Source of the DNA: Limnochordaceae bacterium
GTDB taxonomy: Bacteria; Bacillota; Limnochordia; Limnochordales; Geochordaceae
DNA length: 64,000 nucleotides
Reading direction: 5' to 3'
NCBI GenBank assembly: GCA_014896295.1
Contig: JADBKR010000006.1
Coordinates: 186,001-250,000, forward strand
Below, piece after piece: positions 1-64,000 of this stretch (position 1 is the stretch's first letter; each line of letters opens with the position of its first letter). A program made the position numbers and the translations under genes. The notes below the pieces were generated by a model. That model saw only the letters and a program-made list of their open reading frames with translations. It was not told where the DNA came from and made no database searches.

Positions 1-1170
1 TGCGGGAGATGGTGGACCGGGCCCACCGGCTCGGGATCCGGGTGGTGCTCGACCTCGTCTTCAACCACTCGGGCGACCGGTTCTTCGCCTTTCGCGACGT
101 GGTCGAGAAGGGCGAGGCCTCGCCGTACCGGGAGTGGTTTTTCGTGAGGCGCTACCCCGTGACCGCTTCGCCGCCGTCGTACGAGACCTTCGCCACAGAC
201 GTCGCCAGCATGCCCAAGCTCAACACGGCCCACCCGGAGGTACGCCGTTACCTGGTCGACGTCGCCCTGCACTGGATGCGCCACGCCGGGGTCGACGGCT
301 TCCGGCTCGACGTGGCCAACGAGGTGTCGCCCCTCCTGTGGCGCGACCTGCGAGCCGCAGCACGGGCAGAGCGGCCTGACGTCTTGCTCATCGGGGAGAT
401 CTTCCACCAGGCCACGCCGTGGCTCCGGGGCGACCAGTGGGACAGCGCGATGAACTACCCGTGGCGCCGGGCCGTCGTCGAATTCTTCGCCACGGGCCGG
501 ACGGCGCCGTCGCGACTCTGGGAACGCCTCGAGACCCTGCGCTTCGGCACGGCGCCGCCCGTCACCGAGGCCATGGTCAACCTCCTCGGAAGCCACGACA
601 CGCCGCGCTTTTTGCGCCTGGCGGGGGGCGAAACGTGGCGCCTGGAGCTTGCGACGCTCTTTCAGTTCGCCTATCCCGGCGTGGCCCAGGTCTATTACGG
701 CGACGAGGTGGCCATGGACGGAGGAGACGACCCGGACTGCCGGCGGCCCATGGAGTGGTCGCCGGGGCCCGAAGGTCTCAGGGTGCTGGAGCTGGTGCGG
801 GCCCTGGGGCAGTGGAGGCGGACGTACCCGTGCCTCAAGACCGGCGGAGTGCGGCTGGCCCTGCTGGACGACGTGGCCTCAGGTCCTGGCGTTCTGGCGG
901 GATGCGCCGGCGCCCGGCGCGGATCGGCGGCAGGTCGGGGCGGCGCCCCCTGAGGCGGTCCGGGCTTCCTGCCTGGTCGTGATCAACCGGGGGCGCTTCT
1001 CCTATGAGATGCCCGCCGGATCCGTCCTGCCGCCTGGCCACCGGGTCGCGGCGAGCCTGACCGCCGGCGCTGCCGCTGCGCCCTCGGCATCCGGCCTTGC
1101 CGCGGCCGGGGGCGAGAGGCTCCTCGTCGGCCCCCGCAGCGGGCTGCTCCTGGCGATCCTACCCGGCTGA
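1..1170 (+). pseudogene. GH13 alpha-amylase (neopullulanase/cyclomaltodextrinase-like), 5' truncated and frameshifted
   Basis: This is the C-terminal part of a glycoside hydrolase family 13 enzyme that cleaves alpha-glucosidic bonds in starch or pullulan oligosaccharides. The window opens inside the gene. The four GH13 regions are visible: DLVFNH (region I), DGFRLDVANEV with the nucleophile Asp (II), LIGEIF with the acid/base Glu (III) and LLGSHDTPR (IV). DVANEV and SHDTPR favour the neopullulanase/maltogenic amylase branch. The reading frame breaks near 879: the original frame stops at 953, but skipping one base there restores VLAFWRDA and a normal C-terminal beta domain (LVVINRGRF) down to the TGA at 1168-1170. 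A sequencing insertion or a genuine late frameshift are both possible. Confidence 0.8.
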
Positions 1171-1196
1171 CCCGCTCACCATGAGAGGCTTATACT
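1167..1196 (+). promoter_or_regulatory. Candidate sigma-A promoter for yggS
   Basis: CTGACC (1167-1172) and TATACT (1191-1196) are separated by 18 bases and lie about 80 bases upstream of the YggS start. The match is by eye only. Confidence 0.4.
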
Positions 1197-1275
1197 GAGG
1201 CAGGGCTGCGACGGTGCCGCCCGCCGCACGAGCGGCCGGCGGCCGAGGCCAGGCCCGTCCCACGAAGGGAGCCGC

Positions 1276-2001
1276 TTGTGCACGATGGCCGATCCGCTGC
1301 AAGATACCTCCGTGGCGCACCGCCTGGCGGCCGTCCGCGCAAGTATCGAGACTGCCGCCCGAAGAGCCGGGCGAGACCCTGCTGCCGTCCGGCTGGTCGC
1401 CGTCACCAAGGGCGTGCAGGTGGCCCGCATCCGGGAGGCCGTCGCGGCGGGACAGCGCATCTTCGGAGAAAACCGGGTGCAGGAGCTGGTGCCGAAGACG
1501 CAGGAACTGGCGGGGGAGGCAGTCGTCAGCTGGCACATGATCGGCCACCTGCAGCGCAACAAGGTACGCCACGTGGTGCCGGTGATTGCGATGCTCCATT
1601 CCCTCGACCGCCTGGAGCTCGCCACCGAGCTCGACCGGCAGCTGCAGCGCATCGGGCGGCGGCTTGCGGTGCTCGTCGAGGTCAACACCTCCGGCGAGCC
1701 GACGAAGTACGGCGTGGCCCCGGAAGAGGCGGCGGAGCTCGTCCGGGAGGCGGCGAAGCTGCCGTCCCTGGAGGTCAGCGGGCTGATGACCATCGGCCCC
1801 CACACTACCGACCAGGAGGCGGTACGGCGGGCCTTTCGCCTCTTGAGGCAGCTGCGGGACCGCATCCGTGAGGAAGGGGCGGCCGGGCCGTCTTTCGGGG
1901 AACTTTCCATGGGCATGTCCTCCGACTTCCCCATCGCCGTGGAAGAAGGCGCCACGCTGGTGCGCGTCGGTACCGCCATTTTCGGGCCGAGGGTTCCTTG
2001 A
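1276..2001 (+). CDS. yggS: YggS/YlmE family pyridoxal-phosphate-binding homeostasis protein
   Basis: A 241-residue member of the PLP-homeostasis (UPF0001) family, a single alanine-racemase-like TIM barrel that binds pyridoxal 5'-phosphate without known catalysis and buffers PLP and amino-acid pools in the cytoplasm. Visible signatures are LVAVTKG with the PLP lysine (about residue 45), FGENRVQE, WHMIGHLQRNK, VEVNTSGEPTKYG, GLMTIGP and the phosphate-binding LSMGMSSDFPIAVEEGAT. The TTG start at 1276 is chosen because GAAGGGA (1264-1270) sits 5 bases upstream; the in-frame ATG at 1285 is too far from it. In many Firmicutes the gene sits near cell-division genes; here it stands alone between the amylase and a metal transporter. 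Confidence 0.92.
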   Translation: MCTMADPLQDTSVAHRLAAVRASIETAARRAGRDPAAVRLVAVTKGVQVARIREAVAAGQRIFGENRVQELVPKTQELAGEAVVSWHMIGHLQRNKVRHVVPVIAMLHSLDRLELATELDRQLQRIGRRLAVLVEVNTSGEPTKYGVAPEEAAELVREAAKLPSLEVSGLMTIGPHTTDQEAVRRAFRLLRQLRDRIREEGAAGPSFGELSMGMSSDFPIAVEEGATLVRVGTAIFGPRVP

Positions 2002-2096
2002 GGCCCTGCACATCGGGGCCCTGCACACAGGGCCGGCGCGCCGGCACGGGATGGTCTCGTCCCCGCTTTCGCCGAGTCTAAACTGCGCGGGGCACC

Positions 2097-2126
2097 TTGG
2101 CTAACGGCCTCGTACGTGGTTAGACT
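2097..2126 (+). promoter_or_regulatory. Candidate promoter upstream of the CDF transporter
   Basis: TTGGCT (2097-2102) and TAGACT (2121-2126) are spaced by 18 bases and end 27 bases before the ATG. A near-mirror TCTAAAC lies at 2077-2083, so the -10 is part of an imperfect inverted repeat that could bind a regulator. Confidence 0.3.
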
Positions 2127-2153
2127 GCACCGCGGGGAAGGGACGGGGCGGCC

Positions 2154-3083
2154 ATGACATCCCGGCGGGTCTCCGAGGGCGTCCGGGTTGCGTTCGTCAC
2201 CATCGTGATCAACCTGGCACTGTCGGCCGTCAAGATCGCGGCCGGCATCGCCGGGCGCAGCTACGCGGTGGTCGCCGACGGCTTCGAGTCGCTCACCGAC
2301 ATCGGCACGACCCTCGGTTTCGTGGCCGCCCTGCGCTGGGGGGATCGACCGCCCGACGCCGATCACCCGTACGGGCACCGGCGGGTCGAGTCGGAGATCA
2401 CCCGGGTCCTCATGCTGGCGCTCATGGCCATCGGCGTCGTCATCGGCTGGCGGGCCCTCGTGGCCTTCGGGCGAGCGGAGCGGCCGACCTGGGTTGCCCC
2501 GGCGGTGGCTCTGTTGACCATCGGGGCCAAGGAGTGGATGTACCGGTACACGCTCGCGGCCGGGCGGCGGCTGCAGAGCGAGGCGCTGGTGGCCAACGCC
2601 TGGCATCACCGTACCGACGCCCTCGATTCCCTCGGGACCGTGGCCGCCGCGGTCGGGGCCATCCTGGGCTGGCGGTGGCTCGACCCGCTCGCCGGCCTCA
2701 TCGTGGCGGGCGTCATCCTCGTCATCGCGGGGCGCCTCTACTGGCAGGCGACGCGGGAGCTGGTCGACACGGCACCGCCGGAGCCGCTCATGCAGCGGAT
2801 GCGGGAGGCCGTCGAGGCCACTCCGGGCGTGCACAGCCTCTCCCGGTTACGTGCCCGGTTGCACGGCACCCGGGTGCTGGCCGACCTGGTCATCAAGGTG
2901 GACCCGGCCATCAGCGTCGTGAAGGGTCACGCCATCGCCGAGTCCGTGGAGCGCTCGCTCCATCGCGACGTCCCCGAGCTCCTCGACGTCACGGTCCACG
3001 TGGAGCCCTCCCCCGACGGCGCGCGGCCGAACGGCGGGGTCCGGCCACCGGAGGAGGCCCGCCGGGAGGAGGGCCCCCGCTGA
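2154..3083 (+). CDS. Cation diffusion facilitator (CDF) family metal transporter
   Basis: A 309-residue inner-membrane exporter of divalent metals (Zn, Mn, Fe or Co) using the proton gradient. It has the standard CDF plan: about six hydrophobic segments over residues 10-205 followed by a cytoplasmic ferredoxin-like domain (about 210-295). The TM5 metal site reads HHRTDALDS, as usual. The TM2 site reads ADGFESLTD, with Glu where Zn transporters usually have His, so the substrate may not be zinc. The GTG- and His-rich Zn loop of zinc-specific members is absent. The ATG is preceded by GGGAAGGGACGGGG. The last residues (Arg/Glu/Pro/Gly-rich) are low complexity. Confidence 0.88.
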   Translation: MTSRRVSEGVRVAFVTIVINLALSAVKIAAGIAGRSYAVVADGFESLTDIGTTLGFVAALRWGDRPPDADHPYGHRRVESEITRVLMLALMAIGVVIGWRALVAFGRAERPTWVAPAVALLTIGAKEWMYRYTLAAGRRLQSEALVANAWHHRTDALDSLGTVAAAVGAILGWRWLDPLAGLIVAGVILVIAGRLYWQATRELVDTAPPEPLMQRMREAVEATPGVHSLSRLRARLHGTRVLADLVIKVDPAISVVKGHAIAESVERSLHRDVPELLDVTVHVEPSPDGARPNGGVRPPEEARREEGPR

Positions 3084-3098
3084 AACCGTTGCGGCCCG

Positions 3099-3146
3099 TT
3101 CACCCCTTCGTTGCACATTCTTAACGTTTTCGACGCACCCTTTTAC
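3099..3146 (+). promoter_or_regulatory. Candidate Pho box (PhoP repeats) upstream of pstS
   Basis: T-rich hexamers TTCACC (3099), TTGCAC (3111), TTAACG (3121), a degenerate TTCGAC (3129) and TTTTAC (3141) recur at 8-12 base intervals in an unusually AT-rich stretch. Firmicutes PhoP binds TTAACA-like direct repeats about 11 bases apart, so phosphate control is plausible. No phoB/phoR or phoU gene is in the window. Confidence 0.3.
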
Positions 3147-3240
3147 GCGGTGATGATGCGCCATTAACGGCCGGCAGAGAGAGTTACGGCGGACGTTGGA
3201 CAGGCCTGTCCTCGTGCGAAATCGAAGGGAGGCTCCGTGG

Positions 3241-4317
3241 GTGAGGCAGCACGCTCGTTTTCTGCGCCGGTACGTGGCGTCCGCCTTCGTAGCTCTGACC
3301 GCCCTGCTGGTGGCCGTGGCGGGGGTCGGGACGGCGGCGGCCGAGTCCGTCAGCCTGACCGGTGCGGGCGCATCCTTCCCTTACCCGATTTACAGCAAGT
3401 GGATCGACGAGTACCACAAGCTCCATCCCACCGTCACGATCAACTACCAGTCGATCGGTAGCGGCGGCGGCATCCGCCAGATCACTGCGAAGACCGTTGA
3501 CTTCGGCGGCAGCGACGCTTTCCTCACCGATGAGCAGTTGAAGGCCGCTCCGGGCGAGCTCATCCACATCCCGACGGTCATGGGCGCCGTGGTGATCACT
3601 TACAACGTCCCGGGCGTGACCAAGTCGATCAAGCTGACGCCGGACGTGGTGGCGGACCTGTTCCTCGGCAAGATCACCCGGTGGAACGACACGCGCATCA
3701 CCTCCCTCAACCCTGACGTCAGGTTCCCCAACATGCCCGTGTCGGTCGTGCACCGCAGCGACGGCAGCGGCACGACGTTCATCTTTACGAGCTACCTCTC
3801 CAAGGTGAGCCCGGAGTGGCGCTCCAAAGTTGGCGCCGGCACCTCGGTCTCCTGGCCGGTCGGCGTGGGCGCCCCGCAGAACGACGGCGTCGCGGGCCAG
3901 GTCCGGCAGATCCCGGGCGCGGTGGGGTACGTCGAGCTGGCGTACGCGCTGCAAAACAAGATGCCGTACGCAGCGCTGCGCAACCGCGACGGGTACTACG
4001 TCCTCCCGTCACTCGAGACGACCAGCAACGCGGCGGCCGGGATCGAGATGCCCGAGGACTACCGGGTGCTCGTGGTGGACGCGGCCGGCAAGGACAGCTA
4101 CCCGATTGCGGCCTTCACCTGGATCCTGGTCTACAAGGAGCAGAGCGATCCGGTGAAGGGCAAGGCGCTGGTCGACTTCCTGTGGTGGGCGTTGCACGAC
4201 GGGCAGAAGTACGCTCCGGCGCTCGAGTATGCCCCGTTGCCTGAGGCCGTGGTGAAGCGCCTGGAGGGCACTCTGCGCCAGATCACGTACCAGGGGAAGC
4301 CCCTGATCGAGAAGTAA
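3241..4317 (+). CDS. pstS: Phosphate ABC transporter substrate-binding protein PstS
   Basis: The 358-residue extracytoplasmic phosphate receptor of the high-affinity Pst importer. A signal peptide (Arg-rich start, hydrophobic run VALTALLVAVAGVGTAAA) is followed by the PstS fold. Phosphate ligands are recognisable in LTGAGASFPYPIY, SIGSGGGIRQI, VDFGGSDAFL and HRSDGSGTTFIF. The GTG at 3241 is preferred to the TTG at 3196 because GAAGGGAGG (3224-3232) lies 8 bases before it and the signal peptide then has a normal length. No lipobox cysteine is present, so it is probably released or periplasmic rather than a lipoprotein, unlike most Gram-positive PstS. It leads pstCAB on the same strand. Confidence 0.95.
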   Translation: MRQHARFLRRYVASAFVALTALLVAVAGVGTAAAESVSLTGAGASFPYPIYSKWIDEYHKLHPTVTINYQSIGSGGGIRQITAKTVDFGGSDAFLTDEQLKAAPGELIHIPTVMGAVVITYNVPGVTKSIKLTPDVVADLFLGKITRWNDTRITSLNPDVRFPNMPVSVVHRSDGSGTTFIFTSYLSKVSPEWRSKVGAGTSVSWPVGVGAPQNDGVAGQVRQIPGAVGYVELAYALQNKMPYAALRNRDGYYVLPSLETTSNAAAGIEMPEDYRVLVVDAAGKDSYPIAAFTWILVYKEQSDPVKGKALVDFLWWALHDGQKYAPALEYAPLPEAVVKRLEGTLRQITYQGKPLIEK

Positions 4318-4429
4318 GCGAGGAAGGGCGCAGCATGAGGCAGGGAGCGGCGAGCAGGGTCCATCGCTTGCTCGCCGCTCGGCCCGCGCCTTGCGGCGGC
4401 CACGCCGGGCGGGCATGAGGGCGGGGGGG

Positions 4430-5377
4430 ATGGCACAGGCCGTGGGATCGAAGGGGCGCTTCAGCGACCGGCTGTTTCGCTGGCTGACCCAGGCGTCGGC
4501 GGCCACCATCGTCGCGATCGTGGTGGCCATCGGGCTTTCGTTGCTGGTCTCCTCCTGGCCGGCCATCCGCACCTTCGGCTTCTCGTTCCTGGTCAACACC
4601 CACTGGGACCCGGTGCGGCGTCGGTTCGGCGGCTTCCCGTTCCTCTTCGGCACGCTCGTGACCTCGGCGGTGGCCCTGGCCCTGGCGGTACCCGTGAGCT
4701 TCGGGATTGCCGTATTCTTGGCAGAGTATTGCCCGGCTCGCCTTCGCCAGAGCCTGTCGTTCGTCGTGGAGCTGCTCGCCGCCATCCCCAGCATCGTGTA
4801 CGGGCTGTGGGGGCTGTTCGTGCTGGTGCCCCTGATCCGGGACTACGTCGAGCTCCCTCTCGGGATGCGCTTCGGAGATTTCCCGCTCTTCTCCGGGCCG
4901 CCGTACGGCCTCGGCATGTTGGCGGCGGGCGTGGTGCTCGCCATCATGGTGACGCCCACCATCGCCGCCATCAGCCGTGACGTGCTGGCCGCCGTGCCTC
5001 GCAGCCAGCACGAGGCGGCTCTGGCGCTGGGCGCCACGCGGTGGGAGTCGATCCGTATGGCGGCGACGGGCTACGCCCGGGCGGGTATCCTGGGTGCCGT
5101 CATCCTCGGCCTCGGGCGGGCGCTGGGAGAGACGATGGCCGTCACGATGGTCATCGGCAACCGGCCCCAGGTGACCGCATCGCTCTTCGACCTGGGGGCG
5201 ACGATGGCGAGCGTGATCGCCAACGAGTTCGCCGAGGCGGTGGACGACCTCTACCTTTCCACGCTTTTCGAAGTGGGGCTGATGCTGTTCTTGCTCACCT
5301 TCCTGCTCAACCTGGCGGCCCGGGCGCTGGTGCAGCGGGTGGCGCGGGGCGTCTCCACCGCGTCGGGGAGGCTGTAG
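4430..5377 (+). CDS. pstC: Phosphate ABC transporter permease PstC
   Basis: One of the two membrane subunits of the phosphate importer (315 residues, about six transmembrane helices). The EAA loop that docks on PstB reads SQHEAALALGATRWESI, followed by GLGRALGETMAVTMVIGN, which is diagnostic of PstC. The ATG at 4430 has GAGGG 8 bases upstream; an ATG at 4415 and a TTG at 4391 are in-frame alternatives. The 112 bases after pstS hold no recognisable gene. The stop lies 3 bases before the pstA start, indicating one operon. Confidence 0.94.
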   Translation: MAQAVGSKGRFSDRLFRWLTQASAATIVAIVVAIGLSLLVSSWPAIRTFGFSFLVNTHWDPVRRRFGGFPFLFGTLVTSAVALALAVPVSFGIAVFLAEYCPARLRQSLSFVVELLAAIPSIVYGLWGLFVLVPLIRDYVELPLGMRFGDFPLFSGPPYGLGMLAAGVVLAIMVTPTIAAISRDVLAAVPRSQHEAALALGATRWESIRMAATGYARAGILGAVILGLGRALGETMAVTMVIGNRPQVTASLFDLGATMASVIANEFAEAVDDLYLSTLFEVGLMLFLLTFLLNLAARALVQRVARGVSTASGRL

Positions 5378-5380
5378 GCC

Positions 5381-6286
5381 GTGGCGGTCTACGACGGGAC
5401 GCACGAAATGGCGGCCGTGGCCGGCGCCCTTCGCGGCGGGGTGAGCTGGGGCCGTCGCTTGAGGGATCGGCTCTCCGTCGTCCTGTCGATGGCGGCGGTC
5501 GCCGTGGCGGTGATCCCGCTCGGGAGCATCCTGCTGTGGGTCGCGCGCCAGGGGCTTTCGGCCATCGACTGGGAGTTTCTCACCTCGCTGCCGAAGCCCG
5601 TGGGCGAGCCTGGCGGCGGGATGGCCAACGCCATCGTCGGCACGGTCCAGCTGGTGACCCTCGCCGGGGTGATGGCGGTGCCGGTCGGGGTGCTGGCGGG
5701 GGTGTTCTTGTCGGAGTTCGGCAACACCAGGCTGGCGGAGTGGGTGCGGGCGATCACCGACGCGCTGACGGGGGTGCCGTCCATCGTCGTCGGCATCTTC
5801 GCCTACACGGTGCTCGTACGGCCGACGGGCCACTTCTCCGGATGGGCGGGCAGCTTCGCCCTGGCGGTGCTGATGCTGCCCGTCGTGACCCGCACGACCG
5901 AGGAGATGATCCGCCTCGTGCCCCACTCCATCCGGGAGGCGTCGCTGGCGCTGGGCGTCCCGATGTGGCGCACGGTGCTCTCGGTCATCATCCCGAGCGC
6001 GCTTCCCGGCATCGTGACGGGCGTGCTGCTGGCCCTGGCCCGGGTCGCCGGGGAGACGGCGCCGCTCTTGTTCACCGCCCTTGGCAACCGCTTCTGGCCG
6101 CGATCGTTTAACGAGCCCGTAGCGGCGTTGCCGCTCCAACTTTACGTGTACGCCAAGTCGCCGTACGAAGATTGGCACAGGCAGGCCTGGGGCGCGGCCC
6201 TGGTGCTGGTCGGCATGGTGCTCGTCACCAGCATCCTGGCCCGCCTGGCGACGGCCCGCACCGCCGGCCGGGGTGGGCGGTCGTGA
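5381..6286 (+). CDS. pstA: Phosphate ABC transporter permease PstA
   Basis: The second permease subunit (301 residues, about six transmembrane helices). The EAA loop [15 protein letters not shown] and the downstream [20 protein letters not shown] are PstA hallmarks. The GTG start at 5381 is 3 bases after the pstC stop and has GGGGAGG (5365-5371) 9 bases upstream. It pairs with PstC to form the channel energised by PstB. Confidence 0.94.
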
Positions 6287-6452
6287 GGAAGGAGTCGAAG
6301 GACGTGGCGGGGATGGTGCGTTCCTTTGCGAGCAGGCCCGCTCCCGATGGCGGGCTGGACGGGGCGGCGGCGCTGTCGGCGCCGCTCAGGGAGTTGACGC
6401 GCCCCGGGCCCAGGCGCGCACGGCGGCGGCCGAGGCCGGCGAGGAGCTCGCC

Positions 6453-7199
6453 ATGGCTGCCGAAAACCTGAGCGCCTGGTACGGCAGCACCCAGGCCCTG
6501 CGGTCGGTCACGCTGCCGATTCGCTCCCGCGCCGTCACGGCCATCATCGGCCCTTCCGGCTGCGGCAAGTCGACCCTCATCCGCTGCTTCAACCGCCTGC
6601 ACGAGGTGCTCCCGGGGGCCCGGGTGAGCGGGAGGGTCTTGCTCGACGGCCGCAACATCTACGATCCCCGCGTCGACCCCGTGGAGGTGCGGCGCAAGGT
6701 CGGCATGGTGTTCCAGAAGCCCAATCCCTTCCCGACGATGTCGATCTTCGACAACGTGGCCGCGGGCCTGCACCTGGTCGGCATTCGCAACCGCAGGCTC
6801 GTCGCCGAGGTGGTCGAGCGCAGCCTGCGGATGGCGGCCCTCTGGGACGAGGTGAAAGACCGCCTGCACGACAACGCCATGGCCCTGTCGGGCGGACAGC
6901 AGCAGCGGCTGTGCGTGGCCCGGGCGCTGGCCGTGGAGCCCGAGGTGCTGCTCATGGACGAACCGACGTCGGCCCTCGACCCCATCTCCTCGGGCAAACT
7001 GGAGGAGCTCATCGGCGAACTGCGTCGAACCTACACCATCGTGATCGTGACCCACAACATGCAGCAGGCGGCTCGGGTCAGCGACTACACGGCCTTCATG
7101 CTCCTGGGCGAACTGGTGGAGTACGGCCCGACGGACGACATCTTCACCAACCCCACGGACGAACGCACCGAGGCGTACGTGACGGGGCGCTTCGGTTGA
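6453..7199 (+). CDS. pstB: Phosphate ABC transporter ATP-binding protein PstB
   Basis: The 248-residue ATPase of the phosphate importer. Walker A is GPSGCGKST, the signature LSGGQQQRL, Walker [14 protein letters not shown] and the H-loop [22 protein letters not shown] is PstB-specific. The ATG at 6453 is preceded by GAGGAG (6441-6446) at 6 bases. An in-frame opening extends back to 6273, but the added residues are Ala/Arg/Gly-rich and unlike PstB. The 166 bases between pstA and pstB contain no gene I can support. phoU, which usually follows, is missing; an unrelated exporter follows instead. Confidence 0.95.
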
Positions 7200-7242
7200 T
7201 CCCCGCCGCCTGCCCCGTCAGAGGGGGGCTGGAGGGGCTTCC

Positions 7243-8223
7243 ATGGCGCTGGAGATAGAGGGACTGGTCAAGCATTTCGGAGCCGTCCGGGCGCTCGACG
7301 GCGTGACCTTCGAGGTGGCCGAGGGCACCGTCTTCGGGCTCATCGGCCCCAACGGCGCCGGCAAGACGACGACGATGCGGGCGATCCTGCGCATCCTGGA
7401 GCCCGACGGCGGGTCCATCCGGTGGAAGGGCCGGCCGATCGAGGAGGTGCCACCGGCTCGCTTCGGTTACCTCCCGGAGGAACGCGGGCTCTACCCGCGC
7501 ATGCGCGTGCGCGACGAGCTCGCCTTCTTCGGGGAACTGCGGGGGCTTTCCGGCAAGGCGCTGCGGCAGGCCATCGATACTTTCGTGGAACTGCTCCACA
7601 TGCAGGACATCATCGAGCGCAAGGTCGACGACCTGTCCAAGGGTAACGCCCAGAAGGTGCAGTTCGCTGCGGCCTGCCTGCACGACCCGGAGCTCTTGGT
7701 GCTCGACGAGCCGTTCAGCGGGCTCGACCCGGTCAACGTGCGGCTGTTCATGCGGGCTTTCCGGCACATGCGGGAGCGGGGAGCCACCATCTTGTTCTCG
7801 AGCCACCGGATGGAGCACGTGGAGCAGCTGTGCGACGCCCTCGCTCTCATCGCTCGTGGCCGGGTGCTGGTCACCGGGGCGGTGGAGGAGGTGCGGCGGC
7901 GCACGGGCCGGCGGGTACTGCGCCTGGCGTGGGAGACGCCGGGAGATGGAGCAGGGCGGGTGCCAGCCGGCGACGAGCTGGCTCGGTGGCTGGAGGAGCT
8001 CGCCAGGCGGGATCTCACGGTGCGGCACCGGCCGCAGGGCGTGGTGGAGGTCGCCTGGCAGGATGGCGCACCCGAAAGGGAGGCCCTGGCGGACGAGCTG
8101 GTGGGCCAGGCCTCCCGGCTGGGGCGGCTACGCCTGTTCGAGCTGACCTACCCTTCGCTCGAGAGCGTCTACGTGGAGACGGTCGGCGCCGAGGCCGTCG
8201 CCGGTGAGGAGGAGGCCCGGTGA
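7243..8223 (+). CDS. ABC transporter ATP-binding protein (NatA/YhaQ-like)
   Basis: A 326-residue ATPase of an ABC-2 exporter. Walker A is GPNGAGKTTT, Walker B LLVLDEPFSGLDP and the H-loop SSHRM. The signature is LSKGNAQKV, the variant typical of NatA/YhaQ proteins that partner Na+ or drug/peptide exporters. The region after residue 225 is the C-terminal extension (DUF4162-like) of this subgroup. The ATG at 7243 has GGAGGGG upstream. The stop overlaps the start of the permease gene in a GTGA arrangement, so the two proteins are translationally coupled. Confidence 0.88.
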   Translation: MALEIEGLVKHFGAVRALDGVTFEVAEGTVFGLIGPNGAGKTTTMRAILRILEPDGGSIRWKGRPIEEVPPARFGYLPEERGLYPRMRVRDELAFFGELRGLSGKALRQAIDTFVELLHMQDIIERKVDDLSKGNAQKVQFAAACLHDPELLVLDEPFSGLDPVNVRLFMRAFRHMRERGATILFSSHRMEHVEQLCDALALIARGRVLVTGAVEEVRRRTGRRVLRLAWETPGDGAGRVPAGDELARWLEELARRDLTVRHRPQGVVEVAWQDGAPEREALADELVGQASRLGRLRLFELTYPSLESVYVETVGAEAVAGEEEAR

Positions 8224-9536
8224 GGACCGTCTGGGTGCTGGCCAAGCGGGAGTTCAGGGTGCTGGTCGCCTCGCGCGCGTTTCTCTTCGGCACCGTCGTC
8301 GGCGTGTTGGCCATCCTTTCGTTGTCGTTCCTGCCAGGGCTGCTGGCCCGGTGGACGGCTCCCACCGAGACGACGGTGGTGGTATCGGATCGGACGGGGC
8401 AGGCGGCCGCCGCCCTGCAAGGGGTGCAGGCGGCCATGCCCGAGCTCGTGCGGCCCCACATCGCCTGGAAGCGCGCCGCCGAGACCGAGGCCTTCGCCGG
8501 CGAGGCCGCTCCCTCGCTCGAGCAGCTCAAGCAGGCGGCCGCCGACGGCAAGATCGGCGACTTCCTGTACGTGGACCGGGACCAGGCGGGCGAGTTGCGC
8601 TGGGTCGTAGGAGGCAAGGAGGTCTCCGGGGCGGTGGTGCGGGGGGTGCAGCAGCTCGCCACGCCGGTGGCGGTAGCCGACCGGGCCCGGCGATGGGGCA
8701 TCGCTCCAGAGCAGGTGGCAGGGCTGCAGGCTCCTGCGCAGGTGGAGGTGGAGGAGATCAAGCCCCCCGAGGCCGCACACCGTTCCCCGGTGGCGGCCGG
8801 GAGTGCGTCCGACCTCGGCGAGACGATAAGCTTCTGGATGGCGTACCTGTTGATGTTCGCCCTTTACATGACGCTCATCCTGTACGGCCAGGCGGTGTCC
8901 AACGGGGTGGCAGCGGAGAAGGGCAACCGGGTCGTGGAGATGGTGCTGGTCGGCGCCCGGCCGTCCCAGATCTTGCGCGGCAAGCTCCTGGGCGTATCGC
9001 TGACGTCGCTGGTGCAGTACCTGGCGTGGGGAGCGGCCGCGGCCGTGGCGCTGGTGATCCAGCGCACGGCGCTGCAGCAGCAGCTGAGCCGGCTGGTCGG
9101 CTTTCCGGTGGAGCTTTCGGCGGTGCCGCCGTGGCTGTTGGGGTACCTCATCCTCTTCTTCTTGCTGGGATTCATGAGCTACTCGGCGCTGTTCGCTGCC
9201 TCGGCCTCGCTCGCCAGCCGGCCGGAGGAGGCCAACCAGACGGTCTGGCCGCCCGTGCTGCTGATCCTGGCCGCCTACATGGTGGCGGCCGTCGGCATGG
9301 CCGACCCTACAGGCCGGGTTGCCGTCGTCGGCTCGATGGTGCCGTTCGTGGGGCCGATGGCGATGTTCACCCGGTTGGTGATGACGGCCGTACCGGTCAG
9401 CCACATCCTGATCAGCGTCGCCACGTCCTTGGTGGCGGCGTGGCTGACGCTCTTGCTGGCCGAGCGGGTGTACCGGGGCTCGATCCTGCTCACCCGCCGT
9501 ACGGGGTGGCTGGCGGCCCTGCGCCAGGGCTCCTAG
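8220..9536 (+). CDS. ABC-2 type transporter permease (NatB-like)
   Basis: The 438-residue membrane partner of the preceding ATPase. One transmembrane segment near residues 22-42 is followed by a long extracytoplasmic domain (about 45-205) and then five to six helices from about 208, the NatB/YhaP layout. The sequence EKGNRVVEMVLVGARPSQILRGKLLG, split around the coupling region, is characteristic of the ABC2_membrane_3 family. The substrate cannot be read from the sequence; NatAB homologues export sodium or toxic compounds. GTG start at 8220 overlaps the upstream stop. Confidence 0.86.
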   Translation: MRTVWVLAKREFRVLVASRAFLFGTVVGVLAILSLSFLPGLLARWTAPTETTVVVSDRTGQAAAALQGVQAAMPELVRPHIAWKRAAETEAFAGEAAPSLEQLKQAAADGKIGDFLYVDRDQAGELRWVVGGKEVSGAVVRGVQQLATPVAVADRARRWGIAPEQVAGLQAPAQVEVEEIKPPEAAHRSPVAAGSASDLGETISFWMAYLLMFALYMTLILYGQAVSNGVAAEKGNRVVEMVLVGARPSQILRGKLLGVSLTSLVQYLAWGAAAAVALVIQRTALQQQLSRLVGFPVELSAVPPWLLGYLILFFLLGFMSYSALFAASASLASRPEEANQTVWPPVLLILAAYMVAAVGMADPTGRVAVVGSMVPFVGPMAMFTRLVMTAVPVSHILISVATSLVAAWLTLLLAERVYRGSILLTRRTGWLAALRQGS

Positions 9537-9564
9537 GCGGCCCCGCTAGCCGGCCCCGCTCTCT

Positions 9565-10614
9565 TCAGAGGTCGACGCGCTCTTTTGCGCGCAGGTACTG
9601 CCGCGGCCATGGAGCGGCGTCGCCGAGGGTGCGGGCGGCATGGAGCGGCCAGTGCGGCTCCCGCAGCAGCGCCCTGCCCAGGGCCACCAGGTCGGCGTCC
9701 CCCTGCCGCAGGATGGCCTCGGCGTGCTCGGGCCTGGTGATGAGCCCCACGGCGATGGTCGGGATCTTGGCCTCGTGGCGCAGACGACGGGCTGCCGGGA
9801 CGTTGAAGCCCGGGTATTCGGGCACCGTGGCGCCTGCCATGCCCCCGGACGAGCAGTCGATGGCGTCGACGCCGGCCTCCTGGAGCGCCCTCGCCACCAC
9901 CACGGCTTGCTCCACGTCGAAGCCGCCGGGGATCCCGTCGGTCGTCGAGAGCCGCACCAGCATGGGACGGCCCTGGGGCCACGCCTCCCTGACGGCCCGT
10001 GCCACTCGGAGCGGGAAGCGCATGCGCCCTTCCAGGCTTCCCCCGTGCTCGTCGGCGCGGCGGTTGGAGAGGGGCGACAGGAACTCGTGGAGCAAGTACC
10101 CGTGGGCAGCGTGGAGCTCCAGCACGTCGAACCCCACCTCGGCCGCCCAGCGGGCCGCCTGCACGAAGGCCTGCTCGACCCGGTCCATCTCGTCGGCGGA
10201 GAGCTCGTGGGGCACTATCCAGCCCTCGGCGAAGGGAACGGCGCTGGGGGCGACCGGATGCTGCGGCCCCCGCCCTTTGGAGGCGGAGAACGCCTTGCGC
10301 CCGGCGTGGGCAATCTGGATCCCCGCGGCCGCGCCCTGGCTGTGGATGAACTCCACCAGCCGCCGCAACCCCGGAAGCTGGCGGGGGTCGTACAACCCCA
10401 GATCCTGGGTGCTGATGCGGCCGCGAGGCTCGACGGCCGTGGCCTCGACCATGACGAGCCCCACGCCGCCGGCGGCCCGGCTGCCGTAGTGGACGAGGTG
10501 CCAGTCGGTGACCTGCCCGTCCTCGCCCGCCGAGTACTGGCACATAGGAGACATCACGATACGGTTACGCAGCGTGACACGGCGCAAAGAGTACGGGGAA
10601 AGCAACGTCGACAC
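9565..10614 (-). CDS. namA: NADPH dehydrogenase NamA/YqjM (old yellow enzyme family)
   Basis: A 349-residue FMN-dependent ene-reductase that reduces activated C=C bonds with NADPH. Visible are LRNRIVMSPMCQYSA (with the Cys that tunes FMN), HYGSRAAGGVGLVMVEATAV, IQIAHAGRK (substrate-binding His), ELHAAHGYLLHEFLSPLSN and LGRALLREPHW. The Thr/Cys active-site pattern is that of the thermophilic-like YqjM class. The GTG at 10614 is chosen because GGGAGG lies 10 bases upstream and it gives the usual short N-terminus before LLSPY. An ATG at 10638 that overlaps the CPBP stop (ATGA) is the alternative. It forms a minus-strand pair with the CPBP gene. Confidence 0.92.
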   Translation of the reverse strand: MSTLLSPYSLRRVTLRNRIVMSPMCQYSAGEDGQVTDWHLVHYGSRAAGGVGLVMVEATAVEPRGRISTQDLGLYDPRQLPGLRRLVEFIHSQGAAAGIQIAHAGRKAFSASKGRGPQHPVAPSAVPFAEGWIVPHELSADEMDRVEQAFVQAARWAAEVGFDVLELHAAHGYLLHEFLSPLSNRRADEHGGSLEGRMRFPLRVARAVREAWPQGRPMLVRLSTTDGIPGGFDVEQAVVVARALQEAGVDAIDCSSGGMAGATVPEYPGFNVPAARRLRHEAKIPTIAVGLITRPEHAEAILRQGDADLVALGRALLREPHWPLHAARTLGDAAPWPRQYLRAKERVDL

Positions 10615-10634
10615 CGCTTGGAGACCTCCCGCGA

Positions 10635-11273
10635 TCATGAAGCTATCCCGATCCCGAGCGCCAGGGCAAGCCAGGCCAGGACGGCGAGGATGCTCGCCTC
10701 GGCCCCGTAGACCCCGCCGCTCCACCACCAGGGGCCTGCGGGGCGCACCCTCCAGTGCGGCGGCAGCAGCCCGACCAGGAGCGGCTCGAGCCGGGACGCC
10801 GCGTACAGCGGAAAGCCCAGCACCGGCCATTGCACCAGGTTCCAGGCGAGGTGGGCGCCGACGGCCATGCTGAGCCCGCCTGTGCGCAGCACCATGGCGG
10901 AGAAGGCCCATCCCGAGACGCACGCCGTTACGAAGCCGGTCGCCTGCTGCAGCGGCACGGTCGCCTGCGAGGCGCCGAGGCGGGCGTTGGGGAGGTGGGC
11001 GAGGCCGAAGAGGAGGCTGGAGACGGCGATGGCCGCGGCGCTCCCCACGTATCTCCGCAAGAAGCTCAGGAGCAGGCCACGAAACAGCCATTCCTCGGCG
11101 AGCGCGGCGGCCGCCACCAGCAGGACGGCTCCGAGCGCCCGGGAGGCGGGCGGCGCGGCAGATGGCCCCGTAGCCCGCTCCACCCGGATCCACCCAAAGC
11201 CGGCCTGTACGGCCGCCACGGCCGCCATGGCGGCTGCCCCGAGTGCGAAGCCCGCGAGCAAAGAACGCGCCAT
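10635..11273 (-). CDS. CPBP family intramembrane metalloprotease (CAAX protease-like)
   Basis: A 212-residue multi-pass membrane protein. The glutamate-type intramembrane protease motifs are present: AEEWLFRG (EExxxR), FGLAHLPN and HLAWN, the last giving the second metal-binding His. Members cleave prenylated or other membrane peptides, or act in bacteriocin self-immunity; the substrate is unknown here. The stop TGA overlaps an in-frame ATG of the NamA gene, and both are probably co-transcribed. About 50 bases separate it from the small zinc-finger protein upstream. Confidence 0.85.
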   Translation of the reverse strand: MARSLLAGFALGAAAMAAVAAVQAGFGWIRVERATGPSAAPPASRALGAVLLVAAAALAEEWLFRGLLLSFLRRYVGSAAAIAVSSLLFGLAHLPNARLGASQATVPLQQATGFVTACVSGWAFSAMVLRTGGLSMAVGAHLAWNLVQWPVLGFPLYAASRLEPLLVGLLPPHWRVRPAGPWWWSGGVYGAEASILAVLAWLALALGIGIAS

Positions 11274-11325
11274 CAGGCTTGCCCCGGGAAGGCGGCCGGC
11301 CGGCAGCGCGGGCGGTGAGCCCCGC

Positions 11326-11619
11326 TCAGCGCAGGGCGGTCAAGAGGATGGCCGTCGCCAGGCCCAGGATGGCGACCGCGGCGAAGATCCGGCGTACCCA
11401 CCGTTCCCGGGCCGCCGAACGGATCTCCGGGTGGTCGCCGTGGGTGACGACTGGCAGGCTGTCCAGGAACTCCCTGGCCGACAGCTGGACGGTGGGAGGC
11501 GCGGTCCCGAGGTTTTCGCGGGGGACGAAGTCCGGGCAGTGGCGCGCGTTGGGGCGCTCGGGCCGGCGACAGGCGTCGCCGTAGTCGTATCGGCAGTGGT
11601 CGCACAGGTATCCTGCCAT
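11326..11619 (-). CDS. Small Cys-rich, C-terminally membrane-anchored hypothetical protein
   Basis: A 97-residue protein of unknown function. The first 30 residues carry four cysteines (C6, C9, C17, C28 in CDHCRYDYGDAC and HCPDF), enough for a single zinc or Fe-S site. The middle is charged and hydrophilic. A single hydrophobic helix (about 79-96, FAAVAILGLATAILLTAL) ends the protein, so it is probably tail-anchored with the Cys module in the cytoplasm. The ATG has only a weak ribosome site. It lies upstream of the CPBP and NamA genes on the same strand. Confidence 0.6.
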   Translation of the reverse strand: MAGYLCDHCRYDYGDACRRPERPNARHCPDFVPRENLGTAPPTVQLSAREFLDSLPVVTHGDHPEIRSAARERWVRRIFAAVAILGLATAILLTALR

Positions 11620-11796
11620 CCCTGGTCACGCTCCACCGGGGCTGTCGGGAGAGGGTGGCCGGCACCCCTGGGTTTTCCGGGAGAACGCTCTTATTGTTGC
11701 CCATCGCTGCCAGTTTCACCACTGCTGCCAGGGAGTTCGACGCCGGGTGGCGAAACGCCCTTCGAGGCTCAACGCCCGGCGTGGAGGAGGTCTCGG

Positions 11797-12285
11797 ATGC
11801 GAGCGAAGGGATTCACCGGTGGGCGGAGCGCATTCGTCATGGCAGCGGCGGTGGCGATCGCCGTGGCGGCAGGGCTGGCCTTGCCCGCTTGCGCGGCGAG
11901 CCAGGGGATGGCGTTGATGACGATCCGCGCCCGGACGGGTATTCCCGGGGGCATCGAGTTGCGCTGGGCCCCGAGCGGGGGCAGCGAGTGGTGGGGCGCC
12001 GCCGTCGCCTTCGAGCGCAGTGCGCACGAGCTCGAGGCGCTTTGGGCCGGGCACCTGTGGGCCCTGGGATCGGACAACCTGAGCCAGCTCGGCGTCCAGG
12101 CCGGGTACAACCTGCCCAAGGAGGAGCCGCAGTGGACGAGCGGGCCGTGGGTGGGCTTCTATGCCGGGCAGCAGTGGAGGCTCGTGCCCGTGGCCCTGCA
12201 GTTCGGGGCGTCGTTGCGGGTGCCGGTCGACGCGCCGCAGCACGTCTGGTGGGAGACGTCGGCAGGCATCGGCCTGTCGTGGTAG
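11797..12285 (+). CDS. Secreted beta-rich hypothetical protein with outer-membrane-like C-terminus
   Basis: A 162-residue protein I do not recognise. It has a clear signal peptide (hydrophobic run about residues 14-30 ending in ACAA). The mature part alternates polar and hydrophobic or aromatic residues and is rich in Trp, Gly and Ser (WWGAAVAFE, LGVQAGYN, WVGFYAGQQW, VALQFGASLRV). It ends in SAGIGLSW; an amphipathic last strand with a terminal aromatic is the classic BamA-recognition signature of outer-membrane barrels. The ATG at 11797 has GGAGGAGG (11783-11790) 6 bases upstream. It may be a small barrel or a secreted beta-sandwich. Confidence 0.6.
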   Translation: MRAKGFTGGRSAFVMAAAVAIAVAAGLALPACAASQGMALMTIRARTGIPGGIELRWAPSGGSEWWGAAVAFERSAHELEALWAGHLWALGSDNLSQLGVQAGYNLPKEEPQWTSGPWVGFYAGQQWRLVPVALQFGASLRVPVDAPQHVWWETSAGIGLSW

Positions 12286-12307
12286 CGGGCAAGGTGCACC
12301 ATCGCGC

Positions 12308-12329
12308 GGGTGAAAGCCCGCATTTACCC
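12308..12329. promoter_or_regulatory. Palindromic operator-like site upstream of satD
   Basis: GGGTGAA (12308-12314) and TTTACCC (12323-12329) form an inverted repeat with an 8-base spacer and one mismatch. It lies about 20 bases before the SatD start codon. A closely similar palindrome precedes the next gene, and the two 41-base surroundings align at about two thirds of positions. This is most simply a binding site for the HTH part of SatD (inference). Confidence 0.55.
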
Positions 12330-12348
12330 ACGAGAAGGGTGAAGCGGC

Positions 12349-13083
12349 GTGGCCGGGGGACGAGCCGGGGAGGAGCGGGCGACGGGCGGGAGCGTGTCAC
12401 CCGGATCGGCGGATGAGCCGGGCAAGCCCCGGTGGATCGTCATCACGGCGGACGTCATCGGCTCACGCGCGGTCGAGCCGAAGGGCGCGCTGATGGGGGC
12501 CCTCGCCGAGAGCCTGGAGGCGTTCAATCGCGCCTGGGCCGGGCTCATCGCGGTACCCTTCTCGGGCGCGGCGGGCGACGAGGTGCAGGGCGTGCTCGTG
12601 CCCGGCGTCGAGGCGTTCGCCATGGTGCGCCGGCTCCGCTGGGCGGCCCGCCAGGCGGCGGTGCGCCCGGCGCTCAGGCTGCGCGTGGGCATCGGATGGG
12701 GTACCATCGACACGCCGATGCAGGCGGCCAGCTCGTGGGAGATGGATGGGCCGGCCTTCCACCGGGCCAGGCAAGCCCTGGCCCGGGCGGGGGAGGTGCG
12801 GGGCGAGACGACGCGCTTTTCGGGCCCGGATCCGGAGCACGAGGCGTGGGTCAACGTGACGCTCTCCCTGGTGGACGCCATCGTGCAGCGCTGGACGCAG
12901 GCGCAGTGGGAGGCCGTCGACGCCTACGAGCGCCGGGGCACCTACGCCGCGGCCGCCTCGGAGGTCGGGGTGGCCCTGCAAAACGTCCAGAAGCGCTGCG
13001 CCGCCGCCCGCTGGCCCGTGATCCGGGAGGCGGAGCGGGTGCTGGGGCGTTCCCTGGAGAGGGCTGCACCTGTAGAGCGGTGA
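12349..13083 (+). CDS. SatD family protein (putative HTH regulator)
   Basis: A 244-residue SatD-family protein. The family core begins at about residue 28 (WIVITADVIGSRAV), a conserved ITADhxGSR motif, and includes FSGAAGDEVQG and LRVGIGWG. The C-terminal 60 residues (WEAVDAYERRGTYAAAASEVG, with ALQNVQKR) look like a helix-turn-helix. The first 27 residues are low-complexity. The GTG at 12349 has GAAGGG 9 bases upstream. SatD proteins commonly sit next to a DUF3307 membrane protein, as here. Biochemical function is unsettled; a regulatory role is inferred from the HTH and from the repeated palindromes. Confidence 0.75.
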   Translation: MAGGRAGEERATGGSVSPGSADEPGKPRWIVITADVIGSRAVEPKGALMGALAESLEAFNRAWAGLIAVPFSGAAGDEVQGVLVPGVEAFAMVRRLRWAARQAAVRPALRLRVGIGWGTIDTPMQAASSWEMDGPAFHRARQALARAGEVRGETTRFSGPDPEHEAWVNVTLSLVDAIVQRWTQAQWEAVDAYERRGTYAAAASEVGVALQNVQKRCAAARWPVIREAERVLGRSLERAAPVER

Positions 13084-13100
13084 AACGCCGTACTTCACCG
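13078..13100. promoter_or_regulatory. Palindromic operator-like site between satD and the DUF3307 gene
   Basis: CGGTGAA (13078-13084) and TTCACCG (13094-13100) are perfect 7-base arms around a 9-base spacer. The site overlaps the satD stop codon and is followed directly by the ribosome site of the next gene. It matches the palindrome at 12308-12329 in sequence and in position relative to the start. Confidence 0.6.
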
Positions 13101-13108
13101 GTAGGAGG

Positions 13109-13969
13109 GTGACGCCGCTGTCGCTGGAGGGCCTGTGGGGCTCGACGGTGCCGCCCGGCGCGGTGGGATCCACGCTGGTCTGGATCTTCCTTGCCGCCCA
13201 CGTGCTGGCGGATTTCCTGTTCCAGACGGACGGCGTCTTTCAGGGCCGGCTCGACGGCCAGGCTCGCGCCTACCTCGTCCACGGCCTGACGCACCTCGTG
13301 CTCTCGTGGGCGCTCTCGGTGGCGGCGTGGTCGCCGGCGGTCCTGCTGGCGGGCGTGGTCGTCGCCGCGGTGCACGTGGCGGTCGACGTGGCCAAGGACG
13401 GGCTGCTGCGGGTGAGGGCTCGCCTCGACCGCGGAGCGCCGGCGGGCGGCGCCGCCGGGGCCTGGGCGTTCGTGGCCGACCAGCTGGTGCACGTGTGGGT
13501 GATCGTGTTCGTCGTGGCGCTGATTCCTCCCGGTTTCTTGCGGCCCTGGACCGGGGCGGATCTGCTCCTTCGCTTCGTGGCAGGAGCCTCGGCAGCCCAG
13601 GTGCTGGCCCACGAGGAAGCCTGGCGGCTGGCGGCCGTTTATCTGGCCGTGGTGCTGGGAGGGGCGGTGCTGGTGCGGCTCGTGCTCCAGGCGGCTCGGA
13701 CGGTGCCGGCCGGCACGGGGTTCACCGCCACGGGGGAGCGGCAGGTACCGCGCACGGGCACCTACGTGGGGATGGTGGAGCGGGCGCTCATCCTCTCGTT
13801 CCTGCTCCTCGGGTCGCACGCGGCCGTCGGCTTCGTCATCGCCGCCAAGTCCATCGCGCGCTTTCGGGAGCTCGAGGACAGGGCATTCGCCGAGTACTAC
13901 CTGGTGGGCACGCTGCTCAGCGTGCTGGTGGCCCTGGGTGGCTACCTCGTTCTCCGGCCCGCCGGTTGA
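13109..13969 (+). CDS. DUF3307 domain-containing membrane protein
   Basis: A protein of about 286 residues with seven or eight transmembrane helices. The N-terminal AAHVLADFLFQTD and HGLTHLVLS match the DUF3307 domain, which carries conserved His/Asp in the membrane. A later segment DQLVHVWVI repeats the His theme. Function is unknown; the pairing with SatD is recurrent. The start is doubtful: the GTG at 13109 touches its own ribosome site (AGGAGG, 13103-13108), whereas a CTG at 13118 is 9 bases from it and aligns exactly with the satD start in the repeated leader. The 3' end overlaps the cyclase gene by 32 bases. Confidence 0.72.
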   Translation: MTPLSLEGLWGSTVPPGAVGSTLVWIFLAAHVLADFLFQTDGVFQGRLDGQARAYLVHGLTHLVLSWALSVAAWSPAVLLAGVVVAAVHVAVDVAKDGLLRVRARLDRGAPAGGAAGAWAFVADQLVHVWVIVFVVALIPPGFLRPWTGADLLLRFVAGASAAQVLAHEEAWRLAAVYLAVVLGGAVLVRLVLQAARTVPAGTGFTATGERQVPRTGTYVGMVERALILSFLLLGSHAAVGFVIAAKSIARFRELEDRAFAEYYLVGTLLSVLVALGGYLVLRPAG

Positions 13970-15842
13970 CGGCCGCGGGCGCCTCGCGCGCACGGCGGCG
14001 CTCGCCGCTGCCCTGGCCGTGCTTGCGGCAGGCGGCCAGCTCCTGGGCCTGTGGGAGCCCCTCGAGCTCGTGGCCTACGACCGGGTGGTGGGTGTGCGCT
14101 TCGCCGCCGGGCCTCCCAGCCGAGCGGCCTCCCGTATCGCGGTGATCGCCGTCGACGAGCGTTCCCTGGAGCGGCTGGGAGCCTGGCCCTGGCCCGCCTC
14201 GGTGCACGCCCGGCTTTGGCAGGCGCTGGCCCGAAGCCGCCCGGCCGCTGTCGGCTTCGACGTGATGCTGAAGGAGCGTCCCCGGGATCCCGCGGACGTG
14301 CGGGCCCTGATCGATGCGGCCCGCAGGCTCGACGGGCTGGTGATGCCGGGCGGGGCGGAGGCGCCCTTCCCCGAGCTGGCCGGGGCGGTACGGCACCTGG
14401 CGTCGATCCGGTACCCCGTCGACCCCGACGGGAGGGTGCGCCGGCTCGTCTCCGAGCCCGGGGAGCCTCCTCCGATGGCGGCCGTGCTCGCGGCCCTGGC
14501 CAACGAGGCGAGCGGTGCTACGACTTCGGCCGGGCCACCGTCCCCTCGGGCCGCACCGGCTCCGGCGGCGGGAGGGAGCCGGGTCTGGTGGATCGACTGG
14601 AGGCGCCCTCCTGTCGTGCGATGGCCGTTGTCGGTGACCGCGCTTTTCCCGACCTACTCCCTGGCCGACGTGCTGGACGGCACCGTGGATCCGTCCTGGA
14701 TCGAGGGCCGGGTGGTACTGGTGGGGGTGACCGCACCGGGGGTCGCGGGCGCCGACCGTCACCTCACCTCCCTGGCGCGCCTGGGGCCCGTGCCGGGCGT
14801 GCTCGTGCACGCCGGTGCCGTTCGGGCGTTGCTCGATCCGGGGGCAGTGCGGCGGGCCGGGGGGTGGAGTGCGACCATCTCCGCCGTCCTGGTCGGCCTG
14901 GCCTGGGCGGCGGCCGGATCCGCGAGCGGGCGCCGGGCCGGGCCGGCCCGAGCAGGCGGGCGACTGCTGGTGCCCCTCGCTTTGCTCGGGCTCTATGAGA
15001 TGGCCGCCGTGACCCTCTTCGTCTGGGCCGGCTGGTGGCTCCCCATGGCCGCGCCGGCCATGGGGCTGCTCGGCACGCAGATCGCCGCAGGAGCCCAGGC
15101 GGTGGTGGAAGAGCGCCGCCGGCGCCGGCACGTCGAGATGGCGTTCGGCCGGTACGTCGCCCGGGAGGTACTCGAGGAACTGATCCGCTCCCCCGACCTT
15201 CCAGCCGTGGGCGGCGCTCGCCGCAAGGTGGCCGTGCTCATGGCCGATCTCTGCTCGTTCACCCCGTTTGCCGAGCGCCACGCCCCCGAGCAGGTGGTCG
15301 AGGCGCTCAACGCTTACCTGGAGGCGATGGCCCGGCCGGTGCTCGAAGCCGGCGGTATGCTCGACAAGTACCTGGGCGACGGCATCCTGGCCGTCTTCGG
15401 CGCGCCGGTGGGGAGCCCCGGTGCCGCCAGGCGGGCGCTCCTGGCATCCATGGCCATCGTGGAGCGGGTGCAGGCGCTCAACCGGGCGCGCGCTTCGAGC
15501 GGGCGCTGCGCGCTCGACGTGCGGGTGGCGATCCACGCGGGAGAGGTCATCGTCGGCAACGTGGGCATTCCCGAGCGGCTCGACTACACGGCCATCGGGG
15601 ATGCGGTCAACCTGGCGAGCCGCCTGCAGGATCTGGCGGGGCCGGGGGAGGTCGTGGCGTCCGTCCCCGCCATGGAAGCGGCGAGGACGGAGACGGGCGT
15701 GCCGCCACCCGCGCCTCGTGGATGGCAACGGTTTGGCCCCGAGACGGTGACGCTTCGCGGGCGTCGCGAGCCGGTGGCGGTGGTACGGTGGCGCAAGACC
15801 GGACTCGCCACCGGAGATGGTCCGGAGCCCCTCGCTGTGTGA
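13938..15842 (+). CDS. CHASE2-domain class III adenylate/guanylate cyclase
   Basis: A 634-residue membrane cyclase. Residues about 15-35 form a first helix, about 40-290 an extracytoplasmic CHASE2 sensor (AYDRVVGVR, VIAVDERSLERLG, ALARSRPAAVGFDVML), then helices near 310-380 and a class III cyclase domain (about 425-600). Catalytic features are MADLCSF (metal Asp), KYLGDGILAVFG (second metal Asp and purine-site Lys), DVRVAIHAGEVIVGNVG and DYTAIGDAVNLASRL. The substrate-specifying Lys and Asp/Thr pattern fits cAMP. The GTG start overlaps the DUF3307 end and has no strong ribosome site, suggesting coupling. A CRP-type palindrome overlaps its stop codon. Confidence 0.9.
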   Translation: MATSFSGPPVDGRGRLARTAALAAALAVLAAGGQLLGLWEPLELVAYDRVVGVRFAAGPPSRAASRIAVIAVDERSLERLGAWPWPASVHARLWQALARSRPAAVGFDVMLKERPRDPADVRALIDAARRLDGLVMPGGAEAPFPELAGAVRHLASIRYPVDPDGRVRRLVSEPGEPPPMAAVLAALANEASGATTSAGPPSPRAAPAPAAGGSRVWWIDWRRPPVVRWPLSVTALFPTYSLADVLDGTVDPSWIEGRVVLVGVTAPGVAGADRHLTSLARLGPVPGVLVHAGAVRALLDPGAVRRAGGWSATISAVLVGLAWAAAGSASGRRAGPARAGGRLLVPLALLGLYEMAAVTLFVWAGWWLPMAAPAMGLLGTQIAAGAQAVVEERRRRRHVEMAFGRYVAREVLEELIRSPDLPAVGGARRKVAVLMADLCSFTPFAERHAPEQVVEALNAYLEAMARPVLEAGGMLDKYLGDGILAVFGAPVGSPGAARRALLASMAIVERVQALNRARASSGRCALDVRVAIHAGEVIVGNVGIPERLDYTAIGDAVNLASRLQDLAGPGEVVASVPAMEAARTETGVPPPAPRGWQRFGPETVTLRGRREPVAVVRWRKTGLATGDGPEPLAV

Positions 15843-15853
15843 CGGGTGTCACA
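15838..15853. promoter_or_regulatory. CRP/FNR-family consensus palindrome
   Basis: TGTGA-CGGGTG-TCACA is an exact match to the CRP consensus TGTGA-N6-TCACA. It overlaps the stop codon of the adenylate cyclase and lies about 85 bases upstream of the next gene start. The neighbourhood suggests cAMP-CRP-like control of the secreted/FecR pair (inference; no crp gene is in the window). Confidence 0.5.
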
Positions 15854-15938
15854 GAGGGCACCCTGGCAAGGTTGCACAATGGAGCCAGGGACAGGCGATC
15901 GCACCCGTCCCGAGTAGGCTCCCGAGGGGGAAGGCCGG

Positions 15939-16553
15939 ATGGATGGGAAGCGAAAGAGCGAGAAGCGGTGGTGGCCGGCCGCAGTGGCCGCGCCGATCCT
16001 GGTGCTGTCGGCGGTGCTCGTGATGGGCGGCCCGGCGCTGGCGGAAGGGGTCATCGAGTGGCAGCCCGGGGTGGGGTTTTACTGGGCGGAGTCGACGGAT
16101 GACGGCGTGCAGCTGCGGATCGTGGCGCAGGACCAGGAGAGGCTGCGCACGATGGTGCAAGTGCTCGAGCAGATGAGCCTGGAAGAGCAGAGCCGGCTTG
16201 CGCTGCACATCCGCATGCAGCTCCACGTGTCGGCGGGCCAGGGCCCGGCGGTCGTCGACATGGAGAAGGCCATCGAGGTCATGCCGGCCCAGCAGGCCGA
16301 ACGCCTGCGCGAGCAGCTGCGCCTTCGGGAGCAGCTCCGAGAGCAGGAGCAGCTGCGGGAGCAGGTGAGGCAACATGAAGAGCAGCACCTCGGCCCGGCG
16401 AGCGGCTCCGGCAACGGGCAGCAAGGACCCTCGTCCGACGACGACGAGGACGACGGAGGCGGCCAGAGCGGAGCGAGCAGCGGCAAGGGCGGCAACAGCG
16501 GGGGTAGCGGCGGTCAGGGTGGCAAGGGCGGCAAGGGTGGCAAGGGCAAGTAA
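15939..16553 (+). CDS. Secreted hypothetical protein with Gln/Glu coiled coil and Gly/Lys-rich tail
   Basis: A 204-residue exported protein I do not recognise. A signal peptide (hydrophobic run about 14-35, ending GPALA) is followed by a short globular part (EWQPGVGFYWAES, LRIVAQDQERLRTMVQVLEQM). Residues about 120-147 are a charged, Gln/Glu/Arg-rich helix (repeated LREQ), then an acidic Asp/Ser run and a GGKGGKGG tail. A similar acidic/Gly/Lys tail ends the FecR-domain protein that follows 64 bases downstream, so the two products may interact or share a surface location. The ATG has AAGG just upstream. Confidence 0.6.
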   Translation: MDGKRKSEKRWWPAAVAAPILVLSAVLVMGGPALAEGVIEWQPGVGFYWAESTDDGVQLRIVAQDQERLRTMVQVLEQMSLEEQSRLALHIRMQLHVSAGQGPAVVDMEKAIEVMPAQQAERLREQLRLREQLREQEQLREQVRQHEEQHLGPASGSGNGQQGPSSDDDEDDGGGQSGASSGKGGNSGGSGGQGGKGGKGGKGK

Positions 16554-16617
16554 GCCGCTTTGCCCGGAGCGGGCCGCCGTCACGGCCCCGGTACGGCGAG
16601 CGGGATGGGTCGCGGCC

Positions 16618-17538
16618 TTGCTGGCCGCGACCATCGCCGCGTGGGGGTGGGCCGCCCTTCGCGGGCCGTCTCCTCTGCGGGCGGACGCGGCGAGTCCTCC
16701 GCCGGTGAGCGTGCGCGTCGTCCAGGTGAGCGGGGACGTGGCGTGGCGTGCCGGCGGCGTGCCGGACGGCTGGCGCCCGCTCCTGCGAGGGCAGGCGCTG
16801 GCGGCAGGAGACTGGATCCGTACCGGCACGTCCGGGCGGGTCGAGCTCGTCTATGTCGACGGCCCGCCACTCTCCGTCGCCCTGGCCCAGCCGCCGGCCC
16901 GGCTCTGGGTGGAACCGGCGACGCTCCTGCAAGTCGGCGCGGGGTATCGCAGCCTCTCCCCCGAAGAACTGCGCGAGCTGGCGCGGCAGACCGTGCGACC
17001 CGAGGGAGCGTTCGGCGCCGCGTACTTGAAGATCGGCAGTTTGTGGGCCGAGGTGTCGGCGGCGTTCGGCAGGATCTGGCGGTTCGAGGTGGAGACGCCC
17101 ACGGCGGTGGCGGGCGTGCGGGGCACGCTGTTTCGCCTGCAGGTGTTGCCCGACGGGACGACCCGCTTGTTCGTTCATAGCGGCGCCGTCGAGCTGCGCT
17201 CGCTGCGTGACCGGTGGACCGTGGGGGAGCGCGAGGCGGCGGCCATCCGCGGCGATACGGGCGAGCTACAGCACGGCCAGACCGGCACGCCGCCCGGTCC
17301 AAGGACAGCCGATGCGTGGAGCCTGGACCGGTTCATCGAGGAGTCCCTCGGGCATATGCCGCAGGAGAGGCCCGCGTCGCCGCAGGCAGGTCCCGGCCAG
17401 CCCGGCGCGGGGGACGACGGCGGATCGAGCGGCGGCAAGCAGCAAGGCCCGGCCGAACACGCGCAGGACGACTCCAACCAGGGAGGCCAAGGCCAGAAGG
17501 GCCCCAAGTCGTCGCCCAAGGGTGGTCCCGGCGGCTGA
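16618..17538 (+). CDS. FecR-domain protein, membrane-anchored or secreted
   Basis: About 306 residues with an N-terminal hydrophobic segment (LLAATIAAWGWAAL) and a FecR domain (about 30-200): VSVRVVQVSGDVAWR, GDWIRTGTSGRVELVY, VETPTAVAGVRGTLFRL and FVHSGAVELR. FecR domains transmit signals to ECF sigma factors in TonB systems, but many Firmicutes and thermophile versions are stand-alone envelope proteins. No sigma factor or TonB receptor is nearby. The C-terminus is Gly/Gln/Ser/Lys-rich. The start is uncertain: TTG 16618 is the best guess; an ATG at 16375 with a good GTGAGG site would overlap the upstream gene by 179 bases. Confidence 0.7.
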   Translation: MLAATIAAWGWAALRGPSPLRADAASPPPVSVRVVQVSGDVAWRAGGVPDGWRPLLRGQALAAGDWIRTGTSGRVELVYVDGPPLSVALAQPPARLWVEPATLLQVGAGYRSLSPEELRELARQTVRPEGAFGAAYLKIGSLWAEVSAAFGRIWRFEVETPTAVAGVRGTLFRLQVLPDGTTRLFVHSGAVELRSLRDRWTVGEREAAAIRGDTGELQHGQTGTPPGPRTADAWSLDRFIEESLGHMPQERPASPQAGPGQPGAGDDGGSSGGKQQGPAEHAQDDSNQGGQGQKGPKSSPKGGPGG

Positions 17539-17665
17539 GGACGCGAAGCAGCCCCTTCGGGATCAAGGAGCCGGCGGGGCCTTCGTGTAAACTGGATCAT
17601 CGGCGATCGGCAGGGGCCGCCGCGTGCCGGCGGGCGCGGCGGCCGTCGATAGGGGGCTTCTCCCG

Positions 17666-18511
17666 ATGGCCGCTCGGATCACCGGCGCCGGTGAGATACG
17701 CGTCGCGCTGTTTGCCGGGTGCATCCACGACTTCTTCTTCCCGCGCTCGGCCATGGCCGTGGTCCGCATTCTCGAGCACCTGGGCGTGACGGTGGAGTTT
17801 CCCGAAGGCCAGACCTGCTGCGGACAGGCTCACTTCAACAGCGGCTATCGCGACGAGGCCCGCCGGCTGGCGCGCCACTTCGTCGAGGTGTTCGACGGCG
17901 GGCAAGGGGCGCCGCCCTCTTACATCGTCAGCCCTTCGGGTTCGTGCACGGCCATGGTGCGGGAGTTCTATCCGGCCATGTTCGTGGGGCACGGGCTGCT
18001 GGCGGGCCGGGCGAGAGCCGTGGCCTCCCGGGTGGTCGAGTTCACGGACTTCTTGGTCTCGGTGCTGGGCCAGGTCGACCTCGGCGCCCGCTTTCCCGCC
18101 CGGGCGGTCTATCACGCCTCCTGCCACACCACGCGCCTCTTGCACGTCGTGGAGCCGCCCCTGGCCTTGCTGCGGGCGGTGGAGGGCCTGGAGCTGGTCG
18201 AGTACGAGGGCGCCGAGCTTTGCTGCGGCTTCGGAGGCACCTTTGCGGTCAAGTCGCCGGAGCTGTCGGCGGCCATGGCCGACGCCAAGCTCGACGCGAT
18301 CACGGCGGCGGGAGCCGAGCTCGTCATCAGCGCCGACGCGTCATGCCTGCTGCACCTGATGGGGCGGGCGAGCAAGCGGCGGTTGCCGTTACGGTTCGTG
18401 CACGTGGCCGAGCTGCTCGCCGAGGGGATGGGGCTCATGGAGCCGGCGCTGCCGCAGGCCGAGCGGGCGCAGCCACAGGCCCTCCGGGAGGAAGGGCGGG
18501 CGGTCGGATGA
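17666..18511 (+). CDS. lutA: L-lactate utilisation protein LutA (CCG-domain oxidoreductase subunit)
   Basis: A 281-residue Fe-S subunit of the LutABC L-lactate dehydrogenase. It has two cysteine-rich CCG modules: FAGCIHDFF with EGQTCCGQAHFNSG, and YHASCHTTR with ELCCGFGGTFAVK and ISADASCLLHL. These bind an unusual iron-sulphur cluster in heterodisulfide-reductase-like proteins. The ATG at 17666 is chosen because AGGGGG lies about 9 bases upstream; an in-frame GTG at 17624 lacks this. The stop overlaps the ATG of the lutB-lutC gene (ATGA), so expression is coupled. Confidence 0.92.
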   Translation: MAARITGAGEIRVALFAGCIHDFFFPRSAMAVVRILEHLGVTVEFPEGQTCCGQAHFNSGYRDEARRLARHFVEVFDGGQGAPPSYIVSPSGSCTAMVREFYPAMFVGHGLLAGRARAVASRVVEFTDFLVSVLGQVDLGARFPARAVYHASCHTTRLLHVVEPPLALLRAVEGLELVEYEGAELCCGFGGTFAVKSPELSAAMADAKLDAITAAGAELVISADASCLLHLMGRASKRRLPLRFVHVAELLAEGMGLMEPALPQAERAQPQALREEGRAVG

Positions 18512-20757
18512 GCGTGAGCTCCTTCCGGCACCGGGTGCGCGAGGCCCTGGCCGACGCCCGGCTGAGGCGGGCGGTCCGGTTTACCACCGGACGGTTTGCG
18601 TCGGCCCGCCGGGCAGCGCTGGACGAGCTCGAGGCGATGGCCCGGGAGGGGTGGGCCACAGGCGGCTTCGAGGAGCTGCGGCGCCGGGCGCGCGCGATCA
18701 AGCGGGACGTGGTGGAGCACCTCGACGCCTACCTGGAGGAAGCCGCGGCCGCGATCCGCTCGGCGGGCGGGCACGTGCACTACGCGGCCGACGGCTTCCA
18801 GGCGGGGGAGATCGTGCGCCGTATCGCGGCGGACGCCGGCGTGCGGCTGGCGGTCAAGTCCAAGTCGATGGCCACCGAGGAGGTGCACCTCAACGCGGCA
18901 CTGGCGCTGGGGGGCGTCCAGGTGGTGGAGACCGACCTCGGGGAGTTCATCGTGCAGCTGGCGGGGGAAACCCCCTCCCATATCGTCGCCCCGGCCATCC
19001 ACCAGACCCGGGAGCAGATCGGGCGCCTGTTCGGGCACCTCGTCGGGGAGGTGGTGGCGACCGACACGCCCACCCTCACCCGGGTGGCGAGGCGCGTGCT
19101 GCGGGAGCGTTTCCTCGAGGCCGGCATGGGGATCTCGGGTGCCAACTTCGTGGTGGCCGAGACGGGCACCCTGGTGCTCGTGACCAACGAGGGCAACGGC
19201 CGGATGGTCACCACCGTGCCCCGGGTGCACGTGGCGCTGGTCGGGGTGGAGAAGCTCGTCCCGCGCCTGGACGACCTCCCGGTCTTCCTGCACCTGCTGG
19301 CCCGTAGCGCCACCGGGCAGAAGCTGTCGGTCTACACCCACCTGGTGACGGGCCCCAGGCGAAGCGGCGAGACCGACGGCCCCGAGGAGCTGCACGTCGT
19401 CTTCCTGGACGGCGGGCGGCGCAAGCTGCGAAAGTCCCGCTACCAGGAGGTGCTGCACTGCATCCGCTGCGGGGCGTGCCTCAACCACTGCCCCGTTTAC
19501 CAGCAGGTCGGGGGCCACGCGTACGGGAGCGTCTACAGCGGGCCCATCGGGGTGGTGCTCACGCCGCAGCTCTTCGGGCTGGGCGACTGGCGAGCGCTGC
19601 CGGTCGAGGCGTGTTCGCTGTGCGCGGCCTGCACCGAGGTGTGCCCCGTGGGCATCCCGCTCCACGAGCTCATCCTCGAAGAGCGGGCCGAGATCGTCCG
19701 CAAGGGCATGGACGACAGCGGGCTGGGGCCTCCGCTGCGGGCGCTGGCCAGAGCGTGGGAGCGGCCCTGGGCGTTTCGGGCGAGCGTCAGGTCGGGGCGG
19801 ATGGTAGCCAGGCAAATCGCGGCGCGGCGCATGCCTGCCCCCGGTATCCTGGGCAACTGGACGGCTGCACGGGACCTGCCGCCCCCGGCTCCCCGCAGCT
19901 TCCACGAATGGTGGGACCAGCGGCGTCGGCAGGATGCGCCCGGCCGGCAAGCGGCGCGCGGCCCAACGCCTCCTGTCAACCCGGTGCGCGACCGGACGCG
20001 CGTCGATGGGCTGCCTGCCGGGCAGGCCACGGCGGTGCAGGCCGGTGCGACCGGTCTCGGTCACGAGCAACGCGGCCCTTCGAGAACCATCGTGCACGCT
20101 CCTGAGGCGCTGCGGGCCAGGCTGGTGCGGGAGCTGGAGAAGCTGCACGTGCGGGTGCACGATGGGGCGGGCGAGCTGGGCGAACTCGTGGCCGCCATCG
20201 CCAGGGAGCACCTTGACGCCGGCCGGCATGCCATGATCCCGGCACGGGGCCCGGGCGACCCGGTGGTCGTGGTGTGGGACGACCCGCTCCTGCGCGAAGC
20301 AGGCATCGAGGGTTACCTGGCGGCGCAGGGCATCCCTGCCGTCGTGTGGAAGGGCCAGCCGGACCGTGGCAGGCCAGGAAGCCCTGGTGCCGGCGGCCTT
20401 CGGGAGGCCGCGGCCCGTGCCCTGGTAGGCGTGACCACCGTGGACTGGGCGGTGGCGGCGAGCGGGACGCTCGTGCTCGCCTCGGGCCCGGGGCGGGGCC
20501 GTTCCGTGAGCCTGCTCCCGTGGGTGCACGTGGCGGTCGTACCGGAGCGTGCGCTGGTGGCCCGGCTGGAGGACGTCCCGCTCGGGCGGCTCGACGCCTC
20601 CTCCGTGGTCCTCGTCACCGGCCCGAGCCGGAGCGCGGACATCGAAAACGACCTCTCCATCGGGGTCCACGGGCCCGGAGAAGTGCACGTCGTTCTGGTG
20701 GCCGGCGCGCGACCGGCCAACGGCGCGGCAGGCCCCGGGGTCGCCCTGGCACAATAA
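18508..20757 (+). CDS. lutB: LutB-LutC fusion protein of L-lactate utilisation
   Basis: A 749-residue protein joining two subunits that are normally separate. Residues about 1-470 are LutB: a LUD domain (KSKSMATEEVHLN, FVVAETGTLVLVTNEGNGR, LSVYTHLVTGPR) and two [4Fe-4S] motifs, CIRCGACLNHCPVY and CSLCAACTEVCPVG. Residues about 535-749 are LutC: VTTVDWAVAASGTLVLAS, LLPWVHVAVVPERALV, VTGPSRSADIENDL, GVHGPGEVHVVLV. A Pro/Gly/Arg-rich linker of about 60 residues joins them. There is no internal stop and no obvious frameshift at the junction, so the fusion looks real. With LutA it would oxidise lactate to pyruvate at the membrane. Confidence 0.93.
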   Translation: MSVSSFRHRVREALADARLRRAVRFTTGRFASARRAALDELEAMAREGWATGGFEELRRRARAIKRDVVEHLDAYLEEAAAAIRSAGGHVHYAADGFQAGEIVRRIAADAGVRLAVKSKSMATEEVHLNAALALGGVQVVETDLGEFIVQLAGETPSHIVAPAIHQTREQIGRLFGHLVGEVVATDTPTLTRVARRVLRERFLEAGMGISGANFVVAETGTLVLVTNEGNGRMVTTVPRVHVALVGVEKLVPRLDDLPVFLHLLARSATGQKLSVYTHLVTGPRRSGETDGPEELHVVFLDGGRRKLRKSRYQEVLHCIRCGACLNHCPVYQQVGGHAYGSVYSGPIGVVLTPQLFGLGDWRALPVEACSLCAACTEVCPVGIPLHELILEERAEIVRKGMDDSGLGPPLRALARAWERPWAFRASVRSGRMVARQIAARRMPAPGILGNWTAARDLPPPAPRSFHEWWDQRRRQDAPGRQAARGPTPPVNPVRDRTRVDGLPAGQATAVQAGATGLGHEQRGPSRTIVHAPEALRARLVRELEKLHVRVHDGAGELGELVAAIAREHLDAGRHAMIPARGPGDPVVVVWDDPLLREAGIEGYLAAQGIPAVVWKGQPDRGRPGSPGAGGLREAAARALVGVTTVDWAVAASGTLVLASGPGRGRSVSLLPWVHVAVVPERALVARLEDVPLGRLDASSVVLVTGPSRSADIENDLSIGVHGPGEVHVVLVAGARPANGAAGPGVALAQ

Positions 20758-20821
20758 GGAGGGGCAACGCTGGCAATCGCAAGCTCGGTTTTGCTCGGGT
20801 CGAAAGGAGACCACTCGTGCC

Positions 20822-21637
20822 ATGCCAACCGAGCCCCATCTCGCCGGTGCTCCAGCGGGTGCGCCAGACCTCGCCCCGGACGGCGTCATGCTGGCCATCT
20901 CCGGGCTGGTCAAGACATACGCCCGCACCGGCACCCGCGCGGTCGACCACCTGGACCTGGAGGTGCGGCGGGGGGAGATCTACGGCTTCCTGGGCCCCAA
21001 CGGGGCAGGGAAGACGACCACCATCAAGGTGATCGTGGGCATCCTGCGGCCTGACGAGGGCAGCGTAAAGGTCGACGGGATGCCGGCCGTGCCGTCGACC
21101 CCGGAGGTGCGGCGGCGCATCGGGTTCGTGCCGGATACCCCTGAGCTGTGGCCGCGCCTGCGCGGGTACGAGTACCTCACGTTCCTGGCCGACGTGTACG
21201 GCATCCCGGCCGAGGAGCGGGTCGAGCGGGCCTGGCCGCTGGTCGAGCAGCTCGAGCTGGCGGAGGCCATCGAGGATCCCATCGCGAGCTACTCGCACGG
21301 CATGCGCCAGAAGCTGGCGTTGGTGGGCGCCCTGATGGTGCGGCCGAGGCTGTTGATCCTCGACGAACCCCTGGTCGGGCTCGACCCGCGTTCGGCGTAC
21401 GTCATGAAGGAGCTCCTGCGCGAGCACACCCATCAGGGCGGCACGGTGTTCTTCTCGACGCACGTCCTCGATGTCGCGGAGCGCCTGTGCGACCGGGTCG
21501 GCATCATCCACCACGGGCGGCTCGTCGCCAGCGGTACCCTGGAAGAGATGCGGGCCCTGCATGCACGGGGCCACCAGACGCTGGAGGAGATCTTCCTGGA
21601 GGTGACGCAAGCCCACCTGCCCGACAGCGCTCGGTAG
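20822..21637 (+). CDS. ABC-2 exporter ATP-binding protein
   Basis: A 271-residue ATPase of an ABC-2 exporter. Walker A is GPNGAGKTTT, the signature YSHGMRQKL, Walker B LLILDEPLVGLDP and the H-loop STHVL. The first 20 residues are Pro/Ala-rich and precede the core domain. The ATG at 20822 follows AAAGGAG (20803-20809) by 12 bases. The permease gene starts 15 bases after its stop. The substrate is unknown; the pair is distinct from the NatAB-like exporter at 7.2-9.5 kb. Confidence 0.88.
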   Translation: MPTEPHLAGAPAGAPDLAPDGVMLAISGLVKTYARTGTRAVDHLDLEVRRGEIYGFLGPNGAGKTTTIKVIVGILRPDEGSVKVDGMPAVPSTPEVRRRIGFVPDTPELWPRLRGYEYLTFLADVYGIPAEERVERAWPLVEQLELAEAIEDPIASYSHGMRQKLALVGALMVRPRLLILDEPLVGLDPRSAYVMKELLREHTHQGGTVFFSTHVLDVAERLCDRVGIIHHGRLVASGTLEEMRALHARGHQTLEEIFLEVTQAHLPDSAR

Positions 21638-21652
21638 GGGGCTTCTCACGAC

Positions 21653-23570
21653 ATGGGCGACCGGTCGAGCGCAGGCACGGTGAAAGCCGGCGAGGCGACG
21701 ACCCGGAGGATCCCAGAGCGGGTGGTGCGCCGCATGGAGCGAGCGCGCCCGGGGTGGCTTTCGGCCCTGCGGGTGACGATGGCGGGGCACCTCAACGCCG
21801 GCGCCAGCATCGGCAGCAACGTTGGAGGTACCCGCAATCCGATCGTGGTCGGCGCTCTGGCGCTCTTGATGCTGTTGGGCATCGGGGCGGCCGAGGCCGG
21901 CTTTTTCTTCCTCATGCGCACGCTGCACATCGGGATGGTCGTCGCCGGGCAGCCGATGGCGCTACCCATCATGGCGGTGATGGGGGCGCAGCTGCTGGTG
22001 GTGGTCTTCGGCGTGGCCTTCGCCATCTCGAGCCTCTTCTTCTCGTCCGACGTGCCGCGCCTCATGGCCATGCCGCTGCAGCCGGCGACCGTCATGGGCG
22101 TGCGGTTCGCCACGCTCTACCTGGACGTGCTCCTGGTGACGGTGGCGGCGACCGCTCCGGCGTTCGTTGCAGCGGCTTCCGTCCTGCCGCCCGACGTCGG
22201 TACGCTGATGGCCGATCCGGGGCGGGTGGCAGCCCTGTTCGACAGCCCTGTCCGGCTGACCGGTGACCCGCTGTACTGGACGGCGGCGGTGTGGCTGTGG
22301 CTGTGGATTCCCGTGCTGCCTCTCGGGGTGGCTACGCTGATCGCCGTGGTGGTGGGACGAGGAACGGCGGTCGGCCGGCGGCGGGATCTGTTGTACGTGG
22401 TGGGAAGCCTGGTGGGGCTGGCCCTCGCCATGGGCTACCAGTACCTCAACGTCCGGATCATGCCGCGCATGTCGGACCCCGCAGCGATCGTGCGGATGCT
22501 GCAGACCCCCAACGCCGTGATCCTGGAGGCCGTGCGATACTACCCGCCCGCCCGATGGGCGGCCGGAGCGTTGATGGGCCAGGCGGGACAGGCAGGGCCG
22601 GCGGGCACAGCGGTGGTTGCGGCGGCGGGACAGCGCCTGGAGTGGCTGCTGCTGGTTCGCGGCGGCATCGGGGATCGTGACGGCGCCCGCGTTCGCGCTC
22701 GCGCAACGGTGGTACTTCGCGGGTGTTCAGGCGGGCCTGGAGGAGCCCCCGGCGCGACGGCAGCGGCGCGAGGGTGGGGCCCGGGAAGGGGGGCACCTCG
22801 CAGCGACTCTGCTCGGCAGGCCGGCGCGCAGCCGGATGGTGGCGCTGGCCGTGCGGGAGTGGCGGCTGCTTCTGCGGACGCCGCCCTTCATGCTGCCGGT
22901 CGTGACCAACGTGCTCGTGCCCCCGCTGGTCGTCGCCATGATGCTCCTCTTCATACCCAGCGACGAGTCAGGCGGAAGCGTGATCGCTCTCCTGCAGGGG
23001 GTCGACCCTCGGTGGCTGGCGGCCGCGCTCGCGGGGCTCATCATCTTCATGGGCTCCAACCAGGTCGCGCCCACGTCCATCTCTCGGGAGGGGAAAGGGC
23101 TCGCGCAGGTGGCCGCGCTCCCGGCGACCCCGAGCGAGCAGGTGGGGGCGCGCCTTTTGGTCGCGGCACCGTTCGGCCTGGCCACGGCCTTCGTCATGGC
23201 GGGGGTGGCATGGTGGGTCGTGAAGATGCCGCTCGAGACGGCTGCCGTGGGGTTGGCCATCGGGATAGCGGGCCTGTGGCCGAGCACCGCCGGAGGGCTC
23301 TGGGTCGACCTGCTGCGGCCCGTGACCAACTGGGACAGCCCGCAGCAGGCCATGAAAGGCAACATCAACGGCCTGTGGGGGATGGTGGTGGCCCTGGCGA
23401 CGGCGGCCGTGTCCGGCGGGGCCGGGTATCTCGTGTGGCGGGCGAGCGGCGAGCTCTCGTGGGCACTGGGGACGGCGACGGTGGGATTGCTGGCTCTGGG
23501 CGCCGTGTTGACCTGGCTTTGCATGCGCCAGGCGACGCGGCTGTTCGAGAACGCGGGCGAAACGACATGA
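21653..23570 (+). pseudogene. ABC-2 exporter permease, frameshifted near 22655
   Basis: A large membrane subunit (about 638 residues if repaired) partnering the preceding ATPase, with an N-terminal cytoplasmic stretch and about a dozen hydrophobic segments. The first frame runs cleanly to LEWLLL, then becomes Arg/Gly-rich nonsense. Skipping one base at 22655 restores FAAASGIVTAPAFALAQRWYF and continues through VVTNVLVPPLVVAMMLLFIP and further helices to the TGA at 23568. Everything else is intact, which favours a sequencing error. The paired-half layout resembles the Firmicutes 'putative ABC exporter' family. Function is unknown. Confidence 0.75.
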
Positions 23571-23574
23571 AACG

Positions 23575-23600
23575 AATGGCCGGCCGTGCGGCCGGCCATT
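23575..23600. terminator. Bidirectional hairpin between the ABC permease and ferredoxin genes
   Basis: AATGGCCGGCC and GGCCGGCCATT are perfect 11-base arms around GTGC, directly after the permease stop. A second hairpin (GTCAGAC 23627-23633 with GTCTGAC 23644-23650) sits nearer the end of the convergent ferredoxin gene. Neither has a clear U-tract. Confidence 0.6.
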
Positions 23601-23659
23601 GGCAAGGGGCCCCCTCTTGCGACGAGGTCAGACTCGCAGCCGGGTCTGACGTACGGCCA

Positions 23660-23968
<309 letters not shown>

Positions 23969-24003
23969 GGCTGTTCAGCAACCTCTCCTCCCGTATCCGC
24001 CTC

Positions 24004-24009
24004 ATTATA
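24004..24009 (-). promoter_or_regulatory. Consensus -10 (TATAAT) of the ferredoxin promoter
   Basis: On the minus strand TATAAT lies about 36 bases before the ferredoxin start. No good TTGACA is seen 17 bases upstream, so only the -10 is supported. The rest of the 23969-24253 gap shows no gene. Confidence 0.45.
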
Positions 24010-24253
24010 GCCAGTCGGGAGCCGTATGGGGCCTGCCGGCCACGCGTCTCGACGCCGACCCTCGCCCCCTTGGCCGGGCGTAGCATTCCACGGACGGGGC
24101 CGGAGATCCTGGGCGCCGGGCGCGAAAGGTTGGACGGCGCCCGCGGCGTGCATGGGGCCGGGCAGGAGCGCCGCGCGCCGGGGCGAAGGGAACGGCTGAA
24201 GGCAAGCGATGAGCAGGCTCCTGAGGGCCGGTCTCCGAAGAGAGGGAGCGGGC

Positions 24254-24649
24254 ATGGACGAGGCCGTGCAGGGCGCGTTGTTGCGGATCTACGTCGGGGA
24301 CAGCGACCGCTGGGAAGGCGAGCCCCTGTATCATGCCCTGATGATGCGGGCGCGCCAGATGGGCCTGGCGGGCGCCACCGTGATCCGGGGCGTGGCGGGA
24401 TTCGGGGCGCACAGCCGCATCCACAGTGCCCGTCTCTTGCGGCTGTCCGAGGACCTCCCCGTCATCGTGGAGGTCGCCGACACGGAGGAGCGGATCGGGG
24501 CCTTCCTGCCGCACGTCCGGCAGATGGTGCGGGAGGGACTGGTCACCCTGGAACGCGTGCAGGTGCTGCTGTACCGCCCTTCGTCGGATCCCGCTCCGTC
24601 AGAGCAGGCGGCCGAGCACGACGCCCAGGGCCACGCTGGCAAGCCCTAG
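24254..24649 (+). CDS. DUF190 domain-containing protein
   Basis: A 131-residue small cytoplasmic protein of the DUF190 family, a PII-like ferredoxin fold. Diagnostic segments are LLRIYVGDSDRWEGEPLYHAL and ARQMGLAGATVIRGVAGFGAH, followed by LPVIVEVADTEERIGAFLP. DUF190 proteins frequently accompany CrcB fluoride channels, as here, and are thought to modulate them. The ATG at 24254 has AGAGGGAG 5 bases upstream; an ATG at 24209 is an alternative. Its last 51 bases overlap the end of crcB on the opposite strand. Confidence 0.88.
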   Translation: MDEAVQGALLRIYVGDSDRWEGEPLYHALMMRARQMGLAGATVIRGVAGFGAHSRIHSARLLRLSEDLPVIVEVADTEERIGAFLPHVRQMVREGLVTLERVQVLLYRPSSDPAPSEQAAEHDAQGHAGKP

Positions 24650-24976
24650 CACCGAGCTCACGAAGAGGTTGACGAGGGCGAGCGGCCAGCTCCCGTTCTC
24701 CAGCAGGCGGAACGTCTCGTACTGCCAGGTGGAGAACGTGGTATACGCCCCGATGAACCCCACGCCGAGCAACGTCACCGACTCGGGCGGCACGAGCAGT
24801 CGCTCCACCGCGAGCGTTCCGATGAACCCGAGCAGGAGACTCCCCGACAGGTTGATCACCAGGGTGCTCCACGGAAAGGCGGCGCCCCACCGGTCGGCCA
24901 GCCATCCGCCGAGGGCGTATCGGGTGGCGGCTCCTGCCGCCCCGCCGAGCACGACGAGCAGGTAGCGCAGCATCAT
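24599..24976 (-). CDS. crcB: Fluoride ion channel CrcB/Fluc
   Basis: A 125-residue dual-topology fluoride channel subunit with four hydrophobic helices. Family motifs are GGAAGAATRY, TLVINLSGSLLLGF and the Na+/F- site region GFIGAYTTFSTWQYE. It exports fluoride as a dimer. Two ATG codons in tandem (24976 and 24973) could start it. Only one crcB copy is visible, so it would form a homodimer. It converges on, and overlaps, the DUF190 gene. No convincing fluoride riboswitch was found upstream of either gene. Confidence 0.93.
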   Translation of the reverse strand: MMLRYLLVVLGGAAGAATRYALGGWLADRWGAAFPWSTLVINLSGSLLLGFIGTLAVERLLVPPESVTLLGVGFIGAYTTFSTWQYETFRLLENGSWPLALVNLFVSSVLGLASVALGVVLGRLL

Positions 24977-25028
24977 ACGCCGGGAAACGTTCCTCTCCGT
25001 GATGGGTCGTGCCGCCGGCGGAAGGCCA

Positions 25029-26129
25029 TCAGCCGTGGCCCGCCACGTGGAAGCCTGCGAGCCATTCGACGGTGTCCCGGACGGCCGTGCGTTCGGCCGG
25101 CGTGAGGGGCTCCGTGTTTCGCCAGTCCTGCTTGGCGATGAATCCGGCGAGCGCCCGCTCGAGCTCACGGGCATGGGCCAGCGCTGCATCCCACGGCACC
25201 TCCGCGTGGTCGTCCTGGTCGTGCTCTACCAGGTGGGGCAGGCACCAGGAGCTCGCTGTCGGCCGCCCGGGGGCACGTGGCAGGGCAGCGTGAGAGGCGG
25301 CCGCTTCGGCGTCGCGGGCTGCATGGCAGGCGGGGCATGGGGCGGGCGCTGCGGGGGCGCCCCCCGTCGTTTCGATCCAGACCTGGCCTGCCCGATCCCA
25401 CCGGCCGGCGACCGCAGGCCGGGACGCAGCCATCCGGCGATGTGCCCGGCACAGTACGCCGGGATGCCCGTCGGGCCCTTCTGCGATGCACCGCTCGGCC
25501 GCCTCGAACGACGCCCGGCAGACGGGGCACGCAGTCCGGCCGCCTTCCGCCATGCTGGCGACCGCACCACGGCGCGCTCCGAGGGGGACGGTGAGCCCGG
25601 GGCCGGCGCCGGCGAGAGCAGCCCAGAGGCGGACCCGGAGCGCCTCGTCCCGATCGGGGGCGAGAGCGAGATGGTCCGGGCAAAGGATGGGAAGCGGGGC
25701 ATCGTCCTGGCGACGAGCGGAGGCGACCACGAGGCCCAGGTAGTCGCGTTCGACCTCGTGCACGAGCCGGCAGGCGGGGCAGGACTGCCACGCTCGCTTC
25801 ACGGCGTCGAGAGGAGGATGTGGCCGGTGCCTGCCCGCCTGGAGGTGGTCGCCCAGCGCCTCGAGGACGTCATGCAGCAAGATGGCCTCGCCCAGCATGT
25901 CGTGGGTCACGGTCCGGTTGACCGCGTCGAGCTGCCACAGATGCCGGGGGCAAAGGCCGAGGGATCGCCGCAGCGCGCGGCGCACGCCGGGGTCGTTGAC
26001 CAGTTCCCACAAGATCGCGTCGAAATGGCGGCTCACGTGACCCTCGACGAGGGTGCAGATCGGGCAGCCCGGGCGGGCCACAGCCTCCTGCCAGGCAGCT
26101 TGCAGCACGTGACCTGGGCCGCTTCCCAC
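25029..26129 (-). CDS. DUF6062-like protein with repeated Cys/His motifs
   Basis: A 366-residue cytoplasmic protein with repeated zinc-ribbon-like pairs: GCPICTLVEGH with LCPRHLWQL, SCPACRLVHE with LCPDHL, ACPVCRAS with LCRAHRR, and PCPACHAARD with WCLPHL. Each pair could bind one metal, giving four modules. This resembles the DUF6062 family, whose role is unknown. The GTG at 26129 is preferred because AAGGGGGG lies just upstream; starting at 26159 would place initiation against the terminator that ends the upstream gene. The C-terminal part (WLAGFHVAGHG) is helical. Confidence 0.68.
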   Translation of the reverse strand: MGSGPGHVLQAAWQEAVARPGCPICTLVEGHVSRHFDAILWELVNDPGVRRALRRSLGLCPRHLWQLDAVNRTVTHDMLGEAILLHDVLEALGDHLQAGRHRPHPPLDAVKRAWQSCPACRLVHEVERDYLGLVVASARRQDDAPLPILCPDHLALAPDRDEALRVRLWAALAGAGPGLTVPLGARRGAVASMAEGGRTACPVCRASFEAAERCIAEGPDGHPGVLCRAHRRMAASRPAVAGRWDRAGQVWIETTGGAPAAPAPCPACHAARDAEAAASHAALPRAPGRPTASSWCLPHLVEHDQDDHAEVPWDAALAHARELERALAGFIAKQDWRNTEPLTPAERTAVRDTVEWLAGFHVAGHG

Positions 26130-26160
26130 TCCGAGCCCCCCTTGCTCCCGGGCACTCACG

Positions 26161-26194
26161 AAAAAGGCTCCTACCCCGTCCCGAGGTAGGAGCC
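26161..26194 (-). terminator. Rho-independent terminator downstream of the Xaa-Pro peptidase gene
   Basis: GGCTCCTACC and GGTAGGAGCC form a perfect 10-base stem with a 9-base loop. Read on the minus strand the stem is followed by TTTTT. It ends the peptidase transcript immediately before the DUF6062-like gene. Confidence 0.85.
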
Positions 26195-26354
26195 ATCATC
26201 TGCGCACGCCCTCACGCGCCCCGTGCGCAGCCATCCTGGCGAGCTCCATCGCCTGTCGAACTGATCCGTCGCGCCGGGCGACGACCTCATTCTACGAGCT
26301 TCGCGCTCCCGGAGCAAGCCTCATGGGGCCCGGCCCAGCCGTCGGGCGTCGCGC
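26195..26354. other. Intergenic region with a hairpin, no gene recognised
   Basis: The 160 bases between the peptidase stop and the terminator contain CTGCGCAC (26200-26207) pairing with GTGCGCAG (26223-26230). No open frame with a ribosome site or RNA family was recognised. Confidence 0.4.
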
Positions 26355-27576
26355 TCACTCCCAGAGCCGCGCCGGGAAGCGGGTGAGAACCTCGGGCTCG
26401 CCTTCGGTCACGAGCACCTCCTCTTCGATCGACGCCCCCACCGGACCGGGCGGTCCGCCTGGCGCCGCCTGCCCATCCGGCACGTAGACGCCCGGCTCGA
26501 CGCAAAGCACCATGCCCGGCGCGAGCGGCGTCGGATCGTCCGGAGTCAAGTACGGCTCCTCCACCGTCTCGAGCCCGATGCCGTGGCCCATGAACGTGCG
26601 GGCGAACGGGCCGTACCCCTGCGCCTCCAGGTAGCCGTTGGCGGCCTGCACCACGTCCCTGCACGGCGTGCCGGGCCGGCACGCTGCCGACGGCCCGCCG
26701 CGCCGCCTCGAGCACCGCCTCCAGCAGCCGCCGGTGCGCGGGAGCGGGCCGGACGTCTGGGGGGCCCGCCACCGTCGTGCGCAGCACGTCGAACTGGTAC
26801 CCCTGGTAGGCGCCGATGATGTCGAGCGTCACCACCTCGCCCGGCGCGATCGGCCGCTCGGTGGCCTGTGGCCATCGGGACCCGACCGCGCTCCACGATC
26901 CCGCGTGCACCCGCAGGTAGCGCACGAAGTCGGCCCCCTCCCGCATGGCCCGGGCGATCCCTTCCGCGCACACGGCGCGCTCGGTGAGCTGCTCCGCCTG
27001 GCCCGCCCCGGCGCCGCGCAGCGCCCCGACCGCCGCGTCCAACCCGGCGCCGGCGATGTCAGCGGCCCGCCGCAGGAGGGATTGCTCGGCCGGGCTCTTG
27101 ATGCGCCGCATGGCGCGCACGACCTCGTCGGCACGACGGAGCTCGAGTGCCGGCAAAGCGTCTCCCAACGCCCGCGCCATGGCGAGCGGCAGGATGTCCT
27201 CCCCCACGAGGCCGACCCGAGCGCCGCCCAGGCCCCGTCGCTTCAACACGGCCACCAGCAGCGCGGGGAGATCCGGCGACGCCTCCACCTCGTCGGCGGC
27301 CACCATCTCCCGGCGATAGGCCCACCCGTCCAGCAGGAGCGCCGAGGGCCCGGAGGCGGGGATCAGCAGCAGGGCGTGCCCCAGCCCGCGCTGTCCTCCG
27401 GCGAAGACCGTGGCCGGGAACGGAGGGAAGTGGTTGCTCACGTAGGCGAGGTCCCCGACCCGGTCGTAGAACGAACGCCCGACGACCAGGATGGCGTCGA
27501 GACCTCGTTGCCCGAGGCTCGCCCGGATCGCCTCCTGGCGCGCCCGGATCTCGTCGAGCGGGATCGCATCGTACAC
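26355..27576 (-). pseudogene. M24 family Xaa-Pro aminopeptidase, frameshifted near 26673
   Basis: An aminopeptidase P/prolidase of about 405 residues that removes N-terminal residues before proline using two metal ions. The creatinase-like N-domain (about 1-150) and the pita-bread catalytic domain are complete. Metal ligands are visible as LDIIGAYQGYQFD (two Asp), MGHGIGLE (His), CVEPGVYV (Glu) and IEEEVLVT (Glu). One extra base in the G run at 26673-26675 shifts the frame between AVGSV and GTPCRDVVQAANGYLE; removing it joins the halves. The GTG at 27576 has GGAGAGGAG 9 bases upstream. Sequencing error is the likeliest cause. It diverges from the MFS gene. Confidence 0.85.
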
Positions 27577-27652
27577 GCACCCACGCTCCTCTCCGGTCGA
27601 ATCGTCATTGACCGCCGGGGCGCCAGGCGATACGATGCCGCCGGTAGAAGCC

Positions 27653-28942
27653 ATGATGGACTCTCGTCCCGGTCGCCCCGTCGCGCCCGACCTGCGGTCG
27701 CTGCTGTTTGGCGCGGCCGAGGCTTCCCTCACCATGGCCAGCGAGACCCTGGCCGCGGTGTACCTGCCGCTGCTCGCCATCGACCTCGGGGCCACCCCGC
27801 TGCAGGTGAGCCTGGTGGTCGGGCTCCCGCTGCTCACGGCCAACGCCCTCCAATTGGTCTTCGCTCCGCTCGGGGAACACCCCGCCTCGCGCAAGCGGGT
27901 CTGGCTGTGGGGCAGCAGCCTCATGCGGGCCCTTTGGATTCCCCTCGTCCTGCTGCCCATCCTCCCTATCCCGCAGGAGGCAGCGGTCGAGCTCCTGGTG
28001 GTGCTGACCGCCCTGCGGGGGATGGCCTCGGCCGTGGCCGCCCCGGCGTGGACCGGCATCATGGCGGATCTGACCGACCCGAGCTGGCGCGGCCGCTACT
28101 TCGGCGCCCGCAACCTGGGCATCAACCTGGCGTCGTTCCTGGCCTCGCTCGCCGGTGGCCTGATCGTCGACGGGGCGCCGGGGACGGTGGGGTACGCGGG
28201 CGCGTTCGGCCTGGCGCTCGTCCTCGGGGTGATGGCCCACCTCTCCATCCTGCCCGTGCGGGTCCCGGTTCGCCCGGACGCCGGCTCGGCCGCCGCGGCT
28301 TTCGCCTGGCGGGGCGTGGTGGAGCGAGGCCTGCGCCCTTCTCGCTGGCCGGACAGCTTTCGCCGGTACACGCTCTTTTTCTGGGTATGGACGCTCGCCA
28401 CGTTTGTGCCCGGCTCGCTGTACCCGATCTACTTCACCGACCATCTCGAGGGCTCGCGGTCTCTCTGGGGGATGGCCAACGCCGCGACTTACATCGGGCT
28501 CATCGTCGTGCAGCGGTGGTGGGGCAGGCTATCCGACAGCCGCGGCCATCTCCCCGTGCTCGTGAGTTCGGGGGTGGCCACCTCCGTGCTGGCGGCGTTG
28601 TGGCCGGCCCTCCCGCACCCGCAGTGGCTCGTTCCGCTCAACTTCCTGGCGGGCATCGCCTGGTCCGGATACAACCTGGCTGCGTTCAACCTGTTGCTGG
28701 AGTGGACGCCCGACGAAGGGCGGCCGACCTTCGTCTCCGTCTTCAACGCGGGGGTGGGGGTGGCGGCGGCCGCCGGGCCCGTCCTGGGCAGCTGGTGCGC
28801 CGGGGCGCTGGGGATCCCGGTCGTCATGGTGGGAGCGGCGCTGCTTCGGGTCGTGGCCGCGCTTGCCCTCCGGGGCCGCGGCCCTCACCTGCGTACTCTT
28901 CCCATCTCCCGGTTGCGGGCGAGCGCGGGCCGGCCCTGGTGA
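27653..28942 (+). CDS. Major facilitator superfamily transporter
   Basis: A 429-residue MFS protein with about twelve transmembrane helices in two halves. Typical features are the cytoplasmic loop between helices 2 and 3 (PLGEHPASRKRV), GIMADLTDPSWRGRYFGARNLG in the first half and RWWGRLSDSRGH between helices 8 and 9. The closest general resemblance is to Firmicutes MFS proteins of unknown substrate. Tandem ATG codons at 27653 and 27656 are possible starts with only a weak ribosome site. It is divergent from the Xaa-Pro peptidase gene, with 76 bases between. Confidence 0.8.
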   Translation: MMDSRPGRPVAPDLRSLLFGAAEASLTMASETLAAVYLPLLAIDLGATPLQVSLVVGLPLLTANALQLVFAPLGEHPASRKRVWLWGSSLMRALWIPLVLLPILPIPQEAAVELLVVLTALRGMASAVAAPAWTGIMADLTDPSWRGRYFGARNLGINLASFLASLAGGLIVDGAPGTVGYAGAFGLALVLGVMAHLSILPVRVPVRPDAGSAAAAFAWRGVVERGLRPSRWPDSFRRYTLFFWVWTLATFVPGSLYPIYFTDHLEGSRSLWGMANAATYIGLIVVQRWWGRLSDSRGHLPVLVSSGVATSVLAALWPALPHPQWLVPLNFLAGIAWSGYNLAAFNLLLEWTPDEGRPTFVSVFNAGVGVAAAAGPVLGSWCAGALGIPVVMVGAALLRVVAALALRGRGPHLRTLPISRLRASAGRPW

Positions 28943-28953
28943 ACGACCGGCGT

Positions 28954-29832
28954 TCAACGCCTGGAGCTGTCCGTGGCCTGCTCGTCGAGGCGGTCTGGAG
29001 CTGGCCCCCCGGGAGCTTCGCCAGACGCCGGTGGCGGGTCCGGAGCGGTATCGGGCGCCACTCGGTAGCCGAAGCCCCGTACGGTTTCGATGATGACCGG
29101 CCGCTCGGGGTGGGCCTCGATCTTGCTCCGCAGCAAGTAGACGTACTTCTTCACGTCTTCGGCCGTGGCGTCGCTCCGCTCGGGCCACGCCCGCTGCACG
29201 ATCTCCTCGGTCGAGTAGACGCGCCCGGGCTCCTGCACGAGCAGGGAGAGCACCTCGTACTCCTTGCGGGACAGATGGAGCCGCCGCCCGCGCACCCAGA
29301 CCTCCTTGCGCCGGTCGTCGACCACGAGGGAGCCGACCTGCCACCGGCGCTCCTCCGTGGCGGCCGCCGGGGTCGCCTCCTGGAGCGCGGCGGGCGCCCC
29401 CGTCCCCGTCGCCGTCCCGCTGGCGACGGCCGTGCTCCCGCCTGCGGCCGCACCGACCGGCTGCGCGGCGCCCTGGTGGCGGCGGATGACCGCCTCGATG
29501 CGGGCGGCGAGCTCCGGCAGGTCGAACGGCTTGGTGACGTAGTCGTCCGCCCCACCCGTGAGCCCGCGCACCTTGTCGGTCGTCTGGTTGTGCACGGTCA
29601 CCATGATGATGGGCACGTGGCTCATCGACCGGAGCTCACTCAGCACCGTCCAGCCGTCCATCTCCGGCATCCGCACGTCGAGGAGGACCAGGTCGGGTTC
29701 CACTTCCAGAAAGCGCTGCAAGGTCATCCGGCCGTCCTCGGCCCGCACCACCTGGTAACCCCTGGCCGTCAGGTACTTCTCCAACAGGCGCGCCGAACTC
29801 TCGTCGTCCTCGGCCAGCAAGATGCGCGTCAT
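28954..29832 (-). CDS. OmpR/PhoB family response regulator
   Basis: A 292-residue two-component regulator. The receiver domain (1-120) has ILLAEDDESSARLL, the phosphoacceptor in LVLLDVRMPEMDGW, MVTVHNQ and the conserved Lys in VTKPFDLPEL. A Gly/Ala/Thr-rich linker of about 45 residues separates it from a winged-helix DNA-binding domain (about 170-265) ending RGFGYRV. A Pro/Ala-rich tail of about 25 residues follows. The ATG at 29832 has GGAGGTGTG about 9 bases upstream and overlaps a possible stop of the histidine kinase gene (ATGA). It presumably answers to that kinase. Confidence 0.93.
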   Translation of the reverse strand: MTRILLAEDDESSARLLEKYLTARGYQVVRAEDGRMTLQRFLEVEPDLVLLDVRMPEMDGWTVLSELRSMSHVPIIMVTVHNQTTDKVRGLTGGADDYVTKPFDLPELAARIEAVIRRHQGAAQPVGAAAGGSTAVASGTATGTGAPAALQEATPAAATEERRWQVGSLVVDDRRKEVWVRGRRLHLSRKEYEVLSLLVQEPGRVYSTEEIVQRAWPERSDATAEDVKKYVYLLRSKIEAHPERPVIIETVRGFGYRVAPDTAPDPPPASGEAPGGPAPDRLDEQATDSSRR

Positions 29833-31411
29833 GCTCGTCCCACACCTCCTCCGAGGCAGGCGCCGGCCAGTAGACGCTGAACCGGCTCCCCTCCCCGGGG
29901 CGGCTGTGCACCTCGATGCGCCCTCCATGCGCCTCGACGAACCGCCGCACGACCGTGAGACCCAGGCCCAGGCCCTCGACCCCTGGCCTGCGCCCCCCTC
30001 CTCGATGAAAGGGTTCGAAGATGTGCGGCTGCTGAGCCGGGTCGATGCCGATGCCAGTATCCTCCACCTGCCAGACGACCTCGGGACGAGTGCCCTGGTG
30101 ATGACCGCCGCGGACGGTGATGCGCCCGGCCGGGGTGTACTTCACCGCGTTGCCGAGCAGGTTGATGATCACCTGCCGGATCTGGAGCGGATTGCCCATG
30201 ACCACCAGCGGCTGGGGCACTTCGCAGGCAAACTCCAGCTGCTTCGCCCTCGTGAACGGCCGCAGGTGGTTCCACGCCTGGCGGGTGAGGGTGGCCAGGT
30301 CGACGGGCTCCGGGCGCCTTACCTCTGTCTCTTCCGCCGCGGCGTTGAAGTGGAGCAGGTTGTCCACCAGGTCCATGAGGTGCGTGGCCGCTTCGAGGAT
30401 GGTCTCGACGTCCTGCACCTGTTCCGGGTTGAGAGGCCCGTCGAGCTGCTCGAGCAGCAGCTGGCCGTACCCGCGAATGGTGTGCAGCGGCGTCTTCCAC
30501 TCATGCCCCATGATCGCCAGGAACTGCGACTTGGCCTCGTTGGCCTCGGCCAGGTCTCGGTTCATCCGCTGCAGCCACCGGTCCCGGGCCGCCAGCGCCT
30601 CCGGCCATCCGGTTGAACTCATCGGCCACCAGCTGCAGTTCGTCGCCGCTCTTCACCCGGGCGCGAGCCCCCAGGTCGCCGGCCCGGAGCTGTTCCACGG
30701 CGACGACCAGCCGGTCGAGGGGCCCGAGTACGCCCCGATAAAGGGCCAGGGCGACCGCTCCTCCGCCCAAGGCAAAGAGGAGGACGACCGCGCCCATGAC
30801 GGTGGCGAGGCGCCCGGCGAACTGCTCGATGGGGGCAAGGGGCACGCCCACTCGGACGTAACTCGGCCCCGACGAACCCGGGGGCACCACCGGGGCCTGT
30901 GGGTCCGGCAACGCCTGGACGAAGTCCAGGAACCGGTAAGCGTGGCCGTTGGTGCCCACGGCCACGTCGTGGATGGTGAGCCCGCGCACAGGGAACGGGG
31001 GTCGGGGAGCCGGGAGAGGTCCTGGCCGACGAACTCCGAGATGACCCGCCCCGCCAGCACCACCTGCGCGTAGCCCGCGTCGGCGGCCAGGCGGTAGGTG
31101 AGCACCTGCATGCGGATGCGGCGGGTGTCGGGATCCGACTCTTCCTGATCTTTGAGCGTGTCGCGGGCGAGCTGCGCCACCATGATCTCGCCCTGGCGCT
31201 CCAGCTGCACGCGCAGCTGGTGGGATGCCACGTAGGTCGTGACCGCCCCGAGCACCAGGCCGATGACGACGGCGAAACCCGTGATGGAGAGCAGGAAGCG
31301 GGTACGGAGCCGGCTCGTGCGGCGCGCGGAAAATAGCGCACGGGAACCCGTCGGGGTTCCCGTGCGCCGGCCTGGGAGGGCGTGTGCGGCGAAAAGTCTT
31401 CGCACGTTCAC
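29829..31411 (-). pseudogene. HAMP-containing sensor histidine kinase, multiply frameshifted
   Basis: The partner kinase of the regulator downstream. Read across three frames it gives a helix (ITGFAVVIGLVLGAVTTY), an extracytoplasmic sensor, a second helix (LATVMGAVVLLFALGGGAVA), HAMP, HisKA with MGHEWKTPLHTIRGYG (phospho-His) and HATPase boxes NLLGNAVKYTP, DTGIGI and GLGLGLTVV. Frame breaks lie in the G run 30997-31001, near 30602, and probably near 29840-29870, where a one-base change would end the protein at the ATGA overlapping the regulator. The start is unclear: the GTG at 31411 would place a strong terminator inside the coding region. Sequencing indels are likely. Confidence 0.8.
31329..31366 (-). 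terminator. Strong hairpin terminator after the small secreted-protein gene
   Basis: GCGCACGGGAACCC (31335-31348) and GGGTTCCCGTGCGC (31353-31366) form a perfect 14-base stem with a 4-base loop. On the minus strand it is followed by TATTTTCC. It lies 42 bases after the stop of the secreted protein and at the 5' end of the kinase gene, so it may act as a terminator or attenuator. Confidence 0.78.
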
Positions 31412-31794
31412 CGCATGCGCAAACCCGTTGCCTGCTCCAGGTAGACGATCGCGCCGGTGCCGTCGGCGGGGTTGGCCACCCCGGCCTTGAAGTGTTCGCC
31501 GCTAGATCCTTCGAGGACGTTGACGACGCTCTGGGCCACCTGGCCCAGTTCCTGGTCGGATTTCCCGCTGATGCTCTCTTCCGATACCTGGTCGAGGGCG
31601 ACTTTCAGCTGGTCCACGGCGCTGGCCTTGGGGTCTGCCTGGGATGGCTGCGAAGGCTCAGCCGGCGCTTGCGGCGCGGGGCTGGACGGAGGCGGCGGCT
31701 GCTGGGCGTGTACCGCGGGCAGCGCCATCAGGCTGAGGGCCATCCCCGTCACCAGCCACCGCATCCACCGCGGGCCGCTACGGCGTACGTTCAT
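31408..31794 (-). CDS. Small secreted hypothetical protein, Pro/Gln-rich
   Basis: A 128-residue exported protein with a signal peptide (WLVTGMALSLMALPAVHAQ), a Pro/Gln/Ser-rich linker (about 30-60) and a C-terminal domain of about 70 residues (VDQLKVALDQVSEE, ELGQVAQSVVNVLEG, GAIVYLEQATGLR) that I cannot assign. The ATG at 31794 is chosen; a TTG at 31806 is flush against its GGGGG. It precedes the sensor kinase on the same strand and could be a sensed or secreted target of that system (inference). Confidence 0.6.
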   Translation of the reverse strand: MNVRRSGPRWMRWLVTGMALSLMALPAVHAQQPPPPSSPAPQAPAEPSQPSQADPKASAVDQLKVALDQVSEESISGKSDQELGQVAQSVVNVLEGSSGEHFKAGVANPADGTGAIVYLEQATGLRMR

Positions 31795-32094
31795 CTCGAC
31801 TCGCAACCCCCTCGAGTATCTTCTCGCAGCGCCGGTTTACGCTGCGGAGCTTCTCTCCACCGGGGCCTGGCCGGCCGGCACCCTCACCATACCCGGCGGC
31901 CCGGTACCGGCGCCATGCGCGCTCCGGGGAAGTTGCGAGGAGGCCATGGGGAGGCGCGGTCGTCGCGCGGTGCCGCGCGGGTCCATGGACGGCCTCGGGC
32001 TTCCACGAAGGTTCCACGCGGCCGGCATGGTGCGGGTCGAGAGCGGGACTTAAGGTGAGCATGAGGCTGATGCGAGAGCGGGGTGAGATGGCCA
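31795..32094. other. Divergent intergenic region, 300 bases
   Basis: No conserved gene is visible. It contains CGCAGCG/CGCTGCG arms (31829-31850), GATACT as a possible -10 for the minus-strand gene, and a 35-codon open frame (31946-32053) with a good GAGGAGG site whose product resembles nothing known. Confidence 0.4.
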
Positions 32095-32340
32095 ATGCGT
32101 CTCGAATCCACCAGGCGCCGGCGGTTTGCGGCGATAGCCGTGATGATGGTGGTGCTGGCGGTCGCCGTGACCGCTTGCGGTGGGGGACAGCCTGCCAGCC
32201 AGAGCCCCGAGGGAGGCGCGTCGCCTTCGACGACGGCGCCGGGCGCGCAGGCTCCGCAGGGTGGCGGCGCACCCAGCGCTCCGGCTTCCCCGGAAGCTCC
32301 CCAGAGCCCGCCCGCCGCTCCTTCCGCTCCCGGGCAGTAA
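32095..32340 (+). CDS. Small putative lipoprotein, Pro/Ala/Ser-rich
   Basis: An 81-residue protein: Arg-rich N-terminus, hydrophobic run (AAIAVMMVVLAVAVTAC) with a lipobox-like VTAC, then a wholly low-complexity Gly/Pro/Ser/Ala/Gln tail. It would be lipidated at the Cys and anchored outside the cytoplasmic membrane, but the tail has no fold. The ATG at 32095 is 7 bases after GGGGTGAG. A terminator follows, so it is a single-gene unit. Confidence 0.6.
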   Translation: MRLESTRRRRFAAIAVMMVVLAVAVTACGGGQPASQSPEGGASPSTTAPGAQAPQGGGAPSAPASPEAPQSPPAAPSAPGQ

Positions 32341-32420
32341 CGAGCGGCGGGCCTCACCAGGCGGCTCCTGCCGGCCAGCGCGCTTCGCCCAATAGGAGGC
32401 GCCGGGTCACGCGTGGCGTG

Positions 32421-32446
32421 AGGGGCGGTGGGAGTCGCCCTTTTTT
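32421..32446 (+). terminator. Rho-independent terminator after the lipoprotein gene
   Basis: AGGGGCG (32421-32427) pairs with CGCCCTT (32436-32442) and is followed by a run of T to 32446. Confidence 0.7.
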
Positions 32447-32566
32447 GCGCACGATGGCGTATCCTCTTTCCGGTGATCTCTGCTGGCAGGCAGAACCGGG
32501 CCAGAATCCGAGCCGAGGGAGGACGCCGGGCCTGCGGTAGCGGGAGCGGGCGGCGGTCCGCTGGTC

Positions 32567-33892
32567 ATGACCGTTGGCGAGGCGTGGGTGTGGCTCGCCG
32601 TGTCCGTGGGACTACCCGTGGCAGCGCTGCTCCTGGTGCTCGTGGCCGGACGTCTCGCCGGAGGCCTCCACATGACCACCCGCGTGTTTGCGGCCGCCCA
32701 CTCGCTCACCCTGGGGGTCGGCTCGACCACCATCGTGGGCGCGGCGTACCAGATGTCGTCGGCCCTCCTCGGCGCCCGGTTGTGGGGAGAACGGATCATC
32801 CCGTGGCAACTCGGGATCTACCTCGCCGGCGCCGGCTCCCTCGTCGCCGGCTTCTGGTACGGCTCCTTCGTCCTCCTGGCCTGGGGCGGCAGCCTGGTCG
32901 CGGCGGCCGCCTGGGTGTACGTGGCGATCATGCTCCGCACGGCCGGGCGGCTCCGCCGCCGCACCGGACCACCGGCATCCCGGCAGGGCCGGCCGCAGTG
33001 GGTGCACGCCCTGGCCATGGCTCTGGCGACGGTGAACTTCGGGCTGGTGACCACGTGGGGGCTCGTGCTGGCGCTTTCCATGCGTTACCCGTTGTGGCCC
33101 GGGCTGTGGGCGGGGCACCGAGGTCTGGTCGTCCACCTCGCCCTGGGCCTGGGGGGATGGTTCGCCCTGATGGTGGTGGGGGTGTCGTATCGCCTCGTGC
33201 CCATCGTGCACGGCGCCCGCATCGCGAGCCAGCCGCGGGGGCTTGCCGTCGTGGCCCTGGTGACCGGGGCGGTCCTCCTCGCCGTAACGGGCGCCCTGGG
33301 TCGTCACGGGTGGGCGCTGCGTCTGGCGGCCGCACTGATCGCCCCGGCGGGCGCCTTGTACGTGTGGGAGCTTGCCCGGCTCTTGCAGCATCGCCGGCGG
33401 CGGGCACCTGACCTCAACGTTTCGCACTGGTGGGCCGTGATGGGCTACACGCTGGTGCTGGCCGCCATGGGCCTGGGATGGGCCGCGGGGCTCGTGGGCC
33501 CGGAGCACGGGGAACGGCTCGGGGTGCTGGCGGCGGTGCTGTTCCTGGCCGGGTGGGTGGTGCAGGCCATCCTGGGGCAACTGTACAAGGTGACCCCGTT
33601 CCTCATGTGGTATTACAGGGCCTTCATCCCGGACGTGCTGCAGATCTCCCGGCTGCCCGACCTCTACGCGCCGCGGCCGGGCCGGCTCGCCTTCTGGCTC
33701 ACCAACGCCGGGGTCGTCCTCATGGGATACGGGATTGCCCGGGCCGACGGAGGGTGGGCGACCGCGGGAGCGGTGCTGCTGGCCGCGGGGTGCGGCCTGG
33801 TCGCCTGGATGCTGGGGTACTCGTGGATACCGGGAGTCGTGGCGGGACGGCTTCCCTTTCGGTGGAGGCACACAGAAGGGGCGAGTGCGTGA
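32567..33892 (+). CDS. Polytopic membrane protein resembling heme-copper oxidase subunit I/NnrS
   Basis: A 441-residue protein with about twelve hydrophobic helices. AAHSLTLGVGSTTIVGAAYQM, VVHLALGLGGWFALMVVGVSYRL and LGQLYKVTPFLMWYYR resemble the helices of stand-alone cytochrome-oxidase-subunit-I-like and NnrS proteins, where His residues at these places bind heme or copper. The full set of six oxidase His ligands is not visible, so it is probably not a working terminal oxidase. No subunit II or heme-synthesis gene is adjacent. The ATG at 32567 follows a GGAGCGGGCGG stretch. A role in respiration or NO/metal handling is only a guess. Confidence 0.55.
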   Translation: MTVGEAWVWLAVSVGLPVAALLLVLVAGRLAGGLHMTTRVFAAAHSLTLGVGSTTIVGAAYQMSSALLGARLWGERIIPWQLGIYLAGAGSLVAGFWYGSFVLLAWGGSLVAAAAWVYVAIMLRTAGRLRRRTGPPASRQGRPQWVHALAMALATVNFGLVTTWGLVLALSMRYPLWPGLWAGHRGLVVHLALGLGGWFALMVVGVSYRLVPIVHGARIASQPRGLAVVALVTGAVLLAVTGALGRHGWALRLAAALIAPAGALYVWELARLLQHRRRRAPDLNVSHWWAVMGYTLVLAAMGLGWAAGLVGPEHGERLGVLAAVLFLAGWVVQAILGQLYKVTPFLMWYYRAFIPDVLQISRLPDLYAPRPGRLAFWLTNAGVVLMGYGIARADGGWATAGAVLLAAGCGLVAWMLGYSWIPGVVAGRLPFRWRHTEGASA

Positions 33893-33970
33893 GCGTGTCG
33901 ACCGGTGTCACGCTCTGAGCGACCGCTGGCGGCGCCGGTGCCGGCGGCCGCGTCCCCCGCCGGCCCTGGG

Positions 33971-34555
33971 TCAGCCGGAGGGTTCGTCGGAGGCGGGGGC
34001 CTCGCCGAGCAGGCGTTCCATCCGCCGGGCGAGTTCTTGGGCCTCCGTCACGACGTCCTTGAGGCGCACGAGGGTCGCCTTGAGCTGCATGGTCAGCGTG
34101 GTCTGAGCCTCGACGAGCGCCTGCGCCACAGCCGCTGCCACGGCGCCGGCGGAGGCGTTGTCGAAGGCCGCCGCTGCGCTGCCCACGGCGTGGCCCTGTG
34201 CTCCGGGCTGCCCGGGCTGGGCCGGACCGGGGGCCGCCTGCTGCACCGGGCCCGCCCTCTGGGGCTGTGCCTGAACGTCGCCGCTCTGCTGTCCCGCACT
34301 CTGCTGCCCTGCGCCTTGTTGCGCGGCCCACCAGTTGACGCCGGGATTCGTGGCGGCCGGGGCGGAGCCCGGACCGGCCGGTCCCAGGATGCCGGCCTGC
34401 TGCGTCTCTCGGCGGGCGCCGCCGCCCGGGGGAATGAGGGGCTGAGGGGTGATGGGCTGCACGGGCGCCCGCAGCAGCCGACGCTTGAGCACGTCGTTGA
34501 TCTGCTGGGTCACGATCCGCTGGATCTCGTCCTGCTGTTCTCTGGTGAGGCTCAC
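33971..34555 (-). CDS. Hypothetical protein at the end of the ger operon, coiled coil
   Basis: A 194-residue protein of unknown function. The N-terminus (LTREQQDEIQRIVTQQIND) is helical, the middle (about 45-125) is low-complexity Gln/Pro/Gly/Ala, and the C-terminus (about 130-185, ALVEAQTTLTMQLKATLVRL) is a coiled coil. The GTG start at 34555 overlaps the gerAC stop (GTGA), so it is translated with the germination genes. It has no signal peptide or membrane segment. It may be an accessory factor of germinosome assembly or only a passenger. Confidence 0.62.
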   Translation of the reverse strand: MSLTREQQDEIQRIVTQQINDVLKRRLLRAPVQPITPQPLIPPGGGARRETQQAGILGPAGPGSAPAATNPGVNWWAAQQGAGQQSAGQQSGDVQAQPQRAGPVQQAAPGPAQPGQPGAQGHAVGSAAAAFDNASAGAVAAAVAQALVEAQTTLTMQLKATLVRLKDVVTEAQELARRMERLLGEAPASDEPSG

Positions 34556-35700
34556 TTCTGCACCATCCCAACCCTGCGAATGGCCACGCGGACCTGGATG
34601 TCCACGGGCAGGGTGCGGAAGTAGTCCGTCCCTTCGATCTGCTTCCATGCCTGCGGGGCGAAGGCGCGGAATTGTTCCCCGTAGCCCAAGGGGTCGGCTC
34701 CCAGCCGCTGGAGGTGACGCAGCGCCTGGCGCAGCCGGGCCCGCTGGTCCGACGCGGCGATCCGCTCGATCTGATGCAGCACCTCAGGGCGGGACATCTG
34801 GAGCGGTCCTTCGACCTCCGCCACGTTGGCTTCGTACTGCACGCGTACCGACACGCGGGGCTGCTCCCTTTGGGGCACCGGCCGGATACGGGTCTGCCGG
34901 TTGAAGTTGCGCAACCGCACCCGGCTGCCCTGCACCATCAGCTCCATCTCCGTGCGGTCGGGGCCCCCCGAGCGGAGGCTCAGGGCGAGGTGCGTTTCCC
35001 CGGGATCCAGCGTGCCCACCATCCGGTCATCGCTAAACACCGCAATGCCACGCCATTGCACGTCGCTCCCCCTGACCCGCAGCAGCGGCGCGGTGGGATC
35101 CTCGCCGGGATTGGCAAGCCGTACCCCGAACTCTCCCAGGTCGATGCGCGCCATGTTGCCGGCGCGGGTGAGCGTCTCGAGCATGTTGGCGACGAAGAAG
35201 ACCGCCACCCGCTCCAAGGGAGAACGGGCCTCGAGCAACCGGCGAGCCTGCCCCTGCGTGACCACCAACCACACCAGGCGGCGCACTTGCGGATCGCGAC
35301 GCAGCGTGTCCAGGATCGGGCGGACCCCCTGCCGGGCGATTTCCTCGGAAATGGCGACCAGCCGGAGGTGGCCGAGGAACATCGGCCACTCGATGCGGCG
35401 GGTCAGGTGAAACAGCGCCTCCTCGACCGTATGGCCGGTGGACGCTATCACCATGGCCGGGGGCCTGGCCTGGCCGCCCGCACCCGTTGCCCCTCCCCCT
35501 AACCCCAGAGGGATCCCCCCAGGTACGGCGATCTGGGCGCTCACCGTGTACATGCCGGGCCGGGGGCCCCGGTCCAGGCCGAGGGCGAGCACCAGGGTGC
35601 GCTGGTTGATCTCCTCGCGGTCCCAGCAGCCGCTGGCCAGGACGGCCAGCAAGGCGACGCCGGCCACGACCCCGATGGGCCGGGGCATCCTAGCGTTCAC
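34552..35700 (-). CDS. gerAC: Spore germination lipoprotein GerAC/GerKC (Ger(x)C family)
   Basis: The 382-residue C subunit of a GerA-type nutrient germinant receptor. It has a lipoprotein signal (GVALLAVLASGCWDREEI; lipobox LASGC), the family opening WDREEINQRTLVLALGLDRG and the later conserved GHLRLVAISEEIARQGV. The C-terminal domain (about 215-380) ends RVAIRRVGMVQK. It is lipidated and faces the outside of the spore inner membrane. The GTG start overlaps the end of gerAA by 11 bases, and its stop overlaps the following gene. Confidence 0.93.
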   Translation of the reverse strand: MNARMPRPIGVVAGVALLAVLASGCWDREEINQRTLVLALGLDRGPRPGMYTVSAQIAVPGGIPLGLGGGATGAGGQARPPAMVIASTGHTVEEALFHLTRRIEWPMFLGHLRLVAISEEIARQGVRPILDTLRRDPQVRRLVWLVVTQGQARRLLEARSPLERVAVFFVANMLETLTRAGNMARIDLGEFGVRLANPGEDPTAPLLRVRGSDVQWRGIAVFSDDRMVGTLDPGETHLALSLRSGGPDRTEMELMVQGSRVRLRNFNRQTRIRPVPQREQPRVSVRVQYEANVAEVEGPLQMSRPEVLHQIERIAASDQRARLRQALRHLQRLGADPLGYGEQFRAFAPQAWKQIEGTDYFRTLPVDIQVRVAIRRVGMVQK

Positions 35701-37456
35701 CTCCGTCGTGGCCCTGCCCGTCCTGTAGCCGCACCGGCCCGGGTGTCGTGCCCTGCCGCTCTGTTTCGACGGCAGGACGGCTCGGCTGGTGGCGGGGTAG
35801 CTGCTCGGCCATCCGGTGCGCCTGCCTGGGTTGGAGCATCTCCGGCCTGCGACGCATGGCCCAAAGCGGGCTCCGCACGACCGTATCCTTCAGATCCGAG
35901 AAGCGCAGCGGGGCCGCGGGCGCCAGGTACGGCACGCCGAAGGTCTCCATGGCGCTCAGGTGGATGAGGATGACGATGAGAACGGCCATGATGCCGTACA
36001 ACCCGAGCACCGCCGCCGCCAGGATCACCGGGAACTTGAGGATCCGGTACGCGATCGCGGCGCTGTAGCTCGGGAGGGCAAAGGAGGCAATGGTCGTCGC
36101 CGCCACGACGATGACCAGGACCGGGCTCACGATGCCGGCCTGGGTGAGGGCCTGGCCGATCACCAGGGTGCCGACGATGCCGATGGTCGGGCCGATGGGC
36201 CGGGGTAAACGTACGCTGGCTTCGCGCACCACTTCCATGGTGACCTCCAGCAGGAGGGCGTCGACGGCGACGGGGAAAGGCACGGAGGCCCGGGCTCCTG
36301 CGAGCGCCACCGCGAAACTGGTCGGGAGCATCTCGGCGTGGAAGCCCACCAGGGCCACGTACAGCGCGGTGAACGTGAGCGAGGCGAACAAGGCCAGGAG
36401 CCGGATGCCGCGCACCAGGGTCGCCACCAGGAACCGCTCGTAGTAGTCCTCCGGCGTCTGGTAGAAGACCGTGAAGGTGGCGGGCAGGATGAGCGCCATG
36501 GGCGTGCCGTCCACCAGGACGGCGACCCGCCCTTCCAGCACCGCGGAGGCTACCCGGTCGGGACGTTCGGTGGTCTGGAGCTGCGGAAAGGGCGACCAGG
36601 GATGCGACTCGATCAGCTGTTCGATGGTGCCCGACTCCAGGACGGCGTCGACGTCGATCTGCTGCAGCCGTTCCTGGAGTTCGCCCACGAGCCGGTTGTT
36701 GGCCACCCCCTCGAGATAGACGATGCAGACGTCGGTGCGGCTGCGCCGGCCGACGCGTAGCGACTGCACGCGCAGCGACGGATCCCGGATGCGCCGGCGG
36801 ATGAGCGCCGTGTTTTTCCGGAGGGTTTCGCCGAAGCCGTCCCGGGGGCCCCGGATGACGGCTTCTCCGATGGGTTCCTCGATCCCCCGGTCTGCCCATC
36901 CCCGTGCCCCGATGATGAGGGCCTCCGGTACGCCTTCCAAGAACAACAGGGCCTCGCCCGCCAGGAGCTGGTCGAGCGCCCGGGTCATGGAGGGGGAGAC
37001 CATCACCTCCGACGACGAGAGGAGCGCGTCGAGCACGATCTGCCGGTAGAAGGAGACGTCCAGCGGCCGATCGAGCACCGCCATGGTCGAGGGGCGTACC
37101 ATGACGGGTTCGAGCACGTGGCGGTTGACGCTGGCCCGGTCGACCAGGCCGTCCAGGTAGACGAGGGCGGCCTGCAAGCCGCTGCGCCCTCCTACCCGGA
37201 AGCGGCGGAAGACCACGTCGTCGCTGTCTCCCAGGGTGCACTTGAGGTAGTCGAGGTTTTCCTCCACGCTGGGGCTGACCCGATCCAGTCGTTCCGGGCG
37301 CAGCGAGTGGGTGAGCGAGAGGACCCGGGCCGCCTGTCGCCCCACGCGGCCGATGGTGCCTTTTTGCAGCCGCATCTGGCGGCCGGACTCCCTCTGGACG
37401 GCCCGGATCAGGTCCGTCAGTTCCGTGCGGGGCGAGGCATCCTCCGCGCCCGTCAT
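35690..37456 (-). CDS. gerAA: Spore germination protein GerAA (GerA family A subunit)
   Basis: The 588-residue A subunit of the germinant receptor, recently shown in Bacillus to form a ligand-gated channel. A large soluble N-terminal domain (about 1-280; VSPSVEENLDYLKCTLGDSD, IVYLEGVANNRLVGELQERL, VDGTPMALILPATF) is followed by about five to six helices (about 300-480; SLTFTALYVALVGFHAEMLP, RLPRPIGPTIGIVGTLVIGQ) and a Gln/Arg/Pro-rich tail. The ATG at 37456 overlaps the stop of a small membrane-protein gene (ATGA). Presumably expressed in the forespore under sigma-G, but no promoter could be assigned. Confidence 0.95.
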   Translation of the reverse strand: MTGAEDASPRTELTDLIRAVQRESGRQMRLQKGTIGRVGRQAARVLSLTHSLRPERLDRVSPSVEENLDYLKCTLGDSDDVVFRRFRVGGRSGLQAALVYLDGLVDRASVNRHVLEPVMVRPSTMAVLDRPLDVSFYRQIVLDALLSSSEVMVSPSMTRALDQLLAGEALLFLEGVPEALIIGARGWADRGIEEPIGEAVIRGPRDGFGETLRKNTALIRRRIRDPSLRVQSLRVGRRSRTDVCIVYLEGVANNRLVGELQERLQQIDVDAVLESGTIEQLIESHPWSPFPQLQTTERPDRVASAVLEGRVAVLVDGTPMALILPATFTVFYQTPEDYYERFLVATLVRGIRLLALFASLTFTALYVALVGFHAEMLPTSFAVALAGARASVPFPVAVDALLLEVTMEVVREASVRLPRPIGPTIGIVGTLVIGQALTQAGIVSPVLVIVVAATTIASFALPSYSAAIAYRILKFPVILAAAVLGLYGIMAVLIVILIHLSAMETFGVPYLAPAAPLRFSDLKDTVVRSPLWAMRRRPEMLQPRQAHRMAEQLPRHQPSRPAVETERQGTTPGPVRLQDGQGHDGGER

Positions 37457-37641
37457 CCCCGGTTGACGAGGAACCATGTCACCGCACCAGCCGCCAGGAA
37501 CGTCCAGCCCGTCACCCGGACCACGAGCGCGTCGTACGCGAGCCGAGAACGGCTCAACCTCGGCGCATCGACGAGCAGCATCCAGGCGCCGCCGAGCAGC
37601 GCCAGCATCGGCCAGTTGGACGAGAGGGCAAGGCCGCTCAT
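37453..37641 (-). CDS. Small two-helix membrane protein heading the ger operon
   Basis: A 62-residue protein with two hydrophobic helices (WPMLALLGGAWMLLV and VTGWTFLAAGAVTWFLV) separated by a charged loop. The ATG at 37641 has a strong GGAGGA 5 bases upstream, and the stop overlaps the gerAA start (ATGA). Small two-helix proteins (for example the CLC_0170 type) recur next to ger operons in Clostridia; GerD-like or D-subunit roles have been described for some small germination proteins. Assignment here rests on size, topology and coupling, not on recognised motifs. Confidence 0.65.
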   Translation of the reverse strand: MSGLALSSNWPMLALLGGAWMLLVDAPRLSRSRLAYDALVVRVTGWTFLAAGAVTWFLVNRG

Positions 37642-37798
37642 GGCTTTCCTCCGGTCGTTCCCTTCCCAGGTTGTCCTGCGTGAGCCCTGGGTCGCACGGG
37701 AATGCTCTGAAACGGGAGCAACGTTCGCCAGCCGGGGGGAAGCCCTGGAGGGAGCGCCGATCAGCACCGATCGTTCCGGCCTCAACCCGGCCGGGGCC

Positions 37799-38944
37799 TT
37801 GAGCCCGGGCAGCCTGACCCCGTTCCAGGTCGTTGCCGTCCTGGTCAACGCCATGGTGGGCGTGGAGGTGTTGAGCTTGCCGCGGGTGCTGGCGCGTGAT
37901 GCCGGCACCGGTGCCTGGCTCGCGGTGCTGGTGGCCGCGGCGGCCGTGGTGCTGGTGACCGCGGGGATCACCGGGCTCGGCGACCGGATGCCGGGTCTGC
38001 CGCACACGGCCTATTTGCCCGTGCTGATGGGGCCGGTGGGCGGGAGGGTGGCGCTCGTCGCCCTGGCGCTCTACCGGCTGGCGGCGGTGGCGCTGGTAGC
38101 CCGCCTGTTCGGGGAGTTCGTCATCACGGCGGTCCTGCTGAAGACCCCGATCGAGGTCACCATCGTCGTCATGCTCGCGCTCGTGACCTACCAGTCCCGC
38201 CAGTCCATCGCGGCGTTCGCCCGGCTCCAGGAGCTCACCTTCCTGCCCCTGGTGCTCCTGGCCATCGTCGTGCTGGCTCCGGCCCTGCAAAACGTACGCG
38301 CCGAACTCCTCTTCCCGCTCCTGGGAGAGGATTGGCGTCGCTCGGTGACGGCCGCACCGGACGTCGTGGGTTCGTACCTGGGCTTCGACACCCTCCTGTT
38401 CCTGTACGGGCTCGCCACCCCTGCGGCCTACGCGGCCGGCAAGCACCGCCGCCAGGCCCGCGCCGCCGCCCTCTCGGCCGTCGCCATCGCCACGGGCATC
38501 TACGTGGTAGTGGTCGAGGCGGCGCTCGCCGTCTTCGGCCCGTTCGAGCTGGCGGAGCTCCAGTGGCCGGTGCTCGAGATCGTCAAGACCATCCGCCTGC
38601 CCGGCATCATCATCGAGCGAATGGACGCCCCTTTCGTGGGGCTGTGGGTGCTGGCCGTCTTCACGACGCTTTCCGCCTTCCACTTCACGGCGACCCACGA
38701 GCTGGGGGCCGTGCTCCACTTGAGGGCCCCTTCCTCCCTGGCGCTGCCGTTCTCCATCGTGGCCTTCGCGCTGGCGATGCTCCCGCCCTCCACCCTCGCC
38801 GCCGAGCAGGCCGGCCGGCTGGTGAGCTTTGGGGGGATGGGACTCATCGTCGTGGTGACGGCGCTGGGGCTGCTGGCTTCGTGGGTGCGGGGAGCGCCCG
38901 GGAGACGCTCGCGGTCACCGGCAGAAGACCCGGGGCCGCGGTGA
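37799..38944 (+). CDS. gerAB: Spore germination protein GerAB (spore permease, APC superfamily)
   Basis: The B subunit of the germinant receptor, a ten-helix amino-acid-transporter-like protein (about 381 residues) that binds the germinant. LTPFQVVAVLVNAMVGVEVLSLPR is the family opening; further helices are rich in Ala/Val/Leu. It is transcribed away from gerAA/gerAC instead of lying between them as in Bacillus. The start is uncertain: TTG 37799 gives a normal N-terminus but lacks a ribosome site, and GGAGGGAG at 37747 has no standard start codon after it. The divergent region 37642-37798 must hold the promoters of both arms. Confidence 0.9.
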   Translation: MSPGSLTPFQVVAVLVNAMVGVEVLSLPRVLARDAGTGAWLAVLVAAAAVVLVTAGITGLGDRMPGLPHTAYLPVLMGPVGGRVALVALALYRLAAVALVARLFGEFVITAVLLKTPIEVTIVVMLALVTYQSRQSIAAFARLQELTFLPLVLLAIVVLAPALQNVRAELLFPLLGEDWRRSVTAAPDVVGSYLGFDTLLFLYGLATPAAYAAGKHRRQARAAALSAVAIATGIYVVVVEAALAVFGPFELAELQWPVLEIVKTIRLPGIIIERMDAPFVGLWVLAVFTTLSAFHFTATHELGAVLHLRAPSSLALPFSIVAFALAMLPPSTLAAEQAGRLVSFGGMGLIVVVTALGLLASWVRGAPGRRSRSPAEDPGPR

Positions 38945-39022
38945 CGTCGACGGGACCGCTCCGCCGCCGCGCGCCGGCCCGGCGAGGAGCATGACAGCGC
39001 TGGAGGCGGCCAGGCCCGGGCC

Positions 39023-39505
39023 TCACCGGGCGGCCCCCTCGCCCTGCTCGTCGAGCTGCCGATCGAAGCTTTCGGCCTGTCGCCAGAGCGATGCCCACGT
39101 TCGGGCATCGAGGCGGGCACAGGCGTCGCGGAAGATGTGCTTTTCTTCGATCTCGAAGTGCGACTCGCAGATCCAGTAGAGCCGGTCGGCCAACCCCGTG
39201 GCGTCGTCCGGCAACTGCCCCGTCTCGGGAAGGAGTTGCTCCAGCAGCTCGTCGATGTCGTCGTGCTGCTGCTCGTACCCGGCGAGCGCTTGCCTGCCGG
39301 CTATCTCTGCCATGGCCGCAAACAGGGTGACCTCTTCGAGGGCCGCATGGCGCCGCAGCCTGCGCGCCAGGTCATGCAGCCGGGCATAGCTTTGCGCCGG
39401 CGTGCTGCTGGGGAGCCCCTGCACCCACCGTTCCAGGGCCGGGAGGAGGCTTCGATGCTCCTGCAAGAGCCGCCGGACGAGCGCCGGCGCAGTGTCGTCG
39501 TTCAC
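39023..39505 (-). CDS. Hemerythrin HHE cation-binding domain protein
   Basis: A 160-residue four-helix protein. Candidate di-iron ligands are [35 protein letters not shown] and CESHFEIEEKHIF, the usual H-HxxxE-HxxxD pattern. Such proteins bind oxygen or iron, or repair or sense oxidative and nitrosative stress. The GTG start at 39505 follows GGGAG. It is separate from the convergent gerAB gene and divergent from the arginase-fold gene. Confidence 0.87.
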   Translation of the reverse strand: MNDDTAPALVRRLLQEHRSLLPALERWVQGLPSSTPAQSYARLHDLARRLRRHAALEEVTLFAAMAEIAGRQALAGYEQQHDDIDELLEQLLPETGQLPDDATGLADRLYWICESHFEIEEKHIFRDACARLDARTWASLWRQAESFDRQLDEQGEGAAR

Positions 39506-39700
39506 GAGGCTCCCGCCTTCCCGTGATCGCGCGCCCGATGCGGACCCGCCATGCCTGACGCGCGTGGTCCATGTACTCCCACGTTGACTGCCCCACCTGC
39601 TCGAACGTGAACTGGTAGTCCGACGGCGTGGGTCGTGAGCCGTTCGGGCCCCGGCGCCGTCATCGTGTTGGGATGGTACAATCATGGCGGGGCGTGCCCG

Positions 39701-40627
39701 ATGCTGCGAGGTGTCAGCATCGTCGAGACCGACGGTTCGGTGAGGGTGCAGGAGCGCCTGGTGCGCCTGTACGCTCCGAAAGACGTCGTGACCCGACCCC
39801 CGGCGGGTCGCTTCCGATACTTCATGCCCCACTCGGAGCTTTCCACCCTGGCCTCGGAGCTTCGCCCGGCGCGAGGCGACGTGGTGTTTCTGGGAGCCGG
39901 AGATTTCCACCACCTGACGGCTGCCCTGCTGCGGGCCTACCTGCGAGCGGGGCCGGCGGGCGGTCCGCCGCTCGCGCTCATCCTGTTGGACGCGCATCCC
40001 GAGTGGAGCCCGGCGCCTGCGGGGTACCTCCACTGCGGCTCGTGGCTGCCGGAGGTGCTGGCCATGCCGGAGCTTCGCGCCGTGGCCGTCCTCGGGGTTG
40101 GACGGCTCGAGGCCCGGGGATTGCTGCAGCCGCGGATCGTGCAAGCCATCCGGCCGGCGGCCAGGGAAGGCCGGCTGCGGGTCTACCCGGCGCGGCGATC
40201 GACCGTGCAGGAGCTCCACGCCGCCGTCTGGTGGCCCGATCCCCTGGTCAGCCTGGAGGAGGGGCTCGACGCGGTCGTGGCCGACGTCGTGGCGTTCGTG
40301 GGGGAAGGCCCCGTCTACCTTTCCATCGACAAAGACGTCGTGCGCCCGGAGGAGCTGCCGGGCACCTGGGGAGACGGGGAGGCCGGCCAGACGGCGGTGC
40401 TCGCCATGGTGTCGGAGCTCGCGCTTGCGCTGCCGGTCGCCGGCGCCGACGTGACGGGCGAGTACGTGGCCTCCCTGCTGCCGCAACAGGACCCTGCGGT
40501 GAAGCTGCACGAAATCTTCAATTTGCGCCTGCTGGCCGCCTTGCTCGCCGGGCGCCCCGTGGAGGACGGGGCGCGGGGGCGGCCCACGGCCCGGGCGCCT
40601 TCGCTTGTGCGCCGGCCGGCGGCCTGA
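39701..40627 (+). CDS. Arginase-fold (ureohydrolase superfamily) protein
   Basis: About 308 residues with the metal-binding pattern of the arginase/agmatinase fold in variant form: GAGDFHHLT (usually GGDHS), LILLDAHPEW (DAHxD with Glu at the second acid), HCGSWLPE and VYLSIDKDVV (D-x-D). Arginases hydrolyse guanidino compounds with two Mn ions. The changes at the first and second motifs suggest another substrate or a single metal. The ATG at 39701 is preferred; a GTG at 39635 is in frame, but a TACAAT -10-like element (39677-39682) falls between them. The C-terminal 25 residues are Arg/Ala/Pro-rich. Confidence 0.7.
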   Translation: MLRGVSIVETDGSVRVQERLVRLYAPKDVVTRPPAGRFRYFMPHSELSTLASELRPARGDVVFLGAGDFHHLTAALLRAYLRAGPAGGPPLALILLDAHPEWSPAPAGYLHCGSWLPEVLAMPELRAVAVLGVGRLEARGLLQPRIVQAIRPAAREGRLRVYPARRSTVQELHAAVWWPDPLVSLEEGLDAVVADVVAFVGEGPVYLSIDKDVVRPEELPGTWGDGEAGQTAVLAMVSELALALPVAGADVTGEYVASLLPQQDPAVKLHEIFNLRLLAALLAGRPVEDGARGRPTARAPSLVRRPAA

Positions 40628-40714
40628 GCCGCACCTCGTCCGGTGGAGGTCCTTCCAGTCTTGCCGCCACATACCGGGCCGCCCGGGTGAACCCCTGCTT
40701 CGTCGAGGTCATCA

Positions 40715-40744
40715 TTGACAATGGAAGTCGGCGATCCCTATAAT
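40715..40744 (+). promoter_or_regulatory. Consensus sigma-A promoter of copA
   Basis: TTGACA (40715-40720) and TATAAT (40739-40744) are both perfect and are spaced by 18 bases, which is rare in this GC-rich window. Transcription should start near 40751, within the adjacent operator. Confidence 0.88.
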
Positions 40745-40752
40745 CCCTTAGC

Positions 40753-40771
40753 GATACCCCCAAGGGGTATC
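40753..40771. promoter_or_regulatory. CsoR-like copper operator upstream of copA
   Basis: GATACCCC and GGGGTATC form a perfect palindrome around CAA, covering the predicted transcription start. It matches the ATACCC...GGGTAT core bound by CsoR-type Cu(I)-sensing repressors. No csoR gene is in the window. Confidence 0.75.
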
Positions 40772-40803
40772 AGGCCAAGGCGGCAAAAGGCGGCGATCGA
40801 ACT

Positions 40804-43356
40804 ATGGAGCGGAAGGCGACCATCGACATCGGCGGCATGACGTGCGCCACGTGCGCCGCCCGCATCGAAAAGCGCCTCAACAAGACGGGAGGCGTCAAGG
40901 GGGCCACGGTCAACTTCGCCCTGGAGAAGGCGGTGGTCGAGTTCGACCCCGAGCAGGTACGCGCGCCCGAGCTGGTGGAGGCGGTCCACTCTCTGGGGTA
41001 TCAGGTGCGAACCGGGCAGCGCCGCTACCGCATCCGGGGGATGAGCTGCGCCTCGTGCGCCCAGCGGATCGAGACGGCGCTCCAGCGTCTTCCCGCCGTC
41101 GTGAAGGCGACGGTCAACTTCGCGGCCGAGACGGCGACCGTGGAGTACATCGGCGAACTGGCGGACGACGAGGTCATCCGGGCGGTGGAGGCCCAGGGGT
41201 ACCGGGCCATCCCGGCCGAAGAAGGGCAGGTCGACCGGGAGAAGGAGCAGCGGGAGCGGGAAATCCGGCATCAGCAGCGGATGCTGGCCCTCTCGGCCGC
41301 GCTGTCGACGCCGCTTCTCCTGTACATGTTCGGCGAACTGATAGCCGGGTTTGGCCGTCTCCTGCCGGGGGTACTGTTCGACCCCTGGTTCCAGCTCGCG
41401 CTGGCGACCCCGGTGCAATTCGTGGCCGGGTGGCAGTTCTACCGGGATAGCTACCACACCCTGCGTAACCGCAGCGCCAATATGTCCGTGCTGGTGGCCA
41501 TGGGCACTTCGGCGGCCTACCTGTACAGCATGATCGTGACCGTGGCGGGGCCGCTCGTCCCCGGGGCGCACCACGTCTACTTCGAGACGAGCGCGCTCAT
41601 CGTCACGCTGATCATCCTGGGCAAGTACCTGGAGGCCCGGGCCAAGGGCCGCGCCAGCGAAGCCATTCGCAAGCTGGTGGGCCTGCAGGCCAAGACGGCC
41701 CGAGTGCTGCGAGACGGCGCCGAGGTCGAGGTGCCGGTCGAGCAGGTGCAGGTCGGGGATCGGGTCGTGGTGCGCCCCGGCGAGAAGATCCCCGTGGACG
41801 GCGTCGTGATCGAGGGGGCCTCGGCCGTCGACGAGTCGATGATCACTGGCGAGAGCCTGCCGGTCGACAAGAAGGTGGGCGACCGGGTCATCGGCGCCAC
41901 CCTCAACCGGACGGGGAGCTTCGTCTTCGAGGCGACGCGGGTCGGCAAGGAGACGGCACTTGCGCAGATCATCAAGATCGTCGAGGAAGCCCAGGGGCGC
42001 AAGGCGCCCATCCAGCGGTACGCCGACCGGGTATCGGCCTACTTCGTGCCGGCCGTCATCGCGATCGCCGCGGTGACCTTCGCCGTCTGGTACCTGGCGG
42101 CCGACCCGGGCAACTTCACCCGGGCCCTCGTCAACTTCGTGGCCGTCCTGGTCATCGCCTGCCCGTGCGCCATGGGGCTTGCCACCCCGACCTCCATCAT
42201 GGTGGGGACGGGCAAGGGAGCCGAGCGGGGCATCCTCATCAAGGGCGGCGAGTACCTGGAGCTGGCCCACGAGCTCAACGTCGTCGTGCTCGACAAGACA
42301 GGCACCATCACCCGGGGCAAGCCGGCGCTGACCGACGTGGTGCCGCTGGGTGCAGGCGACGGCGGGCCTGAGGCGACGCGACGGCTCCTCGCCCTGGCTG
42401 CTTCGGCGGAGACGGGCTCGGAGCACCCCCTGGGCCAGGCCATCGTCGAGGCGGCTCGGCAGGAGGGGCTCTCCCTGGAGCGGGTCCATGCGTTCGAGGC
42501 GGTGGCAGGCCAGGGCGTGCGGGCCGTGGTCGGCGACGAGCGGCGGGAGGTGCTCATTGGCACCCGGCGCCTGCTCGAGGGCCGCGGCATCGATCTCGCC
42601 GCGCTGGAGCCCGAGGCCGTTCGCCTGGAGCAACAGGGCAAGACCGCCATGCTGGTGGCGATCGACGGCAAGCCGGCCGGCGTGGTCGCCGTAGCGGACA
42701 CGGTCAAGCCGGGGTCGGCTGCCGCCGTGCGCCAGCTCCAGCAGATGGGCATCGAAGTCTACATGATCACCGGGGACAACCGGCGCACGGCGGCCGCCAT
42801 CGCCCGCCAGGTGGGCATCGACGAGGCGCATACCCTCGCCGAAGTGTTGCCCGACCAAAAGGCAGCCAAGGTGAAGGAGCTCCAGGGACAGGGTAAGGTC
42901 GTCGGGATGGTGGGGGACGGCATCAACGACGCTCCGGCGCTCGCCACGGCCGACGTGGGGTTTGCCATCGGCACCGGCACCGACGTCGCCATCGAATCGT
43001 CCGACATCACCCTGATGCGGGGCGAGCTGGGCGGGGTCGTCGACAGCATCCGGCTCAGCCGGGCGACGATCCGCAACGTGCGCCAGAACCTCTTCTGGGC
43101 CCTGTTTTACAACACGGTCGGGATCCCCGTGGCGGCCGCCGGCTTCATGAGCCCGGTGCTGGCCGGCGCAGCCATGGCGTTTAGTTCGGTGTCGGTGGTA
43201 TCCAACGCGCTGCGGCTGCGGCGCTTCCGCTTCGGCGACACGCCGCGGCCGGATCTACGGAAGGAGCGGACCGTCGATGGCCAGGACGCGATGCTTGCCG
43301 TGCGGGATGGAGATCGAGCCGAGCGAAGCGAAAGCCACGTCGCAGTACCAAGGTAG
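40804..43356 (+). CDS. copA: Cu(I)-exporting P1B-type ATPase CopA
   Basis: An 850-residue copper efflux pump. Two heavy-metal-associated domains ([13 protein letters not shown] about 10-22, [13 protein letters not shown] about 78-90) precede eight helices. The membrane metal site is ACPCAMG, the actuator loop has ITGES, the phosphorylation motif is DKTGTIT, the nucleotide domain has SEHPLG and the hinge is [10 protein letters not shown]. The last 27 residues are Arg/Glu-rich, overlap the YHS gene by 80 bases and are unlike CopA, so an altered stop or small indel near the end is possible. Expression is expected to be copper-induced from the promoter and CsoR-like site upstream. Confidence 0.96.
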
Positions 43357-43489
43357 GACGTACTACTTTTGCTCGACCGGCTGCAAGACGGCCTTCGACC
43401 GGGACCCTGGCCGGTACGCCGGGGGCGCCGGGGGTGAGGGAGAGAGCTCTCGCCACCAACCCCACGGCCACCATCACGGGACCCGTTGA
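43277..43489 (+). CDS. YHS-domain protein, small metal-binding
   Basis: A 70-residue protein whose first 50 residues form a YHS domain: [21 protein letters not shown] and [21 protein letters not shown]. The tail is His/Gly-rich (HQPHGHHHG), suggesting extra metal binding. YHS proteins accompany or are fused to copper ATPases and may deliver or trap copper. The ATG at 43277 follows GAAGGAG by 11 bases and lies inside the 3' end of copA, so the two genes are co-transcribed. Confidence 0.88.
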
Positions 43490-43530
43490 AGGGCGCCGGG
43501 AGGGCCACGGCGGGGCTCTTGGCCCGGCTG

Positions 43531-44670
43531 TCAGACGTTGAACCGGAACTCGATGACGTCTCCGTCCTGAACGACGTAGTCTTTGCCCTCCAGGCGCAGC
43601 AGGCCGGTCTCCCGGGCTTTCGCCAGGGAGCCGGCCCGCCGGAGGTCCTCGAAGGCGACGACCTCGGCCCGGATGAAGCCCCGGGCGATGTCGGAGTGGA
43701 TCTTGCCGGCGGCCTCCCGGGCCGGGGTGCCGCGGGTGATGGTCCAGGCCCGCACCTCGTCCTCGCCGGCCGTCAGGAACGAGATGAAGCCACAGGCCCG
43801 GTAGGCCGCCTCGCCCAGCCGCTCGACCCCGACGGGCGTGGAAAGCCCCAGGTCGGCGAGGAAGGCCTGCCGGGAGTCGGCGTCGAGCTCCGCCAGCTCG
43901 AGCTCCAACCGCCCTGCCACGGGCACGACCGCCTCGGCGCGGCCTCGCGCCGCCTGCCGGAGGGCCTCCCGGCCGGGGAACTCCCCGGATGCTGCCTGGG
44001 AGTCGTCGACGTTGACCGCGACCACCACGGGGCGGAACGTCACGAGCGAGTACCCCTGCAAGAGCGCCCGCTCGTCGGCGGACAGCTCCGCCAGGCCGAG
44101 CGGCTTCCCGGCCTCCAGCGCCTGCAGGCAGCGAGCGAGCACCTCGAGCTCCCGCTCCACGTCGCGCCGCTGGGCCTTGGGCACCGAGGGGGCCGAGCGG
44201 AGACGATCGATGCGGCTTTGGACCTGGGTCCAGTCCATGAGAATCCAGTCCTGCCAGAGCTGCTCGAAGTCGCGGACCGGGTCGACGCTGCCGGCCGGGT
44301 GAGGGACGTGGGCCTGCTCCGGGTCGAACGCCCGGACCACGAGGGCCAGGGCGTCCAGGCGGTGGACGGCCTCGATGCGGGCAGGCTCGAGCTTGTCGAG
44401 TTCGATCCACTCCACGGTCGCGTGGGTGACCTTCTGCGGGTGATGGAGCTCGGCCAGCCAGTCGAGCCTGGCGTCGGGGATGCGGGCCACGACCATGGCG
44501 GCCCCGCCGGTCCTCCCGGGCGTGGCCGATCCGGGTGCCGGCGCCCCCCTGGCCGCGGCCCCCTTGCCGGCGGCGCCCGCACCTGTGACCCCGATGCGGG
44601 CCCACGCGGCCGCAGCCTGCATGATCGTCGACTTGCCTGCCATCGGCAATCCGGCGACGCCCAGACGCAC
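43531..44670 (-). CDS. Divergent YchF/OLA1-like P-loop GTPase (TGS/DUF933 domain)
   Basis: A 379-residue relative of the universal translation-associated ATPase YchF. The P-loop is GLPMAGKST (YchF: GLPNVGKST) and the C-terminal TGS part is well kept (GFISFLTAGEDEVRAWTI, IARGFIRAEVV, GKDYVVQDGDVIEFRFNV). The switch II region is abnormal: the DxAGLVxGA stretch and the following GLGN are missing, leaving ELDKLEPARIEAVHRLDALALVVRAF split across them. The NKxE-type motif reads VNVDDS. It may bind nucleotide without normal hydrolysis. The GTG at 44670 has GGAGGGTGG upstream. It converges with the copA/YHS operon and diverges from glcD. Confidence 0.78.
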   Translation of the reverse strand: MRLGVAGLPMAGKSTIMQAAAAWARIGVTGAGAAGKGAAARGAPAPGSATPGRTGGAAMVVARIPDARLDWLAELHHPQKVTHATVEWIELDKLEPARIEAVHRLDALALVVRAFDPEQAHVPHPAGSVDPVRDFEQLWQDWILMDWTQVQSRIDRLRSAPSVPKAQRRDVERELEVLARCLQALEAGKPLGLAELSADERALLQGYSLVTFRPVVVAVNVDDSQAASGEFPGREALRQAARGRAEAVVPVAGRLELELAELDADSRQAFLADLGLSTPVGVERLGEAAYRACGFISFLTAGEDEVRAWTITRGTPAREAAGKIHSDIARGFIRAEVVAFEDLRRAGSLAKARETGLLRLEGKDYVVQDGDVIEFRFNV

Positions 44671-44828
44671 GAGCCTGCCACCCTCCGCCTCTCTCACTCT
44701 GTGAGCGTTCCCGGCGTTGCATTCTCGCCCCGCCACCGGCATCCTCTCGCCGGCGGCCCTGGCGCGGGGAGCAGGAACCGCCGCGGCCGGGTGCGAACGC
44801 CGGGGGCGTGGGAGGAAGGGGAGGACGG

Positions 44829-46247
44829 GTGGCAGCAGGCGAAGCGTGGGTGCGGGAGCTCGAGGCCATCGGGGGCCCCGGGGACGTGGTCGTCCAGCCG
44901 GGCGACCTGGCCGCTTACGGCTACGATGCGACGCCCGGGTACCGGGGGGTACCCGACGCAGTTGTCTTCGTGCGTTCGACGGAGCAGGTCCAGGAGGTCG
45001 TGCGCCTGGCGCGCCGCCACCGGCTGCCGGTGATCGCCCGGGGCAGCGGTACCAACCTGAGCGGCGGGACGGTGCCGGTCTCGGGCGGGATCGTGGTGGC
45101 GTTCGCCCGGATGAACCGCATCCTGGAGATCGACGAGGCCAATTTGACCGTCACCGTCGAGCCCGGCGTGTTGACCGCCCAGGTCCATCAGGCCGTGGAG
45201 GAGCGCGGGCTGTTTTACCCGCCCGATCCCGGCAGCATGGCCATCTCCACCATCGGTGGCAATGTCGCGGAGAACGCCGGGGGGCTACGAGGTCTCAAGT
45301 ACGGCGTGACCGGCGACTACGTGATGGGGCTCGAGGCGGTGCTCGCCAGCGGCGAGCTCGTGCGCACCGGCGGCAAGAACGTCAAGGACGTGGCCGGCTA
45401 TGACCTGACGAGCCTCTTCGTGGGTTCGGAGGGGACGCTCGGAATCGTCACCCGCGTCACGTTGAAGCTCCTGCCGTTGCCCGAGTACCGCCGGGTGGCG
45501 GTGGCGACCTTCGGTGCGGTGGAGGCGGCTGCCCGTGCCGTGTCGCGTATCATCGCCGCCCGGATCGTGCCGGCGACCCTCGAGTTCCTGGATCGCGGGA
45601 CCATCGGGGCGGTGGAGGACTACGCCCACGTGGGGCTGCCTACCGGGGTCGAGGCGATGCTCCTCATGGCCCAGGACGGGCCGCAGCCGGTGGTCGACCG
45701 CGACGTCGAGCGGATGGCGGTGCTGTGCCGGGAGGAGGGCGCCCTGGACGTGCAGGTGGCGGCGTCGCCCCAGGAGGGCGATCGGCTGATGGCGGCGCGG
45801 CGCTTCGCCCTGTCCGCTCTTGCCAGGCGCCGGCCGACCACCATCCTGGAGGACGCCACGGTACCGAGATCGCGCCTCGCCGAGATGGTGCGCGCCATCC
45901 AGCAAGCGGCCCGCCGGCACGAGGTCGAGATCTGCACGTTCGGCCACGCAGGGGACGGCAACCTGCACCCCACGTGCCTCACCGACGAACGGGACGCGGC
46001 GGAGATGGAGCGGGTCGAGGCGGCGTTGGAGGAGATCTTCGCGGCGGCCGTGGACCTGGGAGGCACCATCACGGGCGAGCACGGGGTGGGGCTGTCGAAG
46101 CGCTCGTACCTGGGCTGGAAGCTGGGAGAGACGGGGCTTGGGGTGTTGCGGGCCGTCAAGCAGGCGCTCGACCCCGAAGGCATCCTCAACCCCGGCAAGG
46201 TCGTACCCGAGACCACACGGCGGCGCCAGGTGGTGCGCAGCGCATGA
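44829..46247 (+). CDS. glcD: Glycolate/lactate oxidase FAD-binding subunit GlcD
   Basis: A 472-residue FAD-linked oxidase subunit that oxidises glycolate or D-2-hydroxy acids. The FAD-binding domain shows [40 protein letters not shown] and [16 protein letters not shown]; the C-terminal domain has [13 protein letters not shown] and [10 protein letters not shown]. The GTG at 44829 follows GGGGAGG by 4 bases; a GTG at 44808 is also in frame. The stop overlaps the ATG of glcF (ATGA). No glcE gene is present, so it resembles the two-subunit GlcD/GlcF type of Gram-positives. Confidence 0.94.
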
Positions 46248-47796
46248 GGGCCAACACGACTCGGGGCGTGGCCGAGCCGGGAGCCGAGACGACCGCCCCT
46301 CCTGCGGGCGCGCCCGGGGCATCAGGCGCCGGGCCAACGCAGGCGGCGACCGGCGGGCCGGCCGGTTCGTTCGGGGGCGTCCTCGGTGCGCTTCTCGCGA
46401 ACGCCCGGGATCTCACGTACCAGTGCATGCGGTGCGGCTTCTGCCTGCCGGCTTGCCCGACGTACCGGGAGACCCTGCTCGAGACCGAAGGCCCTCGCGG
46501 GCGCATCCAGCTGGTACGGGCGGCCGCGGAGGGCCGCATCGGGCTCGCTGGAGATCGCCGCTCACCTGGACCTCTGCATCGGTTGCCGGGCCTGTGAAAC
46601 GGCCTGTCCCGCCGGGGTGCAGTACGGGGCCATCCTGGAGCAGGTGCGGCCGGCCATCGAAGAGCGCGCCCCCCGCAGGCCCGTCGAGCGCTGGGCCAGG
46701 ACGCTCGGCATCGGGGTCGTCCTGGGGCACCCCGCCGGCATCCGGTGGGCTCGGTGGGGCCTGTGGCTGTACCAGCGCTCGGGGCTGGCCGCGCTGGTGC
46801 GGGCCACCGGTCTGCTGCGCCGGCTGGCGCCGGCGATGGCCCGCCTGGAGGAGGTGTTGCCCCGCCAGCCGGCGCCATGGGTGCGCACGGCGACCCACCG
46901 CCCGGCCGGCGGGGCCGGTGCGCCCCGGGTGGCCGCCTCTCCGGGAGGCGGGGGCAAGCGCCCGCGGGTCGCCTTTTTCGAAGGGTGCGTGCAGTCCGCC
47001 GCGCTCTTCGAGGTCAACCGGGCCGCCGTCCGAGTGCTTCGGGCGGCGGGGTTCGAGGTCGTGGTGCCGCAAGGGCAGGGCTGCTGCGGCGCCGTCCACG
47101 CCCACGCCGGGCAGCACGAGCGGGCGCTCGAGCAGGCGCGCCGTAACATCGCGGTCTTCGAGCGGGTGGACGCCGACTACGTGGTCAACATCGCCGGCGG
47201 CTGCGGCGCGGCGATGAAGGAGTATCCGGTAGTGGTTCGAGCGGGAGCGGGCGGCCCGTGCAGCGGCCGCCGGGGGACACGGGAGCCCTGCGAACGGCGC
47301 TTCGGCGGACGGCGTCCCCGCGGCCGGCGGAGACGGGTGGGTGGAGCGGGCCCGCCGCCTGGCCGCCCGGGTGAGGGACTTCAGCGAGCTCCTGGCGGAC
47401 CATCCCTTGCCGCCGATGGGGCCGGTGGACGCCACGGTCACGTACCAGGACTCGTGCCACCTGCGCAACGTCCAGAAGATCGTCTCACAGCCGCGGCGCC
47501 TGCTGCAGCGGGTGCCCGGGCTGCGCTACGTCGAGCTCCCGGGAGCCGACCGCTGCTGCGGGGCGGGCGGGATCTACAACCTGACCCAGCCGGCCATGAG
47601 CGCCAGGGTGCTCGAGGAGAAGATGGAGCAGGTACGCGCGACCGGGGCCTCCATCCTGGCCGTGGCCAACACGCCGTGCCACCTGCAGCTCCTGGTGGGG
47701 GCCCGCTCGAGCGGCCTTGCCCGGGAAGGGTTGAAGGTGCGCCACATCGCGGAGATCCTGGACGAGGCCCTGGCAAAGGGGCCGAAGGGAGGCTGA
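46244..47796 (+). pseudogene. glcF: Glycolate oxidase iron-sulphur subunit GlcF, two frameshifts
   Basis: The electron-transfer partner of GlcD. All domains are present across three frames: [14 protein letters not shown] and [15 protein letters not shown] (two [4Fe-4S] clusters), then two CCG modules, FEGCVQSAALF with GQGCCGAVHAHAG and YQDSCHLRNVQ with DRCCGAGGIYN. One extra base near 46544 separates the two cluster motifs, and another near 47231 separates the CCG modules. Both breaks are repaired by skipping one base. The first 60 residues are a low-complexity Ala/Gly/Pro stretch. Since GlcD is intact and coupled, uncorrected indels are more likely than loss. Confidence 0.85.
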
Positions 47797-47804
47797 GCGC
47801 GGCC

Positions 47805-48323
47805 ATGGACGGCAACACCCCGGGTGGGGAGCCCGCCGGTGCTCCGGCGCAGGAGACGTACCGCTTCGCGGTCGAGGAGGAGGTCCGCTTCCGGGACCTC
47901 GACGCCCTGGGCCACGTCAACAACGCCGTCTACTTCACCTACTTCGAGCACGCCCGGGTGAAGTACTTCCAGCAGCTCGGGCTCGTGGACGTCCAGGGGC
48001 AGCGGCCGTGGTTCTTCATCCTGGCGGAAGCCCGCTGCAGCTATCGCTCGCCGGCGCACCTGGGCGATCGGCTGCGGATCGCCACGGCCGTGACCGAGAT
48101 CGGGCGCTCGAGCTTCCGCATGGGTTACCTCATCACGGGCGTCGCCGACGGCCGCGTCGTCGCCGCCGGCGAGACGGTGCAGGTCGCCTACGACTACGAG
48201 CGGGGCCGCCCGGTCCCGGTGCCCGAGCACGTGCGCCGGCGCATCGGCGAATGGGAAGGGCGCCCGGAGTGGGCCAACGGAGCAGCCGGCTACTCCCAGC
48301 CCGACTCCACGGCGCGCCGGTAG
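47805..48323 (+). CDS. Acyl-CoA thioesterase, 4HBT/YbgC-like hotdog fold
   Basis: A 172-residue hotdog-fold thioesterase. The catalytic helix reads FRDLDALGHVNNAVYFTYFEHAR with the Asp of the YbgC/4-hydroxybenzoyl-CoA thioesterase group, and AEARCSYRSPAHLGDRL follows. The first 20 residues are Pro/Gly-rich. It hydrolyses an acyl-CoA of unknown chain type. The ATG at 47805 follows GAAGGGAGG and lies just after glcF, so it may be in the glc operon. Its last 34 bases overlap the end of the convergent AIR-synthase-like gene. Confidence 0.88.
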   Translation: MDGNTPGGEPAGAPAQETYRFAVEEEVRFRDLDALGHVNNAVYFTYFEHARVKYFQQLGLVDVQGQRPWFFILAEARCSYRSPAHLGDRLRIATAVTEIGRSSFRMGYLITGVADGRVVAAGETVQVAYDYERGRPVPVPEHVRRRIGEWEGRPEWANGAAGYSQPDSTARR

Positions 48324-49309
48324 GCTTCCCAGTACGGATCCCACTCGGGGACCTCGAGGGGGCGCCGCCCGGACGGGGTCTCGACCCATCGTCCCTCGCC
48401 GGGCGGGCGCACCCACCCGATCTCGGCGGCCGGCTGGCCGATGCGGGCCAGCTCCTGCCGGACGGCGGCGACTCGCTCGGGCCGTACGGCGATCAGGAGG
48501 GCGCCTTCGCCTGCGATGACCAGCGGGTCGAGCTCGAACAGCTCACAGATGCGCCGGGTCTCCTCGGCCACCGGCACCTTGCTCGCATCTACCACGATGC
48601 CCTGGCCGCAGGCGGCGGCCATCTCGGCCAGGCCTCCGAGAATCCCGCCCTCGGTGGCGTCGTGCATGGCGGTGACCCCGTGCGGGCCGGTGCCCGCTCG
48701 AGCGGCGGCCAGCGCGTCGGCCACGACGCTCGCCCGATCGAGGAACGCCTCGCACCGCCGTTGCCAGTCGGCGCCCAGCCGCTCGGCCACCGTGCGGGGG
48801 AACGACGCCGCCAGCACGCCCGTGGCCTCGATCGCCGCTCCCTTGGTCACCAGGATGCGGTCGCCGGGGCGGGCGTGCGCAGGGCTGACGTACCGGTCGG
48901 CCGGCCCCACGGCGAGCAGGGTGGCGCTGCCGACGATGGTGTAGTCGCACCCGGCGTAGCGCCCCGTGTGCCCGCCGATGACCGCCACCCCCATGGCTTC
49001 CCAGGCCCGGTGCAGGCCCTGCCAGTAGGCCCGCAGCTCCTCGTCGCTCATCCGCGGCGGCAAATTGAGCTCGACGAGGGCCAGCTGGGGCGGGAAGCCG
49101 CTCGTGGCGAGGTCGGAGGCGACCAGGTGGGCGGCAAGCCAGGCGCTACGGGCCATGCCCAGCCTGGGGGCGGCCCACAGGGGATCGGCCGTGGCCACGA
49201 GCAGGCGGCCGTCGCCCAGGTCTACGGCCGCCGTGTCCAGCCCCTGGCCGGGCCCGAGGCGGACTTCCGGGCGGCGGGCACCCAGGAACGGCAAGATGGC
49301 CTCCTGCAA
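48290..49309 (-). CDS. AIR synthase (PurM)-superfamily protein, HypE/ThiL-like
   Basis: A 339-residue ATP-binding protein of the PurM/HypE/SelD/ThiL superfamily. Recognisable are GPGQGLDTAAVDLG (usually GEDAAV; Leu replaces the metal-binding acid), GGHTGRYAG, LVTKGAAIEATGVLA and MHDATEGGILGGLAEMA near the dimer interface. The HD-TEGG segment is closest to HypE-type proteins, but no hydrogenase genes are nearby and the C-terminal Cys of HypE is absent. The TTG at 49309 gives a family-like N-terminus; a TTG at 49294 has a better AGGAGG site. It follows glgP on the same strand by 58 bases. Confidence 0.72.
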   Translation of the reverse strand: MQEAILPFLGARRPEVRLGPGQGLDTAAVDLGDGRLLVATADPLWAAPRLGMARSAWLAAHLVASDLATSGFPPQLALVELNLPPRMSDEELRAYWQGLHRAWEAMGVAVIGGHTGRYAGCDYTIVGSATLLAVGPADRYVSPAHARPGDRILVTKGAAIEATGVLAASFPRTVAERLGADWQRRCEAFLDRASVVADALAAARAGTGPHGVTAMHDATEGGILGGLAEMAAACGQGIVVDASKVPVAEETRRICELFELDPLVIAGEGALLIAVRPERVAAVRQELARIGQPAAEIGWVRPPGEGRWVETPSGRRPLEVPEWDPYWEAYRRAVESGWE

Positions 49310-49367
49310 GAATTGGGGGCCACCTTGCCGAGATGCGGCGTATCCCGGAGCGCTCCGGGCTCCCCGC

Positions 49368-51970
49368 TCATGACGCCGCCCACCGCATCAGGCCCGTCTC
49401 GAAGGGGTTGGCCAGGTCGGGGTGGTACGCCCGCACACGTACCTGGTAACCGAACTGGCCGCTGCCGTGCGGCGTCACGTTGGTGGCCTCGAAGACGAAC
49501 CGCCCGTCGGGGGTGGGGCCCACCCGCCTCATCGGGACGACCACGCAGTCGCGGAGCTCTCCCCGGGGGTCGACGCGCCCGAGGTAGACTTCTGCGACCA
49601 CGTCTTCGGGCTGCAGGCCCTCGAGCTGCACGACCGCCTGGATCGTCATGCTCTGGCCGGCGGGCATGTGGTCGGAGGCCGTCGACGTGACCTCCTCCAC
49701 CTGGACCGAAGGCCACGCCCGGGCGGCCTTCGCCTTCCACGCGGCCAGCTCCCGTGCCCGGCGCAGGCCGTCTTGCCGTAGCGCGGTGGAGCGCACGGCG
49801 GCCGGCACGTAGAAGCGCTCCGTGTACTCCTTCACCATGCGGTGAGTGTTGTAGTTGGCCGGGATGGCCGCGATGGAGTGCTGCATCCGGGCGATCCACT
49901 CCCGGGGCAGGCCGTCGCTGCCCCGGTCGTAGAACAGGGGGGCGACCTCCCGCTCGAGGATGTCGAACAGCGCCTGCGCGTCCAGCCTGTCCACCGTCGC
50001 CGCCTCCCGGGCGCCCCGGTCCGGCGCGTCTCCCTCCGGCGTTTCGCCACCGGCGCCGATCGCCCAGCCCACCTCGGGGGCGTAGGCCTCGTTCCACCAG
50101 CCGTCGAGGATGCTGACGTTGATGGCCCCGTTGACGGCGGCCTTCATCCCGCTGGTGCCGCTCGCCTCTTCGGGGCGGCGGGGCGTGTTGAGCCACACGT
50201 CGACTCCCTGCACCAGGTAGCGGCCCGTCGCGATGTCGTAGTCTTCCAGGAAGACCAACCGGCGCCGGACGGCGGGATCCTGGGCAAACTTGACGATCTG
50301 GCGGATCATCTCCTTGCCGGCGTCGTCGCGGGGATGGGCCTTGCCGGCCACCAGGATCTGCACCGGGTGCTCTTCGCTCGTGAGCAGCCGCAGCAGCCTC
50401 TCTGGGGCCTGCAGCAGCAAGGTCGCCCGCTTGTACGTCGCGAACCGCCGGGCAAATCCGATGGTGAGGATCCGGGGATCGAGCGCCTGTTCGGCCTCGG
50501 CCAGGTCGCTCAACGGCGCGCCGCGCGCCTCCATCTGGCCCCGCAGCCTGCGGCGCGCGAAGGCGATGAGTCGCTCACGCCGGCGTTCGTGGGTGCGCCA
50601 GAGCTCCTCCGGGGGATGTCGAGCGCCTGGCGCCACACGGTGGGGTCGTCCGGTTCGGCCCGCCAGCGGGGCCCCAGGTAGCGGTCGTACAGGGCCGCCA
50701 TGTCGTCCGAGACCCAGGAGGCCAGATGCACCCCGTTGGTGATGGAGTCGATGGGGAGCTCCTCCTCGGGTACGTGGGGCCAGATCCCCTGCCACATCCG
50801 CCGGGCCACCGCGCCGTGCAGCCGGCTCACCCCGTTGGAGTAGGCGGCCGTCCGCAGGGCCAGGATCGTCATGCAAAAGGCCTCACGCTCGTCTGACGGG
50901 TTTTGCCGACCCAGAGCCAGGAACTGGGAGCGATCGAGCTTGATGGAGCGGTAAAAGTCACCGAAGTACCGTTCCATCATGTCGGGCGGGAAGTAATCGT
51001 GGCCGGCGGGCACGGGCGTGTGGGTGGTGAAGACCTGGCTCGCCGCCGTGGCCTCGAGAGCCTCGGCGAAGGAGGCGTTTTGCTCGTCCATCATCCGCCG
51101 GATGCGCTCGAGCGAGAGGAAGGCCGAGTGCCCCTCGTTCATGTGGTAGACTGCAGGCCGGATGCCCATCGCTTCCAGGGCCCGCGCGCCTCCGATTCCG
51201 AGCAGGATCTCCTGGCGGATGCGCATCTCCAGGTCGCCGCCGTAGAGGCGATCCGTGAGGATCCGGTCATCGGGGCGGTTGGCTTCGGCGTTGGCGTCGA
51301 GCAGGTAGAGCGTGATCCGCCCGACCCGGACTCTCCAGACGTAGGCCGTGAGCGTGCGGCCGGGCAGGGCGAGCTCGACGCTCAGGGGCCGGCCGTCGGG
51401 CTTGCGGATCATCTGCAGCGGCATGGTGTAGATGTCGTAGTTGGGGTAGCTCTCTTGCTGCCACCCGTCGGCGCTGAGCGACTGGCGGAAATACCCCTGG
51501 TGGTACAACAGGCCCACCCCGACGATGGGGACGCCCAGGTCGCTCGCCGACTTGAGGTGGTCCCCGGCGAGGTTGCCGAGACCTCCCGAGTACATGGGCA
51601 TGGACTCCGTCAGGCCGAACTCCGCCGAGAAATAGGCCACCAGGGGCCGGTCGGGGGGATACTCGGGATGCGCCCGGGCGAACCAGTGGCCGGCCTCCCC
51701 GAGGTAGGCGTCGAAGGCGGCGCAGACCTGCTGGTATTGCGCCATGAAAGCCTCGTCCTCCGCCGCTTCCTCCAGGCGGCGCCGGGGAAGGAGCGTCAAC
51801 ATGCGAACGGGGTTGTGGCCCGAGATCTCCCACAGCCGCCGGTCGAGCCGCACGAACAGCTGCCGGGCATCCTGGTCCCAGGACCAGAACAGGTTGTAGG
51901 CGAGCTCCTGGAGCCTTTCGATGGGAGCGGGGAGCGAGGGGGCGACGGAGAACGTGCGAATAGGGCGCAA
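49368..51970 (-). pseudogene. glgP: Alpha-glucan (glycogen/starch) phosphorylase, frameshifted near 50611
   Basis: A GT35 phosphorylase of about 867 residues that releases glucose 1-phosphate from alpha-1,4-glucans. The short DUF3417-containing subgroup is indicated by the opening RLQELAYNLFWSWDQDARQLF, then YFSAEFGLTESMPMYSGGLG, HMNEGHSAFLSLERIR and ITNGVH. The PLP region ASGTSGMKAAVNGAINVS is intact, followed by a C-terminal beta domain. The frame breaks in a run of five G at 50611-50615: adding one base joins QALDIP to EELWRTHERRRERL. Homopolymer miscounting is the likely cause. The TTG at 51970 has GGAGGG 9 bases upstream. Confidence 0.88.
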
Positions 51971-52109
51971 AACACCGATCCCTCCTGCGTCTTCACTATC
52001 TCCCCGAACGTCCTGATTTTACGCGATGGACGGGCCACCTGCCATCGCCAGCAGGCAGGGCCGCTCCTTCGCCGAACATCTCGCGCGAGGTCGGGTGAGG
52101 AGGGCGTCC

Positions 52110-53312
52110 ATGGAGAGCAAGCACACGTCGCGCTCGGTCCGGGCGGGCCGGGGCGGACGGGAAGGCCGGCGCCGTCGCACGCTGCTCGGGGTAGCGGCCG
52201 GGCTCAGCGTGCTCGGTGCCTTGGTGGCGCTCTACCTGCTGATCGTGGAGACGGGCCAGGCTCCCGGAGAGGCGCTGTTTTGCGGGCCCGGGAGCGGCTG
52301 TGAGGCCAACTGGCAGTCGCCTTTCGCGCGGATGGCGGGTGTCCCGCTGGCCCTTTGGGGGCTGGCCGGGTACGTGGTGTTGCTCGCGTCCGCATGGTGG
52401 GCGCTTCGCGCAGGCCAGGGTGCAGGCCTGGCCGAGGGGGCCGGCCTGGCGCTGAGCTGGGGCGGGGCCCTCTTTTCGCTGTATCTGCTCGGTGTCCAGG
52501 CGTGGGCCGTGCAGAGCTTCTGTCCCTGGTGCACCCTGTCGGCGGCTGTCATGGTGACCCTGGCCGTCGTGTGGACTTTCGAGGCGAAGGTCTCGCAGGT
52601 GCGCCTGCAGCCGATCGTGCCGGTGGCGGGCTTGCTGCTGGGAGCCGGCCTGGCCGCGCTCAACTATCTGCCCGCCTCGGCCCTGGGGCCAGGAGGTGGC
52701 CCGGAGGGGCTCGCCGGGGCTACCGGCGTGGAGGTCAGCCCGGCCGGGCAGGTGACGGGCGACGCGGGCCGGGCCGTCACGAGTCTGCAGCAGCTCGAGG
52801 CCCTCATGACGGCGGGTAAGCCCGGGGCTCCGGTGCTGATCGAAGTCTACTCCGACTTCCAGTGCCCGTATTGCGCCCGGGCGGCCCAGGAGGTGGTCCA
52901 CCCCCTGCTGCGAGAGGAGGTAGCGCAAGGCAAGGCACGCCTCGGCTATCGCAACTTCGCGTTCATCGGGCCGGAGTCCAAGTGGGCCGCCGAAGCGGCG
53001 GCCTGCGCCGCGGTGCAGGGAAAGTTCTGGGAGTTCCATGACCTGCTCTTTGCCAACCAGCAAGGCGAAAACGTGGGGGCCTTCTCCCAGGAGCGGCTGA
53101 TCCAGATGGCCCGACAGCTCGGGCTCGACGTGCCGGCGTTCACCGGCTGCCTCGAGAGCCGGCGGATGCGCCCGTGGGTCGAGGCGAGCTACGAGCAGGG
53201 ACGGGAGAAAGGCGTGCGCGCGACGCCGACCTTTTTCATCAACGGGAAGCGGTACGACGGGCTGATGCCCCTCGAAGAGCTCCGTCGCATCGCCTTCGGG
53301 TCTTCGAGGTGA
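52110..53312 (+). CDS. VKOR-DsbA fusion protein (disulfide bond formation)
   Basis: A 400-residue protein joining a vitamin-K-epoxide-reductase domain with a DsbA-like thioredoxin domain. Residues about 24-190 contain five helices with the loop cysteines in FCGPGSGCEANW and the redox pair SFCPWC. After a linker, the thiol oxidase domain (about 235-398) has SDFQCPYCARAAQEV (CxxC), and RATPTFFINGK with the cis-Pro. It would make disulfides outside the membrane and pass electrons to quinone. The ATG at 52110 has GAGGAGGG 5 bases upstream. It is followed after 10 bases by the acetyltransferase gene. Confidence 0.94.
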   Translation: MESKHTSRSVRAGRGGREGRRRRTLLGVAAGLSVLGALVALYLLIVETGQAPGEALFCGPGSGCEANWQSPFARMAGVPLALWGLAGYVVLLASAWWALRAGQGAGLAEGAGLALSWGGALFSLYLLGVQAWAVQSFCPWCTLSAAVMVTLAVVWTFEAKVSQVRLQPIVPVAGLLLGAGLAALNYLPASALGPGGGPEGLAGATGVEVSPAGQVTGDAGRAVTSLQQLEALMTAGKPGAPVLIEVYSDFQCPYCARAAQEVVHPLLREEVAQGKARLGYRNFAFIGPESKWAAEAAACAAVQGKFWEFHDLLFANQQGENVGAFSQERLIQMARQLGLDVPAFTGCLESRRMRPWVEASYEQGREKGVRATPTFFINGKRYDGLMPLEELRRIAFGSSR

Positions 53313-53322
53313 GGCAACGGGC

Positions 53323-55757
53323 ATGTGGCGCGTCATCCCCGAGGGGACGGCGCTTCGCGAGCACGCGCTCTTGCGGGACGGCAGCTGGGTGCTGATCCGC
53401 ACGGCCTCGCCGGCCGACGTGCCCGCCGTGGAGGCCCTCATGGCGCGCCTGTCCCACCAGACCCTGCGGATGCGCTTCTTTGCCGGCGTCTCCCAGGTGA
53501 GCCGCACGCTCGTGGAGCAGTTGTGCGCGCCGCCGTCCAGGGATCAGGTCTCGCTCCTGGCGATCTGGGGCGAGGGGCCCGACGAACGGGTCGTGGGCGT
53601 GGGCAACTACGTCGCCCTGCCGGGGCGCAACACCGCCGAAGTGGCCTTCGTGGTCGACGACGCCTTCCAGGGGCGCGGGATCGGCACGTTGTTGCTGGAG
53701 CGGCTGGCCGGCATGGCGGCCGGGTCGGGCCTGGTGGGGTTCGAGGCCGAGGTGCTGTTCGAAAACCGGCCGATGGTCGAGGTCTTCCGGGAGTCGGGAT
53801 TCCAGGTGCGACAGGCTCTGGACGGCGGCGTGCTGCACATCCAGTTCCCGGTGGCCACGACCGCCGCCGCCAGAGAGCGTGCGGAGCTGCGGGAACGTAT
53901 CGCGGCGGCCAACTCCCTGGTGCCCCTCTTGCGGCCACGGCGGGTCGCGGTCGTGGGCGCCTCGCGGGACCCGGACAGCGTCGGCGGGATGGTCTTCCGG
54001 TACATCCTGCAGGCGGGCTTCACGGGCACCGTGTATCCGGTCAACCGCAGCGCTGCCTCCGTCTACGGTGTGCGGGCCTACCCTTCCGTGGAAGCGCTTC
54101 CCGAGCCCGTCGAACTGGTCATCGTGGCGGTGCCCGCCGACCAGGTGCTGGAGGTGGCCCGTTCGGCGCTGCAGGCCGGCGCCCGGGGGCTCGTGGTGCT
54201 GACGGCCGGGTTCGCGGAGGCCGGCCCCGAGGGCGCCGAGCGGCAGCGGGCGCTGGTGCAGCTGGTGCGCAGCCGGGGGGCGCGGATGGTCGGCCCCAAC
54301 TGCCTGGGCCTGATCAACACCGATCCGGAGATCCGCCTCAACGCAAGCCTTGCTCCCTCGCTCGCTCCTCGCGGCCGGATCGGCTTTTTCTCGCACTCCG
54401 GGGCCTTGGGGCTCGTCATCCTGGCGTACGCGAAAGAGCGCGGGCTGGGCTTCTCGACGTTCGTCTCGGCCGGCAACCGGGCGGACGTCTCCGGCAACGA
54501 CCTGCTGGAGTACTGGGACGAGGACCCCCAGACGGACATGGCGCTCCTCTACCTGGAGACCTTCGGCAACCCGAGGCGCTTTGCCCGCATCGCCCGCCGC
54601 CTTTCCGCCCGCAAGCCGGTGCTGTGCGTCAAGAGCGCCCGGAGCCGGGCCGGAGTGCGGGCCGCGCAGGCGCACATCGGCGCCGTGGCGGCGGGGGAGG
54701 AGGAGGTCGAGGCGCTGTTCCGCCAGGCCGGGGTGATCCGCGCCGATACCCTCGAAGAGATGTTCGACGTGGCCGTGTTGCTCGCCCACCAGCCGTTGCC
54801 GCAGGGCAACCGGGTGAGCATCGTCACCAATTCGGGCGGGGTCGCCACCATTGCCGCCGACACCTGCGAGGCCAGGGGCTCGTCCTCTCGGGGCCTGGCG
54901 TCGTCGACCTGGGCCCGCTGGCCGGGCCCGAGCGGTACGAGGAGGCGGTGCGGCGGGCGCTCGAAGACCCCGAGGTCGATGCCCTCATCGCCATATTCGC
55001 CTGCGTGGCCAGCTGCGATCCCGGCGCGGTGACCCGGGCCATCCGGCGGGCGGCGGTGCGGGCGGAGCGAGCGACCGGCGTCGGCAAGCCCCTGGCGCTG
55101 TGCCTGATGGGGGAGACCGGCGCCGTGCGAGTGGCCGGCAGCGAACGGCCGTTTCCGTCCTATCGCTTCCCCGAGGCGGCAGCCATGGCGCTGGCCCGGG
55201 CAGCCGAGTACGCCGCTTACAGGCGCCGTCCCCCAGGTCGGCTGGTCTTCTTCGACGACGTGGACGCGATACGCGCCAGGGCGGCCGTCGAGGAGTGGCT
55301 GCACGGAAGGGACGGGGTCGAGCTCGCTGCCCCCGAAGCCGAGCAGTTGCTGGCCTGGTTCGGGCTGAAGGTAAGAGAGGGCCACCTCGAGCGGCTGCCG
55401 GCCTCCGGGTGCGTGGCGGTGCGCATCCGGCCGCACCCGCAGTTTGGGCCGATCCTGGAGCTCGAGCGGCGACGGGCGGCGCCGTCGTCCGATGGGCGCG
55501 AGAGCGAGGCCGGCCGGGCGGTGCGGATCACGCCGCTCACGGATCGGGACGCCGAGGAACTGGCGGCGTGGTGCGACGGCGTGAGCGAAGCCGGGGGCGA
55601 CGGCGTCGCAGCCGCTTTGCTCCGCCTTTCCCAGATGGTCGAAGAGATCCCGTGGTCGTTCCAGCTCGAGGCTGCCCTCGTCCCGGATGCGACGGGGCCC
55701 GTCCGGTTGACAGGCGTCCGGATCATGGTACAAAAGGTAGGTCCACCGGCCGCGTAG
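53323..55757 (+). pseudogene. GNAT / NDP-forming acyl-CoA synthetase-like protein, frameshifted near 54878
   Basis: A protein of about 810 residues related to Pat-type protein lysine acetyltransferases. The N-terminal GNAT domain (about 15-175) has FVVDDAFQGRGIGTLLLERL. Then come the CoA-binding (RRVAVVGASRDPDSVGGMV), and succinyl-CoA-ligase-like domains (FFSHSGALGLVILAYA, IVTNSGGVATIAADTCEARG). The C-terminal ATP-grasp part is abbreviated and lacks a clear ATP site, so acetyltransfer rather than acyl-CoA synthesis is likely. A missing base near 54878 breaks the frame; restoring it joins CEARG to LVLSGPGVVDLGPL. The GNAT domain is N-terminal, opposite to E. coli Pat. Confidence 0.82.
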
Positions 55758-55827
55758 GCCGTGCATACTGGGAAGGGTGAGGGGGGTGCCCCGCTAGCGG
55801 GCGCCCGGCCCGGAGAGGAACAGGGTC

Positions 55828-56133
55828 GTGGATCAGGAGAGCGGGTTTTGGGATCGGGAAACGGTCGTCGGCACCATCGAGAAGAACGCGACGGAGCGGA
55901 TCGCCGTCCGGCGGGTGGAACGGCGCGGGCGGGCATACGTGGATATCCGCATCGAGTGGCGCCGGCAGGACGGGGAAGAGTTTTTCCCCAGCAAGAAGGG
56001 CGTCGTGATCCCCGAAGAGGCCCTCGACGACGTGCTGGCCTTGCTGGAGAGCGCGAGGGACGAAAAAGCGCCGAGGCGTGACGGGCGCCGCCGTCACACG
56101 GAGACGGGCGACGGCGCCGCCTCCTCGGAGTAG
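55828..56133 (+). CDS. PC4/p15-like single-stranded DNA-binding domain protein
   Basis: A 101-residue protein matching the PC4 (YdbC-like) family: TIEKNATERIAVRRVERRG, YVDIRIEWRRQDGEEFFPSKKG and VVIPEEALDDVLALLES. PC4-like proteins dimerise and bind single-stranded DNA. The tail (residues 80-101) is Arg/Asp/Gly-rich. The GTG at 55828 has GAGAGGAA 7 bases upstream. It overlaps the convergent hydrolase gene by 40 bases. The 70 bases upstream contain no gene. Confidence 0.82.
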   Translation: MDQESGFWDRETVVGTIEKNATERIAVRRVERRGRAYVDIRIEWRRQDGEEFFPSKKGVVIPEEALDDVLALLESARDEKAPRRDGRRRHTETGDGAASSE

Positions 56134-56970
56134 GCGGGGGCGCGCTCCCGGGCGAAGCGCGCCATCTCCGCCGTTACCGTCTCCCAATAGGCGAGGAAGG
56201 CCCCGTGCTCTCCGGCGAGCCACACGTGCCGCGCCGGGCGCAGCACCGGCGCGCCGCGCTGCCCGTTGGCCGGCTCCTGGAGCACCAGCGCGTCGAAACC
56301 GCCGGATACCATCAGGATCGGTAGCGCCCGCAGGCGCGACTCGATCGGCCGGGCATCGTGGGCCCGCCAGGCGCCGAGGAGCCTAACCGCCCGCTGCACG
56401 TCGCCGCTGCGGCCCCACCGGCGCAGCAGCTTCACCATCGAGGCGGTGGCGGCGCCCGAGGTCGGCGTCGAGGTAGAGCCCGCACAGGTGGTCGAACGCC
56501 TGCTCGGGGCTCGTGCCCCGCAGCAGCCGCACGAGGTGGTCGTAAAAGCCCGCCTGCGCCCCGGTCGTACGCAGGCCGGCCGGCACGGAGAGCAAGATGA
56601 GGGCCGGGGCCGCCGAGCCTCGCAGCGCGACCTCCACGGCCGCCCACTCGGCGACGGCCCCGCCGGCCCCTACGCCGACGATGGCTACAGGCCGCATCCC
56701 GAGCGCCTCGAGGGCGGCCGCCGCGTCCTGCCCCATCTGCTGGGTGGTGAACTCCGGCGGCACGGACTCGCGCGCCGCCAGCGCCGTCACCCGCATCCCG
56801 TAACGCCGGGCAAAGGGCGCCCACCACCGGCCCATGACCCAGCCCAGGGCAGCCCGGCTGAGCAGTGCCTCCTCCACACCCGGCAGCACCACGAGATCCG
56901 GCCCGGCGCCCCACTGCCACGCGAACAGCCGCCCGGCCGGCACGGAAACCCAGCGCCTTACGGGGATCAC
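56094..56970 (-). pseudogene. Alpha/beta hydrolase-like protein, frameshifted near 56454
   Basis: An alpha/beta-hydrolase-fold protein of about 291 residues. LVVLPGVEEALLSR gives the oxyanion region and VAIVGVGAGGAVAEWAA the nucleophile elbow, but the elbow reads G-V-G-A-G: the usual Ser is missing. The later ILMVSGGFDALVL and RHVWLAGEHGAFLAYWE hold the Asp and His positions. One extra base at 56454 breaks the frame between YLDADLG and AATASMVKLLRRWG. A non-catalytic role or a substituted nucleophile is possible. The GTG at 56970 follows GGGAAG. It lies upstream of nothing else on its strand. Confidence 0.72.
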
Positions 56971-57027
56971 CTTCCCATCTGAAAACCTGAAAAAGGGAAC
57001 AAACCCAGCCGCAGGATTCCACGCGCA

Positions 57028-57060
57028 AGGGGCCGGCCCCTGCTCGCGGGGCCGACCCCT
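57028..57060 (-). terminator. Hairpin downstream of groEL
   Basis: AGGGGCCGGCCCC (57028-57040) and GGGGCCGACCCCT (57048-57060) form a 13-base stem with one mismatch (a G-U pair in the minus transcript) and a 7-base loop. There is no long U-tract. Confidence 0.6.
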
Positions 57061-57095
57061 CTCTGACCCGAAACGGCGTCGCCACTCCGCCGGAA

Positions 57096-58715
<1,620 letters not shown>

Positions 58716-58747
58716 ACCTCTATAACCACCCTCTCACGTCGCGTGGC

Positions 58748-59044
58748 TCACTTCTCGTTGTGGATGGCGAGGATGTCACTCTCCCGGAGGATCAGGTACT
58801 CCACTCCGTTGAGCTTGACTTCGGTGCCACCGTACTTGGCGTAGATGATCCGGTCGCCGACTTTGACCTCGAGGGGCACTTTCTGGCCGTTTTCCAGCAG
58901 CCGTCCGGTGCCGACCGCGATCACCTCGCCCATCTGGGGCTTCTCCTTCGCGGTGTCCGGTAGTACGATACCCCCTTTGGTGCGTTCCTCTTGCTCGATG
59001 GGCTTGACGAGCACCCGATCCCCGAGTGGACGGATGTCCGGCAT
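58748..59044 (-). CDS. groES: 10 kDa co-chaperonin GroES
   Basis: The 98-residue heptameric lid of Gro[22 protein letters not shown] and [19 protein letters not shown] are typical, including the mobile loop ([17 protein letters not shown] region), and the C-terminal strand [16 protein letters not shown] is complete. The ATG has AGAGGGGGGAAAGGG upstream. It is transcribed from a promoter just upstream with a CIRCE operator. Confidence 0.98.
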
Positions 59045-59080
59045 CCCTTTCCCCCCTCTACGACTCCAGCGTGGATGTTG

Positions 59081-59107
59081 TTAGCACTCGGCGGCGGTGA
59101 GTGCTAC
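59081..59107. promoter_or_regulatory. CIRCE operator (HrcA-binding) of groESL
   Basis: TTAGCACTC-N9-GAGTGCTAC matches the CIRCE consensus TTAGCACTC-N9-GAGTGCTAA at all but the last base. It lies between the groES promoter and start codon, so HrcA should repress groESL until heat shock. hrcA is not in the window. Confidence 0.95.
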
Positions 59108-59116
59108 CGGACAATC

Positions 59117-59144
59117 AATATAAACCGGGCACCGGCATTGTCAA
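59117..59144 (-). promoter_or_regulatory. Sigma-A promoter of groESL
   Basis: On the minus strand TTGACA (59144-59139) and TATATT (59122-59117) are spaced by 16 bases. The CIRCE element begins just downstream of the -10. Confidence 0.88.
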
Positions 59145-59197
59145 GAGGAAACGATGCAGGATGGCCCATCCAGCGATGGAATACTACCGGTGCAGCC

Positions 59198-60145
59198 ATG
59201 CAGTCATGGATGATCGTGGTGGCGCTCGGGGGCAACGCCATCCTTCGCCCGGGGCAGAAGGGCACCGCCGCCGATCAGCGTCACAGCCTGCGATCCACCA
59301 GCCGGCAACTGGTGCGCCTCATCCAGCGGGGTCACCGGGTGGTGGTGACGCACGGCAACGGCCCGCAGGTGGGTGCGATCCTGCTGCAGCAGGAGGCAGG
59401 CCGCAGCGCCGGCGTCCCTGCGATGCCGCTCGACGTCTGCGGGGCACAGAGCCAGGGGCTGCTCGGTTACCTGATCCAGCAGTCGCTGTACAACGAGCTG
59501 GTACGAGCCAACATCGAGAAGAGCGTCGTCACGCTCGTGACCCAGACGGTGGTCGACCCCGAGGATCCGGCCTTTTCCCGTCCGACCAAGCCGATCGGCC
59601 CGTTTTACGACGCCGCCGAGGCCCGGCGGCTGGCGGCGGAGACAGGGTATCATTACGTGGAGGACGCGGGGCGCGGCTGGCGGCGGGTCGTGCCGTCGCC
59701 CGACCCGAAGGCGATCGTGGAGGCCCAGGTCATCCGGGATCTGGTGCAGCAAGGAGTCATCGTGGTGGCCGCGGGAGGAGGGGGGATCCCGGTCGTACGG
59801 GATCCCGAGTACCGCATCCTGGGCGTCGAGGCGGTCATCGACAAGGACCTCGCGGCGGCGCGGCTGGCCGAGCAGATGCACGCGGATCTGCTGGTGATCC
59901 TGACGGACGTCGACGCGGTGTACCTGGGGTATGGCACGCCCCAGCAGAGGCCGGTGGCGCGGATGACGGTGGCGGAGGCCCGCCGGTACCTGGAGGCGGG
60001 GGAGTTTGCCTCGGGGAGCATGGAGCCGAAGGTGAGGGCCTGTGTTCGCTTCGTCGAGGCCACGGGCAAGCGAGCCACCATCTCGGCGCTCGAGCGCCTG
60101 CAGGGGGCCGTAGCCGGTGCGGCAGGTACCTCGGTCGTGCCGTGA
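59198..60145 (+). CDS. arcC: Carbamate kinase
   Basis: A 315-residue amino-acid-kinase-fold enzyme converting carbamoyl phosphate and ADP to ATP, ammonia and CO2. Motifs are VVALGGNAILRPGQKGT, VVTHGNGPQVGAILLQQE, DVCGAQSQGLLGYLIQQ, VVAAGGGGIPVV, VEAVIDKDLAAARLA and GSMEPKVRACVRFVE. No arcA or arcB is adjacent, so its carbamoyl phosphate may come from another degradation route. The ATG at 59198 has a weak site; an ATG at 59210 also fits. It is divergent from groESL and followed after 27 bases by malate dehydrogenase. Confidence 0.95.
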   Translation: MQSWMIVVALGGNAILRPGQKGTAADQRHSLRSTSRQLVRLIQRGHRVVVTHGNGPQVGAILLQQEAGRSAGVPAMPLDVCGAQSQGLLGYLIQQSLYNELVRANIEKSVVTLVTQTVVDPEDPAFSRPTKPIGPFYDAAEARRLAAETGYHYVEDAGRGWRRVVPSPDPKAIVEAQVIRDLVQQGVIVVAAGGGGIPVVRDPEYRILGVEAVIDKDLAAARLAEQMHADLLVILTDVDAVYLGYGTPQQRPVARMTVAEARRYLEAGEFASGSMEPKVRACVRFVEATGKRATISALERLQGAVAGAAGTSVVP

Positions 60146-60172
60146 GCAAAGCACAAGGGGGGCTGTTGGGCA

Positions 60173-61103
<931 letters not shown>

Positions 61104-61131
61104 CGCTGTTCGCTTCGGGAGCTTCCGGAAG

Positions 61132-61198
61132 CCCCCTTTCCCCGGGGCCACGCAGTCAGGCCATGCATACACTGCCAGAGCCGGGGAAAGGGGGTTTT
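61132..61198 (+). terminator. Terminator after mdh
   Basis: CCCCCTTTCCCCGG (61132-61145) and CCGGGGAAAGGGGG (61181-61194) are perfect 14-base arms with a 35-base loop, followed by TTTT. Confidence 0.75.
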
Positions 61199-61315
61199 CG
61201 TCAATCGTGGCGCGCGTCGCCAGCCGCTGGGAAGGCCCGCCTTCCGACGGGTTGTGGAAACCGTGTTTCGCCCGGGTCGACGGCTCGTGGCCTCCTGACC
61301 AGGGTCACGGGCGGC

Positions 61316-62065
61316 GTGACCATGGTGATCGACAAGGGGGTGCCCCCCGCTTACTTCCTGGATCTCCTGGAGATGGCCGCTCCCCACGTGCAGCTCTGGA
61401 AGCTGGCTTTCGCCTCCGCCCTGCTCTACCGGCCCGACGCCGTGTTGGCCAAAGTGGAAGCCGGCAGGGCCATGGGGGTCGAGGTCTACGCCGGGGGCAC
61501 CCTCCTGGAGCTGTCCCGAGTGCTGGGGGACCCCGAGGAGGTGCTGGTCCACCTGAAGCGCCTCGGCTTCGCCTGGGTCGAGGTCTCCAACGGCACCTTC
61601 GATTTGGGGGCGGACGAACGCCTGGCCCTGATCGCGTCGGCGAGGGAGCAGGGCTTCCGGGTCCTCACCGAGGTGGGGAGCAAGGACCCTGGCCGGCCCT
61701 TCCGCCCCGAGGACGCCGCCGAGCAGGTAGAACTCGACCTGGATGCGGGCGCCGAGTGGGTCATCATCGAGGCGCGAGACTCGGGCCGTGGGGTGGGCAT
61801 CTTCGACGAGGAGGGCCGCCTGCGGGTAGCCGAGTGGCAGCGCCTGGCCCAGCTCCTCTCCCGGCCGAGCCGGGTGATCTGGGAGGCCCCGCGGGTCGAG
61901 CAGCAGCGAGAGCTGCTGTTGCGCCTGGGACCCGACGCGGGCCTGGGCAACGTGCAGGTGGGCGACGTCTTGACGCTGGCTGCCATGCGGTGGGGGCTGC
62001 GGGCCGACACGTTGCGCCCGTGGGCCGCCGCGTTGACGCCCGGTTGCACCGCGGATAACATGTAA
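61316..62065 (+). CDS. Phosphosulfolactate synthase (ComA/YitD) family protein
   Basis: A TIM-barrel protein of about 249 residues from the GTG at 61316. Family motifs are VTMVIDKGVPPAYFLDLLE, GVEVYAGGTLLELS, VEVSNGTFDLGADERLALI, LTEVGSKDP, GAEWVIIEARDSGRG and MRWGLRADTL. ComA adds sulfite to phosphoenolpyruvate on the coenzyme M route; the Bacillus homologue YitD/ComA lies in a sporulation locus, and 3-sulfolactate is abundant in Bacillus spores. The N-terminus is uncertain: an in-frame opening extends to 61163 through the mdh terminator, and a frameshift in the 61207-61310 region is possible. No other coenzyme M or sulfolactate gene is visible. Confidence 0.82.
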   Translation: MTMVIDKGVPPAYFLDLLEMAAPHVQLWKLAFASALLYRPDAVLAKVEAGRAMGVEVYAGGTLLELSRVLGDPEEVLVHLKRLGFAWVEVSNGTFDLGADERLALIASAREQGFRVLTEVGSKDPGRPFRPEDAAEQVELDLDAGAEWVIIEARDSGRGVGIFDEEGRLRVAEWQRLAQLLSRPSRVIWEAPRVEQQRELLLRLGPDAGLGNVQVGDVLTLAAMRWGLRADTLRPWAAALTPGCTADNM

Positions 62066-62132
62066 CGCGGTTAACTATTTGGCCTGCCACTCGTCGCGTA
62101 CGGGAGACGGGCAGCCGGGAGGCGTTGGGTCG

Positions 62133-63233
62133 ATGGTGAGCCGGGAGCAGGTGATGGAGGCGCTCCGGACCATCCTGGACCCGGAGCTCCGCCGCAGCAT
62201 CGTCGATCTCGACATGGTGAAGGACGTACGGATCCAGGACACCCGGGTGGAGGTCGACGTGTTGCTCACCGTCGCCGGCTGCCCGCTCCACCGCGAGATC
62301 GAAAGCAGCGTGAAGGCCCGGGTCGGGCAGTTGCCGGGGGTCGAGGAGGTCCATGTTACCCTGGGCGAGATGACGCCCGAGCAGCGCCAGGCGCTGGTCA
62401 ACCGCCTGAGCGGGCGGCGCCAGGCGCGCTCGTCCATCCTCGATCCGGCCTCCAACACCCAGATCATCGGGATCTCCAGCGGCAAGGGCGGGGTCGGCAA
62501 GTCCACCGTGACGGCCAACCTCGCGGTGGCGCTCGCCCGCCTGGGGCACCGGGTCGGCGTGATCGACGCCGATATTTACGGGTTCAGCATTCCCCGGATT
62601 CTGGGGCTCAAGGGCCGGCCCATGGTCATCGAGGGGGCGCTGGCTCCCCAGACGGCCCATGGCGTGCAGGCCATCTCGATGGGCTCGCTGGTGGACGAGG
62701 AGACGGCCGTCATCTGGCGGGGTCCCATGCTGATGAAAGCGCTGGAGCAGTTCCTCAAGGACGTCCTGTGGGGCGACCTCGACTACCTGCTGCTCGACAT
62801 GCCCCCGGGCACCGGCGACATCGCCATCAGCATGTACCAGCTCATCCCTCAGAGCTACCTCCTCCTGGTGACCACCCCGCAACCCGTGGCCTCGGTGGTG
62901 GCCCGCCGGGTGGCCAAGATGGCGGAGAAGACCAACCAGACCGTGGTCGGCGTCATCGAAAACATGGCCTACTTCATCTGCCCGCACTGCGGCCACACCG
63001 AGGAGATCTTCGGCCGGGGAGGCGGCCAGCAGATCGCCGAGGCCCTGGGCGTGCCGCTGTTGGCCCGCTTGCCGCTCGACCGTTCCCTGCGGGAGTCGGG
63101 TGACGAGGGCCAGCCGCTGGCGGCGCTCAAGGACGACCGCATCGGGCAGGCGTTCTTGGAGGCGGCCCGGGCGCTGCACGAGCGTTTGGCCGAGGTGGAG
63201 CCCACCGGCGTGCCCTACGTCCGGGTGCCCTGA
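62133..63233 (+). CDS. mrp: Mrp/ApbC family iron-sulphur cluster carrier ATPase
   Basis: A 366-residue P-loop ATPase that carries Fe-S clusters to apoproteins. An N-terminal MIP18 (DUF59) domain (about 1-85; LDPELRRSIVDLDMVKDV, VAGCPLHREIE) precedes the ATPase domain with the deviant Walker A SSGKGGVGKST, VGVIDADIYGFSIPR, LDYLLLDMPPGTGDI and the cluster-binding CxxC in YFICPHCGHTEEIFG. The ATG at 62133 has GGGAGGCG 8 bases upstream. The 3' end overlaps the convergent ligD gene by 19 bases. Confidence 0.95.
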   Translation: MVSREQVMEALRTILDPELRRSIVDLDMVKDVRIQDTRVEVDVLLTVAGCPLHREIESSVKARVGQLPGVEEVHVTLGEMTPEQRQALVNRLSGRRQARSSILDPASNTQIIGISSGKGGVGKSTVTANLAVALARLGHRVGVIDADIYGFSIPRILGLKGRPMVIEGALAPQTAHGVQAISMGSLVDEETAVIWRGPMLMKALEQFLKDVLWGDLDYLLLDMPPGTGDIAISMYQLIPQSYLLLVTTPQPVASVVARRVAKMAEKTNQTVVGVIENMAYFICPHCGHTEEIFGRGGGQQIAEALGVPLLARLPLDRSLRESGDEGQPLAALKDDRIGQAFLEAARALHERLAEVEPTGVPYVRVP

Positions 63234-64000
63234 AGCCCCGGCACCCTCTCCAAGAAAGCGTCCAGCGAACAGGGCCTGCCGAGGGCCTCGAGGAGCGGGT
63301 CGCGCCGGCCCGGCAGCCACTGCGTCACGTTGGCGATGGTGAACGCACGGGGTTGCGCCGTCTCGAGTTCGTCCCACGTGAGCGGCATGGAGACCGGGGC
63401 TCCGGGCAAGGGGCGCGGCGAGTACGGGGCCACGACGGTTTTCCCCCGCAGGTTCTGGTACGGGTCGACGTAGACCCGGCCATGGCGGCGGCGGACCAGG
63501 CGCTCGTCGGTGACCCGGTCGGGGAAGACCTCGCTCAGCGCCCGGCCTACCGTCGCCGCGAAGCGGCTCGTCTGCTCGTAAGTGTAGCGGCGCCGGATGG
63601 GGATGCAGACGTGGACGCCGGTGGCCCCGGAGAGCTTGGGCACCGAGGGTACGCCGAGCCGGTCGAGCGCCTGCCTGACCCAGAAGGCCACCTTCCGGCT
63701 CTCCTCGAAGGAAGCCGGCGGGTCCGGGTCGAGGTCGATCACCACGAGATCGGGATGTTCGGGGTCGTCCACCCTGGACATCCACGGATGGATCTCGATC
63801 GCCGCCAGGTTGCCGAGCCACGCCAGGGTCGCCGCGCTATCGGCGAGCACGTAGTCGATGGCGCGGTCCTCGTGGGCCAGCTGGGCTGTGCGGACCCAGG
63901 CGGGGCGGGGCCAGGGCGCCTGCTTCTGGTAGAAGGAAGGGCGCTCGATGCCCTCGGGATACCGGGTGAGCACCAGCGGCCGTCCCTCCAGGTGGGGCAG
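63215..64000 (-). CDS. ligD: LigD-type DNA polymerase/primase domain (non-homologous end joining), 5' partial
   Basis: The C-terminal part of an archaeo-eukaryotic-primase-type LigD polymerase domain; the start lies beyond the window. Visible are RPLVLTRYPEGIERPSFYQKQ, LAAIEIHPWMSRVDDPEHPD, the metal-binding pair VVIDLDPDP, KLSGATGVHVCIPI, and VDPYQNLRGKTVVAPYSPRP. It fills gaps and adds nucleotides at double-strand breaks with Ku and a ligase, a system frequently used by spore formers. No ligase or nuclease domain follows in this part, so it is either the stand-alone polymerase type or has those domains N-terminal. Confidence 0.92.
   Translation of the reverse strand: MPHLEGRPLVLTRYPEGIERPSFYQKQAPWPRPAWVRTAQLAHEDRAIDYVLADSAATLAWLGNLAAIEIHPWMSRVDDPEHPDLVVIDLDPDPPASFEESRKVAFWVRQALDRLGVPSVPKLSGATGVHVCIPIRRRYTYEQTSRFAATVGRALSEVFPDRVTDERLVRRRHGRVYVDPYQNLRGKTVVAPYSPRPLPGAPVSMPLTWDELETAQPRAFTIANVTQWLPGRRDPLLEALGRPCSLDAFLERVPGLQGTRT

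Follow-up and report, generated by a model that had tools for sequence, protein, structure and literature searches.

The SatD family (Pfam PF16264) takes its name from satD in the sat operon of Streptococcus mutans, and DUF3307 (PF11750) is an uncharacterised, probable membrane protein. A 2025 paper lists SatCDE together with Ffh and YlxM in one S. mutans cluster (PMC12077213). A literature search found no operator, DNA-binding or regulator role for SatD, in line with the initial annotation of the present locus, which knew of no described operator for this family. No papers were found on SatD together with DUF3307; those on the SatD family or DUF3307, judged by title, apparently make passing mention of them.

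The locus described here lies in a stretch of 64,000 nucleotides from a Limnochordaceae bacterium (the window). Its SatD resembles the S. mutans protein in being a family member by sequence; in contrast to the sat cluster, satD stands with DUF3307 under putative operator arrays and without ffh. The DUF3307 gene matches its Pfam family, is the second gene of the unit and has an array of its own. The predicted N-terminal domain of SatD recalls the palm of class III nucleotide cyclases, GGDEF diguanylate cyclases and Cas10 in its fold and in the places of two Asp residues, but it is fused to a DNA-binding helix-turn-helix (HTH), and the likeness is one of modelled fold. Autoregulating one-component repressors with tandem dyad operators are similar in that paired inverted repeats lie across the promoter of the regulator itself. 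The SatD arrays differ from these in that four half-sites stand in a rigid 8-11-8 frame, the repeat of 28 or 29 bp is constant across clades as the spelling changes, and a second array precedes the next gene in many genomes. What is new is a regulator with its operator, a pairing whose general kind is known; its sensor domain is unusual, its operator geometry is conserved phylum-wide, and SatD is the presumed binder. We consider it probable that the arrays are SatD's own operators, and that SatD dimers bound to the paired dyads autoregulate (repress) the operon.

Genes and arrays in the window

satD (12349-13083, + strand) encodes a SatD family protein of 244 aa (PF16264, E 1.1e-17, 64.8 bits against a cut-off of 29) and is followed by the DUF3307 gene (13109-13969, + strand; PF11750, E 6.1e-15, 55.8 bits against a cut-off of 23). 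The start codon of the latter is uncertain: GTG at 13109 is too near AGGAGG, and CTG at 13118 would fit a satD-like spacing.

The initial annotation had noted a palindrome in front of each gene, GGGTGAA-agcccgca-TTTACCC at 12308-12329 and CGGTGAA-acgccgtac-TTCACCG at 13078-13100, and both are found at exactly these coordinates. Their surroundings, said to agree at about 27 of 41 positions, reach a best ungapped identity of 28/41, a value attained by none of 200 shuffles. The shared motif proposed for them, GGTGAA-N9-TTYACC, has to be redrawn: the sites are real, but the motif was mis-delimited and represents the inner half-site pair that joins two dyads. Outward of each palindrome there is GCACC-N8 before and N8-GGTGA after, the latter GGTGA belonging to the extended ribosome site. 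The complete element is a 47-bp array of four half-sites, TCACC-N8-GGTGA-N11-TCACC-N8-GGTGA, composed of two dyads (consensus TTCACCC-N6-GGGTGAA) with a repeat of 29 bp, and it is read with exact spacing at the same region in distant members of the class.

Array 1 (12296-12342), before satD, consists of GCACC (12296-12300), GGTGA (12309-12313), TACCC (12325-12329) and GGTGA (12338-12342). It has homologues before satD in many genomes and is itself degenerate, with 3 mismatches to the 47-bp pattern and a third half-site that is off register by one base, TTACC standing one base earlier. Array 2 (13066-13112), before the DUF3307 gene, has 1 mismatch and consists of GCACC (13066-13070), GGTGA (13079-13083), TCACC (13095-13099) and GGTGA (13108-13112). 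The satD stop codon lies inside the second of these half-sites, and the ribosome-binding sequence AGGAGGG of DUF3307 (13103-13109, + strand), read from the sequence, merges into the last. In the fixed array frame the two arrays are identical at 29 of 47 positions.

A chance palindrome was considered and rejected. Lone GGTGAAN9TTYACC is weak in the window, where 50 matches with up to 3 mismatches compare with 36 +/- 8 expected from shuffles (the second site, 13078-13100, has 0 mismatches and the first, 12308-12329, has 2). The 47-bp array is not weak, although what lends it weight is its conservation in other genomes, the window alone being insufficient. Elsewhere in the window, GGTGAACGACCGGCGTTCAAC at 28938-28958 has one mismatch to the palindrome, and at that place the scan gave no 47-bp array within 3 mismatches.

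The gene directly before satD (11797-12282) has no Pfam match; the C-terminal end of its product resembles a frame upstream of satD in a related genome (G065, locus L017). Its end is 10 bp away from array 1, so that satD may also be read from upstream. On the other side, a gene encoding a CHASE2 and class III adenylate/guanylate cyclase protein (13938-15842) overlaps the 3' end of DUF3307, and via this overlap the operon may continue into a true cyclase gene. The CHASE2-cyclase neighbourhood is not conserved at the other loci inspected, among which no third gene conserved beside the satD-DUF3307 pair was seen.

Distribution of the array in the phylum

A blind scan of 398 genomes of the phylum for the 47-bp pattern with at most 2 mismatches, in which no protein was used, gave matches in 36 genomes, and the reversed-pattern control gave 0. 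SatD is present in 69 of the 398 genomes, namely in 30 of the 36 array genomes versus 39 of the 362 others (Fisher p 3e-20 with kinship ignored; related genomes are not independent, and such p-values are guides only). In 29 of the 30 genomes with both array and SatD, the array stands at satD and/or the DUF3307 gene, in most cases immediately 5' of the start. The proposal of an operator-like site before both genes is thereby borne out, with conservation at SatD homologues in many genera. When the best 47-mer is taken from the roughly 250 bp that precede each satD or DUF3307 domain, mismatch counts are bimodal, with 0-5 in array loci versus a shuffled bulk of 8-11 (centre 9-10) and no shuffle at 3 or fewer. 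A genome-contig search using a single protein had given one relative only, and a first, loose-gap pattern was dropped as it matched RNase P RNA-like GGTGAGGTAAGAGCTCACC, which we take to be RNase P RNA, in many genomes.

Several matches mark damaged copies of the locus. In G118, which has no intact satD, the array is followed by the remnant MDKITVLTADVVDSRRNLQ-stop; in G317 it is followed by a fragment in which SatD and DUF3307 are fused, and in G017 by a decayed satD start. The array of G007 probably precedes a remnant of a DUF3307 start. G174, G323 and a second site in G317 look like chance matches. G011 carries a full array alone, with no recognisable satD remnant, a point against reading the arrays as SatD operators.

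Arrays can outlive their genes, complete or near-complete copies standing before decayed satD or DUF3307 starts (L097, L058, L059, L111 and, at 2070-2116, L056). Three dyads in 29-bp register, giving six half-sites, occur at L099, L100, L117 and L118, and at L100 the array lies just past the DUF3307 gene. Orphan arrays with no recognised satD or DUF3307 exist in the TCACC spelling (L057, 3268-3314) and in a TTAACC spelling (L196 at 1501, L197, L201, L202 and L209), and some of them may be remnants or further targets. A wider regulon of single dyads in the window's own genome was also considered and set aside as uninformative (203 matches per strand at 3 mismatches versus 94 for the reversed control).

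Half-site spelling and SatD clades

In a maximum-likelihood tree of 95 SatDs the array occurs at 41 of the 48 members of one clade (support 98/94) versus 2 of the 47 elsewhere, and both outside calls have chance-level scores. The TCACC arrays called at L003 (4 mismatches) and L146 (5 mismatches) were rejected as chance-level; these loci instead have TTGAC-like and TCAAC-like dyads, respectively. Within the clade, no array in register was found at L013, L162 and L176. Members of the array clade share the HTH segment GTYxxAxxxLGIAxQNVxKRCxAAxW; an example from outside reads LGISxAAVSKRLxxAGW. Family f109 has three genomes whose half-sites are altered together to ACACC/GGTGT or GCACC/GGTGC, with 20 of 20 self-symmetric, which is what a single protein reading every half-site would lead one to expect.

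Outside the clade, 80 regions were scanned without regard to spelling for four-fold symmetric tandem dyads (threshold 22/24, repeats of 20-45). Such dyads were found in 24 regions, 15 with a repeat of 28 and 9 with a repeat of 29; all other repeat lengths from 20 to 45 gave 2 in total, and block shuffles gave about 0. At the threshold used, approximately half of the non-clade SatD loci have no array. The spellings in the other clades include TTAACC (in operons with DUF3307 first), TTGAC, TCAAGG, ATGCAT, GTTCGC, TATAGA and TATAAC. A blind scan with TTAACC recovered the DUF3307-satD operon from seven genomes of the class in which the genes have this order, and from G152 and G313 as well; it also met a DUF3307 start at the end of a contig in G053, plus a few copies without explanation. 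The expectation that the palindrome would be conserved near SatD homologues therefore holds widely for the layout, and for the half-site spelling within one SatD clade, to which that spelling is specific.

These patterns bear on the identity of the binder. The arrays might be operators of another regulator encoded elsewhere, with SatD as just one of its targets; SatD is the presumed binder, and the solitary array of G011 would suit such an arrangement. Yet the array follows the SatD clade rather than the genome: genomes of family f35 contain two SatDs each and have the array only at the clade member. The spelling varies by SatD clade with the repeat length held constant, and the window's own genome has no further array with 2 or fewer mismatches. 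We regard a separate regulator as quite unlikely. As for the second SatD clade in the f35 genomes (L169-L179), its members stand alone, with no adjoining DUF3307, no array and the HTH segment TQAAISQRLKHARW.

Predicted structure of SatD

The AlphaFold2 model of the window SatD (pLDDT 92.4) consists of a beta-alpha-beta-beta-alpha-beta palm followed by a C-terminal helical HTH, a three-helix unit. The palm, of nucleotide-cyclase/GGDEF-like fold, is placed at residues 28-158 (12430-12822, + strand) on the basis of the model, Foldseek, VIA-align and invariant columns. It matches guanylyl and adenylyl cyclases, GGDEF domains and Cas10/Cmr2 (best Foldseek E 3.4e-5; VIA-align Z 9.3-10.5 over approximately 120-170 residues). 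Among the invariant SatD residues, D35 closes strand 1 and G76-D77 belongs to the GD(E) of the beta-hairpin. SatD was compared with the catalytic residues of the superfamily at two Asp positions, by topology, and we take the places of D35 and D77 to be the topological positions of the two metal-binding Asp residues of the cyclase/GGDEF superfamily.

The HTH at residues ~184-219 (12898-13005, + strand; recognition segment ...VGVALQNVQKRCAAARW) was delimited from the model helices and family matches. HTH and sigma-70 region 4 families are matched by members of the SatD alignment (Sigma70_r4_2 in 15/50), and the SatD profile matches solved HTH proteins with E 0.006-0.1. Family profiles and model together uphold the C-terminal HTH that the initial annotation had suspected, and SatD is predicted to combine a nucleotide-cyclase/GGDEF-like palm with a helix-turn-helix.

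Promoter position and the level of control

The sigma-H-like consensus RNAGGAWWW-N11-13-RNNGAAT served as the promoter pattern. It is found before 14 of 27 satD arrays (arrays with up to 2 mismatches) versus 5.3% in shuffles. Its -10 box mostly ends 0-3 bp from the satD array and so abuts it, which places the beginning of the array at the transcription start. No enrichment is seen at DUF3307 arrays (2/34), and no clear promoter accompanies the internal array in front of DUF3307. No sigma-H-like promoter was found in the window, whose satD array (judged by its close copy L016) does not figure among the arrays preceded by a promoter match with at most 3 mismatches, and no sigma-70 promoter was found near satD there; the statement about promoters thus rests on the relatives. 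The connection to sigma-H suggests that expression occurs as stationary phase or sporulation sets in.

The overlap of half-sites and ribosome sites raises the question of control at the RNA level. GGTGA and TCACC could form alternative leader hairpins that expose or hide the ribosome site, as a riboswitch or translational operator with one copy per gene. Both window sites do form hairpins in which UUYACC is paired with GGGUGA of the ribosome site, and most TCACC-clade arrays have a last half-site that overlaps the ribosome site; the folds in the window hide the ribosome site because GGTGA resembles an extended ribosome site. Covariation does not bear out such a switch. In the inner pair, both half-sites are changed in 9 cases versus 37 one-sided changes, in the outer pair the figures are 6/33 and in the dyads 3/37 and 2/53, and pairable combinations do no better than unpairable ones (7/38, 4/40). 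Promoter position also stands against it, since the abutting sigma-H-like -10 box leaves the first half-site at or before the transcription start. Several arrays of other clades lie upstream of TATAAT or TAGAAT -10 boxes, and an Rfam search of the window sites returned no family above its gathering threshold (best E 2.6). An RNA switch was rejected as highly improbable on the grounds of covariation, promoter position and the other-clade arrays. The sites are a DNA operator rather than an RNA element, because several other-clade arrays lie upstream of -10 boxes and half-site changes are mostly uncompensated.

Promoter position further bears on the sign of regulation. SatD could bind the arrays as an activator of its own operon, for instance when the palm holds a nucleotide, and in the DUF3307-satD gene order the position upstream of the -10 box would fit activators and repressors alike. 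In the TCACC clade the array runs from the -10 box over the start region, which is where a repressor would sit; activation seems to us unlikely.

A model for SatD action

From these data we infer SatD as the binder, dimers on dyads, repression over activation, and control through a palm ligand. SatD would be a one-component regulator in which a palm of cyclase/GGDEF fold is joined to a C-terminal HTH. One dimer would occupy each dyad and, with dyad centres 29 bp apart, neighbouring dimers may touch across the 28/29 bp. In the relatives, the first array would extend from the -10 box of the sigma-H-like satD promoter over the transcription start and leader; because it covers both, SatD bound there would be expected to act as a repressor of the operon that encodes it. 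The second array lies before DUF3307, some 0.65-0.87 kb further downstream, and may act as a road-block or looping partner. A nucleotide ligand or product of the palm could be the input to the switch.

Going further, SatD may be the founding member of a group of nucleotide-sensing or nucleotide-making transcription factors, in which the palm reads a nucleotide, paired dimers on 28/29-bp tandem operators set the level of the DUF3307 membrane protein, and spelling and HTH co-evolve clade by clade across the phylum; this larger picture is offered tentatively, as one that may well not hold in full.

Two protein families of unknown function, SatD and DUF3307, gain a testable mechanism comprising a regulator, its DNA target and an operon. 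The fixed repeat with varying spelling supplies natural matched pairs of protein and operator for reading the specificity code of the HTH, and the palm domain raises the question of which nucleotide controls the switch. Finally, the locus offers a route into the role of SatD and SatE in the better-studied sat operon of S. mutans.
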